From Bacteroidota bacterium (lineage in GTDB: Bacteria; Bacteroidota; Bacteroidia; Bacteroidales; NBLH01): a stretch of 64,000 nucleotides of DNA. The notes under the pieces were generated by a model. It did no database searches, had not been told where the DNA came from, and saw only the letters and a list, made by a program, of their open reading frames with translations. How positions within the stretch are numbered: position 1 is the stretch's first letter; each line of letters opens with the position of its first letter. Of the stretch, positions 1 to 64,000 are shown one piece after another. The position numbers and the translations under genes are program-made. The stretch is from positions 1 to 64,000 of the forward strand of contig JANYKN010000005.1 of assembly GCA_025361565.1 (NCBI GenBank). The letters run 5' to 3'.

Positions 1-162
1 CCCAATAAAGATAGAATTGCTGGAATTTATTTAGTGGGGAATACAAGTACTTTTAATGGACATGTTTCTAGGGTCTTTCATTCTGTAGGTAATCGAGTAG
101 AAGCACCGTTAGATATGAATACCCTTTCAGCAAGAATTCGCAGTAAAATTGAGGAAAATTAA
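1..162 (+). CDS. C-terminal 53 residues of an unidentified protein (5' end outside window)
   Basis: Frame 1 is open from the first base to a TAA at 160-162. The segment begins PNKDRIAGIYLVGN and ends RSKIEEN. I do not recognise the family. The next gene begins 4 nt after this stop, so the two are probably co-transcribed. The fragment is too short to assign a function. Confidence 0.5.
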   Translation, partial: PNKDRIAGIYLVGNTSTFNGHVSRVFHSVGNRVEAPLDMNTLSARIRSKIEEN

Positions 163-166
163 TCAA

Positions 167-553
167 ATGACTTCAAAAAATAACACTTTCGATCCATTGA
201 CATTTGACATAAATACTGAAATTTTTAAAATTGTTCAATTGTCAACTAAGCAATCCGAAGACAAAGTGGAGAATATTTTCAAAGAATCGAAAATTGAAAG
301 TTGGTTGAAGAATAATCGTGGAGATACATATTTTAGGATTAAATTAGAGCTTAAACCAGCCGCTGAAAGAATGTTTTTCTATGAGTTTAAAGAAATATAT
401 TTAGATAGGATTAGATTATATCTAATCAAAGAGAGTAACTGCATCGGAGAAGAGGCTGGAAAATTAAAAGGAGGTTCAAGGTGTGCAAATTCTTCAGTTG
501 TATCAGTGACGGGAGCGGAAAGGTTTTGTTCTTTAAGTTGGAAGACATCGTAA
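167..553 (+). CDS. Hypothetical protein, C-terminus possibly frameshifted
   Basis: The frame opens from a TTG at 149, but the ATG at 167 sits just after the previous stop and is the better start (MTSKNNTF...). About 90 residues look like a normal soluble protein. After residue ~88 (RLYLIKE) the composition turns Cys/Ser/Gly-rich and unnatural. The +1 frame at the same point reads VTASEKRLEN and stops at 465-467, just before a strong AAAGGAGG ribosome-binding site for the next fragment. The real protein may therefore end near 467, with a one-base lesion near 430. Family unknown. Confidence 0.45.
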   Translation: MTSKNNTFDPLTFDINTEIFKIVQLSTKQSEDKVENIFKESKIESWLKNNRGDTYFRIKLELKPAAERMFFYEFKEIYLDRIRLYLIKESNCIGEEAGKLKGGSRCANSSVVSVTGAERFCSLSWKTS

Positions 554-621
554 ACGTAATGGCGACGGGGAATAAGAAGGACTACAATTTCAACTCGCAT
601 AATGTATCTTTGAGTTATTAA
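481..621 (+). pseudogene. 5' fragment of a small gene, cut off by the CRISPR array
   Basis: A GTG at 481 follows a strong ribosome-binding site (AAAGGAGG, about 468-474) and opens a 46-codon frame (VCKFFSCISDGSGK...). The frame continues without a break into the decayed first CRISPR repeat and stops at 619-621 inside it. The residues before the junction (NKKDYNFNSH) resemble, from memory, the N-terminal part of small Bacteroidota/phage proteins that continue NSHTSIA. Here the continuation is replaced by repeat sequence. I infer a gene truncated at the distal end of the array; the homology is from memory and untested. Confidence 0.4.
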
Positions 622-2452
622 ACACAGCCCAATTCCGTTATTTTAACATGCAACACAGGTTGTGAATTGCTTTCAATTTGTATCTTTGAGTTATTAAACA
701 CAGCTTTTTCATTGATAGCCTTAACTTCAATTTCGTTGTGAATTGCTTTCAATTTGTATCTTTGAGTTATTAAACACAGCCGGTTGGTTTTCTTTTAGGA
801 AAAGATAAGAGTTGTGAATTGCTTTCAATTTGTATCTTTGAGTTATTAAACACAGCCGGTTACGATTTTACGATGTTGATAATGTAGTTGTGAATTGCTT
901 TCAATTTGTATCTTTGAGTTATTAAACACAGCAATCAACGGACACACAAATCGCATTGGTTTGTTGTGAATTGCTTTCAATTTGTATCTTTGAGTTATTA
1001 AACACAGCCGACTTTTTAACTTTCGATATCCTTGCTCTGTTGTGAATTGCTTTCAATTTGTATCTTTGAGTTATTAAACACAGCTTATCAACGCCAGTTA
1101 CAACTATGGCTACAGTTGTGAATTGCTTTCAATTTGTATCTTTGAGTTATTAAACACAGCTAACTTGAGATTTTACAAATGCTTCTGTTTGTTGTGAATT
1201 GCTTTCAATTTGTATCTTTGAGTTATTAAACACAGCTTTCGCAGGTAACTAAATTACTAAGTGGTAGTTGTGAATTGCTTTCAATTTGTATCTTTGAGTT
1301 ATTAAACACAGCATCTGATATTGTGCCACTATCTACCCCAAAGTTGTGAATTGCTTTCAATTTGTATCTTTGAGTTATTAAACACAGCAGGTTTTCGAAA
1401 ACAAATTATTTTGGTATAGTTGTGAATTGCTTTCAATTTGTATCTTTGAGTTATTAAACACAGCAACATAATAGTCTTTATCTAGTGTCTTAAAGTTGTG
1501 AATTGCTTTCAATTTGTATCTTTGAGTTATTAAACACAGCAAAGGTAAAGTGATAGCCTTTTATTTGGTGGTTGTGAATTGCTTTCAATTTGTATCTTTG
1601 AGTTATTAAACACAGCCAAATGGCGCTTGAATACTGTCGGCAACCTGTTGTGAATTGCTTTCAATTTGTATCTTTGAGTTATTAAACACAGCCCCTTACG
1701 CTGTTTTAGCGCCTGTGCTTGGGTTGTGAATTGCTTTCAATTTGTATCTTTGAGTTATTAAACACAGCATGTTCATTGTTTTTTCATGTATGTTGTAAGT
1801 TGTGAATTGCTTTCAATTTGTATCTTTGAGTTATTAAACACAGCAAGGAACAGGGCAGGGAAAAGCAGCAATGCGTTGTGAATTGCTTTCAATTTGTATC
1901 TTTGAGTTATTAAACACAGCAAGTATATTGCCGAAATTATGAAACAACGTGTTGTGAATTGCTTTCAATTTGTATCTTTGAGTTATTAAACACAGCTAAT
2001 CGAAAAAGCATTATTAATGATATTCAGTTGTGAATTGCTTTCAATTTGTATCTTTGAGTTATTAAACACAGCATTTAATAGCGACGATTTACCTTTTTAG
2101 CAGTTGTGAATTGCTTTCAATTTGTATCTTTGAGTTATTAAACACAGCCGTTTTGCGCTTTCGGCTCTTGTTATTCCTGTTGTGAATTGCTTTCAATTTG
2201 TATCTTTGAGTTATTAAACACAGCATTTTAAACAAGATTAAAAATGAAAAAACAGTTGTGAATTGCTTTCAATTTGTATCTTTGAGTTATTAAACACAGC
2301 TCAACAATGGTATCATGTGCATGCTTTAGGGTTGTGAATTGCTTTCAATTTGTATCTTTGAGTTATTAAACACAGCTTGCCCATTAATCAATATTAATTA
2401 TAATGGGTTGTGAATTGCTTTCAATTTGTATCTTTGAGTTATTAAACACAGC
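583..2452 (+). CRISPR. Type II-C CRISPR array, 25 repeats and 24 spacers
   Basis: Twenty-four intact 46-nt repeats (beginning GTTGTGAATTGC, ending TTAAACACAGC) start at 659 and recur every 76 nt up to 2407. Each start was checked, so all spacers between intact repeats are exactly 30 nt. A 25th repeat at 583-628 keeps only its last 26 nt, with the first 20 nt decayed, and is followed by another 30-nt spacer. The tracrRNA anti-repeat pairs with the first ~22 nt of the plus-strand repeat, so crRNAs are read left to right, towards cas2. The decayed repeat lies at 583, so new spacers probably enter at 2452, next to cas2/cas1. This layout, with transcription from the old end, is the one known from other II-C systems such as Neisseria. 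Confidence 0.98.
659..688 (+). promoter_or_regulatory. Promoter embedded in each CRISPR repeat (first intact copy shown)
   Basis: Repeat positions 23-30 read TATCTTTG, an exact match to the Bacteroidota -7 box TAnnTTTG. GTTG at repeat positions 1-4 lies 18 nt upstream, where the -33 TTG/TTTG box is expected. Transcription would start about 5-8 nt downstream, just before the spacer. The same pair occurs in all 24 intact repeats. The decayed repeat at 583 keeps the -7 box (605-612) but has lost the -33 box. The sequence match is direct; promoter activity is inferred. Confidence 0.7.
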
Positions 2453-2520
2453 ATACCTTGCGTTTATTAACTGTTTTTCAGCAAATTAACTCAAGAATTA
2501 GGATTAAAAAAAGTTGTGTT

Positions 2521-2556
2521 AAAAAACCAGTTGACTTAAAATTCGACTGGTTTTTT
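2521..2556. terminator. Bidirectional terminator hairpin between the array and cas2
   Basis: The arms AAAAAACCAGTTGA (2521-2534) and TCGACTGGTTTTTT (2543-2556) pair over 14 bp with one G-U, around an 8-nt loop, with further Ts after it. It can end plus-strand array transcripts. On the minus strand it also ends in a U run, for cas2 transcripts. The 68 nt between the last repeat and this hairpin is the likely integration-side flank. Confidence 0.75.
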
Positions 2557-2603
2557 TTATTATATTCCTTAAATCAATAAGTGTATGATTAAATAGCTGA
2601 CAA

Positions 2604-2670
2604 TCACGGGGTGACTAAATTCTGTATAGTTTTTTCAATTCCCTATAAATCAAAGAATCACCCCGTGAAT
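2604..2670. repeat. REP palindrome copy A, split by a 43-nt insert
   Basis: The halves TCACGGGGTGA (2604-2614) and TCACCCCGTGA (2658-2668) are the two arms of the palindrome found around the transposase at 4.1-4.8 kb. Here they are separated by 43 nt of AT-rich sequence. The copy lies just downstream of the cas2 stop. Confidence 0.8.
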
Positions 2671-2688
2671 TACGGATTTAAGAATATT

Positions 2689-3030
2689 CTAAAACAAAGA
2701 AAGCTGTTGGGGGATTTCGGGTTTATCCTTTTCTTTTTTCCCGAAAAACAATTCCATCATGCCGAATTGTTTATCGGTTACCCGGAGAATACCGATATGT
2801 CCTTGCGGAGGCAAATTTTGTTTGACTCTTTTGACATGTACTTCAGCATTTTCGCGACTATTGCAATGCCTTAGATAAATCGAAAACTGGAACATATAAA
2901 AACCATCTTTTTCAAGCCTTTTTCTAAAAACAACATAGTTCTTTTTGTCGCCTTTGGTTTCGGTTGGCAAATCAAAAAACACCATTACCCACATAACACG
3001 GTATTCATTTAATCGGTTTAGGTTATCCAT
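2689..3030 (-). CDS. cas2: CRISPR-associated endonuclease Cas2
   Basis: 113 residues. Cas2 forms the Cas1-Cas2 integrase that inserts new spacers. The start [19 protein letters not shown] matches the first beta strand and the FDLP motif (Asp metal ligand) of type II Cas2, and [13 protein letters not shown] is the later ferredoxin-fold strand. The frame is open further upstream to a TTG at 3066, but the ATG at 3030 gives the usual length and N-terminus. It lies 56 nt downstream of cas1 on the same strand, as expected for a cas9-cas1-cas2 order. The 3' end is followed by REP copy A and the array. Confidence 0.93.
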
Positions 3031-3086
3031 ATTCTTACTTTTATAAAACTGGGGGTGCGACGTCAAGTCGCGCTCCCAGTTTTATT

Positions 3087-4031
3087 TTACAATTCCGGAT
3101 ATAAAATTTTTCTTGCATTTCCTTCAAAACATTGATATAAACTTGCCGTTGTCCTTTGCGCTGCAAGCATCAATGGGCTTTGTTCTCCATCAATCAACAC
3201 ATCAATTGCGGGTATTTTCAGTAACTCAACTTTTATTTCGGGGGTTAATTCAAATCCTTTATCTGCCCAACTTTCGGAATAATATTTTTCTACCAAATCG
3301 CGCACTATCAAATCTACATAAGGCCTATATGGTTCCATAATATCATCGGCAAGTGCATAGGCATTGTATTTATTGTGGTGGTGTATTCCAAGGGTTGGCA
3401 ACATGCCCGATGCTGTCAAGTTTCGGGCAATAGTAGCACGAAGAATGGCATAACCATAATTTAATAAATTATTGGGCTCTAATTCAAATCTTCCTCTTTT
3501 AAAACCTTTGATTATATCTACAAAAATATTTTTCCAATAAAATGCCGCTGCACGGCCTTCATAGTTATCCGGATCGCCTGATTTTACACTTTCTTCCCAA
3601 TAATCCATATTCTCGAAAGGAAATTCAGGAGAATCGAGTAAGCCATCCTCGCACAATTGCCTTAATAGACTGGCCTGATTGTGTATTTTTGCTTTGATGG
3701 TCTGTTGCCATAATTGTTTTTTTAGCGGCAGGCTTGCTTCGAGTTGTACTGCAAAACGTTCCTGCTGCAATGTATTGCCGTCGAGATTTAGCATCAATCC
3801 TTGGGGCATATGCTTTTCGTCGCAGCTTATCAAAGCTACATTGTTGTGGAGCAATTTGCTTAATAGGTTCAGCGAAATAGTCAATTGGTATGCATCCAAG
3901 ATTACAACACCAATATCTTCAATAGCTACCTTGGCCTGTTCCTTGGTTTTATCGGCAAAATCAATAAGCATTTGCTCATCTTTGGTGTGCAGATAGGCAT
4001 TGTTGCCAAAATAGAGGGTTCGTTTTATCAT
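3087..4031 (-). CDS. cas1: CRISPR-associated integrase Cas1 (type II)
   Basis: 314 residues. Cas1 is the metal-dependent spacer integrase. The three acidic/His ligands are in place: Glu in YEGRAAAFYW, His in LGIHHHNKYN, and the acidic group in LADDIMEPYRP. The typical NLLNYGYAILR helix lies between them. The start MIKRTLYFGNNAYL at 4031 is the family's normal N-terminus. The frame stays open a further 59 codons upstream to a TTG at 4208, but that extension reads through a REP palindrome and the end of the transposase gene, so it is not coding. A transposase remnant separates it from cas9. Confidence 0.95.
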   Translation of the reverse strand: MIKRTLYFGNNAYLHTKDEQMLIDFADKTKEQAKVAIEDIGVVILDAYQLTISLNLLSKLLHNNVALISCDEKHMPQGLMLNLDGNTLQQERFAVQLEASLPLKKQLWQQTIKAKIHNQASLLRQLCEDGLLDSPEFPFENMDYWEESVKSGDPDNYEGRAAAFYWKNIFVDIIKGFKRGRFELEPNNLLNYGYAILRATIARNLTASGMLPTLGIHHHNKYNAYALADDIMEPYRPYVDLIVRDLVEKYYSESWADKGFELTPEIKVELLKIPAIDVLIDGEQSPLMLAAQRTTASLYQCFEGNARKILYPEL

Positions 4032-4091
4032 AAGGTTTTGATTACTAATTGATAATTGGATAATCGAAACCTTACAAACATCGTGCAATAT

Positions 4092-4124
4092 ATTCACGGG
4101 GTGACTTGAAGTCACCCCGTGAAT
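4092..4124. repeat. REP palindrome copy B, perfect 33-nt inverted repeat
   Basis: Two perfect 16-nt arms (ATTCACGGGGTGACTT and its complement) flank a single central base. It lies between the cas1 start (4031) and the body of the transposase remnant. The transposase stop codon (TGA, minus strand, 4112-4114) is made by the palindrome itself. Confidence 0.9.
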
Positions 4125-4756
4125 AACAAGTACTTTCTTGCTTTTTCTTTGTTGATCAAAGTACCGTTTCTCAGTCCTGCATAATCCATTGCCGATGAAT
4201 ATTCCCAATCCTCAGCATTTTTCACCAAATTGACTTTTACCGGATTCTGATGAATATAGTTAAAACATATTTGGGGATATTGTTTTTCAAAATCATCTGT
4301 ATGAATTATAGTTCCGGCGTTTGTATTGTAAAATAAAGGTGTGATTCCATTTGTTTGGTTTAGGCATTCTGCCTTAGTCGCCTCTCGGAACAATGCCCCG
4401 GAAGAACCATTTTGTTTGTGAATAGCTCTGGTGTATGAACGAAGCATTATAGCTATTGATTGGTTGAGGCTTCGTTTTTTATTCACGGGGTGACTTTGAG
4501 TCACCCCGTGAATTCCATCAAGACTTTGAGTCACCCCGTGAATATCAGCTACATTAATCTCGACCTCATTTACCAGCACCATTAAATGAAAGTGATTAGG
4601 CATCAGGCACCAAGCCAAAATATCGGAATAAGGTAGAATATGATTTTTAATTTTTCGTAGAAAAAACAGATAATTATCCCTGTTAAAAAAAATCTTTTGC
4701 CTGTTGTTTCCCTAATTGTATATGTGGTAAATATTGTCTTTTTCGAAATACATCAT
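4112..4756 (-). pseudogene. REP-associated tyrosine transposase (RAYT, Y1/HUH family), nonsense-mutated
   Basis: From ATG ATG at 4756-4751 the frame reads MMYFEKDNIYHIYN, then meets a TAG at 4714-4712 where the family has the Arg of HIYNRGNN. It then continues in frame for ~200 codons. Key residues are intact: the HUH pair in MPNHFHLMV (about His55 and His57 of the reconstructed protein) and the catalytic Tyr in FNYIHQNPVK (about Tyr167). An internal stretch (ADIHGVTQS...DGIHGVTQSHPVN) is encoded by its own palindromes. RAYTs act in trans on REP palindromes, and five copies or part-copies lie within 2.2 kb. It sits between cas9 and cas1, which are normally adjacent, so I infer an insertion that later died. 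Restart or suppression could give a shorter product, but this is unlikely. Confidence 0.85.
4481..4543. repeat. REP palindrome copy C plus a tandem half-copy D, inside the RAYT frame
   Basis: 4481-4513 is a 33-nt inverted repeat with 15-nt arms (ATTCACGGGGTGACT) and a TTG centre. 4521-4543 repeats its right half (GACTTTGAGTCACC... to GTGAAT). Both lie in frame within the transposase coding sequence, just after the HUH motif. Confidence 0.88.
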
Positions 4757-4767
4757 TTTCTTTTATT

Positions 4768-4800
4768 ATTCACGGGGTGACTTGGAGTCACCCCGTGAGT
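4768..4800. repeat. REP palindrome copy E, upstream of the RAYT start
   Basis: A 33-nt inverted repeat with 15-nt arms, a TGG centre and one mismatch near the right end. It lies 12 nt upstream of the RAYT ATG. Copies E and B therefore bracket the transposase like element ends. The gap back to the end of cas9 (4851) is 50 nt. Confidence 0.88.
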
Positions 4801-4850
4801 CTATCCGTTTTATATTGAGGCCTTTTAATTATATTATCCAAATATTAAAT

Positions 4851-7800
4851 TCAATAATCTCCAACATGAACTATTTTTCCCAAATGATTGATTCGTACTT
4901 TAATTATTCTTTTAAGTTTCGTCATGCTTTGAATTACTTTAAAAGTTGTTCCTTTCAACTCATTTCGAACATCAACATTTGTTTCTAAATGATGCCTAAA
5001 CCAAAAACCGGATAATAATGAACCAAATTTTTGCACCCTATATAAATGAGGACTTACTAAATGATAATTTTCAATATTCGATAAATCAATTTCTTCGGGA
5101 TCAAAATATTCATCAGGAATAATAAACATTTCATTTTGTTTCATTGTAAATAAAAATTTCCAACCATTTTCGTGATTCTTTTTTATAATTGAAGCACCTG
5201 CATTAACTCGTGCAACTGCTTCATAAAAAGAGACAATTTCTTCTTTTAAATTTCCCTCTTCATCTTTATATATTGCAACATGATGATTATTACCTGTACT
5301 TATATAATCTGAAGGAATATTACTTCCTGTAATATCTAAAACAGGTTTACCCGTATTATCCCTTTTTATATGCAAAGCTTCGGCATTTTTTACACCAGTT
5401 ATTCTTACGCGCTTAATGCTAATTCCTTTTTCTTTATTTAGCCAAATTGGATTTTTATCTAAATTTGAGAAAGCGTCATCAGCTTTTCCTCCAAATTCAG
5501 CTAACCTATCAATTAGAATCCTTTTAATTCCAGCATCAATAACCTTTTCAATATTCAAATCGGGATCAATATTTTTTCGAATGGTATATTCAGTTTCTAA
5601 TTTGACTAATTTTATCATTTCAGGCAAAGGAATATTATCTGAATAGCAAACTGGATTTTTAGCATGGCTATTTTTACCACTAAATGCCTTGGTAGAATCA
5701 TTATTGTTATCGCTTAATCTTTTTATTAAAGCTTCTCTATATTTTCTATTCGAAACAAGCAAAATTGTTGCTTCATCCAATTTACTCCCAATTTTGATTT
5801 CTTTTGTTTCATATCTCCGCAATTTGCCATACACCGTTTCATTATGCATCTGGCCTCGAGGAGTAAAAGTTGTTTGGACTTTATTGGTGCCTGTAATTTT
5901 ATTCTTATTTCGGGTTACCACTTTATTTTTAGCCTTAAAAGAAACAAGCACATTTTCAAGGTGTTTTTTTGATTCATTCCTAAAATTATGGGTAGGAGGA
6001 TTAAATTTCCGTTTTCTGTTTTCATCAAGGTAAGTTTCTTTTTTTTCGATGGCTATTATATTGCTGTGTTTTTTATCATTTTCATTTTTCCTAGCATTCA
6101 AATTGTTTAAATATTGAATATGGTTATGACGTGTAAAAGCAACCGTAAGTGCATCCATTGCATGGTGCCTATGATCGCTTCTTTTTGTCCAATCAACAAT
6201 TCTTTCCTTCGTAGATCCATCTTTCTTTTCAAGTTGTTCTGTAAGGCCTAATTTTCTATATTTCTCAATACTCAATTCCTGCATTACATTTATAATACCC
6301 CAATCTTCGCGAAGTTGGGCAGTTATGCTTCCTGTTGTAGTTAAAACATTCCTACAAATTTCTTGAAGCATTTCTTTTGCTTTTTTGGCAATATATTGTG
6401 TTTCTCGCAAATCACGCTCAATAAAACCTTCACCAATTTCTTCAACTTTAAGTAATAATTTTTTATATTTTGATTTAGAAATATCATCACTTTTAAAAAG
6501 CTTTTCAATTTTTAATTGATATTGTTCAAGCTCTATTTTACCATATTTACTTTTAACAAAATCATATGCAGTATCATCACTTTTATCAATATTCACTTGT
6601 TTTGATTCGATGGTTTTATTGGAAAAACTATCATCAAACATCCTGGATTTTGGAATAATGTGCTCAATATCAAATTCTTTTGAAAACAATTTTTCCTGAG
6701 GTATGTATGTATCGCTATAAAGAGTTTTATAACCATTGTTTTTCAACTCCAAATAAAGTTTATATCTAATTAAATCATTTCTTGTAGGATTTTTAACTCC
6801 AAACTCTTTTTGCAATATTTTAATATACTTTTCATGTTCATTTTTAGCATTATTGACAAATTTTGTCAATGCTTCTCTTTCCTTCGCATTCTTTTTTAGG
6901 TCACGAGCAAGTTCTATCCTTATTTCATCAGGTTTTCCCAGTTCTTCATCTTCAATAATCAAGTTAATTAGATTAACCATTTGGTTTAAAATCTTTTCAA
7001 CAACAGGATTTCTTAAACTATTCTTTGGTAATAAATCAAGTTTGTTTTTAAGCAATCTTTTTTCATTTTCCTCTTTGGTTAATGAAGCAGAATGGTTGTA
7101 GCCCGCGAAGCTACAAGCCTCATCAAATTTATGTTCTTTAATGAATGGTATAATTTTGCGAATAGCTTTGACACTTAAACTACCATAATCATCCTGAAAA
7201 TTTATATTACTTAATATCTGTGCGTATTCTTTTTTAAAACCATATTTTTTTTCCAGTATTTCATATAATGCATTATTGCCAGAATTTGAATTATCCCCTT
7301 CATAAGAATATAATAAATGCCATAATTGATAAGATACTTGATTTTCAAACTCTTTTCCATCAAGTTCAGCATTAAATTCAAGAATATCTGTTTCAATTCC
7401 TAAAGATTTAAAAATAGATTTAACTGCATCTTTTATTTTAAGTGCTGATGAATTCTTAAAATCTATTTCGTAACCTTCTATCTCAAGGATCTTTTCATAA
7501 ACCTCATAAAGTGCCTGATTTGTTCGATTTCCTTCAACTGAATTAAAATTTAAATCCCATTCTTTTGGTTTGTCAATCAATAACTTCAATACTTCTTCTT
7601 TTTTTAATCCACCTTTTATATTTAACTCATCAAAAAGCATTTTCCTATGTTCTAAATCAAAATCAATAAAATCCAAAATTTTACCGCTTTCCTGATTTTT
7701 AATTCTCAAATTTGAAAGGTTTTGCCAAATTTTAAATTCCTGAAATATTGGAGAGGATTTAGGAACTACCCTACTTCCAATTGTCTTAATTTTCGACTTT

Positions 7801-8972
7801 CCATCAATAGTAAAAACCTGCTGTCTGCTTTCAAACTCACAATAACTGATCAAACTTTTTTGCGATTTAAGTCTGCGTTGATAGAATATTACAATATCTT
7901 TTATTTCTTTTTTTAAATCTGCAGTGAGTTCTTCATGGAATTCTTTTTGTTTTTCCCATATTACTTCAAACTCGTCCAGATAATCCAAACGATAAAAAAT
8001 CTGGCCTTTAATCCTATAATGAGGATTGATTTTTAGCTTATTATAAAGATATTGACCAACAGTTTCTTTATTGAAAAATAGTTCCTTGCTCCTATCACTT
8101 ATTGCTCCTAAATAACCACTCGAATTATTTAAATTATTGTTTATTTCGCAAATAACATATGCAAGTTCCGATAATTCAAGCTTTTCAGAAATTGCATTAC
8201 TTCGCCATTTATATGCCTGAATTTGTTTTTCGGCACGGTTTGCTTTATTTTCAGCTGTAAAAATACCATGAATAGCTAGGAATCTTTTCCTTGTATTTTG
8301 AAGACCCTGTCCTTGAATTGATTTATAAAACTCCTCAGTAAATATTTCCGGATAAAATTGTTTTTGAAATCTCCATACTTTATCAAATTCATTTTGTAAA
8401 TCTGAACGATAAAAGTCAGGTAAAACTTTTTTACCTTTTACTAGTTGTTGATAACAGAATTGGCCTGGAGTAAGATCTTTCTCATATAGAATTTTTGCAG
8501 TTTCCATTCCATCTATAGCAGTGCCTTCTTCGTCATTTTTAGCTTTTCGACTACTTTTATATCCCCTTTTTTTATTTATTGCTAGTAGCACTCTGGCAAA
8601 TTCCGCTAATTCAATCTTTTCAGAAGCAGATTTTGCCCTTAACGCAAATGTACTATGTGTAGTATCCTTTCCATTTTCTGGTAAAATAGTATCGAGAACA
8701 ATAAATTTGTTTTGCACTAACACCTCTATCAAGTTATTCCTTCGCAATTTATATCGCTGTAAATTCCGTCTTGCACTTCTTTTTTGAGTTCTTCCTGCAT
8801 TAACAGAGATTTTTTTTCCTTTTTCAAAATCATTTAGTTCGTCTGTTGACAAAGGATTAACTCTAACTCCAATTCTTACTATTTCAGATTTTTCTTCATT
8901 TGTTTCTGCCTCTTTAACAAAAGCCCATCCTATGGAAGTAGTGCCTAAATCCAGTCCAAGTATTTTTTTCAT
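4851..8972 (-). CDS. cas9: Type II-C CRISPR RNA-guided endonuclease Cas9
   Basis: 1373 residues, within the usual range for large Bacteroidota Cas9. RuvC-I is at the N-terminus (LGLDLGTTSIGWA, Asp8), followed by the Arg-rich bridge helix (AGRTQKRSARRNLQRYKLRR, ~60-80). RuvC-II is IRIELARDL (Glu near 684). The HNH site is FDIEHIIPKSRMFDDSFSNK (His near 770). RuvC-III is DHRHHAMDALTVAF (His/Asp near 935-938). No inactivating change is visible, so both strands of a target should be cut. No csn2 or cas4 is present, which fits II-C. It is divergent from the tracrRNA and normally co-transcribed with cas1-cas2, but a RAYT remnant now lies between them. Confidence 0.98.
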   Translation of the reverse strand: MKKILGLDLGTTSIGWAFVKEAETNEEKSEIVRIGVRVNPLSTDELNDFEKGKKISVNAGRTQKRSARRNLQRYKLRRNNLIEVLVQNKFIVLDTILPENGKDTTHSTFALRAKSASEKIELAEFARVLLAINKKRGYKSSRKAKNDEEGTAIDGMETAKILYEKDLTPGQFCYQQLVKGKKVLPDFYRSDLQNEFDKVWRFQKQFYPEIFTEEFYKSIQGQGLQNTRKRFLAIHGIFTAENKANRAEKQIQAYKWRSNAISEKLELSELAYVICEINNNLNNSSGYLGAISDRSKELFFNKETVGQYLYNKLKINPHYRIKGQIFYRLDYLDEFEVIWEKQKEFHEELTADLKKEIKDIVIFYQRRLKSQKSLISYCEFESRQQVFTIDGKSKIKTIGSRVVPKSSPIFQEFKIWQNLSNLRIKNQESGKILDFIDFDLEHRKMLFDELNIKGGLKKEEVLKLLIDKPKEWDLNFNSVEGNRTNQALYEVYEKILEIEGYEIDFKNSSALKIKDAVKSIFKSLGIETDILEFNAELDGKEFENQVSYQLWHLLYSYEGDNSNSGNNALYEILEKKYGFKKEYAQILSNINFQDDYGSLSVKAIRKIIPFIKEHKFDEACSFAGYNHSASLTKEENEKRLLKNKLDLLPKNSLRNPVVEKILNQMVNLINLIIEDEELGKPDEIRIELARDLKKNAKEREALTKFVNNAKNEHEKYIKILQKEFGVKNPTRNDLIRYKLYLELKNNGYKTLYSDTYIPQEKLFSKEFDIEHIIPKSRMFDDSFSNKTIESKQVNIDKSDDTAYDFVKSKYGKIELEQYQLKIEKLFKSDDISKSKYKKLLLKVEEIGEGFIERDLRETQYIAKKAKEMLQEICRNVLTTTGSITAQLREDWGIINVMQELSIEKYRKLGLTEQLEKKDGSTKERIVDWTKRSDHRHHAMDALTVAFTRHNHIQYLNNLNARKNENDKKHSNIIAIEKKETYLDENRKRKFNPPTHNFRNESKKHLENVLVSFKAKNKVVTRNKNKITGTNKVQTTFTPRGQMHNETVYGKLRRYETKEIKIGSKLDEATILLVSNRKYREALIKRLSDNNNDSTKAFSGKNSHAKNPVCYSDNIPLPEMIKLVKLETEYTIRKNIDPDLNIEKVIDAGIKRILIDRLAEFGGKADDAFSNLDKNPIWLNKEKGISIKRVRITGVKNAEALHIKRDNTGKPVLDITGSNIPSDYISTGNNHHVAIYKDEEGNLKEEIVSFYEAVARVNAGASIIKKNHENGWKFLFTMKQNEMFIIPDEYFDPEEIDLSNIENYHLVSPHLYRVQKFGSLLSGFWFRHHLETNVDVRNELKGTTFKVIQSMTKLKRIIKVRINHLGKIVHVGDY

Positions 8973-9051
8973 AATGGTTGATTAGTATACAAGTGAATAT
9001 TATTGCGTTAATAAGGAATAAATTGTTACGAGGTAAATATATGGATATTAA

Positions 9052-9081
9052 TTTGGAAATAAGAAAAAAAGTGTATATTTT
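9052..9081 (+). promoter_or_regulatory. Predicted tracrRNA promoter
   Basis: TTTG (9052-9055) and TATATTTT (9074-9081) are separated by 18 nt. The second box matches TAnnTTTG at 7 of 8 positions. This is the same 18-nt spacing as in each CRISPR repeat. Transcription would begin about 9086-9089, at the first base of the anti-repeat. Confidence 0.6.
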
Positions 9082-9086
9082 TACAA

Positions 9087-9170
9087 CACAAATTGAAGCA
9101 ATTCACAATAAGGATTATTCCGTTGTGAAAACACTTAAAGCGGTTCTTTCGGGAATCGCTTTCTTTGTTT
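9087..9170 (+). ncRNA. tracrRNA
   Basis: CAAATTGAAGCAATTCACAA (9089-9108) is the reverse complement of repeat positions 3-22 with one base missing, giving a single bulge in the repeat:anti-repeat duplex. It is followed by the conserved II-C tail motif AAGGATTATTCCGTTGTGAAAAC and a perfect 10-bp terminator stem (9137-9146 with 9153-9162, loop TTTCGG) ending in CTTTGTTT. It lies upstream of cas9 on the opposite strand. Start and end are estimated from the promoter and the terminator. A 64-codon frame across it (8978-9172) is accidental. Confidence 0.93.
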
Positions 9171-9542
9171 AATTGAACCCTCCATACTAGATTTCTAATT
9201 TCTTTATTTTTTTAAAGATAGAATTAAAATCTAAAAACCCATAGATAATTAGGGAATATATTTTTAAAGAATGAGTGAATTGCTAATTCAAACTCAACCC
9301 CGACCCTCTTCTAGCTAAAGATAAAGTGAAAACTCGGACCAGCCAGAAATTAAACTCAATTAAAGTCTTAATTATACAAATAACATTTGGGCCAGAAAAC
9401 AAATTTGATATAATCGTTAAATAGTTCAAATTCAGATAGTCTAATTTTTACTTTAGTACATATTGCTTAGGAAAAGATCGATAAAAAATATAAGTTGCAG
9501 TTTAGTAAAAGCAAAAAATGTATATTGCGCCAAATTTTTAAA
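9171..9542. other. Intergenic gap after the tracrRNA
   Basis: This AT-rich stretch has no supportable gene. A TATATTG near 9521-9527, just upstream of the acyltransferase ATG, could be its -7 box. Nothing else was recognised. Confidence 0.4.
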
Positions 9543-10253
9543 ATGAAATTCTGGATTTATAGTTTTATTACAGTTCTGGCATTTGCAGTGCTCTACTTGC
9601 TAACAGCAGTAATTGTTATTATTACTTTTCCATTTGCATATCTTCGCTTAAAAAAAATCGTGAAATATTTGGTCCTTTTTTGGGCTAAATCGGTATTTTG
9701 GGTTCTTGGAAAAAAGTTGAGAATTTATGGTGCTGAAAATTATTCTATCAACAAACGATATATTATTCTTGCCAATCATGCAAGCTTATTCGATATTATG
9801 GCCATCATGTCGTTCTATCCTAACGTAGTGTGGTTTGGCCATGAGCGTTTGATGAAGGTACCAATTTTTAATCAAATTCTGAAAATGATTGATTACATAC
9901 CCGTAAAGGAGCCTAATATTAAAAATACCAAAGTGATGCTGGATGATATTATCCAAAAATCAAAAGACCACACCATTGCAATGTTCCCGGAAGGAACAAG
10001 GACGCTTAATGGTAATATGAACGACTTACTTAGAGGTTTTATTTATATATTGAATGCTTCGGATGCAGATATTTTGCCCGTGACCCTCAATGGTTTCTAT
10101 TCATTGAAACCTAAAAACCGGTTTTACATTAACTTTAGCGCCAAGATTAGTGTTACAATTAATAAACCAATAAATCCGGTTGATTTGAGGGTAAAAACAG
10201 ACAATGAAATTATAACTGAAATAAAAAAAATCATAGAATCAGGAAATCATTAA
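9543..10253 (+). CDS. 1-acyl-sn-glycerol-3-phosphate acyltransferase (PlsC family)
   Basis: 236 residues from the ATG at 9543; a TTG at 9495 would add 16 unconvincing residues. PlsC enzymes transfer an acyl group to lysophosphatidic acid at the membrane to make phosphatidic acid. Visible are two hydrophobic N-terminal segments, the catalytic NHASLFD (HX4D, near 75) and the FPEGTRTLNG acceptor-binding motif (near 145). It heads a three-gene plus-strand cluster with a lipid-kinase-like gene (35 nt downstream) and a HAD phosphatase. This suggests a role in phospholipid metabolism, though the exact substrate is not determined. Confidence 0.9.
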   Translation: MKFWIYSFITVLAFAVLYLLTAVIVIITFPFAYLRLKKIVKYLVLFWAKSVFWVLGKKLRIYGAENYSINKRYIILANHASLFDIMAIMSFYPNVVWFGHERLMKVPIFNQILKMIDYIPVKEPNIKNTKVMLDDIIQKSKDHTIAMFPEGTRTLNGNMNDLLRGFIYILNASDADILPVTLNGFYSLKPKNRFYINFSAKISVTINKPINPVDLRVKTDNEIITEIKKIIESGNH

Positions 10254-10288
10254 TCATTTTAATTTATAAAATTACAAAACATCAACTT

Positions 10289-11221
10289 ATGGAGAATTCG
10301 CAAAACAAAGAATGGGTATTTATTATCAACCCTGCAGCTGGAAATGGGTATGCAAAAGCATTGAAGCCTAAATTAGACGAAATGATCCATAAATATTCTA
10401 TTGATGCTTTGGTTATATTTTCCGAAAGAATAGGTCATGCTGCTCAATTAGCCAGAGAACATGCTGACAATGGTTCGAAATATATTATTGCTGTTGGTGG
10501 AGATGGTACGATTAATGAAATTGCCTCATCGCTTTTAGATAACAAAAATGTTACAATTGGAATTGTCCCTGCTGGAACTGGTAACGATTTTATACAAATT
10601 TTGGGTTTCCCTAATCACTTTGAGGAAGAACATTGGGAAATTTTATTCGGAAAAAAAACAATACTGATGGATGTGGGGATGTGCAATGGATTACCCTTTT
10701 TAAATGGCATGGGTTTAGGATTTGACGCTCAGGTAGCTGCAGAAAACTACATTAAACCCGGAGAAGTAAAAAAGGGTGGAAAAAACAAATATATCTATCA
10801 CATTATTAAAACATTGCTGTTCTATAAAGAAAAAAGAATGACAGTATTAACAACCGAAAACAAACATGAAACAGATTGTTTCATCAACACCATTTCGATT
10901 GGCCGTCGATTTGCCGGCGGATTTTTTCTCACTCCAAAAGCAATTGCAAACGATGGTTTACTGGACGTATGTATGATAGAAAAACTTTCCCTTCTTCAAC
11001 GTTTTTCCATTTTATTAAAAGTGCCAAAAGGAACACATGTGCAGAATAAAAAAGTAAACTACTATCAAACTAGCAAAATAGGAATCGAATTCAGTCAGGA
11101 AGTTCCTTTTCATCTGGATGGGGAATTACATTTCTCAAAGAATTTAGACGTAAGTATTTTACCAGGTGCCATAAATATTATATTCAATCCTTCAGGAAAT
11201 CACTTTTTTAAGACCAATTAA
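10289..11221 (+). CDS. Diacylglycerol kinase-like lipid kinase (YegS/DagK family)
   Basis: 310 residues, typical for the family. The nucleotide-binding GGDGTINEIA motif is near 71 and the following PAGTGNDFIQ motif near 100. The C-terminal half holds the family's second domain (GRRFAGGFFLTPKAIANDGLLDV). Such enzymes phosphorylate diacylglycerol or related lipids. Placed directly between an acyltransferase and a HAD phosphatase, it probably acts in a phosphatidate turnover pathway. The substrate is inferred. Confidence 0.9.
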   Translation: MENSQNKEWVFIINPAAGNGYAKALKPKLDEMIHKYSIDALVIFSERIGHAAQLAREHADNGSKYIIAVGGDGTINEIASSLLDNKNVTIGIVPAGTGNDFIQILGFPNHFEEEHWEILFGKKTILMDVGMCNGLPFLNGMGLGFDAQVAAENYIKPGEVKKGGKNKYIYHIIKTLLFYKEKRMTVLTTENKHETDCFINTISIGRRFAGGFFLTPKAIANDGLLDVCMIEKLSLLQRFSILLKVPKGTHVQNKKVNYYQTSKIGIEFSQEVPFHLDGELHFSKNLDVSILPGAINIIFNPSGNHFFKTN

Positions 11222-11229
11222 TCTGAAAA

Positions 11230-11883
11230 ATGAGATACACCGCATTCTTCGATCTCGATAACACCATTTTAAAGACAAACAGTGGAGAAGCCCTTATACG
11301 CAGGGCATATCAAAATAGATTATTGTCAATCTGGAGATTGATTTATGTTTTTTGCCTGGTCATATTGTACAAACTAAAATTAGTTGATCCATCAACCATA
11401 ATAGAAAAGATAGGCAGTTGGCTAGCAAAATCATCTGTAAATCAAATCGAAATATTATGCAATGAAATTGTAACCAAAGATCTTATTCCTGCTATTCGCC
11501 CCGAAATAATTAGCGAGATTAAAATACACAGAGAAAAAGGCGCAAATTTGGTAATTCTATCATCTGCAATTGCTTCCATTTGTTTTCCATTGGCAAAATA
11601 TCTTGAAATGCACTCAGTAATTTGTTCTGAACTGGAAGTTGTAAATCAACAATATACAGGCCGACCCATAAAAAAATTCTGCTTTAGGGATGAAAAACTC
11701 AACCGTTTGAACCAATTTCTGCATAATAATAACTTTACCTTTGAAGATTCCTACTATTATGCCGATTCCATTGACGATTTGCCTGTATTACAAAAAGTTG
11801 GTCATCCTGTTTGCGTAAGTCCTGATAAGAGCCTTGAGAAAATAGCCCGAAAAAATAATTGGATAATTTATTTATGGGATTAA
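11230..11883 (+). CDS. HAD-IB family phosphatase
   Basis: 217 residues. HAD motif I is FFDLDNTIL (nucleophile Asp8, acid/base Asp10), the Ser of motif II is in VILSSAIAS, and the late acidic motif is YYYADSIDDLPVL. A hydrophobic helical cap (LIYVFCLVILYKL) follows motif I, suggesting contact with a lipid or membrane substrate. It starts 8 nt after the lipid-kinase-like gene, so the two are co-transcribed. It may dephosphorylate a lipid phosphate made by its neighbours, but a SerB-like soluble substrate cannot be excluded. Confidence 0.85.
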   Translation: MRYTAFFDLDNTILKTNSGEALIRRAYQNRLLSIWRLIYVFCLVILYKLKLVDPSTIIEKIGSWLAKSSVNQIEILCNEIVTKDLIPAIRPEIISEIKIHREKGANLVILSSAIASICFPLAKYLEMHSVICSELEVVNQQYTGRPIKKFCFRDEKLNRLNQFLHNNNFTFEDSYYYADSIDDLPVLQKVGHPVCVSPDKSLEKIARKNNWIIYLWD

Positions 11884-12304
11884 TCAATTTGTGAATGTTT
11901 AAATGACTTGAGTGTAAAGCTCTGACAGGTCTGGCGACACAGTCAGGCTTTCAAGGTAGTTTTTTCCTAAATCTTTATGTACCTTGATTCGTAAAGTTAG
12001 ATAGTTTTTTGTTTGTGTTATTATTTCTTTTGCCTTTTCAATCCATTTAGTTTTTCCAAGCCATTAACTGTTAATTTGATATTTCTATTTTTTAAAGATT
12101 GGGATTTTAATTTAAAAGCAAGTATATTTTTGTCAATTTTTAATAAAAAATGGATTGGTTTAATGCCTAAATAAACAATCAAAGTTTAAAATGTAAACCT
12201 GTATGCTGATAATTGTGAGTTGATTCTGTTTCAATTTATATCCATTCTTGAAAAGTGGGTTCAATTATGAAATTAACTGAAGCCAATACTATTAGTTACA
12301 TAGA
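11884..12304. other. Intergenic region with a terminator-like hairpin
   Basis: AAAGCTCTGAC (11916-11926) and GTCAGGCTTT (11942-11951) can pair with one bulge and may end the lipid cluster. The rest is AT-rich with no supportable gene. A 125-codon plus-strand frame at 12255-12632 is the antisense shadow of the cytochrome-like gene. Confidence 0.45.
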
Positions 12305-12619
12305 TTATAGGATGCTGTCTGTTTTTGAAGTTGTTTTTAGGTATTTGTATATTAATTCTTTCTGCGAATCATCAATTAGGGCATGTTGTTGCATTTTATC
12401 CAATATTATCAACCAATCATTTTTTGAATGGCTTGTGGGTAAATATAAATTATGGCAACTACTGCATTTATCAATATACAATCCTCGGCCCATCTTAAGT
12501 GTATCGACCGAAGTATTGTACAACATGGCATCATTTTCGTTTGGCATATGTAAAGATTCAACACAACTTGACAAACCTGAAATAAGAAAAGCAAGTATAA
12601 GAATAATTTTAGAATTCAT
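12305..12619 (-). CDS. Small c-type cytochrome-like lipoprotein
   Basis: 104 residues. A lipoprotein signal (ILAFLISGLSSC, lipobox Cys near 19) is followed by a single heme-binding motif CSSCH (near 53-57), within RGLYIDKCSSCHNLYLP. The usual distal Met ligand is uncertain: KMQQHAL near 80 is a candidate. It is probably anchored to a membrane in the envelope and involved in electron transfer. The start overlaps the end of the upstream gene by 11 nt, so the two are translated from one message. Confidence 0.75.
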   Translation of the reverse strand: MNSKIILILAFLISGLSSCVESLHMPNENDAMLYNTSVDTLKMGRGLYIDKCSSCHNLYLPTSHSKNDWLIILDKMQQHALIDDSQKELIYKYLKTTSKTDSIL

Positions 12620-13406
12620 AAGAAAAAGCTAAACGGGTTTGTATTTTTTCATTATCAGTAAGTTCCTGATTACCAGTTTTGAAATCCGTAATCTGCGGCA
12701 TGAATGTCAAATTAACCCAAAAACCTTCAACTGTATAAGAGAAACAAGGACCAGCAGATAAAACGTTATATTTCCAATCCTTTTCTTCATATCTGTTTTT
12801 GTTGAAAACCTCAAGTCCGAATGAAAAATTATTGTTCAATTTATAGGCAAATGCATAATTTAACTCAAGCGTAATTTCATTTTTCCTTTTAATTAAAATC
12901 TCATTTACATTATTTTCAAACTCATTAATAAACGCATATTCACCAACAACATTAAGCGCTTGTACTGTTTTTCCAATTTGTTTATCAAAAATCAGCTTAC
13001 TTTCCAATTCAATTTCATCAGTACCAAAGGTATATTCAAAGTATAAGGCTGTGCCAATTGGATTAACAACAGGATCTGATAATTTTAGCTTCCATTCGTT
13101 TGAAAAACTGTAACTGGCGTTTGTTTCAACAGAATCTATATTGTTGTTACTTACAATTCCTTTTGAATATCCATAATTTAAATAAAATGCAGTTTGCAGT
13201 TTTGAGCCTAAACCAATTTCAAATTCCAGTCGATGATCAAAAGCACGATAGTATTTTTCATGCGCATTGCTCATTGTTGTCCACACTTCTAATTCTTTTT
13301 GCCCTTTATTCAAGACATTACTTTGGTATGTGTATGTGAATAATCGATCCTGGGCTTTAATTGAGATTGTGCCGATTAAAAGCCCCAACAACATTAAATT
13401 TTTCAT
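12609..13406 (-). CDS. Secreted, probable outer-membrane beta-barrel protein
   Basis: 265 residues with a signal peptide (MKNLMLLGLLIGTISIKAQ). The rest alternates polar and aromatic residues in strand-like blocks (KLQTAFYLNYGYSKG, NFSFGLEVFNKNRYEEK, EGFWVNLTFMPQ) and ends RLAFSYEF with a terminal Phe, all typical of an outer-membrane barrel. It overlaps the heme-lipoprotein gene downstream, suggesting a joint envelope function. Specific role unknown. Confidence 0.65.
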   Translation of the reverse strand: MKNLMLLGLLIGTISIKAQDRLFTYTYQSNVLNKGQKELEVWTTMSNAHEKYYRAFDHRLEFEIGLGSKLQTAFYLNYGYSKGIVSNNNIDSVETNASYSFSNEWKLKLSDPVVNPIGTALYFEYTFGTDEIELESKLIFDKQIGKTVQALNVVGEYAFINEFENNVNEILIKRKNEITLELNYAFAYKLNNNFSFGLEVFNKNRYEEKDWKYNVLSAGPCFSYTVEGFWVNLTFMPQITDFKTGNQELTDNEKIQTRLAFSYEF

Positions 13407-13598
13407 TTATACGATTTTTTTAGTTAATTGATTAGGATGCAAAAGTATATTCATTAATTGGGTGCGGGAATACCTAAATTTAGGGATTTTTGATAGCGAT
13501 TTTCCATCTTTTTAAATTCAATTCATAAAAACAAATGCATCCTTAAGATATAGCTAAGGTTTATTCCTATTTTTGTTAATATTAAAAATTATCCACGA

Positions 13599-14153
13599 AT
13601 GGCAACAATACCAACAAAGAAAATGCTTAAAGCAATATTGCTGATCTTTCTAATAATATGTCTACCATTATTCCTTGCATTATATGAACAGTTATTTCTT
13701 TCTTATTACCAGGAATCGATAGCCGATCTGTGGGCAAGCTATTTTGTAATCCCTTTAATGGGAATAACTATTATATATCTGTCAATTGGAAATTATAAAA
13801 CTTATCATTCTACAGAATCAAAGAATTTAAAGAAAACTCTAAAGAATGCACTGCTTGAAGCTTTTATTGTATTTATATTTTTCTTCTATATTTTTAGTCC
13901 AATCATTTCAGGCACAATTATTATAATTAATGCTAATATCGGGCATCAAAATGAGGAAATTGTTGAAGGTTTAATTATTGGAAAAAGAGATTACAACGGC
14001 CGTAGTTCACATGAATACAGACTAACCATAAAAACAGATACGGAAGTTTTAATTTTTCAAACTGATACCAAAGTAATCGTCAATCACCATAAGGGTGAAT
14101 TTTTAAAAGAAACGATGAAAAGAGGGTCGCTAGGGCTTTTGTATAAATGGTAA
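13599..14153 (+). CDS. Hypothetical integral membrane protein
   Basis: 184 residues. Three or four hydrophobic segments are visible (about 10-30, 48-63, 88-112) followed by a polar C-terminal domain (EGLIIGKRDYNGRSSHEYRLTIKTDTEVLIFQT) that looks like a small beta domain. It stands alone between two minus-strand groups. I do not recognise the family. Confidence 0.6.
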   Translation: MATIPTKKMLKAILLIFLIICLPLFLALYEQLFLSYYQESIADLWASYFVIPLMGITIIYLSIGNYKTYHSTESKNLKKTLKNALLEAFIVFIFFFYIFSPIISGTIIIINANIGHQNEEIVEGLIIGKRDYNGRSSHEYRLTIKTDTEVLIFQTDTKVIVNHHKGEFLKETMKRGSLGLLYKW

Positions 14154-14187
14154 TTGTAGAATGATTAAATATGTGAATGGGTGGAAA

Positions 14188-16008
14188 TTATTGATGTTCA
14201 TTTATTAAATTGGTGTAATAACTTCTTCTTTTCGAATCATGCAAAATAGATTCGTTCCATTTTCGAGCCTCTTTATAATTGCCTTCATTGATATAAATAG
14301 CTGTAAGATTAAGTTTTGGATCATCAAAACGAGGATTTATTTTTGAAGATTTAACATAAAAGTACTTTGCCGAATCCACTTGATTGTTGAGGAAATAAGA
14401 GCTACCTAAGTCGTTTAAAACATGATGGTTAAATGGATGGACACGGTATGCATTTTTGAAATCGGCCAAAGCAGCAGCGTAATTTCCAAGATTTACATTG
14501 GCATTGCCTTTAAACCAACTCAAAGGAAAAGAGGTTGGATCTGTTGTATAACAAAAAGATAATGCGCTATTGGCGTAATAAATTACTTCTTTATTGTTTT
14601 TTTTACTTCTTTCAACATACATCTTTTTGGTAAAATATTCACCTTTAAAGTTCAATATTCCAAAATAAAATATTGCAATCAAGGGGATTATGAATATTTT
14701 TAAGGCAAATTTTTGAACGGAAAACAATTCAATATCTAAAATACTCTTTTCCTTTTTGATTAAATAGTAAGCCAGCCCAAGCAATGAACTGAATAAAATA
14801 TTATGTTCTATCCGTTCCTTTGGAAAATCAAAAAATGAAATGGTTAAAAATCCCAATATTCCAGAAAAAACAATCACATGAATAATATCTTTTGAATTTA
14901 TCCTCAAAAAAAGAAACAACAAAAGGATAATTATAAATCCAATAAACAAATTAAATCCAATAATCCCATATTCCGAAAGAATCCAAAGAAAGTCATTGTG
15001 TGGCCTTTGAAAAGTGACATTTAAATCTGTTATTCGATAGACATTTGGTAACGATGAAGCCGGAAAATAAATTTGCCAGTTATTTGCCCCGACTCCGATC
15101 CATTTATGATCAAAAAAAAACTCATATGTTTTCTCCCAAATCATTGTCCGCTCTGTCATAGTCGCTAAATCAGAAACCTGTTCACTATTGTATTCAACAG
15201 GCATTTTACTAATATAAATGCTTAATAAACGTGGCAGGGCATAAATAAAAAAAACATTTATAAGTACCATTGAAGTAATCAGTGTAACTATTGCAGTTCT
15301 AATATTCATTTTTTTTGATCTTTTATGAGCCAAATAAATAATCAAACCTCCAAATATAAATACCGCATATCCAATCCAAACCGCCCTTGTTTGTAGCAAT
15401 GCAATTAAAATTATCTGGCAAATTACAGCTAAAAAGGCTACCATTCTCCAGTAAGACTTCAAATAAAGTAAACTGATAAATGTAAAAACGGAGCAAAGAA
15501 ATATAAAGCTTGAATAAAGGTTTTTATGCCCGCTAATACCTGTTATTCCGTATAAATTAAAATGTGAAAAATCAGGCAATTCTAGTAATTGTATCAATGC
15601 CTTGAAAGTAGATATATAGAATAAAATCAAAACAATCTTAAGAAATATGAACAGGAATTTCCGCCTATAAATATGCAATAATTTATAGGTTATAACCAAT
15701 ACAATAAAGTATAGGATTGTTTTAGAAGCTTCAATAATAGCCAAAGAAATATTTAGCGCCCAAATGATGGATATAGCAGAGAAAATTGTAAGTGAAAAAA
15801 GTGGAAAGATATATAAATCGATTCCAACTGTTACTTCTTTTTTACAAATGAATAATATAACAATGAAAAATGTTAGCGTAAAAAGAGAAAGGAATATAAA
15901 TCTCGGAACCAGTGTATAATCAAGTAAAGTGGTTGTAAAGAAAAGGCAATTTAACAATATTCCTATAGAGAAAAAAATAGGAATATTAGTCGTTTTATAA
16001 TTACCCAT
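14188..16008 (-). CDS. O-antigen ligase / Wzy-like membrane protein with TPR repeats
   Basis: 606 residues. About a dozen hydrophobic segments fill the first ~450 residues. The Wzy_C-type periplasmic loop holds GVGANNWQIYF and QRPHNDFLWILSEYGIIG (near 305-350), the HNDfL signature of O-antigen ligases and polymerases. The C-terminus carries tetratricopeptide-like repeats (GNYAAALADFKNAYRVHP, then VDSAKYFYVKSSKINP). Such proteins transfer or polymerise glycans on the outer face of the inner membrane. No glycosyltransferases surround it, so the substrate is unknown. Protein O-glycosylation is also possible. Confidence 0.82.
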   Translation of the reverse strand: MGNYKTTNIPIFFSIGILLNCLFFTTTLLDYTLVPRFIFLSLFTLTFFIVILFICKKEVTVGIDLYIFPLFSLTIFSAISIIWALNISLAIIEASKTILYFIVLVITYKLLHIYRRKFLFIFLKIVLILFYISTFKALIQLLELPDFSHFNLYGITGISGHKNLYSSFIFLCSVFTFISLLYLKSYWRMVAFLAVICQIILIALLQTRAVWIGYAVFIFGGLIIYLAHKRSKKMNIRTAIVTLITSMVLINVFFIYALPRLLSIYISKMPVEYNSEQVSDLATMTERTMIWEKTYEFFFDHKWIGVGANNWQIYFPASSLPNVYRITDLNVTFQRPHNDFLWILSEYGIIGFNLFIGFIIILLLFLFLRINSKDIIHVIVFSGILGFLTISFFDFPKERIEHNILFSSLLGLAYYLIKKEKSILDIELFSVQKFALKIFIIPLIAIFYFGILNFKGEYFTKKMYVERSKKNNKEVIYYANSALSFCYTTDPTSFPLSWFKGNANVNLGNYAAALADFKNAYRVHPFNHHVLNDLGSSYFLNNQVDSAKYFYVKSSKINPRFDDPKLNLTAIYINEGNYKEARKWNESILHDSKRRSYYTNLINEHQ

Positions 16009-16035
16009 TCCCGTTGATTAGAAGATTCAATTCAA

Positions 16036-16794
16036 TTAATAAATTTTAAAAGAAGAGTAAATTGTATAAGGACATCCGGATGATGGACCTAAAATGATAT
16101 CATATAAACCTGATGGAACATAAGAAGGAATATCAAATATGGCATCAAATCTTTTCGAATCAATAAAATACTGATCAACAGGGTAAATGATAGTGGGTGA
16201 ACCCTGAGAAAAAACAAGATTGACATCTGGGTATAAATCTGTACAAGTTGGAGAAGCTTGAGAGAATGACAAATCGTCGCCACCCGAAAATGAAACAGTT
16301 AAAATCTGTCCTCTGGCTGCAATTCGGGGTATTATATTGGTCTTTGATAATGGTTTATTTGTCAAGTCATTATAATCACCACTAAATCCATTGCCCGAAG
16401 AGTTCGAAAAAAGTGCATACGGCACACTTAAAAACTGAGAAATAGCTGTTATACTGTAGTTTGAACCTCCCATCGGATCAATTTCTGTTTTAATAAAATA
16501 AACACCATATGCCCAGTTAATGGTTGCAAAGTAACCTGTATCAACAGATCCTCCACCAATTTCAATAGATAAAAGCCCATTGCTATTTGTAGCCTCATTG
16601 TGGATTTCACGATATACAACATTTCCAACTGCAGAACCTTGTATGATGCTGATCTTTACACCAACATTGGTACTTTTCACCAAGGTGCCACTTAAATCTC
16701 TAATGATAGCCTGGTAACTGATTTTATTCGGTGATTGAGCAAATATGGTCACAGAAAATATAACTGCAGCTATAGCGAAAAGTATTTTTTTCAT
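16036..16794 (-). CDS. Secreted hypothetical protein (surface-protein N-terminal type domain)
   Basis: 252 residues with a signal peptide (MKKILFAIAAVIFSVTIFAQ). The first ~125 residues follow a pattern common in Bacteroidota secreted proteins: KISYQAIIRDLSGTLV, then SQFLSVPYALFSNSSGN. A short unrelated C-terminal part has several strands and paired cysteines. No T9SS C-terminal sorting signal is seen. It lies just after the broken T9SS gene on the same strand. Function unknown. Confidence 0.65.
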   Translation of the reverse strand: MKKILFAIAAVIFSVTIFAQSPNKISYQAIIRDLSGTLVKSTNVGVKISIIQGSAVGNVVYREIHNEATNSNGLLSIEIGGGSVDTGYFATINWAYGVYFIKTEIDPMGGSNYSITAISQFLSVPYALFSNSSGNGFSGDYNDLTNKPLSKTNIIPRIAARGQILTVSFSGGDDLSFSQASPTCTDLYPDVNLVFSQGSPTIIYPVDQYFIDSKRFDAIFDIPSYVPSGLYDIILGPSSGCPYTIYSSFKIY

Positions 16795-16800
16795 AATGGA

Positions 16801-17286
16801 CTAATGTTTAATGATTTTAAATGTTTTAATTTCCTTTTTGTTTTCAACAACTTTCAGAAAATAGGTTGCTGGAACTAAATGATTCATGGAAATGTGGGTT
16901 TCATTGCCTTCAAGTTTCTTGTTTTGAATTAATATCCCTGAAAGATCATATAGCTGGAATGAAATGTTTTCATTATTATAATTTTCTACTTTTAAAGTAA
17001 GAAAATCAATCGTAGGATTTGGATATGCCGAACATTGCAAAGTAAAACCAAAAGGGTCATCCAAAGCATCAATCATCAAAATTTCGAATGGTTGCTGTAT
17101 ACCTTCAGTTGCCGAGCCATTTGAACCATTGTTTGTGGCATAAAAAATCTGTCCAATTGTAAAGCTCACAGTGCCTCCATTTCCTGAAGCATCACCACCT
17201 GCCGTGGGAACAACTTCTTACGCAAATAACAAGGTAAGGGATAAACTAAATAAATTCAAAACGATAATCGTTGATATTTTTTTCAT
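16801..17286 (-). pseudogene. T9SS type A sorting-domain protein, stopped after the signal peptide
   Basis: The ATG at 17286 begins a signal peptide (MKKISTIIVLNLFSLSLTLLFA). Codon 23 (17220-17218) is TAA where CAA would give the usual A-Q cleavage site. The frame then stays open to 16801 through GGDASGNGGTVSFTIGQIFY and a complete T9SS type A sorting domain (SAYPNPTIDFLTLKVEN ... IKTFKIIKH). One C-to-T change therefore kills a short secreted protein. A GTG at 17169 could restart translation but would lack the signal peptide. A sequencing error cannot be excluded. Confidence 0.8.
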
Positions 17287-17616
17287 GCATATCCTCATTT
17301 AATTGGCTCAGTATGATTGTAATGTAAAGATATGTATTTTATTCCAAATCCGTTCAATTTTGAAGCAATATTTCTTTTGAGATTTAACACTTGTTGTTGA
17401 ATGAATGATTGTTTAAATAATGCTGGTAAATTAACAATTTGGCATGGTTGTGAAAAAAGGTTGGTTGTTATTTCAAAAGGCTGAGAACTTGTGTAAAGTC
17501 ATAGATTTCAGCCATTGATTTGTTGAAATTTTTTATGAAGAAAAATATTTTAATAGTTATAATCTCTATTTTAGCATTAATTCCAATCTTTTATATTTGC
17601 TATAAATTATAATAAT
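17287..17616. other. Intergenic gap between divergent genes
   Basis: 330 nt of AT-rich sequence between the broken T9SS gene and the ThuA gene. It should hold both promoters, but no boxes convinced me and no small gene was seen. Confidence 0.35.
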
Positions 17617-18444
17617 ATGCTTAGAAAAATTAGAATATTAGCAATGTGCAGTATTATTCTTTTAATCAGTATTTCATTGGTTTACGCACAAAAAACAAAA
17701 TTCAAAGTCATAGCTTTTTATACGGGGATTAATGATCCTGCCCATGTTAGTTTTGTTCACGAAGCCAATTGGTGGTTTGATAAAATGGCCAACAAATATC
17801 AATTTACTTACGATTCTACAAATAACTGGAGCAATTTAAATTCCGAATTTCTAAAAAATTACCAAATCGTTATCTTTTTGGATACACGGCCCGATTCAAT
17901 AAATCAACGCAACGCCTTCGAAAAATACATTGAAAATGGAGGAGCATGGATGGGCTTCCATTTTGCAGCATTTGCACTTATGCCATCAGATATTGAGCAA
18001 AATTGGGATTGGTATCATAATCATTTTCTGGGTTCAGGTCAGTATAAAAGCAACACATGGAGGCCAACATCCGCCATTTTACAGGTTGAAGATCGGAAAC
18101 ATCCAATAACCAAACACCTGCCTAAAAGGTTTAAAGCTTCGCCCAATGAATGGTATTGCTGGGAAAATGATTTAAGGAAAAATCCTGATATCAGAATCCT
18201 ACTTTCTATCGATTCAACAAGTTTTCCATTGGGAACAGGACCTAAACAATATGAAATATGGAAAAGTGGCTATTATCCTGTGGTTTGGACCAATAAAACC
18301 TACAAGATGCTATACATTAATATGGGACATAATGATATTGATTATGAACACAATAGCCAAAAAGAACTTTCTTTTACTTTCAAAAATAAAATTCAAAATA
18401 AATTGATATTGAATGCTTTGTTTTGGCTGGCAAATAAGAAATAA
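17617..18444 (+). CDS. ThuA-like secreted protein
   Basis: 275 residues with a signal peptide (MCSIILLISISLVYAQ). The remainder has the glutamine-amidotransferase-like fold of ThuA: FKVIAFYTGINDPAHVSFVHEANWWF at the N-terminus, the central YQIVIFLDTRPDSINQRNAFEKYIENGGAWMGFHFAA block, then WDWYHNHFLGSGQY and HPITKHLPKRFKASPNEWY. ThuA domains bind or process sugars in several bacteria, but the reaction here is unknown. It is a single gene with no sugar-catabolic neighbours. Confidence 0.85.
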   Translation: MLRKIRILAMCSIILLISISLVYAQKTKFKVIAFYTGINDPAHVSFVHEANWWFDKMANKYQFTYDSTNNWSNLNSEFLKNYQIVIFLDTRPDSINQRNAFEKYIENGGAWMGFHFAAFALMPSDIEQNWDWYHNHFLGSGQYKSNTWRPTSAILQVEDRKHPITKHLPKRFKASPNEWYCWENDLRKNPDIRILLSIDSTSFPLGTGPKQYEIWKSGYYPVVWTNKTYKMLYINMGHNDIDYEHNSQKELSFTFKNKIQNKLILNALFWLANKK

Positions 18445-18516
18445 TCATTAATTAAAAGCAATATATGTTACCGAAAAATTTGAATTTGTTTCAGGAAGAT
18501 GAATTATTATACATTT

Positions 18517-19275
18517 TTAAAATCGCAACACTTCAGAAATGCCATGTCTGGAAGTTAACTTAATATCATATTTTCCGTTTAAACGGGAAAAGGTTTGCAA
18601 AGCCAGTTCGTGGGTATTGTTGCTAAAGGAAATATGCGAAAGAAAAATGGTTTTTAAACCGGCAGAAGCATGTTTTTGAACCAATTCAAGCGCCTGTTCA
18701 TTTGAAAGATGGCCTTCTGATGAATCTACGCGATGTTTGATATTTATAGGATAACTGCCTTTCCAAAGCATTTCTTTATCATAATTCGCTTCCAGAAATA
18801 CGGTATCGCATTTTTTAAATTCGTTTTGAAGTGTTTCGTCCGCTTCTCCAATATCGGTAAAAACGCCAATGTTATTTCCGTTACAAGCTATCCTAAAACT
18901 ATATGGATCGCAGGCATCGTGTTGTTTTTTAATGGGATATACCGATATTCCGCCAATGGTATAAGCTACATCATGTTCAAAAAATGCATATAAATCGGGC
19001 TGGTGCCTTTTTAAAGATTTTAAATAAGTGTGTTGCGAAAAAATTCCAGGAATTCCAAGCTTTTTGCTGCATCCCCTTATGCCTTGAATATGGTCGGTAT
19101 GTTCGTGCGAAATAAAAATGGCTTTAATTTTTGATTTATCCAGACTGGCATGTTCCAATCTCTTAACCAACATGTTGTACGAAATCCCTGCATCAATTAA
19201 TATGGCTTCTTTTTCGTTCCCAATATAATAGCTGTTTCCGTTACTCCCCGATGCCAATGCACAAATTTCAAGCAT
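18517..19275 (-). CDS. MBL-fold metallo-hydrolase (YycJ/WalJ type)
   Basis: 252 residues from the ATG at 19275; the open frame to 19290 uses a TTG. The N-terminus (LEICALASGSNGNSYYIG) and the metal site FISHEHTDHIQGIRG (HxHxDH) match the WalJ-like branch of the metallo-beta-lactamase fold. Further ligands are in NIGVFTDIGEAD and the late FLSHIS. Relatives are 5'-3' exonucleases linked to mismatch repair or cell-wall signalling in Firmicutes. The cellular role in Bacteroidota is less clear. Confidence 0.88.
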   Translation of the reverse strand: MLEICALASGSNGNSYYIGNEKEAILIDAGISYNMLVKRLEHASLDKSKIKAIFISHEHTDHIQGIRGCSKKLGIPGIFSQHTYLKSLKRHQPDLYAFFEHDVAYTIGGISVYPIKKQHDACDPYSFRIACNGNNIGVFTDIGEADETLQNEFKKCDTVFLEANYDKEMLWKGSYPINIKHRVDSSEGHLSNEQALELVQKHASAGLKTIFLSHISFSNNTHELALQTFSRLNGKYDIKLTSRHGISEVLRF

Positions 19276-19443
19276 ATTTTTTTTCTGCAAAGAAATAAAA
19301 AGCTTTGGCAGAAATCTAATTGTTGGGTAATCTTTTTTTAATGAAGGGGTTTATTGGGGAAGATGTATTTGAGTTTGGATTAGTGGACAGCTTCGAATTT
19401 TGAAATTAAAAAGGTAACATTCGAATCCCTTTGAGCGGTTGAA

Positions 19444-19505
19444 AACCCTCGAAGTGGATGAGTTGAGGATTCTATTTGTTTGAAAAATTAACCGCTTCGA
19501 GGGTT
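19444..19505. repeat. Inverted repeat downstream of the NmrA-type gene
   Basis: AACCCTCGAAG (19444-19454) is perfectly complementary to CTTCGAGGGTT (19495-19505), with partial copies of the same motif on both sides (19430s and 19520s). It could act as a terminator or be a decayed REP-type cluster. Confidence 0.5.
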
Positions 19506-19549
19506 GAAAAAACCACTCGAAGGGCATTGAAACTACTAATCAAATTTGA

Positions 19550-20425
19550 TTATTTTTTTGAAGAATAAACTTGCGCCATATAGGTTTTTAAAGAAGTTGG
19601 TTTTCTGCCCAAAAGCTTCTCCAAATCGGTTTTAGCGGCATTGAATTCGCCTTGCTTGATGCTTTCGGCAAATCCGGCAAACATTCCAATATATTCAGCA
19701 GGAACGCCTGCTTTTGTCAACGCATCAACATAAATTTCAGAAGTTGGATTAACATAAGCTATTTTTTTACCTGAAATTTCACTCAATACATCGGCAACAT
19801 CCTGAAAAGAAACATTTTCGGTATTGCTAAAAGCGTATTCTTTGTTTTCATGTCCTTCGGTTGTTAAAACATTGGCGGTTGCTTCGGCCATATCGCTGCG
19901 CGTTGCAAGGGCCGATTTGGTTTCGCCAGCAGGAAAAAACACACCTGTTTCCAAAACTTTTTCACCTAAAAACATAGGCAACACGTCCATATACAAATTG
20001 TTGCGGAAAATGGTATACGGAATTCCCGATTTTTTGATGTTTTTCTCAGTTTCGATGTGTGCTTTTGCCACCATTGCGATAGGCGAAGTTTCGGTTTCGT
20101 TCTTACGCTCAAAACTGGTGTAGAAAATATGTTTTACACCTGCTTCTTTGGCTGCTTTTACTGCATTTTCTTGTTGCTGTAAACGTTTCACGATATCGCT
20201 TGCCGAAACAAATAATAATTTGTCAACTCCTTTAAAAGCTTCAATAAGTGAGGCGTAATTGTCATAATCACCAACCCTTAAGTCAATTCCTTTGTTTTTT
20301 AAATCTTCTGCTTTTGTTACGTCCCTAACCATAGCAGAAATGTTCTTTGCAGATACACCTTTTTTCAATAGAAAGTCAATAGTAGACTTTCCATAATTTC
20401 CTGTTGCTCCTGTTACTAATATCAT
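19550..20425 (-). CDS. NmrA-like NAD(P)-binding oxidoreductase (QorB type)
   Basis: 291 residues. The Rossmann motif VTGATGNYGKSTIDFLLKKG is at the N-terminus and there is a GVDKLLFVSASD strand near 68. It has no Tyr-x-x-x-Lys catalytic pair of classical SDR enzymes, as in atypical SDR/NmrA proteins such as QorB, a quinone reductase. It is divergent from an HxlR regulator that carries an N-terminal Cys, across a strong inverted repeat. That layout is common for electrophile- or quinone-responsive reductases. Confidence 0.88.
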   Translation of the reverse strand: MILVTGATGNYGKSTIDFLLKKGVSAKNISAMVRDVTKAEDLKNKGIDLRVGDYDNYASLIEAFKGVDKLLFVSASDIVKRLQQQENAVKAAKEAGVKHIFYTSFERKNETETSPIAMVAKAHIETEKNIKKSGIPYTIFRNNLYMDVLPMFLGEKVLETGVFFPAGETKSALATRSDMAEATANVLTTEGHENKEYAFSNTENVSFQDVADVLSEISGKKIAYVNPTSEIYVDALTKAGVPAEYIGMFAGFAESIKQGEFNAAKTDLEKLLGRKPTSLKTYMAQVYSSKK

Positions 20426-20497
20426 TGTTTTTATTTTTTTGATTAATAATTATTTTATTCGTACAAAAGTAATTACTTTTGCTATATAATTTATAGT

Positions 20498-20533
20498 ACT
20501 ATACTAAAGTATACTGATATACTTTGGTATAGT
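20498..20533. promoter_or_regulatory. Probable HxlR operator between divergent genes
   Basis: ACTATACTAAAGTATA (20498-20513) and TATACTTTGGTATAGT (20518-20533) form a 16-bp inverted repeat with one mismatch and a 4-nt spacer. It lies 21 nt upstream of the HxlR start, where it could regulate both divergent genes. Dimeric winged-helix binding is inferred. Confidence 0.7.
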
Positions 20534-20554
20534 GATAGCAAAATAAGGTGAAAT

Positions 20555-20917
20555 ATGAATAAAGTAATTAGTTTTAATGAAGCCAAGGCTTGTCCCATTC
20601 AATTTGTGCTGGCTGTTAACGATACATTGAATGTAATAACCGGAAAATGGAAATTGCCTATTATCGGGACTTTATTGTTTGATAAGAAGAGGTTTACAGA
20701 AATACAACGCAACATTCCAAAGATAACACCACGGATGCTATCGAAAGAATTGAAAGATTTGGAAATGAACGGAATAGTGAAACGGACGGTTTATGATACC
20801 ATTCCTGTATCGGTGGAATATGAACTGACCAATTCGGCAAAATCGCTTGGTGAAGTGTTGGATAAAATGCTGGAGTGGGGATTGATGCACAGGAAGTCTA
20901 TTATTTCAAATTCATAG
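20555..20917 (+). CDS. HxlR-family transcriptional regulator
   Basis: 120 residues. The winged helix-turn-helix signature is complete: VITGKWKLPIIGTLL, RFTEIQRNIPKITPRMLSKELKDLEMNGIVKR, and the wing VEYELT. Cys13 (KACPIQ) sits where redox- or electrophile-sensing HxlR/YodB/QorR proteins keep their reactive Cys. It is divergent from the NmrA-type oxidoreductase, its likely target, and probably autoregulates through the inverted repeat upstream. Confidence 0.92.
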   Translation: MNKVISFNEAKACPIQFVLAVNDTLNVITGKWKLPIIGTLLFDKKRFTEIQRNIPKITPRMLSKELKDLEMNGIVKRTVYDTIPVSVEYELTNSAKSLGEVLDKMLEWGLMHRKSIISNS

Positions 20918-20927
20918 AGGAATTGGG

Positions 20928-21019
20928 CAGAGGCTCCCGAATAAAATCGGGACAAGTTGTGCCTCTGTAGAATCTATCTGTACAGGCTGCGCTCGACTAA
21001 ATATGAGGCAAAGCCTCAT
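20928..21019. terminator. Hairpins downstream of the HxlR gene
   Basis: There are two structures. CAGAGGC (20928-20934) with GCCTCTG (20961-20967) encloses an inner TCCCGA/TCGGGA stem. ATGAGGC (21003-21009) pairs with GCCTCAT (21013-21019). They lie between convergent genes. Poly-T tails are weak, so REP-like elements are an alternative. Confidence 0.45.
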
Positions 21020-21111
21020 AAAATAGAAATGACAAAGGCACAGCCTTCGCCAAACAATGTCAATTATTATTTACCACAGTGAAATTCAATTTCTTTAGCC
21101 ATTGCAATGGC

Positions 21112-21384
21112 TTATTCAATTCCATCACTAATCACAGGTATTAAAAATGAACTTACCCAAAGATTATTTTCAGTTCTCAAGGAATGCATTGTCCCTGATG
21201 GAACAACAAATACTTTTCCTTCAGATAGTTCAATTTCACTTTCTTCAAGTACTCCAAAACCCGCGCCTTTAATGCAATAAAAAATTTCGTTGTGGTTAGT
21301 ATGTTGATGCAAATTAACTTTTCTGTCTGCAATTATGTGGTAAACATTAGTTACGATTTTTGATTTTAGTATTTCCAAATCCAT
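21112..21384 (-). CDS. Small cupin-domain protein
   Basis: 90 residues forming a single small cupin: KVNLHQHTNHNEIFYCIKG gives the first metal-binding motif (His-x-His and Glu) and KVFVVPSGTMHSLR the second (His). The reaction or ligand is unknown. It lies 20 nt after copA on the same strand and may belong to the copper operon. Confidence 0.8.
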   Translation of the reverse strand: MDLEILKSKIVTNVYHIIADRKVNLHQHTNHNEIFYCIKGAGFGVLEESEIELSEGKVFVVPSGTMHSLRTENNLWVSSFLIPVISDGIE

Positions 21385-21404
21385 GGTTCGTTTTTTAAAA
21401 TTAT

Positions 21405-23861
21405 TTAATTCATTTTTTCAATTTTAAACCCAGCTTTTCTTACTGCATTAAATACTTTCTCAGCACTTTTTTCATTGGTTTGTACTGTCAATGTCTTTTC
21501 AGGAACATCAACGTTTACATTCCACATTTTAATCGAAATTTCCTCATTTAAAAATGGAGTTACTTTGGCCACACAGTTTTTACAATTCATGTTCGTTTTA
21601 AATTGCAGAGTTTTTTCCTTTTTGTGCTGATCATTTTTCATTTTAAGAAGCAAGCTATTGGTTACCACACTCACACTGCTTAAAGCCATGGCTGCACCTG
21701 CAACCATCGGATTTAAAAGAAACCCATTTATTGGATACAAAATCCCCGCTGCAATTGGAATTCCGATAATATTGTAAATAAATGCCCAAAACAGATTCTG
21801 ATTGATAGTGGCAACCGTTTGTTTTGAAAGATGGATGGCTTGTATTATTTTGTTCAAATCATTCGAAATAATAGTCATTTTTGCAACATCCATAGCAATA
21901 TCGCTTCCCTTGCCCATTGCAATGCTCAAATCGGCTTGTGCCAAGGCACTGCTGTCGTTAATACCATCACCAACCATGGCAACAATTTTACCTTGCTTTT
22001 TCAATTCTTTGATGAATTCTGATTTTTGGGCAGGCAACACATTGGCTTTGTAATTTTTGATATTTACCTTTTTTGAAATCACCATGGCTGTTTGTTCATT
22101 ATCGCCGGTAAGCATGTAAACTTCAATTCCTTTTTCACGCAATTCTCTTACAGCCTGTGCTGATGTTTCCTTGATTTTATCAGCTATGGAAATGATTGCC
22201 AAAACTTTTGATTCGTTGCAAAAAAACACAACGGTATAGGCATTTGCCAATCTTTCATCAAGCCAATTCTGTATTGAATTATCAATGGAAATATTGTTTT
22301 CCCTTATCAACAATTCATTTCCAATCAGATATTTTTTATCCTTGTAAATACCCTGGATTCCTTTCCCACTATTGTTTTCAATGATTATTTCATCAATAAA
22401 CGTGGATGTTTTTTTGAGATGATTTACAATGGCTTCGGCCAGTGGATGTTCGGATGATTTTTCAATACTGTAAAGAACATGACGATTCTCGGTGGTTTCT
22501 TCATCAAACCATTTTATATCTGTCACAGTTGGTTTTCCTTCTGTGATGGTGCCTGTTTTATCCAAAACGATTGTATCAACTTTTTTGGCAATTTCCAAAC
22601 TCTCGGCATCCCGAATTAAAATCCCGTATTCGGCACCTTTACCGATACCAACCATAATTGCAGTTGGTGTGGCCAATCCCAATGCACAAGGGCAAGCAAT
22701 GACCAAAACGGTGACCATGGCCAACAATCCTTGTGTAAATCCATTTTCACCTCCAAAAAGTATCCAAACGGCCAGACTCAACAAGGCTAATCCAATAACC
22801 ACAGGAACAAATATGCCTGCAATTTTATCTACCAATTTCTGAACAGGAGCTTTACTTCCTTGAGCATCCTGAACCATTTTTATAATATTCGATAAAAGTG
22901 TATCTCCACCCACTTTTTCAGCCTTGAACTGGAAACTTCCTTTTTGATTGATTGTTCCGGCAAATACTTTGTCATTGGTCTTTTTTTCGACTGGTATAGG
23001 CTCTCCACTTATCATACTTTCATCAACAAATGAATTTCCGATAATGACGATGCCGTCAACAGCTATTTTTTCGCCAGGCTTAACGAGTATGTTATCGCCA
23101 ACATTTATATTGGCAATTGGCATGTCTTTTTGATCACCATTTTCATAAACAACGGTAATTATTTTTGGTTGCAGGCCAATCAGCTTTTTCAATGCAGAAG
23201 AAGTATTTCCTTTCGCCTTTTCTTCCAACAATTTACCTATCAGAATGAACGCAATAACAACGGCAGCGGCTTCAAAATATACATGGGCATGCAAACCTCT
23301 TTTATGCCAAAATTCAGGAAACAAAGTATTGAAAACGCTAAATAAATAGGCTACTCCAGTGCTTAAAGCTACCAATGTATCCATATTGGCTGAGCGATGT
23401 TTGATTTGCTTGTAAGCCCCAATAAAAAATTGCTTTCCAAACCACATAACAACGGGTGTTGACAAAGCCCACATGATATAATTGGCATACGCCATATTCA
23501 TCAAAGCTGGAACCATGGCAATAATTACAAGTGGAATTGAGATGGCAACAGCACCAATGGTCCTCAATTTTTGAGATTTAAAATGCTGATGTTGGATTTG
23601 ATCCAATGATTCTTTGGCTTCTTCGCTTTCATCAACCATCAAATCATAACCTACTGATTGCAAGGCTGCCTTTAACTTCTGAGCATCAGTAAGGCTTGGG
23701 TTGTATTCCAAATTGACCATGGCATTGGCGTAATTGACCGATGCAAATACAACGCCTGTTTGGTTTTTCAATATTTCCTGCGAACTAATAGCACAGGATG
23801 CACAAGCCAGGTTTAAAACCGGATAGCTCTTTTTTATAGTAGTATTGTTATCTTCCATCAT
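21405..23861 (-). CDS. copA: Copper-exporting P1B-type ATPase with HMA domains at both ends
   Basis: 818 residues. An N-terminal HMA domain has CASC (near 21-24). Six to eight membrane segments carry the P1B ion-binding ACPCALG motif. The actuator domain has SGEPIPVEKK, the phosphorylated Asp lies in DKTGTITEG, and MVGDGINDSSALAQAD closes the P domain. A second HMA domain with MNCKNC follows the last membrane segment, at the extreme C-terminus, which is less usual. It exports Cu(I) from the cytoplasm. Its neighbours are a cupin gene and an HMA-AraC regulator, so the three probably respond to copper together. Confidence 0.93.
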   Translation of the reverse strand: MMEDNNTTIKKSYPVLNLACASCAISSQEILKNQTGVVFASVNYANAMVNLEYNPSLTDAQKLKAALQSVGYDLMVDESEEAKESLDQIQHQHFKSQKLRTIGAVAISIPLVIIAMVPALMNMAYANYIMWALSTPVVMWFGKQFFIGAYKQIKHRSANMDTLVALSTGVAYLFSVFNTLFPEFWHKRGLHAHVYFEAAAVVIAFILIGKLLEEKAKGNTSSALKKLIGLQPKIITVVYENGDQKDMPIANINVGDNILVKPGEKIAVDGIVIIGNSFVDESMISGEPIPVEKKTNDKVFAGTINQKGSFQFKAEKVGGDTLLSNIIKMVQDAQGSKAPVQKLVDKIAGIFVPVVIGLALLSLAVWILFGGENGFTQGLLAMVTVLVIACPCALGLATPTAIMVGIGKGAEYGILIRDAESLEIAKKVDTIVLDKTGTITEGKPTVTDIKWFDEETTENRHVLYSIEKSSEHPLAEAIVNHLKKTSTFIDEIIIENNSGKGIQGIYKDKKYLIGNELLIRENNISIDNSIQNWLDERLANAYTVVFFCNESKVLAIISIADKIKETSAQAVRELREKGIEVYMLTGDNEQTAMVISKKVNIKNYKANVLPAQKSEFIKELKKQGKIVAMVGDGINDSSALAQADLSIAMGKGSDIAMDVAKMTIISNDLNKIIQAIHLSKQTVATINQNLFWAFIYNIIGIPIAAGILYPINGFLLNPMVAGAAMALSSVSVVTNSLLLKMKNDQHKKEKTLQFKTNMNCKNCVAKVTPFLNEEISIKMWNVNVDVPEKTLTVQTNEKSAEKVFNAVRKAGFKIEKMN

Positions 23862-23941
23862 GTTTCATTTTAGGATACAAAGATGACAATTGCTATTTAT
23901 TTTCTGTTATAGAATTGTGGAAACAATTTATATCGTATTGC

Positions 23942-24499
23942 CTATAAATTGTCAAGCGTTTTTCTAAGGTGGATGCCTTGCGCTTTGAACTGGGAAGGAG
24001 TCAATCCTGTTGTTTTTTTGAATTGGGATGAAAGGTGAGCCACACTGCTATAGCCTAATTTATCCGCAATTTCGCTTAAATTCATTTTGTTATAGGCCAA
24101 AAGTTCTTTTACTTTTTCTGTTTTTTGAAGAATCACAAATTGTTCTATCGTAATGCCTTCGGTGGCCGAAAACAATTTGCTTAACTGTGAATATTCTTTG
24201 TGCAATTCATCCGAAATAATTTCAGAAAATACAAATCTGCTATCTTCCAAATGATGTATGTGATTGATAATAATCAATTTAATTTTTTCAATCTGCTGTT
24301 TTCGTGCATCATCCAATAGTTCAAAACCCAACGATTCTAGTTTTTGTTTTAACAATTCAGTTTGTTCGATGTTTAAATCTTTTTCCAGGCTTACTTCGCC
24401 CAATAAAACTTGTGTTGGTTTTAGGTTAATATCCAACAAAGATTTTTCTACAGCACTGATGCAGCGCGGACAAACCATATTTTTGATGTAGAGTTTCAT
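23942..24499 (-). CDS. HMA-AraC fusion regulator, probably copper-responsive
   Basis: 185 residues. The first ~65 residues are a heavy-metal-associated domain (MKLYIKNMVCPRCISAVEKSL, metal-binding Cys-x-x-Cys). The C-terminal ~90 residues are an AraC-type double helix-turn-helix (MNLSEIADKLGYSSVAHLSSQFKKTTGLTPSQFK). This fusion lets one protein bind Cu(I) and DNA. It lies just upstream of copA on the same strand and is its likely activator. Metal specificity is inferred from context. Confidence 0.88.
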   Translation of the reverse strand: MKLYIKNMVCPRCISAVEKSLLDINLKPTQVLLGEVSLEKDLNIEQTELLKQKLESLGFELLDDARKQQIEKIKLIIINHIHHLEDSRFVFSEIISDELHKEYSQLSKLFSATEGITIEQFVILQKTEKVKELLAYNKMNLSEIADKLGYSSVAHLSSQFKKTTGLTPSQFKAQGIHLRKTLDNL

Positions 24500-24570
24500 T
24501 GGTCTAATTGTTCTAATATTTTAAAAATAAGAATTTTAAAGTTAATACCTTAATCAATGTTCTTTAATTT

Positions 24571-25233
24571 CTAAAGCGAAACCAAATTGTTTTTCAATGC
24601 AAATTTCACCATTTCCACTGTACTTTTAAATTCAAATTTCTGCATGATATTATTTTTATGGGCTTCAACAGTCCGAATGCTTATGTTTAATTTATCGGCA
24701 ACTTCAGTGTTGGAATAACCTTCAACATATAGTTTCAAAATTTCTTTTTCGCGTTGTGTAAGTGTGTATTTCTTTGTGTTTTCGGAAACAGTACCTTTTT
24801 TCAGGCTCGACAAATAATTTTTCATCAGATTTTGTGAGATAATTGGTGCGTAATATTCTTCACCTGAATGGATTGCCCTAATTGCTTCCAACAGCATTTC
24901 TTTGTTGGTGTCCTGTTTTGGCAAAATCCCCTTTGCTCCTGATTTTATGGCATTGTGGATATAATCATCGGTTGTGTACATGGATAGAATCAATACTTTT
25001 GAATTGATATTCAATTCCGTTATTTTAGCGGTCAGTTCAATCCCAGTCATATCAGGCATGGAAATATCGCTGATAACCACATCAGGCAAATACAATTTGA
25101 CCATTTCATAAGCCTTTTTTCCACTCCTTGCACAGCCCACAAAATCAATATCTTCCTCGTCAACAATCATTGTTTTAACTCCATCGAGGATAATTTGATG
25201 GTCGTCAACCAACAATACTTTTATTTTTTCCAT
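24571..25233 (-). CDS. NarL/LuxR-type response regulator
   Basis: 220 residues. The receiver domain (VLLVDDHQIILDGV acidic pocket, DVVISDISMPDMTG with the phosphoryl Asp near 56, and the Lys in KGILPKQD) is joined to a LuxR helix-turn-helix (TQREKEILKLYVEGYSNTEVADKLNISIRTVEAHKNNIMQKF). It starts 2 nt after the histidine kinase gene and is its cognate partner. Confidence 0.93.
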   Translation of the reverse strand: MEKIKVLLVDDHQIILDGVKTMIVDEEDIDFVGCARSGKKAYEMVKLYLPDVVISDISMPDMTGIELTAKITELNINSKVLILSMYTTDDYIHNAIKSGAKGILPKQDTNKEMLLEAIRAIHSGEEYYAPIISQNLMKNYLSSLKKGTVSENTKKYTLTQREKEILKLYVEGYSNTEVADKLNISIRTVEAHKNNIMQKFEFKSTVEMVKFALKNNLVSL

Positions 25234-25235
25234 TG

Positions 25236-26645
25236 TTATTGTAATTTATTTGCTTTTACCCGAATGGTAGTTCCTTTGCCAGGAAAAGTCTCGACATCGA
25301 AAGTTCCGTTTAGTAAAATACTACGTTCACGCATATTAAATAATCCTTTACCCAAGCCAAGATTATTGGTATCAAAATTAAATCCTTTTCCATTATCTTC
25401 GATCATCAGCACCAAATTATCGTTAGTTTCGGTTAACTGAATTTGAATTTGTGAGGCTTCTGCATGTTTTATAGTATTGTTTAAAGCTTCCTGGACTATA
25501 CGGTATAAATAAATTTTACTCCGTTGGTTTAAATTTGAAAAATCGCCATAAGTTGAAAAATCAATATGAATATCTGTGCTGTTTTGCACCTGATTGCACA
25601 AATTCTTCATTGCAATTTCGATACTAAATTCCATAATGCCAACAGGCGCCAAATCATATGAAATTTTGCGCAATTCATCAATTGAACTGTTGAGCTGTTG
25701 TTTTAAATTGTTGATTTTATTTTCGTTCAGAAGTTCTTTGCGATCCACCAAATTATCCAAAGTCATTTTAATGGCAATTAACTGTTGGCCAAGTCCATCG
25801 TGCAACTCGCGCGAAATACGGTGCCTTTCAAATTCTTGTCCATCATACAGAGCTGAAATACGTTTTGACTTTTCATCTACAAGCTCCAAAGTATTTTTTT
25901 GGATATCGTCAACCATTTGATTAAAAGTTGAAGCCAACACGCCAAATTCATTTTCGGTTTGAATATCTACTTTGGCATCAAAATCACCTTTGCCAATTTT
26001 TACGGCAGAGTTTTTTAATTTCAATATCGGTAAAATAATATCGGAGGTAATTACTTGGGCAATAGACAATATCAAAACCAAAACAATAATTGAAACAAAA
26101 ATTAAATCGTTGCGCAAATTAGTAATGGGAACCATGGCCTCATTGTAATCAATTTCTGCAATAATTATCCAATTGATGCCTGCGATGTTCAATCTGTCAA
26201 AAGCGCTCAAGCACAACACATTTCTATAATCGGGGTAAACTGCATTGCCTTTTCCTATTTTAAAAGCAGTTTTTACACTGTATGTTTCAGCCTTTATTGG
26301 TTTATTGGAGTTTGGAAAAAAACGGGACTTGCTTTTTAAATAATAATCATTTCCAACCAAATATATTTCACCTGATTTTCCTAATCCATCGGTGAGGTTA
26401 GTATCGAGCATTATTTTGTTTATTTCATCCTCATTTAATTTGACATCATTTTTTTGAAGTGCATTTAAATAATTTTCGATTTGCACTTTTTTTAATGAAT
26501 TTACTGAATTTAGTTGTTCAATAGCTCTGGAAGTGAGCGCACTTTTTGCTTTAAAATACGAATACAATCCCACCAGTGAAAGCGAAGAAACTCCTACAAT
26601 AATGTATAGGAGCATAAACTTTTTAATAATAGATTTCCTGAACAT
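25236..26645 (-). CDS. Sensor histidine kinase (HisKA_3 type) with an extracellular cache-like domain
   Basis: 469 residues. A transmembrane helix near 12-30 is followed by a ~140-residue periplasmic domain of cache type (GEIYLVGNDYYLKSKSR ... INWIIIAEIDYNEA), a second helix near 180-200, then HAMP (KIGKGDFDAKVDIQTENEFG). The H-box is RHRISRELHDGLGQQLIAIKM and the ATP site includes LMIEDNGKGFNFDTNNLGLGKGLFNMRER. The ligand is unknown. It shares an operon with its response regulator and lies downstream of the ammonium transporter. Confidence 0.92.
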   Translation of the reverse strand: MFRKSIIKKFMLLYIIVGVSSLSLVGLYSYFKAKSALTSRAIEQLNSVNSLKKVQIENYLNALQKNDVKLNEDEINKIMLDTNLTDGLGKSGEIYLVGNDYYLKSKSRFFPNSNKPIKAETYSVKTAFKIGKGNAVYPDYRNVLCLSAFDRLNIAGINWIIIAEIDYNEAMVPITNLRNDLIFVSIIVLVLILSIAQVITSDIILPILKLKNSAVKIGKGDFDAKVDIQTENEFGVLASTFNQMVDDIQKNTLELVDEKSKRISALYDGQEFERHRISRELHDGLGQQLIAIKMTLDNLVDRKELLNENKINNLKQQLNSSIDELRKISYDLAPVGIMEFSIEIAMKNLCNQVQNSTDIHIDFSTYGDFSNLNQRSKIYLYRIVQEALNNTIKHAEASQIQIQLTETNDNLVLMIEDNGKGFNFDTNNLGLGKGLFNMRERSILLNGTFDVETFPGKGTTIRVKANKLQ

Positions 26646-26726
26646 AAATGGTGTATCAGATTTTTTATAAAAATAAAATAAAGCTGACCAAATTATGGCC
26701 AGCTTTAACTATTTATTTTCACAAAA

Positions 26727-27977
26727 TTATACTACACCGTCATCATAAGCCTTTTCACCATGCAAGGATTGATCCAATCCCAATTTTTCATCGGCTTCCG
26801 AAACTTTCACTGGAGTTATTTTATTGATGATAATCAACATCAAATAGGTAAAAACGAAAGCATATAACGAAGCTGCCGCTACAGCAACAATTTCTTTGAC
26901 AAAAAACATCCAACCACCAAACAAAAGTCCATCGGCACCTGCAACATTTATTGCTTTAGAAGCAAAAATACCTAACAATACAGTACCAAAAACGCCACCT
27001 ATACCATGCACTCCCCAAACATCAAGGGCATCGTCCCATTTCATTTTATTCTTGAATTGAACAGCCAAATAACACATCAATCCGGCAGCAGTTCCAATAA
27101 TTGGCGAAGCCCATAATGGGACAAAACCTGCACAAGGGGTAATGGTTGCCAATCCTGCAATTGATCCGGTAAGCAAACCTATAAATTTTGGCTTACGTTC
27201 CCTAAACCATTCTACCACCAACCACGACATGGTTGCAAAAGATGCTGCAATATCCGTATTTAAAAAAGCAAGAGAAGTCACATTATCAACCTGACATTCA
27301 CTGCCTGCATTAAAACCGTACCATCCAAACCACAACAGGCCACTACCGATTGCCACCAATGGAATACTGTTTGGTGTTGAATTTTTATCAACCCTTGCTC
27401 CTACATATAAAACCGAAGCCAATGCAGCAAAACCGGCTGTTGCATGAACTACAATCCCACCTGCAAAATCCAAAACTCCCCAATGGGCTAATAAACCACC
27501 GCCCCAAATCATATGCACAAAAGGATAATAAACAAGTATTTGCCAAACTGTTAGGAAGATAAAATAAGATTTAAAAGTAACACGGTTTACAAATGCGCCT
27601 GTAATAAGTGCAGGAGTAATAATGGCAAACATCATTTGGTAAACAATAAATACAATTTCAGGGATTTTACCATTGCCTGCCCAAAGCATATCTATGGAAA
27701 TTCCTGATAAAAAAGCCTTATCGAAATTTCCAATTATTCCACCATCTCCGCCGCTGAAACACAACGAATAGCCAAAAAACACCCATAAAACCGTTGTCCA
27801 ACCCAAGGATACAAAACTTTGTATCATAATTGCAAGAATATTGCGCTTGGTGGCCAAACCGCCATAGAAAAATGCCAATCCGGGTGTCATTAGCATAACC
27901 AAACTCGTAGCAAGCAACATAAAACCAGTAGAACCGGTGTCGAGCGTGCCTACCGCTAATAAAATAGTATTTAACAT
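26727..27977 (-). CDS. amt: Ammonium transporter (Amt family)
   Basis: 416 residues with eleven expected membrane segments. The two pore histidines are visible in YYPFVHMIWGGG (near 155) and DVWGVHGIGGVFG (near 320), and the N-terminal LAFFYGGL pattern is typical. It conducts NH4+/NH3 across the inner membrane. No glnK gene adjoins it. The downstream kinase and regulator pair on the same strand (81 nt gap) may respond to nitrogen status, but that is inference. Confidence 0.95.
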   Translation of the reverse strand: MLNTILLAVGTLDTGSTGFMLLATSLVMLMTPGLAFFYGGLATKRNILAIMIQSFVSLGWTTVLWVFFGYSLCFSGGDGGIIGNFDKAFLSGISIDMLWAGNGKIPEIVFIVYQMMFAIITPALITGAFVNRVTFKSYFIFLTVWQILVYYPFVHMIWGGGLLAHWGVLDFAGGIVVHATAGFAALASVLYVGARVDKNSTPNSIPLVAIGSGLLWFGWYGFNAGSECQVDNVTSLAFLNTDIAASFATMSWLVVEWFRERKPKFIGLLTGSIAGLATITPCAGFVPLWASPIIGTAAGLMCYLAVQFKNKMKWDDALDVWGVHGIGGVFGTVLLGIFASKAINVAGADGLLFGGWMFFVKEIVAVAAASLYAFVFTYLMLIIINKITPVKVSEADEKLGLDQSLHGEKAYDDGVV

Positions 27978-28218
27978 AAGGTAAGATTTTGAGATTAATA
28001 ATTTTTCTCAAAAATATACCTGCTGGTCAATTGGCACAATAAAGGAAATTCTAAATTTTGACTAGGTGTTTTACTTAGATAATCTTAAAAGCAGCATCGT
28101 TTAGTCGATCATTAAAACCTACTATTTATTTATATGCTTTTTCTTAAGTTTATAAAGTGCAGTTTTTAATCATTCATATTGGATGGATCTTTAAATCTAT
28201 TGTCATGGACCTATCTAG

Positions 28219-28245
28219 TTACAACAGTAAAGTTGTGATACAAAA
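28219..28245. repeat. 27-nt palindromic repeat, left copy
   Basis: This segment (TTACAAC...GTTGTGATACAAAA) matches 29194-29220 at 24 of 27 positions. ACAAC/GTTGT form the arms. The two copies flank the single gene at 28352-29161. The rest of the 27978-28351 gap is AT-rich with no gene seen. Confidence 0.7.
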
Positions 28246-28351
28246 ACAACCCAATCAATCAAATTGTCAAATAAATTATCAAAAATAAAAAACAAATATT
28301 TTCTTTACTTTAGAAGCATTGAAAAATATATAAACTAAAAACACTTTTTCT

Positions 28352-29161
28352 ATGAAATCAGTTATTGGATTTTTAGCAGTCGGCTTTTTGCTGGTGCTGA
28401 TATTATTTGGTGTTTATGCCATGTTTGGTATACCAATTGGAACTTTTATGGATTGGCTGGTAGGCATTATTGCACTTATGTGGCTTTTTCTGATAGTTAC
28501 AGTTCCTTGGAACGCACACTTTCGTGCCCGTGAAATATTGGATGAGGCCGAAATATCCAAACGCAAAAATATATTGGTTATTGAATCAAGCTTATTGTTT
28601 GCTAAAAAGATAGCCCAGCGTTCTTTATGGATAGCAATTGGTTTACACGTTGTATCGGCAATTGGTTTATATATTTTGGCGGCAAGTAATGTAAGTCCTG
28701 TAGGTTATGTTGGCTCAATACTTGCCGTTTTGCTTGCACTTTTCAGGCCATCTGTCCGCATTTATGAGTATATACAAACCCGTCTGGCTTCCATTCGTGA
28801 GGAGTTTCGCTATCCGCGTCAGGATATCAACGAATTGCTCAATGATATTCAAGATATCAAAAATTCGATTGTGAATATTGATTCCATACTAACAGAAGAC
28901 GAGGAAAGGCAATCTTGGCGCAAGGATATCAATATTTTTGTAACCCAAACAAAAGAAGAACTGGAAAAAGTAAAAATAGAAGCAGAAACCGACCGGACAA
29001 AATCAGCCGAAACATTACAGACAGCCGTTGAAAAACTCCAAGCTGATATTCTATCAGTAAAGAGCGAGCATCGTTCTGATATGCAACGAATAGCGGGTGA
29101 TAGTCAGATTCTGGACAGTGTTCGTGTGTTGGCGCAGTTTGTGAAACAGATGAGGGATTAG
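28352..29161 (+). CDS. Hypothetical membrane protein with a C-terminal coiled coil
   Basis: 269 residues. Four hydrophobic segments (about 5-25, 30-50, 85-105, 115-130) precede a cytoplasmic tail rich in Glu, Lys and Ile in heptad-like order (about 150-260). No enzymatic motif is seen. It stands alone and is flanked by copies of a 27-nt repeat, so it may have moved as a unit. Family not recognised. Confidence 0.6.
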   Translation: MKSVIGFLAVGFLLVLILFGVYAMFGIPIGTFMDWLVGIIALMWLFLIVTVPWNAHFRAREILDEAEISKRKNILVIESSLLFAKKIAQRSLWIAIGLHVVSAIGLYILAASNVSPVGYVGSILAVLLALFRPSVRIYEYIQTRLASIREEFRYPRQDINELLNDIQDIKNSIVNIDSILTEDEERQSWRKDINIFVTQTKEELEKVKIEAETDRTKSAETLQTAVEKLQADILSVKSEHRSDMQRIAGDSQILDSVRVLAQFVKQMRD

Positions 29162-29164
29162 ACT

Positions 29165-29220
29165 ACATAAATGTTGTGATACTTAATTCATGATTACAAC
29201 ATAAATGTTGTGATACAAAA
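29165..29220. repeat. 27-nt palindromic repeat, right copy, with a tandem partial copy
   Basis: 29194-29220 matches the left copy at 28219. ACATAAATGTTGTGATAC (29165-29182) is repeated exactly at 29199-29216, giving a direct repeat 34 nt apart. It abuts the stop codon of the ankyrin gene. Confidence 0.7.
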
Positions 29221-31491
29221 TCAGAACAACTTATAATATTTTGCTGAATCCTTTACAGATTTGTACTGGGCTTTAATCCGCGGTTCTTCTGATAAACTGA
29301 ATTTTTCGATGATATTTATAAATTCATCCAAATGTTCAGCAAGCATGGGCTTAAACACCGATTGAAGTTCCTTGTTAATGGTTTTATATTGGGTATATGG
29401 CGGATACGGTCCGCCCCTACTCATTTCGCCGAACATCAAAATCAAATCATGAGCTGTATCAAGTACTATACTTGGATTTGGATGCCTTAATAGGTTCTTA
29501 ATCAATCCTTCCCAATCGTTTTTGGATACAAAATAATCTGTAATGGATTCGATGATATAAGTCGAATAATTTGGGATAATACTTTCGGGTTTATGATGCA
29601 GATAAAAAAGAAAATCCTCAATCATTGCAGGATATCGCAATTCAAATTCTTTAATTTCTTCAGGTTTATTGGCATAAATTAATGCATCTTTTAAACGGTA
29701 CAAATTTATTCGCTGAATTTCATGTGTTATCCTTGGTCCGCCTACAAACGCATCTTCTGTATCAATGGAGTGTTCATGCAAATAGTAAGTACCGCAATTG
29801 GTGCATTTTTTAATTATTGAAGTACTATCCATATACCTGTCGGGATGGCCATAATCGGATGATATATCTTCCAAACCATCGAACTCTTCCATTCTTTCAG
29901 TATTTCCAAGATCTTTTTTATCAGGAATATAACGACAGATTTCGCAATCAAAAATAGAGAACCACGGCTCGCCTTTTGCCCGTTTATTCAAACTTCTTTC
30001 CTTAGCGCCAAAGGATTCCAGCAACTTTACCAATTTGGAATGATTGGAAACTTTGGCGATTGTCAAAGCGGTGGCACCTTTTTCCAAATCCACTTCATCG
30101 GTTGGCGAACCAAGTTCAAGTAAATATTTTGCTACTTCAAAATGGCCTTCAACTGTAGCTTGCATTAAGGCATTCCAGTTTAATTTGTTCTTTTCGTTGA
30201 TATCTGCACCATTTGCAATCAACTCTTTCACCACATCCAAATGCCCGCTCCAGGCTGCATGCAGAAGGGGTGTATTCCCTCTGTAGTCCGTGGCTTTTAT
30301 ATCTGCATTGTTTTCCAATAAGAATTTAACTATTTCAATTTTGCCATAATAGGAAGCTTTCATCAATGGTGTTTCCGAGCCCCAATTATCCCTATCATCT
30401 GCTCCTGAACCAGCTTCAATAAGCATTTTAACCATGGCTAAATTGCCTTTTTTGGCAGCTTCGCAAAGTGCTGCATTGGCTTTGATCTTTCCTTTGGCAG
30501 ATTTGTCGATTATTTTTTGCAAAAACTCTTTATCTCCTGATTCCGTTACAAATTCCATCAAACTCCATCCAAATTGGCTTTTGGAATTTATATCTGCGCC
30601 ATTTTCAAACAAGAGTTTGACAATTGCCATATGATTTTGCGACATGGCTTTAATAATGGCTGTTTCACCATTTTTATCCTTTTCATTTACTTTGGCAGCT
30701 TTTTTCAATAGCAATTCGACAATATTTGTCCTTCCGCAAAATGCAGCCCAATGCAGCGGTGTTCCATAAAGCTTGCTTTTTATCTTGATGCTGAGTCCGC
30801 TATCAATTAATATTTCAGCTACTTCTGTATTGGGATTGTCTCTGGTTATAAGCTCAAAAAGGGCATTTTCACCCGATTCGTTCTTTGCATTCAAATCTGC
30901 ACCTGATTCAATCAAAAATTTAACCATTTCGGGCATTGCTGCGTCTGCAGCAGCATAAATGAGGGGTGTTCGCTTGTAACTTCCTTTAAAGTTTATTTTA
31001 GCTCCGTACTGAACCAACAGCTTAACCGCACCAAAATGACCAAACATGGCTGCATAATGCAATGGGCCGTCATTTCCTGCTGTAAATAAATTTGGATTGG
31101 CACCATGTTTTAACAATACTTCCACAATTTCAGTAACAAATTCGGGCTTATAACCATTACAAGCCTTTAACAAAGCGGTATCGCCATCCCTAAAGGATTG
31201 ATTAGCATCAGCACCTAATTCAATCAATAATTCTACTAATTTATTATGTCCATTTTGGCAGGCTATTGCGAGTGGTGTATTTCCATAACCATCGCCGCTT
31301 GTATTATTAATTCCAGGGCGGTTCTTCAATAATTCTTTAACCAATTCCACGTTTCCCAATTGAACAGCATCTGCCAACAATTTATTTAATTCTTGAACTG
31401 ATTTGATTTCAAATTCAGACTGAATTTTATGGAAATCCTGAATTTTACTGTTTTCAGAGATTAATTTATCCCGGTTTGGTTTCATTTTCAT
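29221..31491 (-). CDS. Ankyrin-repeat protein with a Cys-rich C-terminal domain
   Basis: 756 residues without a signal peptide. About 13-14 ankyrin repeats fill residues ~35-500 (for example GNTPLAIACQNGHNKLVELL and ETPLMKASYYGKIEIVKFLL). A distinct C-terminal ~250-residue domain follows with CEIC and CTNC pairs about 60 residues apart (near 520 and 580), suggesting a zinc site, and then an all-helical region. Ankyrin arrays bind proteins, so this is likely a scaffold or sensor. The C-terminal domain is unknown to me. Confidence 0.85.
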   Translation of the reverse strand: MKMKPNRDKLISENSKIQDFHKIQSEFEIKSVQELNKLLADAVQLGNVELVKELLKNRPGINNTSGDGYGNTPLAIACQNGHNKLVELLIELGADANQSFRDGDTALLKACNGYKPEFVTEIVEVLLKHGANPNLFTAGNDGPLHYAAMFGHFGAVKLLVQYGAKINFKGSYKRTPLIYAAADAAMPEMVKFLIESGADLNAKNESGENALFELITRDNPNTEVAEILIDSGLSIKIKSKLYGTPLHWAAFCGRTNIVELLLKKAAKVNEKDKNGETAIIKAMSQNHMAIVKLLFENGADINSKSQFGWSLMEFVTESGDKEFLQKIIDKSAKGKIKANAALCEAAKKGNLAMVKMLIEAGSGADDRDNWGSETPLMKASYYGKIEIVKFLLENNADIKATDYRGNTPLLHAAWSGHLDVVKELIANGADINEKNKLNWNALMQATVEGHFEVAKYLLELGSPTDEVDLEKGATALTIAKVSNHSKLVKLLESFGAKERSLNKRAKGEPWFSIFDCEICRYIPDKKDLGNTERMEEFDGLEDISSDYGHPDRYMDSTSIIKKCTNCGTYYLHEHSIDTEDAFVGGPRITHEIQRINLYRLKDALIYANKPEEIKEFELRYPAMIEDFLFYLHHKPESIIPNYSTYIIESITDYFVSKNDWEGLIKNLLRHPNPSIVLDTAHDLILMFGEMSRGGPYPPYTQYKTINKELQSVFKPMLAEHLDEFINIIEKFSLSEEPRIKAQYKSVKDSAKYYKLF

Positions 31492-31598
31492 GCTCGTGGT
31501 GCTTTAACAACAAGAATAACATAAAACTTAGTTGTTTAAAGATAGCATAAATTTGGGATTATATTTTCCCAACAACATCATTGTTTTATCGGTTAAAA

Positions 31599-33095
31599 TC
31601 AATTGTCGGTTTTAAAAAAAGAAACTACCTTTTTCAATTGCTCAGCCTGAGCCGAAAGTTCTTCAGCACTTGATGCCAATTCTTCGCTTGCAGAAGCATT
31701 TTGTTGGGTAACATTATTTAATTGCTGAATAGCCATATTTACCTGACTTGCCCCATTGTTTTGTTCAATACTTGCCGAAGTTATCTCCTGAACCAATCTG
31801 GTTGTAGTTGCAACCTTTGGCAATGCATCCTGAATATTTTTCCCTGATTTTTCAGATAATTTAAAACTAAGGTTTGAAAATGACACAATTTCATTGGCAG
31901 CATTTTTACTTCTTTCGGCCAATTTACGTACCTCAATGGCAACAACAGCAAAGCCTTTCCCCTGGTCACCTGCTCTGGCTGCTTCAACCGCTGCATTTAA
32001 AGCCAAAATATTGGTTTGAAAAGCAATATCATTTACTATTTTTATTTTATCGGCAATCAATTTGTTTGCATTTAAAGCTTCTTCTGAGCTTTCAGCCACT
32101 TCTTTGATACTATTTTGCGCTTCTATCGAGATTGTTTCTGTCTGCTTTGAATTTTCTGTGTTTTGTTGAATATTTGCAGATATTTGTTCCATTATCGAAG
32201 ATACCTCTTCTACGGAGGAAGCTTGCTCAGTAGCACCTTGTGACATTTGCAACGAAGTAGATTTTAATTGCTGGCTTGCTGCTGCAATATTTGTAGCTCC
32301 TGAAATAATATGTCCAATAATATTGGATAATTTAATCAATAGTTCCTGTAAGCTATTAACAATCAGACCAAACTCATTTTTTGGAGCTTCAAGTGATATG
32401 GTCAAATTTCCTTTTTTAATCTCCTCGTGTTTATCAATCAAATAATTTATAAATTTCAATATTCGTCTAAAAATGTATAATCCGGCGCTTATCATTATAA
32501 TACTAACAAAAACAAATAGCATTATCATAAAAACAGAAAAGCTATTAAGCGTTTGAACACTCCCATCTACTTTTGCTTTAACTGCTTCTGCTCCCTCAGA
32601 AGAATCTGCTGAAAAACTTTTCAGTGCTTTTGAATATTCTCCTTTTGAGTTTTGATATTCGCTACCCATAATTAAAGCAAGAGCCTCATCTTTCATTCCT
32701 TTATCAGCCAATTCGAAAGCTTTGGTTTCGGTTGCCACAAGTACAATATTTGCTTCATCTACCTGTTTGAATAATTTTTCAACTTCAGCAGATGTTGATA
32801 CTTTTCTTGCTTCTTTAATAATTTTATCCAATGCATCGGCAACTTCCAAATATCTGTCGAGTACTTTTTTATCGGTTGTATATATATAATTAGTAACACA
32901 ATTTGTGAGCACTTCATCAGACCAAACCATTTTTTCGGATCTTTGAAGTTGTTCCTGCTTTAGGCCAACTTCCACAATATTTTCATCAATATTTCTTACC
33001 AGAATAAAAGTTGTTATACCAATTACCATCAGAATAATAGATAGAACAACAAATGTTAACAGAATAAATTGCGAAAATGGATATTTGTTTTTCAT
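31599..33095 (-). CDS. Methyl-accepting chemotaxis protein
   Basis: 498 residues. Transmembrane helices near 12-32 and 190-210 bound a ~155-residue four-helix-type periplasmic sensor. A HAMP-like linker and the long signalling coiled coil follow, with the hairpin tip [31 protein letters not shown]. The ligand is unknown. It is divergent from a second MCP at 33373. No che genes are in the window. Confidence 0.93.
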
Positions 33096-33372
33096 AATTA
33101 AGACTTTAACTGTTAAATGAATTCTGCATTACAATAATTAAAAGAACACAACTTAGGTATAGCTAATCTCTGAGCCAAAATTCACTAAAATTGGCATTCA
33201 TAATTAAAAGTACAAATTATTTCTGACAATCGGTTTTTAGTTTTAAATTATTCTAATATTTTGGATTGAATATTATTTGAATAATGTATTCACCTATTTT
33301 TTGAAATTTTTTCTATATTTGAGAATAATTGAACTTAAGCCTCATAAGTATAATAATCTTTAAAAAATATAT

Positions 33373-35226
33373 ATGTCAAATGCGATTAAAAGTGACAATT
33401 TAATTAATAGACTTGGAAATTCAAGTATCAAATTCAGGCTCATGGGCAGTATTACTATTTCTATGTTTATAGCTTTTATGGTATTAAATATTTTCAATTA
33501 TACACTCAATAAAAATGGAATAGTAAACAGATTAAAAGAACATGAACTTCCAATTTTTGCCCAAAATGTTAAAAATGAAATTATTATCAAAATAAACAAT
33601 GGAATAAAACCGCTTGAAATTATGATTAATGATTCTTATTTTCAGAATTTGCTAAACAACGAGGAAGTAAATACAGAAGATAAACTGAATTATTTAAAAT
33701 TGATTTCTTCAAAGTACAATGTAGTAATTGGTTTTATCTCTGCTCAAAACTCTTATTACTATTCCAGTACAGGAAAATCAAGGGAAATTGATCAAAAAAA
33801 AGATGCATGGTATTTTGATTTTGCTGCTAGTTCAAAAACTGTAAATTTTAATGTAGGCAGAAGTGCCGATACACATAAAATAAGTCTTTTTCAATCTGAA
33901 AAAATTTTCGATTCCAACAACAAATTAATAGGTGTAGCTTATATCGGTTTAGACATAAAGGATGTAGAAGAATTTGTATTATCGCGCAAATTTGGAGACA
34001 ACAGCAATATAATGATGGTAAACGGGAAAGGTAAAATTCTTATTTATCAGGACTCAACATTTATCAATATTGATAATGCCAAGACTGAAAATCAAACCCT
34101 GACCGCAATCCCTGGAATAAAAACACTAGCTTCAGATCTACTTTCTTCGAAAGACAAAACGATGCAATATGAGGCAAATGATGGTGACAACAAAATGGTT
34201 ATCAGTCAATTCATTCCTCAATTGGAATCGTATATTATTATGGACATTTCTGAGAGAGAATTGACCAATTCGGCATTTAATGTGCTCATAAAAAGCCTAA
34301 CAATTGGATTAATAATTTTCATAGTAATTCTATTGATTATAATCCTTGTAGTTAACAGATTGATATTAAAACCTATAGAACAAATTCTAAGCATTTCAAA
34401 AAACTTTGCTGACGGACATATCAATATGCCGATCAAATCCACAAGCGATGATGAAATTGGCAAACTAGCAGCAAGCATGGAACAAATGAGAATACGGTTA
34501 CAAAAAACTGTATTGTCGATTACTGAAGGAAGTGGAGCCATTATCACTGCAAGCAAGGAAATCGATAAAAGTTCACAAATTTTAGCAGAAAGTTCGAGCA
34601 AACAAGCATTGGGCATAGAACAGGTTCTAATCTCAATGGAAGAAATGTCATCCAACATTCATCAAAACTCTGCCAATTCAAAGGAAACGGAAGCCATTTC
34701 TGCCGAAGCAAAATTGGATATCGAGCAAGTGAAAAAATCGTTCAACGAAACTGTTGAAGCGATGAAAAACATTGCCATAAAAGTTGACATTATACAAGAA
34801 ATTGCTTTTCAAACCAAACTTTTGGCGTTGAATGCTTCCATCGAGGCAGCAAGGGCAGGCAATGCAGGACGTGGTTTTGCAGTAGTTGCTGATGAAGTAA
34901 AAAAACTATCTGAAAGTTCAGACAATGCTGCCCTGGAAATCGAAAAATTAACTGGCAACAGTGTTACAATTGCAAGTCAATCCATCGAATTATTGATGAA
35001 TGTTATCCCTAAAATACAAAAAACCTCTGCTTTGCTTCAAGATATTTCGGTATCAGGCAACGAACAGGAAAAAACATCTGCTTATATCAATACTGCAATA
35101 ATCAATTTGAACGATGTTGCACAACAGAATGCTGCATCGGCAGAGGAATTGGCAGCAAGTTCGGAATTATTTATTCAACAGGCATTAAGACTTAAGAAAA
35201 ATCTAAATTATTTTGTGCTTGACTAA
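33373..35226 (+). CDS. Methyl-accepting chemotaxis protein with a Cache-type sensor
   Basis: 617 residues. Transmembrane helices lie near 28-48 and 305-328. Between them a ~250-residue extracellular region has double-Cache features ([22 protein letters not shown] and [22 protein letters not shown]). HAMP ([18 protein letters not shown]) is followed by the signalling tip [34 protein letters not shown]. Ligand unknown. The gap to the divergent MCP (33096-33372) holds no gene. Confidence 0.93.
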
Positions 35227-35353
35227 AATTTCGCGTTGGATTTTTTGTCTTCAAATCAAAAATGTCAATAAAAGTCTATGCACGGAATAGAATTTTCCAT
35301 ATCAATAATTCCCGTTTTATTTAGCTATCTTTCGCCTTGTAATCTATCAGAAA

Positions 35354-35683
35354 ATGATGAAAATTAATCTGTACTGGGTATTTTTTAAAACTACAGTAAT
35401 CATGAACCTGGCAGTTTCCTTCTTTTTATCTTTAATGCTCTATTTCTTCTTTATAGAAATGATTCAAAATGCGCCAACTTTTCTTAATTTATATATTAAA
35501 GCCTGCATATTTGGTGGTTCATTAATTAGCATTTTCTACAAAGAATTTGCACGAAAATCGGAATATTATTTCTATTACAACAGAGGCATCACAAAATGGA
35601 ATTTAATTATCGCCACCTTGTCAATTTATTTTTTATTGGGTTCTATTCTTTTTAGTTTATTAAATTATGCCAAACTTGCTTGA
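35354..35683 (+). CDS. Small membrane protein paired with an ABC ATPase
   Basis: 109 residues with about three hydrophobic segments (near 12-35, 45-62 and 85-105). It overlaps the following ABC ATPase gene by 17 nt, so translation is coupled. It may be a minimal permease or an accessory subunit. Family not recognised. Confidence 0.65.
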   Translation: MMKINLYWVFFKTTVIMNLAVSFFLSLMLYFFFIEMIQNAPTFLNLYIKACIFGGSLISIFYKEFARKSEYYFYYNRGITKWNLIIATLSIYFLLGSILFSLLNYAKLA

Positions 35684-36338
35684 AATTGACAGTGTTGTAA
35701 AGTCCTACGATAACAAACAAGTTTTGACCGATATTTACCTCAAATGTTCAACAAGTGAAATAATTGGTCTGTTGGGCAGAAATGGTACGGGAAAATCAAC
35801 TTTACTAAAAATATTATTCGGAACACTACAAGCTGACAGTAAATTTATTAGAATTGATGGAAAGGTTTATAATCAAGCTTTTAAGGCGATAAATGAAATT
35901 TGCTATTTGCCTCAGGATTCATTTTTGCCCAAAGAATTTTCCGTTATAAAAATTGTTAAATTATACTTAAATAAAAGCCAAACCAATAATTTTTTTAAAG
36001 ATTCTATTTTATCGGAATTGGTAAAAAGTAAAATTTCGAACTTATCAGGAGGTGAATTAAGATATTTGGAAATCAAACTACTATTAAGCCTTCCATCGAA
36101 ATTTATATTGTTGGATGAGCCATTTAATGGAGTTTCGCCAATGTTGATCGATTCAATAAAATGTTTAATCACACAAAAGTCTAAAACCTGCGGAATTATT
36201 CTTACCGACCACGATTATAGAAATGTAATGGATGTTTCCACTCGGTTTTGCCTATTGTTTGACGGAGGAATAAAACACGTTGCAAATAAATCGGAACTTG
36301 AAAAATGGGGATACATCCCAGTATCTAATTTGCAATAA
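35667..36338 (+). CDS. ABC transporter ATP-binding protein
   Basis: 223 residues. The Walker A motif is GLLGRNGTGKSTLLK, the Q-loop region CYLPQDS, the signature NLSGGELRYLEIK, Walker B FILLDEPFNGVSP and the H-loop LTDHDYR. The signature is slightly unusual, and the helical domain between Q-loop and signature is short. The only adjacent membrane partner is the 109-residue protein upstream. Transported substrate unknown. Confidence 0.9.
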   Translation: MPNLLEIDSVVKSYDNKQVLTDIYLKCSTSEIIGLLGRNGTGKSTLLKILFGTLQADSKFIRIDGKVYNQAFKAINEICYLPQDSFLPKEFSVIKIVKLYLNKSQTNNFFKDSILSELVKSKISNLSGGELRYLEIKLLLSLPSKFILLDEPFNGVSPMLIDSIKCLITQKSKTCGIILTDHDYRNVMDVSTRFCLLFDGGIKHVANKSELEKWGYIPVSNLQ

Positions 36339-36492
36339 ATAAATGTACTAACTATCTTTTTGTTTCTAAAAAGCGATTGGATTTATAAATAAGAAAATTC
36401 CTTATTTAAAAAAAGAATGCAATCTTTACAAAATGATTGCTGATGAAAAAATCAATAAGCTAAATAACTTTTAGAATACAAAACAATTATCA

Positions 36493-37152
36493 ATGAACAC
36501 TTTGAATATCATTCTGGCAGATAATCAGTCTTTGACCCATCATGGCATAATTGCTATAATAACTGGTAATTATGAAAATTCATTAAATATTATTTCTGTA
36601 AACACTAAGGATGAATTAAATGAAACCCTAAAATCCAGGCAAAATGATATTTTAATTATTGATTTTGAGTTGTTTGATTTTACAGATATTTCTGAAATAC
36701 GTGAAATAAAAAAAAACAACCCACAAACCGGTATATTGCTAATTACTGATATTAAATCACCAAATGAAATCCTGAAAATCGTTGATTGCGGAATTACAAA
36801 TTATGTATTAAAATCGTGTGATGCAGAGGAATTACTTGATGCATTTAAAGCCACATTAATGAAGAAAAAATACTTTTGTAACGAAATTATGGATGTTATC
36901 CTAGAATCTAAAACTTCGCAAAAAAGCAATTTTGATTCAAAACATTTAACCAATTCCGAAATTGCGATTGTAAAATTGATTACCCAGGGTTTGACTACCA
37001 AAGAAATTGCCCTACAAAAAAACTTGAGCTTTCATACCATCATCACCCACAGAAAAAATATTTTCAGAAAACTGGGAATTGGGAATACATCCGAATTGCT
37101 CATGTATGCCATAAGGGCTGGGATTATTGACACTACGGAATATTATATATAA
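36493..37152 (+). CDS. Orphan NarL/LuxR-type response regulator
   Basis: 219 residues. The receiver domain has an unusual start (IILADNQSLTHHG; a single Asp where two acids are common), the likely phosphoryl Asp in ILIIDFELFDF and the Lys in NYVLKSCD. The LuxR helix-turn-helix reads TNSEIAIVKLITQGLTTKEIALQKNLSFHTIITHRKNIFRKL. No kinase gene is adjacent. Confidence 0.88.
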   Translation: MNTLNIILADNQSLTHHGIIAIITGNYENSLNIISVNTKDELNETLKSRQNDILIIDFELFDFTDISEIREIKKNNPQTGILLITDIKSPNEILKIVDCGITNYVLKSCDAEELLDAFKATLMKKKYFCNEIMDVILESKTSQKSNFDSKHLTNSEIAIVKLITQGLTTKEIALQKNLSFHTIITHRKNIFRKLGIGNTSELLMYAIRAGIIDTTEYYI

Positions 37153-37223
37153 GAAGTGGCTGAAAATGGAAATTAGTCATTTGAAATTAGAAATTAATCA
37201 GAAGGTGGGTTCAACCACCGTAG

Positions 37224-37306
37224 AGACGCAATATTTTGCGTCTACCAAATAATCAATGAAATTGAAAATTAGGGAAAAGGTGGGTAGAGACGCAAGGCCT
37301 TGCGTC
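37224..37306. repeat. Pair of REP-like palindromes with an AGACGCAA core
   Basis: AGACGCAA/TTGCGTCT arms occur at 37224-37243 (4-nt centre TATT) and as a perfect 20-nt palindrome, AGACGCAAGGCCTTGCGTCT, at 37287-37306. Both are preceded by GGTGGGT-like sequence. The surrounding gap 37153-37590 holds no supportable gene, only these repeats and AT-rich DNA upstream of cysJ. Confidence 0.75.
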
Positions 37307-37590
37307 TAATTGAAAACACAAAAATTCGTTTAAATCAGTAACATCCGTGTCATCTGCGTTCTGAAAATAAATGAAAATCAAAACAATCACATCAGCAATT
37401 TTAACAACAAAATGGAAAACGATTTAGTGGATATTGGCCAGAGGCCGGGTAATAAACACCCATAAATACCCCTCCCTCTACCTAAATTTAGGTACAAAAG
37501 ATACCACATCAATGGTATTTACTGCACTCCTAATAGTTCTCATCTTTGCATCGCAGGAAAATCAATGCCTGCCATGTAAATTTAGACTAT

Positions 37591-39417
37591 ATGAACCAAA
37601 CCGAAGTCAATTATCTTTTGCCCTTTAGTACAGCTCAAAAAAAACTGGTCGACGATTTGTTAAACTCTTTTAATGAACAACAGCTTAGCTGGTTTGCCGG
37701 ATATTTATCAGGAATTAGCTTGCCTAGATCAGATCAAAACTCTATTGCTCAATCCCTTTCAATAAAAGGCCAACAATCGCAAACGCCAATAACCATTTTA
37801 GTTGGTTCCAGAACAAACAATGGAACTTCTATTGCAAAAAAATTGAAAGCAATAGCCGAATCAAAAGGATTTCTTGTCCACCTGGAAGACATGAACGATT
37901 ATAAACTTTCAAAACTCAAGGACGAAAAGTACTTGTTTGTGATTGTGAGTACACATGGCGAAGGAGTCCCACCACTTGCTGCCGAAGATTTCTATGAGTT
38001 TATACATGGAAAAAGGGCGCCCAAACTAAACAATACAAAATTTGCAGTTTTAGCATTGGGCGATCGTAGTTATGCGCATTTTTGTAAAACAGGAAAAGAT
38101 GTAGACAAAAAGCTTGAAGAGCTTGGTGCAGAGCGAATCTATTCAAGGATTGATTGCGATGTAGATTTTCAGTCTGCCTCAAACAGTTGGATACAAGGTA
38201 TTATTTCAAAATTGCTGGGGCAAAATGGAAATTCTTCATTACTATTTGCAAATACAAATGGTGGCAAAAAATCAGACAAATCAGAGTCACCGCAAGTAAA
38301 AGAAGCTGTGTATTCAAAATTTAATCCGTTTAAAACCCGTTTATTGGACAAAATAAAGCTAAATGGACGTGGTTCTGAAAAGGAAACTGTTCATTATGAA
38401 ATTTCACTCGAAAATTCAGGACTAAATTATGAGCCAGGAGATGCACTTGGAATTTATCCTTTCAATTCATCGCGACTTGTAAATGAGTTGCTGGATTCGC
38501 TTAAACTTGATGCTTCAACAGAAGTGGACCATGGTGAATCAAAATCGTCATTGTCCGAGGTTTTGACTCATAATCATGAACTTTCGGTTTTAACACCTGA
38601 AGTACTGACTAAATATAACGAATATGTCAAAAGCAATGAATTGAGCCAAATATTGGCAGATTCAGATAAATTAAACGAATTCATTTATGGTCGTGATTTG
38701 GTTGATCTGATTACTGAATTCCCCACAAACTTATCTGCCGAAAACCTAGTTGGAATGCTTAGAAAACTTCAACCACGATTATATTCAATCGCTTCAAGCT
38801 CAAACACGCATCCCGATGAAGTTCATTTGACCGTTGCAACAGTTAGATATAAAAACAGCCGGTACAAAGAGGGAGCATGTTCATCTTTTTTGTCCGACAG
38901 ATTGAATGATGATCAGGAAATTGCAGTCTATCTGGAAAAAAACCTCGAATTCAAACTTCCATCAGATCCAAATGCAGCAGTGATAATGGTTGGTCCGGGC
39001 ACAGGTATAGCTCCGTTCAGGGCTTTTCTTCAGGAGCGCGAAGCCAAAGACGCCAAAGGTAAAAATTGGCTTTTTTTTGGAGATCGACATTTTTCAACTG
39101 ACTTTCTTTACCAGACCGAACTGCTGAACTACCATAAGAAAGGTTTGCTGACCAAGTTAAATGTAGCTTTTTCGCGCGATACGGACAAAAAAGTATACGT
39201 ACAGCATAAAATGCTCGAACATTCAAAAGAATTGTTCAACTGGCTCGAAAATGGTGCTTATTTCTATGTTTGTGGCGATATGAAAAAAATGTGGAAAGAT
39301 GTCAATCAAACCCTTGTTGAAATCATTGCCAAAGAAAGCGGACAAGGATTGGAAGATGCACAGGAATATGTAAAACAGCTTAAGAAAAGCAGAAGGTATC
39401 AGGTGGATGTGTATTAA
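37591..39417 (+). CDS. cysJ: Sulfite reductase flavoprotein subunit (CysJ)
   Basis: 608 residues from the ATG at 37591; an upstream ATG at 37546 would add an unlikely 15 residues. An FMN-binding flavodoxin domain comes first (TILVGSRTNNGTSIAKKL, then IVSTHGEGVPPLAAEDFYEF). An FAD domain follows (LQPRLYSIASSSN, KEGACSSFLSD) and an NADPH domain (MVGPGTGIAPFRAFLQER, FFGDRH, YFYVCGDMKKMWKDV). It passes electrons from NADPH to CysI. The first flavodoxin loop reads SRTNNGT instead of the usual SQTGN. It heads the sulfite-reduction and siroheme cluster. Confidence 0.93.
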   Translation: MNQTEVNYLLPFSTAQKKLVDDLLNSFNEQQLSWFAGYLSGISLPRSDQNSIAQSLSIKGQQSQTPITILVGSRTNNGTSIAKKLKAIAESKGFLVHLEDMNDYKLSKLKDEKYLFVIVSTHGEGVPPLAAEDFYEFIHGKRAPKLNNTKFAVLALGDRSYAHFCKTGKDVDKKLEELGAERIYSRIDCDVDFQSASNSWIQGIISKLLGQNGNSSLLFANTNGGKKSDKSESPQVKEAVYSKFNPFKTRLLDKIKLNGRGSEKETVHYEISLENSGLNYEPGDALGIYPFNSSRLVNELLDSLKLDASTEVDHGESKSSLSEVLTHNHELSVLTPEVLTKYNEYVKSNELSQILADSDKLNEFIYGRDLVDLITEFPTNLSAENLVGMLRKLQPRLYSIASSSNTHPDEVHLTVATVRYKNSRYKEGACSSFLSDRLNDDQEIAVYLEKNLEFKLPSDPNAAVIMVGPGTGIAPFRAFLQEREAKDAKGKNWLFFGDRHFSTDFLYQTELLNYHKKGLLTKLNVAFSRDTDKKVYVQHKMLEHSKELFNWLENGAYFYVCGDMKKMWKDVNQTLVEIIAKESGQGLEDAQEYVKQLKKSRRYQVDVY

Positions 39418-39549
39418 GAAGTGCCTGGAGTACTTATGAATACTTGTTAAGTGCCTGGAGTTAAAATGGAAGAAATATAAGTTTTATAAATACTCATAAA
39501 TACTCATAAATACTAAGTTCCAATAACCAATTTCCAATATCTAAAATAT

Positions 39550-41247
39550 ATGAACGAAACATCAAAACCCCTCTCCGAAATAGAGATTATCAAAGATAAA
39601 AGCGATTACCTGCGTGGCACGCTAAAGGAAAGTTTGCTGGATGAAATTACTGGAGCAATTGCACATGATGATACTGTGTTGATTAAGTTTCATGGTTCGT
39701 ACCAGCAATTCGACCGCGATTTGGAAAGCGAACGAAAGCGCCAGAAACTGGAACCACTATACTCGTTCATGATACGGGTAAGGCTTCCTGGAGGTATTTC
39801 AACATCAACACAATGGTTAGCAATTGATAAACTAGCTGATACATATGCAAATAGCACCATAAAGCTTACCACACGCCAGGCTTTTCAATTCCATGGAGTT
39901 TTAAAAAACAAGCTAAAAAAAACCATTCAGGAAATAAATAATTCATTGCTCGATACCATTGCCGCTTGTGGCGATGTGAACCGAAATGTGATGTGTAACC
40001 CGAATCCGGTGCAATCTGCCTACCATTTGGAAGCTTACGAATATGCCAGAAAAATTAGCGAACACCTTACTCCTAAAACAGGTGCATATCATGAAATTTG
40101 GCTCGATAAAGAACTCGTTGCGGGAGGCGAACAAGAGATCGAACCCATTTACGGCAAAACCTATCTTCCACGTAAATTCAAAATCGCTATTGCGATTCCT
40201 CCACACAACGACAGCGATTTATTCGCCAACGATTTGGGACTGATTGCCATCGAAGAAAATGGAAAACTAACAGGTTTTAACATAGCTGTTGGAGGTGGCA
40301 TGGGTATGACTTTTGGGAACCCTGAAACTTATCCCCGGTTGGCAACAGTGATTGGATTTTGCCCCAAAGATCAGGTTGTGGATGTTACCGAAAAAATTGT
40401 GCTGGTGCAGCGTGATTATGGCAACCGATCGGACCGAAAAAATGCTCGACTGAAATATACCTTGGATAGATTGGGTGTAGAAAAATTCGCCCAGGAACTG
40501 AACAATAGACTTGTTTATGAACTTCAACCAGCCAAACCTTACCAATTCGATTCAAATGGTGATGCATACGGCTGGGAAAAAGGAATTGAAGGCAACTGGC
40601 ATCTTTCTTTGTTTATAGAAGGTGGTCGTGTTCGAGATGTTGAAAAATACAAATTAAAAACAGCTTTAAAATCGATTGCCGAAATCCATGAAGGAGATTT
40701 TCGCTTGACAGGCAACCAAAATCTGATTATTGCCAATGTTACTGAAGCTAAGAAAAAGCTATTTGAAAAAATATTAAACGAAAACGGAGTTCTTACCGAT
40801 AAAAAGTTGACCGGACTGCGGCTCAACTCCATTGCCTGTGTGGCCTTGAATACCTGTAGCCTTGCCTTTGCAGAAGCTGAGCGATATCTGCCATCGCTCA
40901 TCGATAAAATTGATGAAATTCTGATAGCCAATGGTATCGAAAACGAACCCATTGTAATAAGAATGACGGGCTGCCCAAATGGTTGTGGCCGACCATTCCT
41001 TGGAGAGATTGGGTTTGTTGGCAAAGCTCCGGGAAAATATAATTTGTATTTGGGTGCAGGATTTTCGGGCGAAAGGCTCAACAAATTATACAAAGAAAAC
41101 ATCGATGAGCAAGAGATTTTGAAAACATTAAGGCCAATATTGGAAGACTATGCAAAAAACCGATACAAATCGGAACGTTTTGGCGATTTTGTCATCCGAA
41201 AAGATTATTTGAAAGCTACTGTTCAAGGAATTGATTTTCACATTTAA
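39550..41247 (+). CDS. cysI: Sulfite reductase hemoprotein subunit (CysI)
   Basis: 565 residues, normal for CysI. Siroheme-binding residues are in [10 protein letters not shown] and the four 4Fe-4S/siroheme cysteines in [17 protein letters not shown] (C-x5-C) and [13 protein letters not shown] (C-x3-C), near 430-480. It reduces sulfite to sulfide with six electrons from CysJ in sulfur assimilation. The 132-nt gap before it holds short direct repeats (TAAGTGCCTGGAGT twice, ATAAATACTC three times). Two siroheme-synthesis genes follow. Confidence 0.95.
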
Positions 41248-41352
41248 AGCTATTGGATCAGAACCATTTCCACGAAATGCTTTGGAAAAGAATTAACTTA
41301 GGCAAAAAAAGGGAGTATCTGAGTATCAAATTTAATAGTAAAAAAAAGACCT

Positions 41353-41820
41353 ATGCAATTTTTACCAATCTCAATCAATATAACCAACAAAAAAATCCTA
41401 ATTATTGGTGGTGGCAGAATAGCCGGACATAAAATAGGATTTTTGGAACAATTCACAAGCAAAATTACCATTGTTGCCCTTGAAGTAATTGACTCAATTA
41501 AAGAGAAAGGATATCATTGCTCAGAAAAAGCGTACGAAAAATCAGATCTGGAAGGTGCTTTTTTAGTTTATGCTTGCACTAATATTATTGAATTAAACCT
41601 CAAAGTAAAATCTGATGCTGAAAGTCTTGGAATCTTAACAAATTTAGTCGATAATCCAAAATATTGCGACTTCGTTTCACCAGCCATTTATAAGCGCGAA
41701 CATATTACAGTTTCGGTAGGATCGAATGCGCAGGAAGTGCATAGGGCTATTGCTGTACGGAATAAAATCAGGGATTTTTTTGAACTTGATCCGTCTGTGT
41801 TTTATCAACCTTTAAAATAA
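41353..41820 (+). CDS. Precorrin-2 dehydrogenase/ferrochelatase (Met8/CysG N-terminal type)
   Basis: 155 residues, close to the length of the dehydrogenase domain alone. The Rossmann motif is LIIGGGRIAGHKIGFL and the conserved block NLVDNPKYCDFVSPAIYKRE follows. The catalytic Asp is in VDNPKYCDF. It oxidises precorrin-2 and may insert iron to give siroheme. Its position between cysI and cobA supports siroheme supply for CysI. Confidence 0.9.
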   Translation: MQFLPISINITNKKILIIGGGRIAGHKIGFLEQFTSKITIVALEVIDSIKEKGYHCSEKAYEKSDLEGAFLVYACTNIIELNLKVKSDAESLGILTNLVDNPKYCDFVSPAIYKREHITVSVGSNAQEVHRAIAVRNKIRDFFELDPSVFYQPLK

Positions 41821-41878
41821 TTTACTTGATATCAGTCAAGCTTTTATCTTTTATTGATAATCAAAATACTAAAAAAAC

Positions 41879-42862
41879 ATGAACCAATCAAAACAAATTC
41901 AATCTCAACAAAGCAATTCAATAAAAGATACAGTGACTTTAAATAAAGAACTCAAACAGCAATTTAAAAGTAATGATATCAGAACAAATTATGGAAAAGT
42001 CTGGTTGGTTGGGTTTGGGCCCGGCGATCCGGAACTGCTAACCATCAAAGGCTTGAAATTATTACAAACTGCCGATATTATTTTTTACGACGATCTGCTT
42101 AACAAAGAATATGTTGCAGAGTTCAAGGCAGAAAAAGTTTACGTGGGAAAACGAAAAGACAAACACAGTTTTGAGCAGAACGAAATCAATAAATTGATGG
42201 TTCAGGCTGCCATTTCAGGAAAAAAAGTGGTTCGGTTAAAAGGTGGCGACCCAATGATATTTGCACATGGAGGAGAAGAAATAGAATATTTGCGTCAAAA
42301 CCAAATTGAAGTAAGTATAGTTCCGGGCATTACGACAGCCCTTGCAGCAGCAGCATACACTGGAATACCGTTAACACATCGCGGTCTGGCATCTTCAGTT
42401 ACTTTTCTTTCCGGTCATTCAATAAAAAAAATGGAAATACCCAAATCGGGAACTTTGGTTCTTTATATGGGAGGTTCCAATTTACAAACCATTGCCAGTG
42501 AAGTAATTCGAAAAGGCTGGAATTCCAACACACCCGTTTTGTTGGCATACAATGTTTCGAATCCCGGCCAGGAAGAATATTATACAACATTAGAACAAAT
42601 TATTAATGAACCAAAAATCTATAAAACACCTGTTATCATTATCATGGGCGATGTGGTGAGGCTTAAAACACAAACTTATGAAACGATTGAAAAGGGCATT
42701 TTGAATGATTCGGAATCTACAACGGCAATAAATCCAATGTTCAAAGAACAAAAACCGTCAATAAATTCACTAATTCCTTCAGGTATAGAAAATTTTAAAC
42801 CACAAAAAAGCATGCATCCGGTTTCAAAACATAAGTTTGTGATTGAGAAAATTGAATCATGA
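41879..42862 (+). CDS. cobA: Uroporphyrinogen-III C-methyltransferase
   Basis: 327 residues. A ~40-residue polar N-terminal extension precedes the tetrapyrrole methylase core: VWLVGFGPGDPELLTIKG, YDDLLNKE, VGKRKDKHSFEQNEIN, VVRLKGGDPMIFAHGGEE, VPGITTALAAAAYTGIPLTHR. It methylates uroporphyrinogen III twice to precorrin-2 using S-adenosylmethionine, giving the substrate for the Met8-like gene upstream. The last ~60 residues are low-complexity. Confidence 0.94.
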   Translation: MNQSKQIQSQQSNSIKDTVTLNKELKQQFKSNDIRTNYGKVWLVGFGPGDPELLTIKGLKLLQTADIIFYDDLLNKEYVAEFKAEKVYVGKRKDKHSFEQNEINKLMVQAAISGKKVVRLKGGDPMIFAHGGEEIEYLRQNQIEVSIVPGITTALAAAAYTGIPLTHRGLASSVTFLSGHSIKKMEIPKSGTLVLYMGGSNLQTIASEVIRKGWNSNTPVLLAYNVSNPGQEEYYTTLEQIINEPKIYKTPVIIIMGDVVRLKTQTYETIEKGILNDSESTTAINPMFKEQKPSINSLIPSGIENFKPQKSMHPVSKHKFVIEKIES

Positions 42863-42936
42863 TTCTAATATTTTGTTGTGGATAAATTTCATATTATTTA
42901 GTAATTTTGATTGATAAAAATCAAAAACTAAATCCT

Positions 42937-43374
42937 ATGAAATATTTAGAAGCATTATACGGCAGTCAATATTACGAATTAACCAATAACGGAAAAAATG
43001 GATCATCAGGCAGGCTAAATGGTAATCTTTTTTTAAGTGTTTTTATTATACTTGTATTCCTTTTAATAATTGCAATTTCAATTACCTTTTCATCAGGCTT
43101 TTCTGATGCGATGAACCATCTGTTTCATAGTTTATTTGGATATTCTTCGGGTAAAACAATTGGCAGGTTATTGGCAATTCCGCTCTTGTTTATCATTTAT
43201 TTTTCTATTTCTAGAACAGTGGGTAGCGAAAGCAATTATCAAAAAATAGTAGACACATTTAATAGCTACCCCGAAGAAGAAAAGAAGAAAGCTACGATGA
43301 AAATTCTCAAACCATTTTTCATTGTACTAGGTGCCTTTTTTATACTTATGATGAGTAGTTTATTCCAACAATAA
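42937..43374 (+). CDS. Hypothetical membrane protein
   Basis: 145 residues from the ATG at 42937; the frame extends to a TTG at 42907. Three hydrophobic segments (about 35-55, 80-98 and 120-142) and a Gly/Ser/Asn-rich N-terminal stretch are visible. It is 74 nt after cobA on the same strand. Family not recognised. Confidence 0.65.
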   Translation: MKYLEALYGSQYYELTNNGKNGSSGRLNGNLFLSVFIILVFLLIIAISITFSSGFSDAMNHLFHSLFGYSSGKTIGRLLAIPLLFIIYFSISRTVGSESNYQKIVDTFNSYPEEEKKKATMKILKPFFIVLGAFFILMMSSLFQQ

Positions 43375-43506
43375 ATCTAATCTACATTGCAAAACAAGAA
43401 TAAACAAATGTGTGCAAGTTCAATTAGATATACCTGTAATTGGTAAAATATTCTGAAATAATTACAAAAATCATTATATTTAAATTTTAATTTAAATCCA
43501 ATCTAT

Positions 43507-43656
43507 ATGAAAACTAGTACAATGGTAATGATTCTGGCAATTATAATCATAGTAATATTATTGATAATTAAAGTACTCAAATGGCCATTGATAATAGCAG
43601 GTTTGGCCATTTTAGGTTATTTGGGCTATTCCTATTTAAAGAAGAAAACAAACTAA
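43507..43656 (+). CDS. Small two-helix membrane protein, 49 residues
   Basis: The ATG at 43507 opens a frame (MKTSTMVMILAIIIIVILLI...) that stops at 43654-43656. Two hydrophobic segments are separated by KVLKWP, with a basic C-terminus (YSYLKKKTN). Length and charge pattern resemble small stress or envelope membrane peptides. A strong terminator follows at 43746. Confidence 0.6.
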   Translation: MKTSTMVMILAIIIIVILLIIKVLKWPLIIAGLAILGYLGYSYLKKKTN

Positions 43657-43745
43657 TTGGATTGCTTTTTAAGTGATCCTAAATTTAATTTTGGAAGGAA
43701 TTCATTGTAATTGATTTAAATATAATTTGCTAAAGTTTTCCCTAT

Positions 43746-43779
43746 AAAAAAAGCCCGTGCTATCAAACACGGGCTTTTA
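43746..43779. terminator. Strong terminator at the left edge of the accessory island
   Basis: AAAAAAGCCCGTG (43746-43758) pairs with CACGGGCTTTT (43768-43778) around a 9-10 nt loop, with A- and T-rich flanks that allow action in both directions. A truncated mobile-element gene begins within 10 nt of its end. Confidence 0.8.
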
Positions 43780-43785
43780 AACTCT

Positions 43786-44028
43786 GTGAACCCAGAAGAA
43801 ACCGAACTTTTATTTTTTTCGCCGTCTGGCGACGGCTTAAAATGGATTGTTTCAATTGATATTGACAACTATACGCACACAGATTATTTTGAAGGTATTC
43901 GTGGATACATCGCTTCCATGTACAATTTAGAAATAGATAAATCCGGAAGGGATGTTTCAAGAGCTTGTTTTTTAGCTCACGACAAAAATGTTTTTATAAA
44001 CCCCAAATACTTAAAATATGTGTGCTAA
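43786..44028 (+). pseudogene. 3' fragment of a BT4734/VirE-N-type primase-associated gene
   Basis: The frame reads ETELLFFSPSGDGLKWIVSI ... GRDVSRACFLAHDKNVFINPKYL, the C-terminal half of the BT4734-like N-terminal domain found in Bacteroidota mobile-element primases (FtSPSGnGLKw, SGkDvSRlcf). About 80 N-terminal residues are missing and the sequence upstream is the terminator, so the gene was truncated at the junction. The only start, GTG at 43786, is probably accidental. It overlaps the following gene by 11 nt. Confidence 0.7.
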
Positions 44029-45820
44029 GAAAAACTTTAACCCCAATCATTGGAAAAATGCTGATGTTAAAAATAATTCACAGCATACAAAACCAGTAAA
44101 TAACTGCAACAATCAAAACGAAGATGTTCTTAAAGTAATTTCCGAAATTGAGAAAAGCCAAACTGATATAACCGAAAATTACGAAACCTGGTTAAAAATT
44201 GGATTTGCATTTTCTTCAGAATTTGGTGAACAAGGAAGGGATTATTTTATCAGAGTAAGCCGTTTTTACAACGGTTTTAACCAGACAATTTGTAATAAAC
44301 AGTTCGACAAATGTTTAAAATCACAACGTTCTGGGGTAACAATACGCTCTTTCTTCGAAATCGCTAAGAATGCAAACCTCAATATAAAGAATGCGAACTC
44401 CGGTAATTTAATAAATGCAGTAAAACCAGCCACACAAAATACCACTCACCTAGAAAAGCAAGAGGAAACGCCTGTTTTTCCACAATCTGTGTATGATAAT
44501 TTACCAGCATATCTTTATGATGTTTGTAAAGTTTTTAAATCCGACAGGGAAAAAGACATCGTTTTATTAGGCACAATAACTGCTTTGAGCACTTGTTTAG
44601 ATAAAGTTTACGGTTATTATAACAACGATAAAGTTTTCCCTAATTTGTATTTATATGTAACAGCCCCGGCAAGTGCAGGGAAAGGTTCATTGAAATATTG
44701 CAAAAACTTAATAAATCACATTCACGAAGATTTAAAATCATTGGGTAAAGAAATGATGAGCCTTTTTAATAGGGATACCGTACTCTACAACCTGGAGAAA
44801 AACAAAAATCCAGATACTGAAAAGCCCAAAGAACCACCTACAAAACTTTTGTTTATCCCTGCAAACATCAGTTCAACAGGAGCATTCCAATTAATAAATG
44901 ATAATGAAGGTAGAGGAATAATCTTTGAAACTGAAGGAGACACGCTGGCAAATTCTTTTAAGTCCGATTATGGTGATTATTCTGATGGATTTAGAAAAGC
45001 GTTTCATCACGAAACCATTTCATATTACAGGAGAACAAACCGCGAATATGTGGACATTTTAAAACCCAAACTATCTGCAGTTCTGACGGGAACACCAAAA
45101 CAAATTTTGACCTTAATTCCCGATACCGAAAACGGTCTGTTCTCTCGTTTTATGTTTTACAGTTTTACACTGGTACCAATTTGGAACAATGTTTTTCAAA
45201 AACAAACCAACAATGGTTTCGATGAATATTTTAACAAGCTAGGTGAGCGATTCTATATACTATATCAGGAATTCAAAAAATCAAATGAAATTGAATTTCT
45301 TTTTACAGACAGTCAGCAAATGCAATTCAATCAATACTTTGAGAAAAACCAGGCTGATTTTATAAGCTTATTGGGTGATGAAGCTGTCGCTTCAGTTCGT
45401 CGATTAGGCCTAATCTTTTTTAGAATTGCAATGATACTTTCAACAATGCGGATTTTTGAAACAACAGAATTAGCTAGTCCATTGTATTGTGATAATACCG
45501 ACTTTGAAAACACAAAGCAAATCATTGACATTCTTTTGCAACATTCAAAAAAAATGTTTTTGTACATCAAATCAAACAACCCGGATATGGTTGCCGATAA
45601 TATGAAAACCAAATTCTTTGAACAATTACCAAATGAATTTTCACGACAACAGGCGATTGACATTGCAAAATCGTTGGAAATATCTGAACGCACAGCTGAT
45701 AAATATCTTAAATCATTCATTGGTAAATATTTAGAAAGGGCAAATACTTATGGTCACTATAAAAAGGCAGCCGTGCAAAGTGTGCAAACTGAACAAAGTG
45801 TGCAAAGTATCCAAATCTGA
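44018..45820 (+). CDS. DUF3987 protein with PriCT-2-like N-terminus (mobile-element primase/helicase type)
   Basis: 600 residues. Residues ~35-120 look like a PriCT-2 primase C-terminal domain (YETWLKIGFAFSSEFGEQGRDYFIRVSRFY). Residues ~150-520 are DUF3987, with a Walker-A-like APASAGKGSLKYCKNL near 220 and an acidic strand near 305 (GIIFETEGDTLANSF). A C-terminal helix-turn-helix-like region (SRQQAIDIAKSLEISERTADKYLKSF) precedes a VQSVQ-type repetitive tail. Such proteins accompany replication genes of phages and integrative elements. With the truncated gene before it, this is a mobile-element remnant. Confidence 0.8.
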   Translation: MCAKKNFNPNHWKNADVKNNSQHTKPVNNCNNQNEDVLKVISEIEKSQTDITENYETWLKIGFAFSSEFGEQGRDYFIRVSRFYNGFNQTICNKQFDKCLKSQRSGVTIRSFFEIAKNANLNIKNANSGNLINAVKPATQNTTHLEKQEETPVFPQSVYDNLPAYLYDVCKVFKSDREKDIVLLGTITALSTCLDKVYGYYNNDKVFPNLYLYVTAPASAGKGSLKYCKNLINHIHEDLKSLGKEMMSLFNRDTVLYNLEKNKNPDTEKPKEPPTKLLFIPANISSTGAFQLINDNEGRGIIFETEGDTLANSFKSDYGDYSDGFRKAFHHETISYYRRTNREYVDILKPKLSAVLTGTPKQILTLIPDTENGLFSRFMFYSFTLVPIWNNVFQKQTNNGFDEYFNKLGERFYILYQEFKKSNEIEFLFTDSQQMQFNQYFEKNQADFISLLGDEAVASVRRLGLIFFRIAMILSTMRIFETTELASPLYCDNTDFENTKQIIDILLQHSKKMFLYIKSNNPDMVADNMKTKFFEQLPNEFSRQQAIDIAKSLEISERTADKYLKSFIGKYLERANTYGHYKKAAVQSVQTEQSVQSIQI

Positions 45821-45843
45821 CACTTTGAACTTTGCACACTTTG
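45794..45843. repeat. 15-bp inverted repeat and iteron-like repeats over the DUF3987 stop
   Basis: CAAAGTGTGCAAAGT (45794-45808) and ACTTTGCACACTTTG (45829-45843) are perfectly complementary with a 20-nt loop that contains the stop codon. GTGCAAA recurs several more times between 45773 and 45872. It may be a terminator, or iterons of an old replication origin. Confidence 0.7.
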
Positions 45844-46352
45844 CATACTTTGTATGCTTTGTATCTGTGCAAACCTGTATTATTCTCCTTTCAACATAGG
45901 CCAAATATTACAGTTGAATACTGTTTACAATCATTAATAAATCTTAAGAATTCTTAAGTAGACACGGTTTTAGGCTTAATCGATAAGCCTGCAAAACTTG
46001 CCGGTAACATTCATATAAACTTCAATGGTAGCCGAAATATTCACCCATTTCGAAAGTGACTTTATTCCTTCATTAGGACAAAACAATATTATACACTATT
46101 GTAAAATAATTCAGTACCATGAATCAATTTAAAGCATTGGTAATAAAAGTATTCTATACATATTCAAATAATAACAAATGCAGGTTATTTTGAAAAACCT
46201 GCATTTGTTATATTTAAATGTAAAGAGCATGATTCATGAATTGTTCAAATAAGAAAACATATTAATACCAATGGATATTTTACCTTTTTCAAAATATTCA
46301 CTTTATTTTTTTACTTTTATATTATATCTCATCTATCAATCATAGTAGTAAA
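45844..46352. other. Intergenic region with a 16-bp hairpin
   Basis: No supportable gene was seen. ATAACAAATGCAGGTT (46171-46186) pairs perfectly with AACCTGCATTTGTTAT (46196-46211), a terminator-type stem without a long T run. The segment ~45960-46090 contains short coding-like stretches that may be remnants. Confidence 0.5.
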
Positions 46353-49300
46353 ATGTCATTATTCCAAAAATCTGTCGAAAAAAAATACCTAAGTGAACTA
46401 GATACTTCAATTATAGAAAAAAAGTTCATCGAATTTAAAACCTACTTCGGGAATCCTCAAATACAGGAAAACATAAGAAATTCAAAAGAAGAACAATTCC
46501 AGGAAGGCTTTTTACGGGAACTTTTTGTTAAGATTTTAGGATATACATTAAATCCCGACCCTAACTTCAACCTTACTACAGAATTAAAAAATATTTCCAA
46601 TGCAAAAAAGGCAGACGGTGCTATCTTAAAAGGCACGGATGCTATTGCCGTCATTGAGCTAAAATCAACAGATACAACCGACCTTGGTTCAGTCGAAAGC
46701 CAGGCGTTTGGATATAAAAACCACCACCCAAAATGTGTTTATGTTATTACTTCCAACTTTGAGAAAATCAGGTTCTATATACAAAATGCGGTGGAATACC
46801 TTGAATTTGATTTATTCCAACTCACAAAAGAACAATTTTCATTGCTCTGGCTTTGCCTTTCAAAAGAAAAACTGCTTTCAGATGTTCCACTGAAAATAAA
46901 GGAATCATCAGTATTACAGGAAGAAAACATTACTAAAAAATTATATGCTGATTATTCCAGGTTTAGAGAGGCAATTTATAATAATCTGGTAAAGAATAAT
47001 CCAGATAAAGATAAATTACTGCTCTTTAAAAAGACACAAAAACTACTCGACCGCTTTTTATTTATCTTCTTTGCCGAGGACAGGCTATTGGTTCCACCAA
47101 ATTCAATAAGTCAAATTATTGAAAAATGGAAAGATGATATGGATTTTGGTGATAAAAAGCCGCTATATTCAATTTTTAAACAATATTTCCATGTACTAAA
47201 TATTGGTAGGCCAAAGAATGGAATACGTCAGGAAATATTTGCATATAACGGAGGCCTTTTTGTTCCGGATGAAATTCTTGATAATATTTCAATAGATGAT
47301 GAAATCCTTCACGAACATACATTAAAACTAAGTGCATACGATTTCGAAACCGAGGTAGATGTAAACATCCTGGGACATATTTTCGAACATTCATTAGGTG
47401 AAATTGAAAACGTACAAGCAGAAATTAAAGGCGAAAAAGTAGACCAGCAAAAGACCAGGCGAAAAAAAGACGGTATTTTCTACACCCCAAAATACATTAC
47501 CAAGTATATTGTAGAAAATACAGTTGGGAAACTTTGCTCTGAAAAACGAAATGAACTCGAAATTATTGACGAAGAATATGCCAAAGGAAGGAAGAACCGT
47601 AAGAAAGAAACCATCAAAGCCCTTGATGAAAAATTAATTGCTTATCGCAATTGGATGCTATCACTAACCATTTTAGATCCCGCTTGCGGTTCTGGTGCAT
47701 TTCTAAACCAGGCTCTTGAATTCTTAATTAAAGAACACCATAAAATAGATGAACTTCGGGCCCAGTTATTCGGGGGCAGCATAATTTTCTCTGATATCAC
47801 AACAGATATTCTTGAAAAAAATATTTTCGGTGTAGATTTAAACGAAGAATCCGTTGAAATAGCAAAGCTTTCACTTTGGTTGCGCACAGCTCAAAAAGGC
47901 CGCAAACTAAATGCTTTAAACAACAATATCAAATGTGGTAACTCATTAATTGATGATCCCGAAGTGGCAGGCGATAAAGCATTTAATTGGCATACTGAAT
48001 TTCCGGGTATTTTTAAGAAGCAAGACAAAAAAGCCTGGCATGTAACATTTTGCCTGTACGCATCAAGAGCCGCCGCTGTGCGAACTGAGGGGTTAACCCC
48101 TCAGTACCTGAAGAAAAAAGAACCCGGCTTTATTGCACCAACTTATCCCGAACTATCAATAGCGGAGCAGGAAATCTTAGCTGAGGAATTATACAAATCC
48201 TCTAAAGAATACAATTTGAATATATTAGAATGTAATATTTGTTCCGATCATATACATTCAATTATTGTTTGCCAAGAGGAAGAACTAAGCACTTTGGTTG
48301 GCAAATGGAAAGGGCGCACTGCCTTTACCTACAACCGACGGGTTAACCCGTCGGTTGAGGACAAACCGGCAATGTATGCCGATGGTACAAAAGAAAAATT
48401 CTGGGCTAAAAGTTTCCATCCGGTGTTGATTGAAACACCAGAACAATTCGAAAATACAGTCAATTATATTAGAAACAACAGAATAAAGCACAATCTACCG
48501 CTGGCAACTGACGGGTTAACCCGTCAGTTGAAGGAAATAGTCTGTACATATGAACACGGTTTTCGGGATGAATATAACGGTGGTTTTGATGTGGTGATTG
48601 GAAATCCGCCTTATGGTGCAACTCTTTCAAAACAAGAAAAAGACTTTTTAAAACTGAAGTATCGAATTACTGAATATAACTATGATACATATAATTTCTT
48701 CTTTGAACAATCAATTAATATCTTAAAATACAATTCATATTTAGGTTTTATTACACCAAACACATTTCTTGTAGTTGAAAATGGAATTCTATTAAGACGG
48801 TTTTTATTTAAAGAGAATAAGCTAATAGAATTATATGAAACATTTGATGTATTTCCTGATGCAGTAGTTGAACCTATTTCTTCTATAATTCAAAAAAAAA
48901 CAGCATATGAAGATGATTTCTTCAGTGTTCTATTAGATTCCCGTGATAAAAGTAAATTCAATAAACAGTTCTTCAAACATAAAAATATTTATAGAAAAGA
49001 AAATTTAATATTTAATTATAGGGAAACAGAGCAAGAAAATCAGTTGTATTTAAAAATCACTCAAGTATCTAAACCACTTGTACACTTTGCCAAAGTTACT
49101 GCTGGGATTAAACCATATGAGAAAGGTAAAGGAAATCCACCGCAATCCTTGGAAGTTGTTGAAAAAAAACCATTTAATTCTTTTGATGCCCAAGATAATA
49201 CTTGGTACAAATTGATAAGAGGAACACAAGTAAATAGGTATTTGATTCAATGGGATGGTGAGTATTTAAAATATGGTGATTGGTTAGCAGCACCTAGAAA

Positions 49301-49994
49301 TCCTGTTTCTTTTTTTAAACCCAAAATTGTTATTCGCAGAACTGATGATAAGTTATTGTGCTCATTTGATGAAAATAAATATGTATGTCTTAATTCTATT
49401 CATTGTTTGCAAATTAATTCTAATACCTTAAATTATAAATTTTTACTTGCTCAAATTAACTCTAAATTATGTAATTGGTTCTTTCAACAAGAGAATTTTC
49501 ATATGGTTGGTAAACCACTTGCTGAAGTAAAAGTTGTCTTTGTTGAAAGACTTCCAATTTTTATGCTAGAATCAGAAATGCAACAAATATTTATAGAGAA
49601 AGTAGATATTATGCTTTCCCAAAATAAAACACTTCAAGAAACAGATACCAAATTCCAACGAAGTATAAAACGAAAATTCAGTTTAGATGTTTTTTCTAGA
49701 AAGTTAAAGGAATGGTATGCAAATTCTTACAAAGATTTTATTGCAGAATTGGGAAAAGCTAAAATTAAACTTTCACTTTCAGAAGAAGCAGAATGGGAAG
49801 ACTATTTTATTCAAGAGTCAAGAAAAGCAATAGAATTGAAATCCGAAATAGAAAAAACCGACAAAGAACTTGATTTGATGGTATATCACTTATATGAATT
49901 AACATACGAAGAAGTGAAAATTGTTGATCCAGATTTCCAGTTAAGTAAAGAGCAATATGAATCAAATCAACTCGCGATTACAATTAAAAACTAA
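46353..49994 (+). CDS. Type IIG-like restriction-methylation enzyme with an HUH-transposase domain inserted in its methylase
   Basis: 1213 residues. An N-terminal PD-(D/E)XK-type nuclease site is visible (KADGAILKGTDAIAVIELKSTD: Asp88, Glu102, Lys104). An Eco57I-type N6-adenine methylase follows with motif I LDPACGSGAF (~441-450), the FGVDLNEESVEIAKLSLWL strand, and the catalytic NPPYG at 751-755. The C-terminal ~400 residues recognise the target. Between KAFNWHTEFPGIF and NGGFDVVIGNPPYG, where these enzymes normally run straight on, lie ~187 extra residues (about 556-742). These have Y1-transposase features: WHVTFCLYASR, the HUH pair SDHIHSIIV (His633, His635), FWAKSFHPVLIETPEQFE, and a Tyr in VNYIRNNRIKHNLP (Tyr705). 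One protein should cut and methylate DNA. The role of the insert is unknown. Confidence 0.88.
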   Translation: MSLFQKSVEKKYLSELDTSIIEKKFIEFKTYFGNPQIQENIRNSKEEQFQEGFLRELFVKILGYTLNPDPNFNLTTELKNISNAKKADGAILKGTDAIAVIELKSTDTTDLGSVESQAFGYKNHHPKCVYVITSNFEKIRFYIQNAVEYLEFDLFQLTKEQFSLLWLCLSKEKLLSDVPLKIKESSVLQEENITKKLYADYSRFREAIYNNLVKNNPDKDKLLLFKKTQKLLDRFLFIFFAEDRLLVPPNSISQIIEKWKDDMDFGDKKPLYSIFKQYFHVLNIGRPKNGIRQEIFAYNGGLFVPDEILDNISIDDEILHEHTLKLSAYDFETEVDVNILGHIFEHSLGEIENVQAEIKGEKVDQQKTRRKKDGIFYTPKYITKYIVENTVGKLCSEKRNELEIIDEEYAKGRKNRKKETIKALDEKLIAYRNWMLSLTILDPACGSGAFLNQALEFLIKEHHKIDELRAQLFGGSIIFSDITTDILEKNIFGVDLNEESVEIAKLSLWLRTAQKGRKLNALNNNIKCGNSLIDDPEVAGDKAFNWHTEFPGIFKKQDKKAWHVTFCLYASRAAAVRTEGLTPQYLKKKEPGFIAPTYPELSIAEQEILAEELYKSSKEYNLNILECNICSDHIHSIIVCQEEELSTLVGKWKGRTAFTYNRRVNPSVEDKPAMYADGTKEKFWAKSFHPVLIETPEQFENTVNYIRNNRIKHNLPLATDGLTRQLKEIVCTYEHGFRDEYNGGFDVVIGNPPYGATLSKQEKDFLKLKYRITEYNYDTYNFFFEQSINILKYNSYLGFITPNTFLVVENGILLRRFLFKENKLIELYETFDVFPDAVVEPISSIIQKKTAYEDDFFSVLLDSRDKSKFNKQFFKHKNIYRKENLIFNYRETEQENQLYLKITQVSKPLVHFAKVTAGIKPYEKGKGNPPQSLEVVEKKPFNSFDAQDNTWYKLIRGTQVNRYLIQWDGEYLKYGDWLAAPRNPVSFFKPKIVIRRTDDKLLCSFDENKYVCLNSIHCLQINSNTLNYKFLLAQINSKLCNWFFQQENFHMVGKPLAEVKVVFVERLPIFMLESEMQQIFIEKVDIMLSQNKTLQETDTKFQRSIKRKFSLDVFSRKLKEWYANSYKDFIAELGKAKIKLSLSEEAEWEDYFIQESRKAIELKSEIEKTDKELDLMVYHLYELTYEEVKIVDPDFQLSKEQYESNQLAITIKN
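48084..48530. repeat. Three perfect palindromes (GGGTTAACCC core) inside the HUH insert
   Basis: Perfect palindromes of 22, 26 and 26 nt lie at 48084-48105, 48332-48357 and 48505-48530. All are centred on GGGTTAACCC (GGGGTTAACCCC in the first). They encode TEGLTPQ, RRVNPSV and TDGLTRQ, so the core is read in two different frames without breaking the protein. All fall within the transposase-like insert, and I noticed none elsewhere in the window. They look like REP-type elements inserted into coding sequence. Confidence 0.9.
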
Positions 49995-50002
49995 AATAAA
50001 AA

Positions 50003-50083
50003 GATGAGCAAATAGACCAAATGGTTTACCAGCTTTATGGTTTAACTGAAGAAGAAATTGCAATTGTGGAAAAAACAAATTGA
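50003..50083 (+). pseudogene. Tail fragment of a second restriction-methylase gene
   Basis: Twenty-six codons ([26 protein letters not shown], stop at 50081-50083) strongly resemble the C-terminus of the enzyme just upstream (KELDLMVYHLYELTYEEVKIV). Adenine methylases of this class commonly end with this helix pair. A TAA directly upstream closes the frame. It is the leftover 3' end of a homologous gene, suggesting allele replacement at this locus. Confidence 0.7.
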
Positions 50084-50109
50084 AAACTAAAAACAAATCT
50101 TCATCAAAT

Positions 50110-50970
50110 ATGAAAAGTGAAATAGTTCAGTCATTGACCAATGATTTTGAAGGCAATGCAAAAAATATTGACGGTGTTGAATGTTGGTTTGCACGCGATT
50201 TACAAAAATTATTAGGTTATAGCCAGTGGCGTAATTTTGAGCTTGTAATTGACAAGGCAAAAATTGCTTGTCAAAATGCAGGCCAGCAAATAGATGAACA
50301 TTTTGCTGACGTCAGCAAAACGATAGACATGCCCAAAACAGCTACAAAAGAGATCGATGATTTATTATTGACCCGTTATGCGTGTTATCTGATAGCTCAA
50401 AACGGCGACCCACGAAAAGAACAAATTGCATTTGCGATGAATTATTTTGCAGTGCAAACGCGTAAATTTGAAATTATTGAAAAACGCATAAATGAGTTTG
50501 AACGACTTATCGCACGTCAAAAACTTACCGACACTGAAAAATTATTATCGGGTTTGATATTTGAGCGTACCGGAAGCGATAAAAGTTTCGGTATAATTCG
50601 CAGCAAAGGTGATGAAGCATTGTTTGGCGGATATACAACTTCACAAATGAAAATCAAATTAAAAATTCCTGAAAACCGTCCATTAGCCGATTTTTTACCA
50701 ACAATTACCATAAAAGCAAAAGATTTTGCTACCGAAATCACCATCCACAATGCCAAAGAAAAAACGATGAAAACCGAAAAACAGATTACAGACGAACATA
50801 TTACCAACAATAAAGGAGTTCGTAATTTGTTAAAAGAACGTGGAATTATACCTGAAAATCTTCCGGCTGATGAAGACATTAAAAAGTTAGAACGTCGTTT
50901 AAAACAAGAGGATAAAAAAATATTAGATAATACTGAAACATTCAAAGAAAAAACAGACGAAACTGAATAA
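50110..50970 (+). CDS. dinD: DNA damage-inducible protein D homologue (DinD)
   Basis: 286 residues from the ATG at 50110. The N-terminal BRO-like domain reads [36 protein letters not shown]. The family core follows: [35 protein letters not shown], then [21 protein letters not shown] and [20 protein letters not shown]. coli DinD is SOS-induced and inhibits RecA activities. Here it follows the restriction enzyme directly, a common pairing in accessory islands. No clear LexA box was recognised. Confidence 0.88.
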
Positions 50971-51138
50971 ATATTGGAATAAGGTAAAAAGTACAATGAA
51001 ACTTTTTATTCATTCTAAATGGTCTCATGAAAAAATATTTGATATTTATATAAGGAAAAAATAGGAATAATTTAAAACAAATGTTAAAATAAATTCACTC
51101 ATAAGTAAATTTTGTGTATAATTGCAAAACAATAATAA

Positions 51139-51627
51139 ATGAATTTAGAACTTGTAAAATTAATAGAATTTAGTGGAGAAGAGGCTTCAATCTACACATT
51201 ACTGGATATTGATGAAGAAAAAACCTTATTCGACAAATTTATTTTAGAAAATAAAAATTCATTTAAAAGTGAAATAAAAAACATTCTTATGCGTTTAAAT
51301 TCCATCGGGAAGAAAACGGGTGCAAGAGAACAGTTTTTTAAACTTAAAGAAGGTAAGCCTGGCGATTTAGTTTGTGCTTTATACGATGAACCAGATAGCA
51401 ATTTAAGATTATATTGCATCCGATTTGGAAAATCACTGATTGTTTTAGGTGGCGGAGGACACAAACCAAAAACAATAAAAGCATTACAAGAAAACCCAAA
51501 ATTAACTGCAGAAAATAAAATCTTAGTAAAAGTATCAAATGAGATTTACAAACGCCTTAAAGACAAGGATATATTTTATACAAATGATGGATTGGATTTT
51601 GAAGGTGAATTAGAGTTTGAGATATAA
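51139..51627 (+). CDS. Putative RelE/HigB-like toxin of a toxin-antitoxin-chaperone operon
   Basis: 162 residues, no membrane segment. The core KPGDLVCALYDEPDSNLRLYCIRFGKSLIVLGGGGHKP resembles the Gp49/HigB-like toxin strands (basic residues in LRLYCIRFG, then a Gly-rich turn). It is followed by KTIKALQENPKLTAENKILV, like the C-terminal helix. The gene lies 17 nt before an XRE antitoxin, in toxin-first order as in HigBA. Toxin activity is inferred from context and weak resemblance. Confidence 0.6.
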   Translation: MNLELVKLIEFSGEEASIYTLLDIDEEKTLFDKFILENKNSFKSEIKNILMRLNSIGKKTGAREQFFKLKEGKPGDLVCALYDEPDSNLRLYCIRFGKSLIVLGGGGHKPKTIKALQENPKLTAENKILVKVSNEIYKRLKDKDIFYTNDGLDFEGELEFEI

Positions 51628-51644
51628 AGTAAAAACCAAAAGAA

Positions 51645-52097
51645 ATGAGCAAAGCAAAAAATTATTCAAGCGGTTTATTAACAGATTTACTAAGCGAAAT
51701 ATCTGTTGAAGAGCAAGAAACCACCGACAAAAGAATGATGCTTGCTTCAAGAATTGATGAAGCTATAAAAGCAAAAGGCTGGAAAAAGAAAGATTTCGCA
51801 GCAGCAATGAATAAACTGCCTTCCGAAATATCAAAGTGGCTCAGTGGTACCCATAATTTTAATTCTGACACCTTATTTGATATCGAAAATGTATTAGGCA
51901 TTAAATTGATAAACATATTTGATTCACCTAAAGAGCAGGTTTTTATATTCAAATTAAATGTCACTTCAAGAATAAAATTATTGATGCCTAAATGTTTTTC
52001 AGATTTTTCTGGTGCAATTCCATCAGTTAATTGGATTCAAAAATCACTGCCTGAAATCCAAATTGATTCAAAAAAACAAATAATTCAATACGCATAA
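51645..52097 (+). CDS. XRE-family antitoxin with a C-terminal extension
   Basis: 150 residues. Residues ~30-90 are a helix-turn-helix (RIDEAIKAKGWKKKDFAAAMNKLPSEISKWLSGTHNFNSDTL). About 55 further residues (FKLNVTSRIKLLMPKCFSDF ... QIIQYA) follow. In toxin-antitoxin-chaperone systems such a tail is the chaperone-addiction segment bound by a SecB-like protein. Its stop overlaps the start of the SecB-like gene (TAATG at 52095-52099). Probably autorepresses the operon. Confidence 0.78.
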   Translation: MSKAKNYSSGLLTDLLSEISVEEQETTDKRMMLASRIDEAIKAKGWKKKDFAAAMNKLPSEISKWLSGTHNFNSDTLFDIENVLGIKLINIFDSPKEQVFIFKLNVTSRIKLLMPKCFSDFSGAIPSVNWIQKSLPEIQIDSKKQIIQYA

Positions 52098-52528
52098 TGA
52101 AAGTACCTGACCAAAATATTGAATTTCAATTAAAAGCAATTGAAATATTAGATGTAAATATAAAACATCCGGCAATTCAATTTAATGAACCAACGCTCTT
52201 TCATTTTAATATCAACATAGAGCACAAAATAAATCCTGATAATAATCTGGTAATTGTAATTGCTTTGATTAACATTGTTCACGAAGACAAAGAAACAAAT
52301 CTGGCATCATTAAAATCAAGTTGTATTTTCGAGATTGTAAACTTTAATGAATTTTACAATAAAAAAACAAATCAGGTATCTTTTCCTGAAAACCTTTTAG
52401 TAACATTAAATTCTATCACTATTTCAACTGTAAGAGGTATAATGTTCTCCCAATTTAAAGGAACATTCCTGCACAATGCTATTTTACCAATTATCGACCC
52501 TAAGAATTTCAAATACCAGAATCTATAG
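52097..52528 (+). CDS. SecB-like chaperone of a toxin-antitoxin system
   Basis: 143 residues. A SecB-type pattern is visible: long alternating strands (FHFNINIEHKINPDNNLVIVIALINIVH) and a C-terminal part SITISTVRGIMFSQFKGTFLHNAILPIIDPKNF, comparable to the RGTFP...L.PVNFDAL end of SecB. Translation is coupled by a 1-nt overlap with the antitoxin. I infer that it protects the antitoxin tail, as Rv1957 does in M. tuberculosis. The assignment is remote and needs structural confirmation. Confidence 0.6.
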   Translation: MKVPDQNIEFQLKAIEILDVNIKHPAIQFNEPTLFHFNINIEHKINPDNNLVIVIALINIVHEDKETNLASLKSSCIFEIVNFNEFYNKKTNQVSFPENLLVTLNSITISTVRGIMFSQFKGTFLHNAILPIIDPKNFKYQNL

Positions 52529-52715
52529 GAATAAATAAATGCTTGTTATTTAATTTACCCAGAAACAAAAACTGAAATTGGGAATGGTTGATTTGGAGCA
52601 TGTAAAGGATTAAAAGTATGAGAACTGCTCAAGGTAGTTTGAAATTGAAAAGCCCCGCGTAAATGGTTACATTATAACTAAGTTGAAGATAAAATTAATA
52701 AAGATAAGGCAGAGA

Positions 52716-53369
52716 TTAAGTCGGACGGTTAATTTTCTTTATCCTTCCAATTAGGTCTATGCTTTGTTTAAAATAATCGATATTGATTTCTTCTTTCCCA
52801 TTTTGTTTATCGTTTTCAAATGCTTTCCAATTTTTTATATGCCGGCTTAAAATATTGGTTCCATTTACTTCATCCAAATATTTAATAGCTGCAATAACAG
52901 CTGCCTGATCATAATATAAATTATGCTGTTTTAGGTAGTAATCAAGGTAAATGTCTAAGTATTCATTTCCTCGATCGTTATTAAAAGAAGCCAAGGCTAA
53001 AGCATAAGTTCTGCCTGCATAAGTTAATTCGCTTTTGAGTAAATGAATTCCAATTACATCAATAAATTCCTGTTTGTTTTTCAATGCAGCAAAATAAGCA
53101 CCTACAGCCCTGTTTCTCCAATTGCTATTGCCAAGGTTGTTCTGAATTACTTCTTCGGTTATTTCTGGAACTATTTTTTCCATCAGCTTAAACCATTCTT
53201 CATCGTGCCTGCTTAACTGCATGTAATACGGAATAACCCATTTATCAATAAAAGCCTGGTCCGAAATTGACTTGCTTTTATAAGCTATTAATTCTGTAAA
53301 TGGATTTTTACCTGCTTTCATCGAAGAAGCAAGATGGTTTCGTAATTCTGACAGGTTAATTTTATTCAT
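52716..53369 (-). CDS. DUF6000-like helical protein
   Basis: 217 residues, all-helical. The blocks NWRNRAVGAYFAALKNKQEF, LLKSELTYAGRTYALALASFNN and YLDYYLKQHNLYYDQAAVIAAIKYLDEVNGTN match my memory of DUF6000, often found near toxin or effector genes. No catalytic motif is visible. It is a single minus-strand gene at the right margin of the island. Function unknown. Confidence 0.65.
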   Translation of the reverse strand: MNKINLSELRNHLASSMKAGKNPFTELIAYKSKSISDQAFIDKWVIPYYMQLSRHDEEWFKLMEKIVPEITEEVIQNNLGNSNWRNRAVGAYFAALKNKQEFIDVIGIHLLKSELTYAGRTYALALASFNNDRGNEYLDIYLDYYLKQHNLYYDQAAVIAAIKYLDEVNGTNILSRHIKNWKAFENDKQNGKEEINIDYFKQSIDLIGRIKKINRPT

Positions 53370-53687
53370 GGGACTTTTATTAAGTGATGGATATAATTTA
53401 ACTATGATGATTCACTGCTATAAATATAGCAAATATTCCTGATGATTTTGGAACTGGATTGATTTATTGTTGTGTTATTTTCTTGTCATATATATTTAGA
53501 TATTAATGAAATTTGTTTAATTGCCTGAAAGTATGACCTTTGCAGAACATGGAATTAATTTGAAAAATACTCATTTGTGAGGCAGAACCTAAGCCAAGCA
53601 AGTAGAAACTTTAGTTAATAAATAGTTGTGTTACAACTATTTTTAATTTAATTTTAATCTAAAATCTAAACCAATCAATTTGATCCT
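53370..53687. other. Upstream region of the Roco gene, with a hairpin
   Basis: AAATAGTTGT (53620-53629) and ACAACTATTT (53633-53642) form a perfect 10-bp stem with a 3-nt loop, 46 nt before the Roco start. It may be an operator or an mRNA leader hairpin. No gene was seen in this 318-nt gap. Confidence 0.5.
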
Positions 53688-56600
53688 ATGCTAAAAGATT
53701 TGGAAATTTTAAAACAATTTGAAGAACAAACCGGACGAAAATTCATTGAGCTCCCTTTTAATAAAATATATGATCTTGAAAAAAATGAATATACACTTTC
53801 AGAATTAAAAGAATATTATCATGGGTCTTGTGCCTATTCACTTGATAATGATGGAAATATATTTGCATTATTAATAGAATGCCCATTATCAGATATATTT
53901 GATTATTTAGATATTAATAAATTAACAGAACTGCTCTTTTTAAGTTTGATTAACGGGAATCTTTGCACAATACCTTCGTTATCAAAATTAGTTAAGTTAC
54001 AGCATCTTGATTTAAAAGGAAATAAAATCATTGATACTTCATTTCTATCAAATTCAAGCAATTTACGATTTCTAAACCTAGGTTGGAATCAAATAGAAAA
54101 CATCTCCTATTTGTCCGAATTAAATGTTTTGAATATACTAAATATAAAAAGTAATAATGTTTCTGATATTTCACCATTACAAGATTTAACGAATTTAACT
54201 TTCCTCGATTTAAGCTGGAATCAAATATACGATATTTCTATTTTGGCAGGTTTATCCAATTTGAATTTCCTCAATTTAGGTAAAAATCAAATAAAAGATA
54301 TTTTCTTTTTGTCAGGATTAAAAAAAATCAAGTTGCTTAATTTGAGTAGACAACAAATCACAGACATCTCATTTTTAACAGAGTTAACTAATTTGGAATA
54401 TCTTGATTTAAGTTTTAATAAAATTATTGACATTTCATTTTTATCACAATTGTTAAATATAAAGAGCCTTTCTTTATATAATAATCTGGTTGCTGAGATT
54501 TCCTGTCTAATAAATTTGACAAGTATGAAATCACTTGATTTAGAAGGAAATCAAATTACTGATATTTCTCATTTATCAAAGTTAATTAATTTAAGCACCC
54601 TCAATTTAAATAATAATCAGATTAAAGATATTGCCCATTTAGTAGACTTGACTAATCTGAAATCTCTTGATTTAGGAAAGAATCGAATTATAGAGATTTC
54701 TTATTTATCAAGGTTGATTAATTTAAAGTCCCTTATTCTAAATGATAATCAAATCACTGATATTTCCTATTTATTGGACTTGACCAATTTAAAATTTCTA
54801 AATTTAGAATCTAATAGAATCAAAGATATTTTCTTTTTATCAGGATTAATCAATTTAGAATCACTTTCTATAAGTGAAAATAAAATCAAAGATTTTTTTC
54901 CTATAGCGAGTTTATTCAATTTGAAATTTCTCAGATTAAGAAAAAATCAAATGAAAGATATTTCTTTTTTAACTGGATTAATCAAATTAGAATCACTTGA
55001 TTTACAAAGAAATGAAATCATAAATATTTCTTATCTAACAAGATTAATTAATTTAGAAAAACTTGATTTAAGTTTTAATCAAATCAATGACGTATCTTTT
55101 CTATCTGGACTGACTATTTTAAGATCACTTGATTTGCGTTTTAATCAAATTAACGAAATTTCTTCTTTATCGAGACTTAATAGGCTGGAGTCTTTTTATT
55201 TATGCAGAAATTTAATAAATATTTTTCCAGAATTTGTATTAGAATTCGAAAAATTAGTGGATTTTGATCTTTCATCTAATCCAGTTGAAGATATAGAACA
55301 GGAATTCCTAGAATACAATTTATTTAATGATAGATTGTTTCATAATAGCATTGAGAAAATAAAAGATTACTATACTTTACTTGATGCTAGGGGTTATAAA
55401 ACCAACCAGCAGGTAAAATTATTGCTATTGGGAAATGGACGAGTTGGAAAAACTTCGATAATGAAATCTTTATTTGATGAAGAATTACAAGATAATGAAC
55501 CTTCTACACATGGAATAACACAGCGTACACTTTGTTTCCCCACAGAAAAATATCCTGAACTTCAAGTCCAAATCTGGGATTTTGGTGGACAAGAAATTTA
55601 TTTTGGAACCCACAGGTTATTTATGAATCATAAAACCCTTTATTTCTTGGTATGGGATAATGAATCTGAAACTACGGATTACCATCATGATGAAAAAGGC
55701 AAGATGTTTCCAAATTATCCTATCGCCTTTTGGCTTGATTATATAAGTACTTTTTCACCAAATAGCCCAATTATTTTGATACGCAACAAGGATGATGATC
55801 ATACAAAAAGACCCCATCCTCAATACCAACAGTTAAAAGAAAAATATAAAATAGTTGATTTTATTGATTACTCTGCAAAAAATCCTAAACATAAGTTAGA
55901 ACTTATTGAGATGCTTATAAAGCATTTAGAATCTATGCCTCAACTTGGCCGGAAAATACCAAAACCATGGTATAACATTCGTCAAGAGCTTCAGAAATTA
56001 GCTAAGGAGGTAAATAATAAATACATAGAATACAATTTTTATCATCAATTATGTAAAAAAGAGAAAATCTCTGAAATTTCAAAAAGCTCAGAAAGAAGTT
56101 TACTTGAATATTTGCATGCAACAGGTGTATTATTCTATGATGAAAAAGTTTTTGATAAAAAGATTATTTTAGATCAGAAATGGGCTGTTGATGCAATAAA
56201 TACTTTATTCGATCGAGAACATTATTATGAACTGAAATCTGAGACGAAAGGCGTTTTTACAAGAACACAATTGAATAAATATGTTTGGGAAAACATTCCT
56301 ATAAAAGAGCAGGTACTCTATTTGGAATTTATGCAATCATGCGATTTATGTTTTCCTATAATTGACAATTCTTTCAATAAAGAGCAGATATATGTTGTAC
56401 CGCAATTATTGCCTGAGAATGATAAAAAGCAATTAGAAGCATTCAAAACTGATGATAATAAAAGTGTTTATTTTATTTATGATTACAAATACTTTCATAT
56501 TGGAATTTTCCACAGGTTTATAGCTCGAATAGCAAAAAGGATAAGAAATAAAGAAGAGGCCGTTTTTTATTCAAACCTTATTTCATTATCCTACTCTGAT

Positions 56601-57542
56601 AATGCTACAAATGCTACAATCTTTTATCAAAAAGAGTTGGGATCCAAAAACTGTGAAATTGGAAGAATCATTATCAAAGTAAATGGAAATAAGCGCGCCA
56701 TATTTTTACACGAAATAAAAGAGAAATTTAAAGATTTAAATCAGAATACCTCTGTCAATGAACTGGTTTCAATAGATTATGTGAACACTATAACATATGA
56801 AAAACTAAATAAAAATCACGAGGCAGGTATAACGGAAGATATTTCAATTGAAGGGAATAAAATTAAAATTAAGGATTTCGATGAGTTCATTAATATTCCA
56901 GAGCTTGATGATAAAAAAAATGATGATAAAAACCTTACTGTAATTAATAATTCAGCCAATCAGATATTAAATAAAATTATATACTCACTTAATCAGGCTG
57001 TAGATAATGCAAAACAACAAAGTTTATTGCGTGAAGATTTAAAAACAGGTGAGAAGGGTGAAGATAAAAGAACTAATTTTATTAAAATAATATTACAAAG
57101 TTCATTAAATCCTTACTACCATTTTGATGAACAAAACAAAGGTGGTATTTCAGGTAGTGGTAATTCTGAAGGAAATATTGATATTGCAATCTTTGATAAA
57201 AACAAGTTGAAAATTTCTTTAATAGAAGCATTAATACACAGAGACAAAAAGTATTTTATTGATCATTTTAAAAAGTCAATTAAAAATTATAATCAATTAA
57301 AACACAAGTTTATATTTATAATTACATATTGCGAAACTAATAACTTTGACATTGCTTGGAGAGATTACCTCAATTGGTTAAAAGAAATAACTAATTTAAA
57401 GGGCTTTGAAGATATAAGTGCAATGTCAGAAAACCAGTTTATTAAAATATTGGATTCAGAATTTCAATTGGATAATGATCAAATTACAAGAGTATATCAT
57501 TTGTTTGTCGATTTTTCAGGTGGACATTATAAAATTGGATGA
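53688..57542 (+). CDS. Roco protein: LRR-Roc-COR with a nuclease-like C-terminal domain
   Basis: 1284 residues, no signal peptide. About 20 SDS22-type leucine-rich repeats of 22 residues (LKSLDLGKNRIIEISYLSRL) fill ~75-525. The Roc GTPase follows: P-loop LLGNGRVGKTSIMKSL (~581-589), G3 WDFGGQEIYFGTH (~629), G4 RNKDD (~700) and G5 DYSAKN (~728). A COR dimerisation domain spans ~765-1010. The last ~160 residues read GEKGEDKRTNFIKIILQSS, then GNIDIAIFDKNKLKISLIEAL, like PD-(D/E)XK strands but with IEAL where E-x-K is expected. Bacterial Roco proteins are GTP-regulated dimers of mostly unknown role. The fused effector-like end and its place beside an accessory island suggest a defence or sensing function, which is inference. 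Confidence 0.85.
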   Translation: MLKDLEILKQFEEQTGRKFIELPFNKIYDLEKNEYTLSELKEYYHGSCAYSLDNDGNIFALLIECPLSDIFDYLDINKLTELLFLSLINGNLCTIPSLSKLVKLQHLDLKGNKIIDTSFLSNSSNLRFLNLGWNQIENISYLSELNVLNILNIKSNNVSDISPLQDLTNLTFLDLSWNQIYDISILAGLSNLNFLNLGKNQIKDIFFLSGLKKIKLLNLSRQQITDISFLTELTNLEYLDLSFNKIIDISFLSQLLNIKSLSLYNNLVAEISCLINLTSMKSLDLEGNQITDISHLSKLINLSTLNLNNNQIKDIAHLVDLTNLKSLDLGKNRIIEISYLSRLINLKSLILNDNQITDISYLLDLTNLKFLNLESNRIKDIFFLSGLINLESLSISENKIKDFFPIASLFNLKFLRLRKNQMKDISFLTGLIKLESLDLQRNEIINISYLTRLINLEKLDLSFNQINDVSFLSGLTILRSLDLRFNQINEISSLSRLNRLESFYLCRNLINIFPEFVLEFEKLVDFDLSSNPVEDIEQEFLEYNLFNDRLFHNSIEKIKDYYTLLDARGYKTNQQVKLLLLGNGRVGKTSIMKSLFDEELQDNEPSTHGITQRTLCFPTEKYPELQVQIWDFGGQEIYFGTHRLFMNHKTLYFLVWDNESETTDYHHDEKGKMFPNYPIAFWLDYISTFSPNSPIILIRNKDDDHTKRPHPQYQQLKEKYKIVDFIDYSAKNPKHKLELIEMLIKHLESMPQLGRKIPKPWYNIRQELQKLAKEVNNKYIEYNFYHQLCKKEKISEISKSSERSLLEYLHATGVLFYDEKVFDKKIILDQKWAVDAINTLFDREHYYELKSETKGVFTRTQLNKYVWENIPIKEQVLYLEFMQSCDLCFPIIDNSFNKEQIYVVPQLLPENDKKQLEAFKTDDNKSVYFIYDYKYFHIGIFHRFIARIAKRIRNKEEAVFYSNLISLSYSDNATNATIFYQKELGSKNCEIGRIIIKVNGNKRAIFLHEIKEKFKDLNQNTSVNELVSIDYVNTITYEKLNKNHEAGITEDISIEGNKIKIKDFDEFINIPELDDKKNDDKNLTVINNSANQILNKIIYSLNQAVDNAKQQSLLREDLKTGEKGEDKRTNFIKIILQSSLNPYYHFDEQNKGGISGSGNSEGNIDIAIFDKNKLKISLIEALIHRDKKYFIDHFKKSIKNYNQLKHKFIFIITYCETNNFDIAWRDYLNWLKEITNLKGFEDISAMSENQFIKILDSEFQLDNDQITRVYHLFVDFSGGHYKIG

Positions 57543-57623
57543 TATTTAATTTCAAATATTTACTTTAAATAGATTGTAGTTTCAATAGTTTTTATAATTT
57601 TATACTTGAAGATAAAAAAACTT

Positions 57624-57890
57624 ATGTTAAATAAAGAACTTAAACATTGGTGCTATTTAGATTTTGAGCATGACAAAAATTCACTAGTTGGTGTAATTAA
57701 ATCTATTAAACAAAATCCTTTGAAAATTAGTATTGTAAAAACAGAACCAGCTAAATCTAATTGGGAATCTACAATAAAAATAGATAGAGAACTTGTAAAC
57801 TTTACTTTATTAGAAAGCACTTTTCAAAATGCAACAATTGAAACTGAAATTCAAATAACCGATACACCTATTTACTTAATAATAGAATGA
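57624..57890 (+). CDS. Small hypothetical protein after the Roco gene
   Basis: 88 residues from the ATG at 57624; the frame extends to a TTG at 57606. It is predicted to be mainly beta (KISIVKTEPAKSNWESTIKI, ATIETEIQITDTPIYLIIE). It lies 81 nt after the Roco gene on the same strand and could be co-transcribed. Family not recognised. Confidence 0.5.
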   Translation: MLNKELKHWCYLDFEHDKNSLVGVIKSIKQNPLKISIVKTEPAKSNWESTIKIDRELVNFTLLESTFQNATIETEIQITDTPIYLIIE

Positions 57891-57905
57891 GAGCTTGTAC
57901 TATTA

Positions 57906-58172
57906 TTAATCCAATTTCAATAATTTCATATAAAGGAATTGCCCAATTAAATCTTCGTTAAATAGAATTTTATATTTTGTAGCAATTTTTTTATTTACAT
58001 CAAATACCTCTCTTGGATTTAGTATATAACAAACTGTTACCTTTGGTAGGAGTTTACAATTAATTTTTGAAGATAAATCAATAATTGAAAATTCAAATCT
58101 TCCAATTTCAACAGATTGTATCAATTGATTTATTTCTAAATCGATTTCAGCATAAATTGATTTTGCTTTCAC
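57906..58172 (-). CDS. Small hypothetical protein
   Basis: 88 residues starting at GTG 58172; no internal ATG gives a sensible alternative. The sequence is VKAKSIYAEIDLEINQLIQS and onwards, mixed helix and strand, with no membrane segment. It is convergent with the preceding small gene, 15 nt apart. Family not recognised and coding status moderately sure. Confidence 0.45.
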   Translation of the reverse strand: MKAKSIYAEIDLEINQLIQSVEIGRFEFSIIDLSSKINCKLLPKVTVCYILNPREVFDVNKKIATKYKILFNEDLIGQFLYMKLLKLD

Positions 58173-58590
58173 TATTTTGAATTAGATTTTCATTAGAAAA
58201 AAAGAAATGCTAAGGATCATTTCTTTATAATACGATTAAGAAGTTTTGAGCGTAGGCTATTATCTATTTTTTCTATCTCTACAGATAATGTAAATTACCA
58301 GCACAAACCATAAGATATTCATTTCAATTTTGGCTTTTAAAATTGTATTTCGTCAATGCATCCCTTAGTGATGCCAACCCGTCTGATCAAAATCAGAATT
58401 TTATTTTTTACAAAGGTAAATCATAATTCTACTGCTTGCAAGGATTTTTAAAATGATTTATTTCTTTTGCATTATAGTTCTAATTTTACTTTATTTCTAG
58501 AATAATCCCATATGGTTATAGAATTCTCAAATACCCAATTTAGCATTTCTAAGTTATTTGATCCGTAAGACCAAATGGGGTGCCTTGATG
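58173..58590. other. Intergenic gap
   Basis: 418 nt, AT-rich. TCTGAT-CAAA-ATCAGA followed by a T-rich run (about 58382-58409) could be a weak plus-strand terminator. No gene or repeat was recognised. Confidence 0.4.
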
Positions 58591-59379
58591 TTAGTAGTAA
58601 GTATAAAAATATGTATTATTCTCCACAACTTCTTTAATAGGCATATTATAACTATTGTACGTAAAATAATGGGATTGTTCAGTTACATTTGGACTATTAG
58701 GAGAGTATTTGATGTATACTTTTGTATAATTATTTACATTTAAAAAGTTCTCAACAGAAAAATAAGATTTGACATAGAAAAGCCCTCTATATGGGTTTAC
58801 TTTAGCATCATATTCAAAATCATATTCATCCAAAAATGAATTATTTCGGTAAGTAATTGACTTAATTATATTTGAACTAGTATAGGTGAATTCTGTTGAA
58901 TCTTTACTTATTGGATTATTATAAGTTTCTACCATATATTTTATTTGATTACCATTATAACCGAATTTAATTACATCAGGTCCTAATTCCCAATCTAATG
59001 CTTCATTTATCCTTTCAATAGGTAGACCGTTATCATTTAATTTGTACGAATATGCTAATTTGCCTTCACCAGCATCACCATAGGTAGCTTTATAAATTGC
59101 TATTTTGTTTTTATAGTATTTAAAAGTATATTTATCATAATAGTAGAAGATATATTTAACTCTTTTATTTGTATCGTATATAATGCTATCTAATTGACTA
59201 ATACCTCCAGTATAAGTTTCTGAATATCCTTTAAGCATTTTTGATGATGTAAAGATTGGATTTTTTGTAAGATCTGACTCTACTTCAACATTAGGTTCTA
59301 CTTTGTCCTTTTCACAAGAATGGATTGATATCATAATTATGATAAAAGAAAATAGGTACAATATTTTAATTTTTCTCAT
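58591..59379 (-). CDS. Lipoprotein of the YD-like/DUF4595 style, unknown function
   Basis: 262 residues. The lipoprotein signal is LFSFIIIMISIHSC (lipobox Cys22) followed by EKDKVEPN. The rest is a series of strand-rich units with aromatic repeats (IYDTNKRVKYIFYYYDKYTFKYYKN, LPIERINEALDWELG, NSFLDEYDFEYDAKVNPYRGLFY). This resembles the YD-type repeats of Bacteroidota surface lipoproteins. Role unknown. Confidence 0.65.
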   Translation of the reverse strand: MRKIKILYLFSFIIIMISIHSCEKDKVEPNVEVESDLTKNPIFTSSKMLKGYSETYTGGISQLDSIIYDTNKRVKYIFYYYDKYTFKYYKNKIAIYKATYGDAGEGKLAYSYKLNDNGLPIERINEALDWELGPDVIKFGYNGNQIKYMVETYNNPISKDSTEFTYTSSNIIKSITYRNNSFLDEYDFEYDAKVNPYRGLFYVKSYFSVENFLNVNNYTKVYIKYSPNSPNVTEQSHYFTYNSYNMPIKEVVENNTYFYTYY

Positions 59380-59447
59380 CTTATTTTGTTTTTTAAAGGT
59401 TAAATTATTTTGTATAATTATGCAAGCATCCTCAGCATTATTATGGT

Positions 59448-59642
59448 CTATTTGAATAATTCTTTTATTTTCTCAATATTTAACGTATCTTTAATCTGAT
59501 TTTCAGTTAATTTGCCTTGATTTAACATCAATTGATATTCAGAAAGTAATGCTTTATCCTGCCAGAATTTTACTAATTTTCGGAGTAATACAGGATTATT
59601 TTCCGATTCAATATTTATTTGATTTGCTTCATTTGCTGTCAT
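59448..59642 (-). CDS. Small hypothetical protein
   Basis: 64 residues, hydrophilic and helical (SENNPVLLRKLVKFWQDKALLSEYQLML), ending LNIEKIKELFK. It starts 18 nt after the LamG/T9SS gene on the same strand, so it is probably co-transcribed. Family not recognised. Confidence 0.5.
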   Translation of the reverse strand: MTANEANQINIESENNPVLLRKLVKFWQDKALLSEYQLMLNQGKLTENQIKDTLNIEKIKELFK

Positions 59643-59659
59643 TTTTTTGTAGTTTTTAG

Positions 59660-61192
59660 TTATTGTAAAACAATCTTTCTAGTTTCAATTATATTGTTCT
59701 TGTTGTCAATTATGTATACAAAATAAATCCCATTACCGCTCCAATCTGATAGGTTTAAAAATGATTCTTGTTGGTTTATTGGTGTAATAAACATTTGTTG
59801 GCCTCCTGAATTTGTTATTTTTAGATTATATCCATTCATAATTGAATAATTACCATAATTAATAGTTATATGGTCTCTAGCAGGGTTGGGGTATATTTTA
59901 ATCGCGTTCAAATTATGTGGTGGATTTATTCCAGTCAATACTGCATCAATAATTAAGGTATCTTTTACTGAAACTAAAACAGTATCTTTTACTGTTACGA
60001 TTTTTTCGATATCTGTATGATATTTAAAAATACCAGTAGTATCATTACCGGAGCCTATTAGGTACCAATTAATTGAGTCAGGTGAAGCTAAAAAACTGAA
60101 AGTTTGATTCCAACTATCAAAACCTTTAATATTTAAAAGCATACTATCGATTTTCAACTTTTGACCAAGGTCTATTATTATATAATGTGGATTGCTAAAA
60201 TCAGGACCTACGTCTGATCTATTGCTTGACCATCTTGAATATTCATTATTATCTACTGCATTTTTTGGAAGATCACCATTACAGCTATTGGCATAAGAAG
60301 GTTTATTTAACGCAATATTTACTCCTTGTTTATATGCTTGAATCTCATAAACATTTACTTGTCCATTATCTTGAGAGTAAAATGACTCATATTTAATATA
60401 TCTAAATCCACTTAATGGTAATGGTAGGAATTTATACGGTATTCCCCTGTATGCAGTGTCAATTTTCACAATTGTATCGGTTTGAACTAACACCTGATAG
60501 TTATCTTTCATATACAATTGATTCACTTGACTTGCATCAAGTGCAACTGAATATATCCTAACATTATCAATAGTTCCACTGAAATATTGGACAGCTCCAT
60601 TTGCATCCCTACCAATAGCTACTGAATTACCAATATAAGAGATAAAATCTCCAGATGCAGATGATTGTTTAATCAGACCACCATCCAAATAAATTTTTGC
60701 TGTTGTTCCATCCCACACAGCAGCTATATGATGCCAATTACCATCAATTGAGTTTGTATTTGTATAAGTAGGATAATAAGTGACAACGTTATTTTTTGAA
60801 AGGTATAGTTCCAAACCAATTCCATTATAAGGATCAATCTTTAAACCAAAACCATTGTACCTATTCCGGACAATAGTTTGATAAGTTGTGCTTATATTTT
60901 TCTTGACAAAGCATGAAATAGTTAATGCACTTTGAGGATTTAGTTTTGAATTTATTCCAAAATCAATATAATTATCAGTTCCATTGAATGAGTAAGCACT
61001 ATTTTCAACTCCATTCTTATCTGGTGTTGGAGTGGCTCCATATATTATTCCATTATTTTGGTGTCCACTTGCATCAATTGCTTGTTGATTAAAAGGATAA
61101 AACCCAATTAAACCATTTGTTGGAATTTGGGCTTTAGTTATTTTGGTATAAGCAATACAAACAATAATTGTAAGAAGAATTTTAATTTTCAT
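59660..61192 (-). CDS. T9SS-secreted protein with LamG and discoidin-like domains
   Basis: 510 residues from the ATG at 61192 (another ATG lies at 61198). A signal peptide (MKIKILLTIIVCIAYTKITKAQ) is followed by a LamG/concanavalin-like domain (LIGFYPFNQQAIDASGHQNNG ... GTIDNVRIYSVALDASQVNQLY, ~25-225). An F5/8 type C-like domain comes next (ALNKPSYANSC, NEYSRWSSN, HYIIIDLGQKLKIDSM, ~290-380), then a type A sorting domain (IKIYPNPARDHITINY). It is probably a surface or released adhesin or glycan binder exported by the type IX system. Confidence 0.88.
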   Translation of the reverse strand: MKIKILLTIIVCIAYTKITKAQIPTNGLIGFYPFNQQAIDASGHQNNGIIYGATPTPDKNGVENSAYSFNGTDNYIDFGINSKLNPQSALTISCFVKKNISTTYQTIVRNRYNGFGLKIDPYNGIGLELYLSKNNVVTYYPTYTNTNSIDGNWHHIAAVWDGTTAKIYLDGGLIKQSSASGDFISYIGNSVAIGRDANGAVQYFSGTIDNVRIYSVALDASQVNQLYMKDNYQVLVQTDTIVKIDTAYRGIPYKFLPLPLSGFRYIKYESFYSQDNGQVNVYEIQAYKQGVNIALNKPSYANSCNGDLPKNAVDNNEYSRWSSNRSDVGPDFSNPHYIIIDLGQKLKIDSMLLNIKGFDSWNQTFSFLASPDSINWYLIGSGNDTTGIFKYHTDIEKIVTVKDTVLVSVKDTLIIDAVLTGINPPHNLNAIKIYPNPARDHITINYGNYSIMNGYNLKITNSGGQQMFITPINQQESFLNLSDWSGNGIYFVYIIDNKNNIIETRKIVLQ

Positions 61193-61333
61193 AACCATTG
61201 ATTTTATTATAATATAAGAAAAGTACTCATTATTATCAAAGTACGCGACACGGTTTTTTTAACGTAGCTTTTTAACGATTTATCGTTAATTAATAAATGA
61301 AGTAAAATTGAAAAATTGAGCTTGTGTAATCAG

Positions 61334-64000
61334 TTAAGTTGCCCTTTTAACCAACAATTGAATGGTTACTTTTGTACCAGCAACAGTACTATTATGGTGT
61401 AAGTCCATAATTTCAATCAGGTGAGCTTTGGTTTTGTTTTTTTCGTTCAAAAGTGCCAGCCTTTGTTCAATATTTTTAAGTCCCAGGCTGTTGTGGTTTT
61501 TAGAGCCGACCGTGGAAGAAAAAGATCGCCCAACCCCGTTGTCTTCTACAACTATTTTCAGAATATCATTTTGTATGCTGAAATCAACGGTTATTTGTCC
61601 TTTGGATTTTAAATGCAGTATACCATGTTTAATTGCATTTTCGATAAGGGGCTGCACCAGCATGGGTGGCAAAAGTATGCTTGCATCATTTGTGTTATCG
61701 AAAAAAGTGATTTCGAGTTTTTCTTTAAACCTGTTTTTTTCGAGTTCACTGTATTTTTTCAAAAAATCAATTTCTTTGCTTAGATGAATGTATTCTTCGG
61801 TAATGTTTTCGAGATTGGTGCGGATAACACTTGCCAGTTACCCAGGTTTATCAAGGAGTCTTCTTTGTTCTGGGCAAGTAATAATCCCTGAACAGATGTT
61901 AACGCATTAAATATAAAATGCGGGTTCATTTGCAATTGCACCGATCTTAATTTTATTTCGTTGAAGCGTGCTTCCCGTTCCACTTTTTCGTTTAATTTAT
62001 TTTCTTTGGCCTTGTAGTAATTTCGTGCGAGTCTACTAATTAATGCAGACAATAACATAATTATAGCTAATACAAACCACCATGTTTGCCAAAATGGAGT
62101 TTTTACTTTAAACGAAATTGCTTCGCAATAAGTTTGATGATCTTCTTTATTGTAAACCTCCATACGTATATTATAATTTCCCGGTCTTATGGATTGCAGG
62201 TTTATTTGGCTACCAGTTATCCATTCGCTGTTGTTTATCCTGTATCTGTACACTATATTGTGTGCGTTTGGGTATTTGGTAACAAAAAACTCAAATGATA
62301 TATTTTTGGCAGAAAAGGGTAATTTTGTGCCCTTTAACCTGTTAATTTCAATCTTTACACCGTTCAGTTCCACATTACGGTAATTAACATTTAAAAATGA
62401 TTTATAAAAATTGTATCCGTTAATTCTAATTATCTTATCGGGAGTATGCACATATATATTTCCTGACTTATCTTTTACCGGCGATGTTGCCGATATCCAT
62501 TCATATCCGTTATATTGGTTGTAGAAGAATTCAAACTCTGGTTTTTTCGAATATAGACTTGCTGTTGAAATGATATTCAAACCCTTATTGGTTGAAACAA
62601 ACAAATTTTTATTGTTAAATATAAGCCATTTGCAATTATCGCCAATCAAACCGGTACTATCTGGAGTAATTGTTTTTAATAATACAGGGCTATCATTAAA
62701 TCCTATTTGAAAAAGATTGCAATTAATTGAAGAACACCAAACATGCCCTGCATCATCTGCAACCATATCAGAAAGGTTGTTATCGATTGATGAATTGTTC
62801 TCATCGAGGTAATAAACTTTGGTATCTTTTATTGCATATATGCCATTATTGTTGGTACATAAATAAAGAATATTATTTGCCTCTATTATTTTAAAGATAT
62901 CTGTCAGCTTGCCTTTGCTGCTTTTGGGTTCAGTATAGTCACGTAGCAGCATCTTTCCGTAATATTGCCTGAGATTTTCGTAAACCAGGCTTATATATGC
63001 TTCGGATTGATTTTTTATAAGTAATGAACCTATTCCAAACGGGTGAAAAGTTTTCAAATCAGGTATTGAAACCAATCCTTGCGTAGTTTGTACAAACAAT
63101 TTTCCATTTATATGTTTGAGATCAGATAATTCTAATGCTGCATATGTTCCGAAATACCTGCTTACATCTTTGTTGTACCTTGCTTTCAGTTTTTTATATT
63201 CTGATGAGATCCTGTTTAGAATAATGTTTTTATCAATTTTTTGAATACAATGCTTATCTCTAAAAATCTGAACATTATTTTTTGTAAGTACAAATAGCGT
63301 ATCACCCTGAAAGTTAATATCAATTATTTCATTTGCATTGTTCTGATTATAAATTTCAAATGGTGAATCAAACAAACAGCTTAAACCATTATTTGCCCCA
63401 ATCCACGTTACGTTGGATAACTGGTCGATAAAAATAGAATTGATCCCATTTGCATTCAAAGCATAAGGAATTGGTTCTTCTTTGTGAGTAATAAGATTAA
63501 ATTTAATCAGGTCGCCCCTGAATCGTTTTTCGCCCATTCCACCAAGCAGCAAATGGGTTTTATCGTATTTAACAATTTTCCACACAAAAAATTGAGTATC
63601 CACCTTGGCGAATATTTTTTGATCGGTTATCTTATTCAAAGGATTGGAAAAGATACTGCAATATCCAGCTGTGTATATTGTGTCATTCATGATAAGAGAA
63701 GAAAATCTGCCATTTGAAGCAATAAATTTTGCATACGATTTTTCGGGAGCATATTTATTTATAAATAATTCATATAATCCGCCTCCTCCCGGAGTGTGCA
63801 TGGTGAAAAAAATCCTGGAACCTTGCTCTGAAATAGATGTAATTGATGATTTGAATTTTAAATCTTTTGGATGAATTACAGTTATTAATTTATTGCCTTT
63901 TAAAAGATATAGTCCGTAATCGGTTCCTGCCAGCACCATTTTATAATAACTGCTATAGTGCAGGGTACGAAATGAATTTGGGAATTTACCTGTTGTGTGG
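61334..64000 (-). pseudogene. Y_Y_Y-propeller LytS-type histidine kinase, frameshifted and cut by the window end
   Basis: The minus-strand frame is open from the window end (TTGKFPNSFRTLHY, MVLAGTDYGLYLLKG) through beta-propeller-type sensor repeats, a Y_Y_Y domain (NISFEFFVTKYPNAHNIVYRYRINNSEW), one membrane helix (WWFVLAIIMLLSALI) and the His-kinase motif LQMNPHFIFNALTSVQGLL. Near 61838-61841 a one-base loss (GGT AAC TGG where GGT AAx CTG is expected) shifts the frame, which ends at 61780. The other frame resumes LASVIRTNLENITEEYIHLSKEIDFLKKYSELEKNRF and carries the HATPase part (PMLVQPLIENAIKHGI, VEDNGVGRS, LGLKNIEQRL) to 61334. With one base restored it would be a normal sensor kinase. 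A sequencing error is possible. Confidence 0.85.

Follow-up and report, generated by a model that had tools for sequence, protein, structure and literature searches.

In the type II-C CRISPR array that opens the window (the whole 64,000-nt stretch of Bacteroidota DNA analyzed here), each repeat most likely initiates a crRNA of its own, transcribed toward the cas2-side end at which spacers are acquired; we put the probability of this reading, which is drawn from sequence comparison, at roughly 85%. Each of the 24 intact repeats carries TATCTTTG at positions 23-30 and GTTG at positions 1-4, with 18 nt between them, as the sequence-only reading had described, and the element TTG-N18-TATCTTTG fully matches the promoter of the Bacteroidota primary sigma factor. 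The proposal made there, a Bacteroidota-type promoter in every repeat aimed at the next spacer, is supported by the enrichment of the motif together with the spacing of its -33 element, and further by the promoters of the tracrRNA genes, the polarity of the arrays, terminators in leaders and mini-cassettes in phages.

The locus consists of a decayed repeat, the array and a leader, followed by cas2, cas1 and cas9 on the minus strand (Table 1). The intact repeats are identical, 46 nt long (GTTGTGAATTGCTTTCAATTTGTATCTTTGAGTTATTAAACACAGC) and extend from 659-704 through 2407-2452, and all 24 spacers, the first of them at 629-658, are exactly 30 nt; in the 6.76-Mb genome assembly, the repeat was confined to this array. 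The profile scores of Cas9, Cas1 and Cas2 exceed the NCBIfam cut-offs. Assignment to type II-C follows from the presence of these three genes with neither csn2 nor cas4 among them, and from a tracrRNA whose anti-repeat (9088-9108) pairs with repeat positions 1-23, stopping where the -7 box begins. Upstream of the array lies an ORF at 149-553 (+). A comparison of the spacers with phages gave no convincing protospacer, so that no PAM was derived. The cas region also holds near-perfect palindromes (TCACGGGGTGACTTnnAGTCACCCCGTGA) in three places (within window positions 2605-2667 and 4094-4798), with single arms at 2605, 2656 and 4529, and none were found elsewhere in the assembly. They surround an ORF at 4112-4618 (-), which had no Pfam match and contains a WCLMPNHFHLMV motif that we take to be reminiscent of REP-associated transposases.

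Table 1. Coordinates of the array, its associated genes and RNA elements in the window, and of the related phage cassette.
Feature	Position	Strand	Remarks
Whole array	583-2452	+	25 repeats (24 intact, 1 decayed), 24 spacers
Decayed first (oldest) repeat	583..628	+	tracr-pairing 5' part gone, box 605-612 intact
Intact repeats and 23 of the 24 spacers	659..2452	+	each repeat: TTG at positions 2-4, 18 nt, TATCTTTG at positions 23-30
First intact-repeat -7 box, TATCTTTG	681..688	+	recurs every 76 nt to 2429-2436
Leader (acquisition-side intergenic region)	2453..2688		last repeat to cas2, 236 nt
Intrinsic terminator, CCAGTTGACTTAAAATTCGACTGG TTTTTTTT	2527..2558	+ (crRNA sense)	74 nt past last repeat
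cas2	2689..3066	-	TIGR01573, 71.4 bits
cas1 (type II)	3087..4208	-	TIGR03639, 283.7 bits
cas9	4851..8972	-	1373 aa; TIGR01865, 459.3 bits; RuvC_III and HNH_4
tracrRNA promoter, TTTG-N18-TATATTTT	9052..9081	+	spacing equals that in repeats
Predicted tracrRNA	~9086..9172	+	divergent from cas genes; 3' hairpin, then T-rich tail
Phage cassette	L182:1450-1620 (PQ782953.1, ~41,850-42,020); L181:1380-1650

A host-type promoter sequence, consisting of an exact TAnnTTTG and a TTG -33 element at 18 nt, lies within each intact repeat in the crRNA sense. TTG-N18-TAnnTTTG occurred 26 times in the window, 24 times within repeats, against 3.0 expected from shuffles. The bare TAnnTTTG was found 110 times versus 115 expected in this AT-rich DNA and is at chance level, so that the window alone is weak evidence and the comparative data carry the argument. 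On the minus strand, the region 400-2700 contains a single TAnnTTTG. The Bacteroidota -7 box has been placed at -12 to -5 relative to the start (PMC9723704); transcription would accordingly begin at repeat position 35 (693, 769 ... 2441), leaving about 12 nt of repeat ahead of each spacer.

Comparative loci were collected with two TIGR01865 searches in 395 Bacteroidota genomes each and a scan with the window Cas9, which yielded about 150 loci; of the arrays in them, 108 could be oriented, and these contain 100 distinct repeats. Among 68 long repeats, 27 contained an exact TAnnTTTG in their 3' part (1.45 expected, maximum of 5 in 500 shuffles) and 62 matched at least 5 of its 6 letters (19.7 expected), and no exact antisense TAnnTTTG was present in the comparative repeats. 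After clustering at 80%, the exact word remained in 14 of 37 long repeats (0.76 expected); after clustering at 70%, which left 13 repeats, the exact-word enrichment was no longer conspicuous, indicating that shared ancestry explains part of the signal, and as the loci are related, nominal probabilities overstate the evidence. When all words of the form XYnnZZZZ were surveyed, TAnnTTTG had the highest count among the top-ranked words and was fourth to fifth by z-score, outranked mostly by overlapping pieces of the TGTATCTTTGA core.

A -7 matrix trained solely on the tracrRNA promoters of the same loci gave medians of 5.5 for long repeats, 0.57 for shuffled and -0.94 for antisense sequences; half of the long repeats, 6% of the shuffled and 0% of the antisense sequences scored above the lower quartile of the tracrRNA promoters. 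The -7 box of the window ranked at the 93rd percentile of the tracrRNA promoter boxes from sister loci. Conservation of individual repeat columns, suggested as a check by the sequence-only reading, was passed weakly: information at the box core is barely above that at the flanks (0.73 vs 0.52, and 0.49 vs 0.46 after clustering). This comparison understates the box because the box shifts register between repeats; with so weak a signal, column conservation was dropped as proof of a promoter. None of the seven II-C repeats that are not of Bacteroidota type contains TAnnTTTG, and four of them have TACAAT at their 3' end. One of the seven, L110 (G469:C28), is a Neisseria-like II-C locus whose repeat ends in TACAATC; the assembly it came from belongs to the same class and has 3% contamination, and the contig is probably a contaminant.

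Scored boxes lay 18 nt (19 repeats), 19 nt (7), 20 nt (1) or 21 nt (3) from the TTG at positions 2-4, which is nearly universal in long repeats and hence does not constitute independent evidence. Boxes at positions 31-32 (e.g. L043, L100, L172) use a second conserved TTG at positions 9-11, with a gap of 19-20 nt. Altogether, a TTG was located 17-21 nt from 54 of 62 boxes, versus 23.4 expected under random placement; 12 of 67 long repeats had no scoring box with a well-spaced TTG. The repeat of L262 has both registers, with TATTTTTA at 23 and GATCTTTG at 32, and may be an intermediate on the way to the box position of L043. In 17 distinct 36-nt repeats from Bacteroidota, the closing positions 31-36 read [T/G]AnnTT, and all 17 have a TTG at 9-11 (gap 19). 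Sister 36-nt repeats end in GATATT, and we suggest that this hexamer supplies six bases of a degenerate -7 box whose last two come from the spacer; in that case, tentatively, transcription would start at spacer nucleotide 7 and yield a 24-nt guide as in Neisseria. A start inside the spacer is predicted only for some 36-nt repeats, those with the box at 31-38, and not for the repeats of the window. Completion of the box by a spacer TG was rejected: in 636 spacers, positions 1-2 were TG in 35 cases, with 42 expected.

The tracrRNA genes of the sister loci have the same type of promoter: an exact TAnnTTTG was present just upstream of the anti-repeat in 44 of 94 genes (5.8 expected). The gap to a TTG peaked at 18-20 nt, which was observed 38 times among the 69 tracrRNA promoters used, so the -33 TTG is far from universal. 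In the window, anti-repeat pairing amounts to -27.7 kcal/mol with the intact repeat versus -4.3 kcal/mol with the decayed repeat; RNA duplexes past repeat position 24 were discarded, as they drew on sequence upstream of the predicted tracrRNA start.

The decayed repeat marks the old end of the array. It retains positions 21-46 and has lost most of positions 1-20, GTTG included, in agreement with the earlier claim that only the half with the -7 box is kept. Read in the crRNA sense, 43 of 71 visible first repeats were altered versus one last repeat; decay amounted to 50% over positions 1-16, to 15% between 17 and the box and to 1.8% inside it, and ended before or at the first box base in 27 of 28 cases. 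A special retention of the box within the 3' half was rejected (1.8% mutated vs 1.9% in the rest of the half): the remaining 3' half is equally retained, so that the test shows the promoter-bearing half to be kept, not the box alone to be selected, and positions 31-46 may be maintained by something other than the box. Replacement -33 elements in decayed first repeats were unconvincing (6 of 27 vs 2.6 expected). In II-C systems, the oldest repeat has been described as mutated in its first 15 nt, with promoter retention suggested as a constraint (PMC12080349), and new spacers enter on the cas2 side in Riemerella anatipestifer (PMC6008519). The window array has this anatomy, with the oldest repeat at the 5' end and the acquisition end downstream of transcription. 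From the decayed repeat, transcription is predicted to start at about 617, and weak expression of the first spacer, as the sequence-only reading had anticipated, is plausible because the -33 element of this repeat is lost.

Transcription toward the acquisition end is also indicated by the leaders, of which 41 of 94 contained an intrinsic terminator in the crRNA sense versus 0.3 in shuffles, often at +66 to +84 after the last repeat; as controls, 13 antisense terminators were found, and 1 in 65 regions upstream of arrays. With this direction of transcription, a leader promoter could not serve the array. For the window array, the only crRNA-sense terminator found lies after the array, so that read-through between units is expected.

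We propose that the repeat is bifunctional. Its first ~23 nt would pair with the tracrRNA and so complete the crRNA belonging to the spacer before it, and its middle (TTG at 2-4, TATCTTTG at 23-30) would serve as a promoter recognized by the primary sigma factor of Bacteroidota, beginning a new transcript ~12 nt ahead of the following spacer. The output of the array would be up to 25 nested transcripts toward cas2, ending at the terminator, and no leader promoter would be needed; spacers joining at the cas2 side would each bring their own promoter. The first repeat, having no upstream spacer, would need just the promoter half, consistent with the decay of its tracr-pairing half.

In the conventional arrangement, a single long pre-crRNA is made from a promoter in the cas2-side leader. 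This was proposed for CRISPR1 of R. anatipestifer, where leader promoters were predicted with the BDGP neural-network tool (PMC5006608), and in most other CRISPR types transcription is indeed driven by leaders (PMC8092290). Such a promoter would, however, generate the complement of the strand whose correct repeat half pairs with the tracrRNA; moreover, the leader has a crRNA-sense terminator, and 2453-2700 contains no exact minus-strand TAnnTTTG. Reading the array from the leader also gave a 5' PAM in R. anatipestifer (PMC6008519), whereas the opposite reading gives a 3' PAM, as in other type II systems. We regard a leader promoter as extremely improbable for the window array. A long pre-crRNA of the same sense, started outside the decayed repeat and cut by RNase III at all 5' ends, with TATCTTTG being incidental, would have the right sense and could arise by read-through from the ORF at 149-553 (+), but the plus strand of 300-583 is free of TAnnTTTG. 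It would moreover leave unexplained the enrichment with sigma-factor spacing, the register shifts to the second TTG and the half-repeat cassettes of phages, and is very unlikely.

More weight, if still little, goes to the reading that the TATCTTTGA core is merely promoter-like and is kept by descent or for another role such as integrase binding or RNA processing, an explanation we judge improbable. It agrees with the fading of exact-word enrichment after 70% clustering and with the equal retention of the rest of the 3' half in first repeats; yet first repeats are past acquisition and tracr pairing and keep this half, the box occurs in two registers at constant distance from a TTG, and repeat boxes fit a matrix trained on tracrRNA promoters. 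Initiation within repeats may, finally, operate alongside longer transcripts that are cut by RNase III together with a nuclease that trims 5' ends. This mixed mode refines the preferred reading and is compatible with it, nothing speaks directly against it, and we consider it somewhat better than an even bet: the predicted start leaves ~12 repeat nt ahead of the spacer, Fp2Cas9 works best with 24-26-nt spacers (PMC12609912), and read-through is expected from the lone terminator after the array.

Repeats of this kind also occur in phages. A 271-bp stretch was near-intact in 12 phage records, 11 of them named as Riemerella phages. It forms a cassette devoid of cas genes that comprises a half-repeat with TATCTTTG, a 30-nt spacer, a full 48-nt II-C repeat and a terminator, and is a candidate phage crRNA gene or RNA anti-CRISPR. 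Further Riemerella phages hold relics of the cassette; CRP19 carries three full repeats and a duplicate of one spacer. The phage spacers had no exact match in viral contigs, and a search of 395 sampled genomes of the class did not turn up the 48-nt repeat. Viral sequences gave 75 single 16-mer matches, most of which are probably due to chance; among them, solitary repeats had seven exact boxes at positions 23-26 and two elsewhere. Solitary II-C-like repeats with a -7-like box were observed in the viral contigs L196, L197, L198, L200, L205 and L262; the repeat at L196:2306-2351 lies directly against the stop codon upstream of it and reaches into the start region of a gene of the ninB/Orf family. 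Judged by their sequences, solitary viral repeats and cassettes resemble putative portable modules of promoter and tracr handle. The generalization that Bacteroidota II-C repeats as such are portable modules of sigma-A promoter and tracr handle is tentative, and we hold it at a little under even odds: the box would shift register at a constant distance from one of two TTGs, the module would have been taken up by phages, either as a crRNA cassette sufficient in itself or as a single repeat directly ahead of a gene such as ninB, and the box of 36-nt repeats would straddle the joint of repeat and spacer. If so, the first two spacer bases of 36-nt arrays would tune the expression of that very spacer.

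RNA anti-CRISPRs and solitary phage repeat units (PMC10651486) are likewise borne by phages without cas genes; the main text of that study does not mention II-C or Bacteroidota, and the element found here comes with a terminator and with a spacer set between a promoter half-repeat and a full repeat. R. anatipestifer CRISPR1 resembles the window locus in its 47-bp II-C repeats, its anti-repeat core TGAAAGCAATTCACAA and its acquisition on the cas2 side (PMC5006608, PMC6008519). Its authors assigned repeats without a promoter, a leader promoter (PMC5006608) and the 5' PAM GWATTN (PMC6008519), opposite to what repeat promoters predict. All three assignments would be explained if repeat promoters drove the array in the reverse direction, a rereading based on the published statements and the phage copy, and the palindrome described in the R. 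anatipestifer leader matches the terminator of the phage cassettes. As the model predicts arrays to be read toward the leader, the leader-promoter and 5'-PAM assignments should then be reversed.

For the II-C array of Flavobacterium columnare, transcription toward the leader was reported, and the TTG that precedes each spacer by 33 bp was put forward as a -33 element; that array differs in its 36-nt repeat, the TTG alone was named, the array was covered by eight reads, and no -7 box was described (PMC8092290). At the Fp2Cas9 locus of F. psychrophilum, RNA-seq shows the array to be transcribed and a promoter was inferred for each repeat, with the TTG motif alone assigned to the repeat and TAnnTTTG to the cas9 promoter (PMC10309648). 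In the literature searched, we found no report placing TAnnTTTG in repeats. A base-level promoter model of this kind would apply to many Bacteroidota Cas9 arrays in testable form, would explain why the oldest repeat keeps just one half, suggests that the native promoter could drive guide cassettes in Bacteroidota, and flags phage elements that resemble cas-free crRNA genes.

In Neisseria, a sigma-70-type box, TACAAT, is situated at the 3' end of the repeat, and transcription starts inside the spacer, leaving no 5' remnant. The parallel drawn by the sequence-only reading holds for the predicted promoter in each repeat and fails for the start, which is predicted ~12 nt before the spacer instead of inside it. 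A promoter in each repeat is established for the II-C systems of N. meningitidis and Campylobacter jejuni (Zhang 2013; Dugar 2013, as cited in PMC12080349 and PMC5006608). The window array has in common with them the genes cas9-cas1-cas2, predicted repeat promoters, acquisition at the 3' end and an oldest repeat decayed in its first ~15 nt; unlike in those systems, its TAnnTTTG box lies 16 nt inside a 46-nt repeat. By its sequence features, the array would thus follow the same logic as those of Neisseria and Campylobacter, with a different sigma consensus, a different place of the promoter within the repeat and a predicted 12-nt 5' remnant being new.
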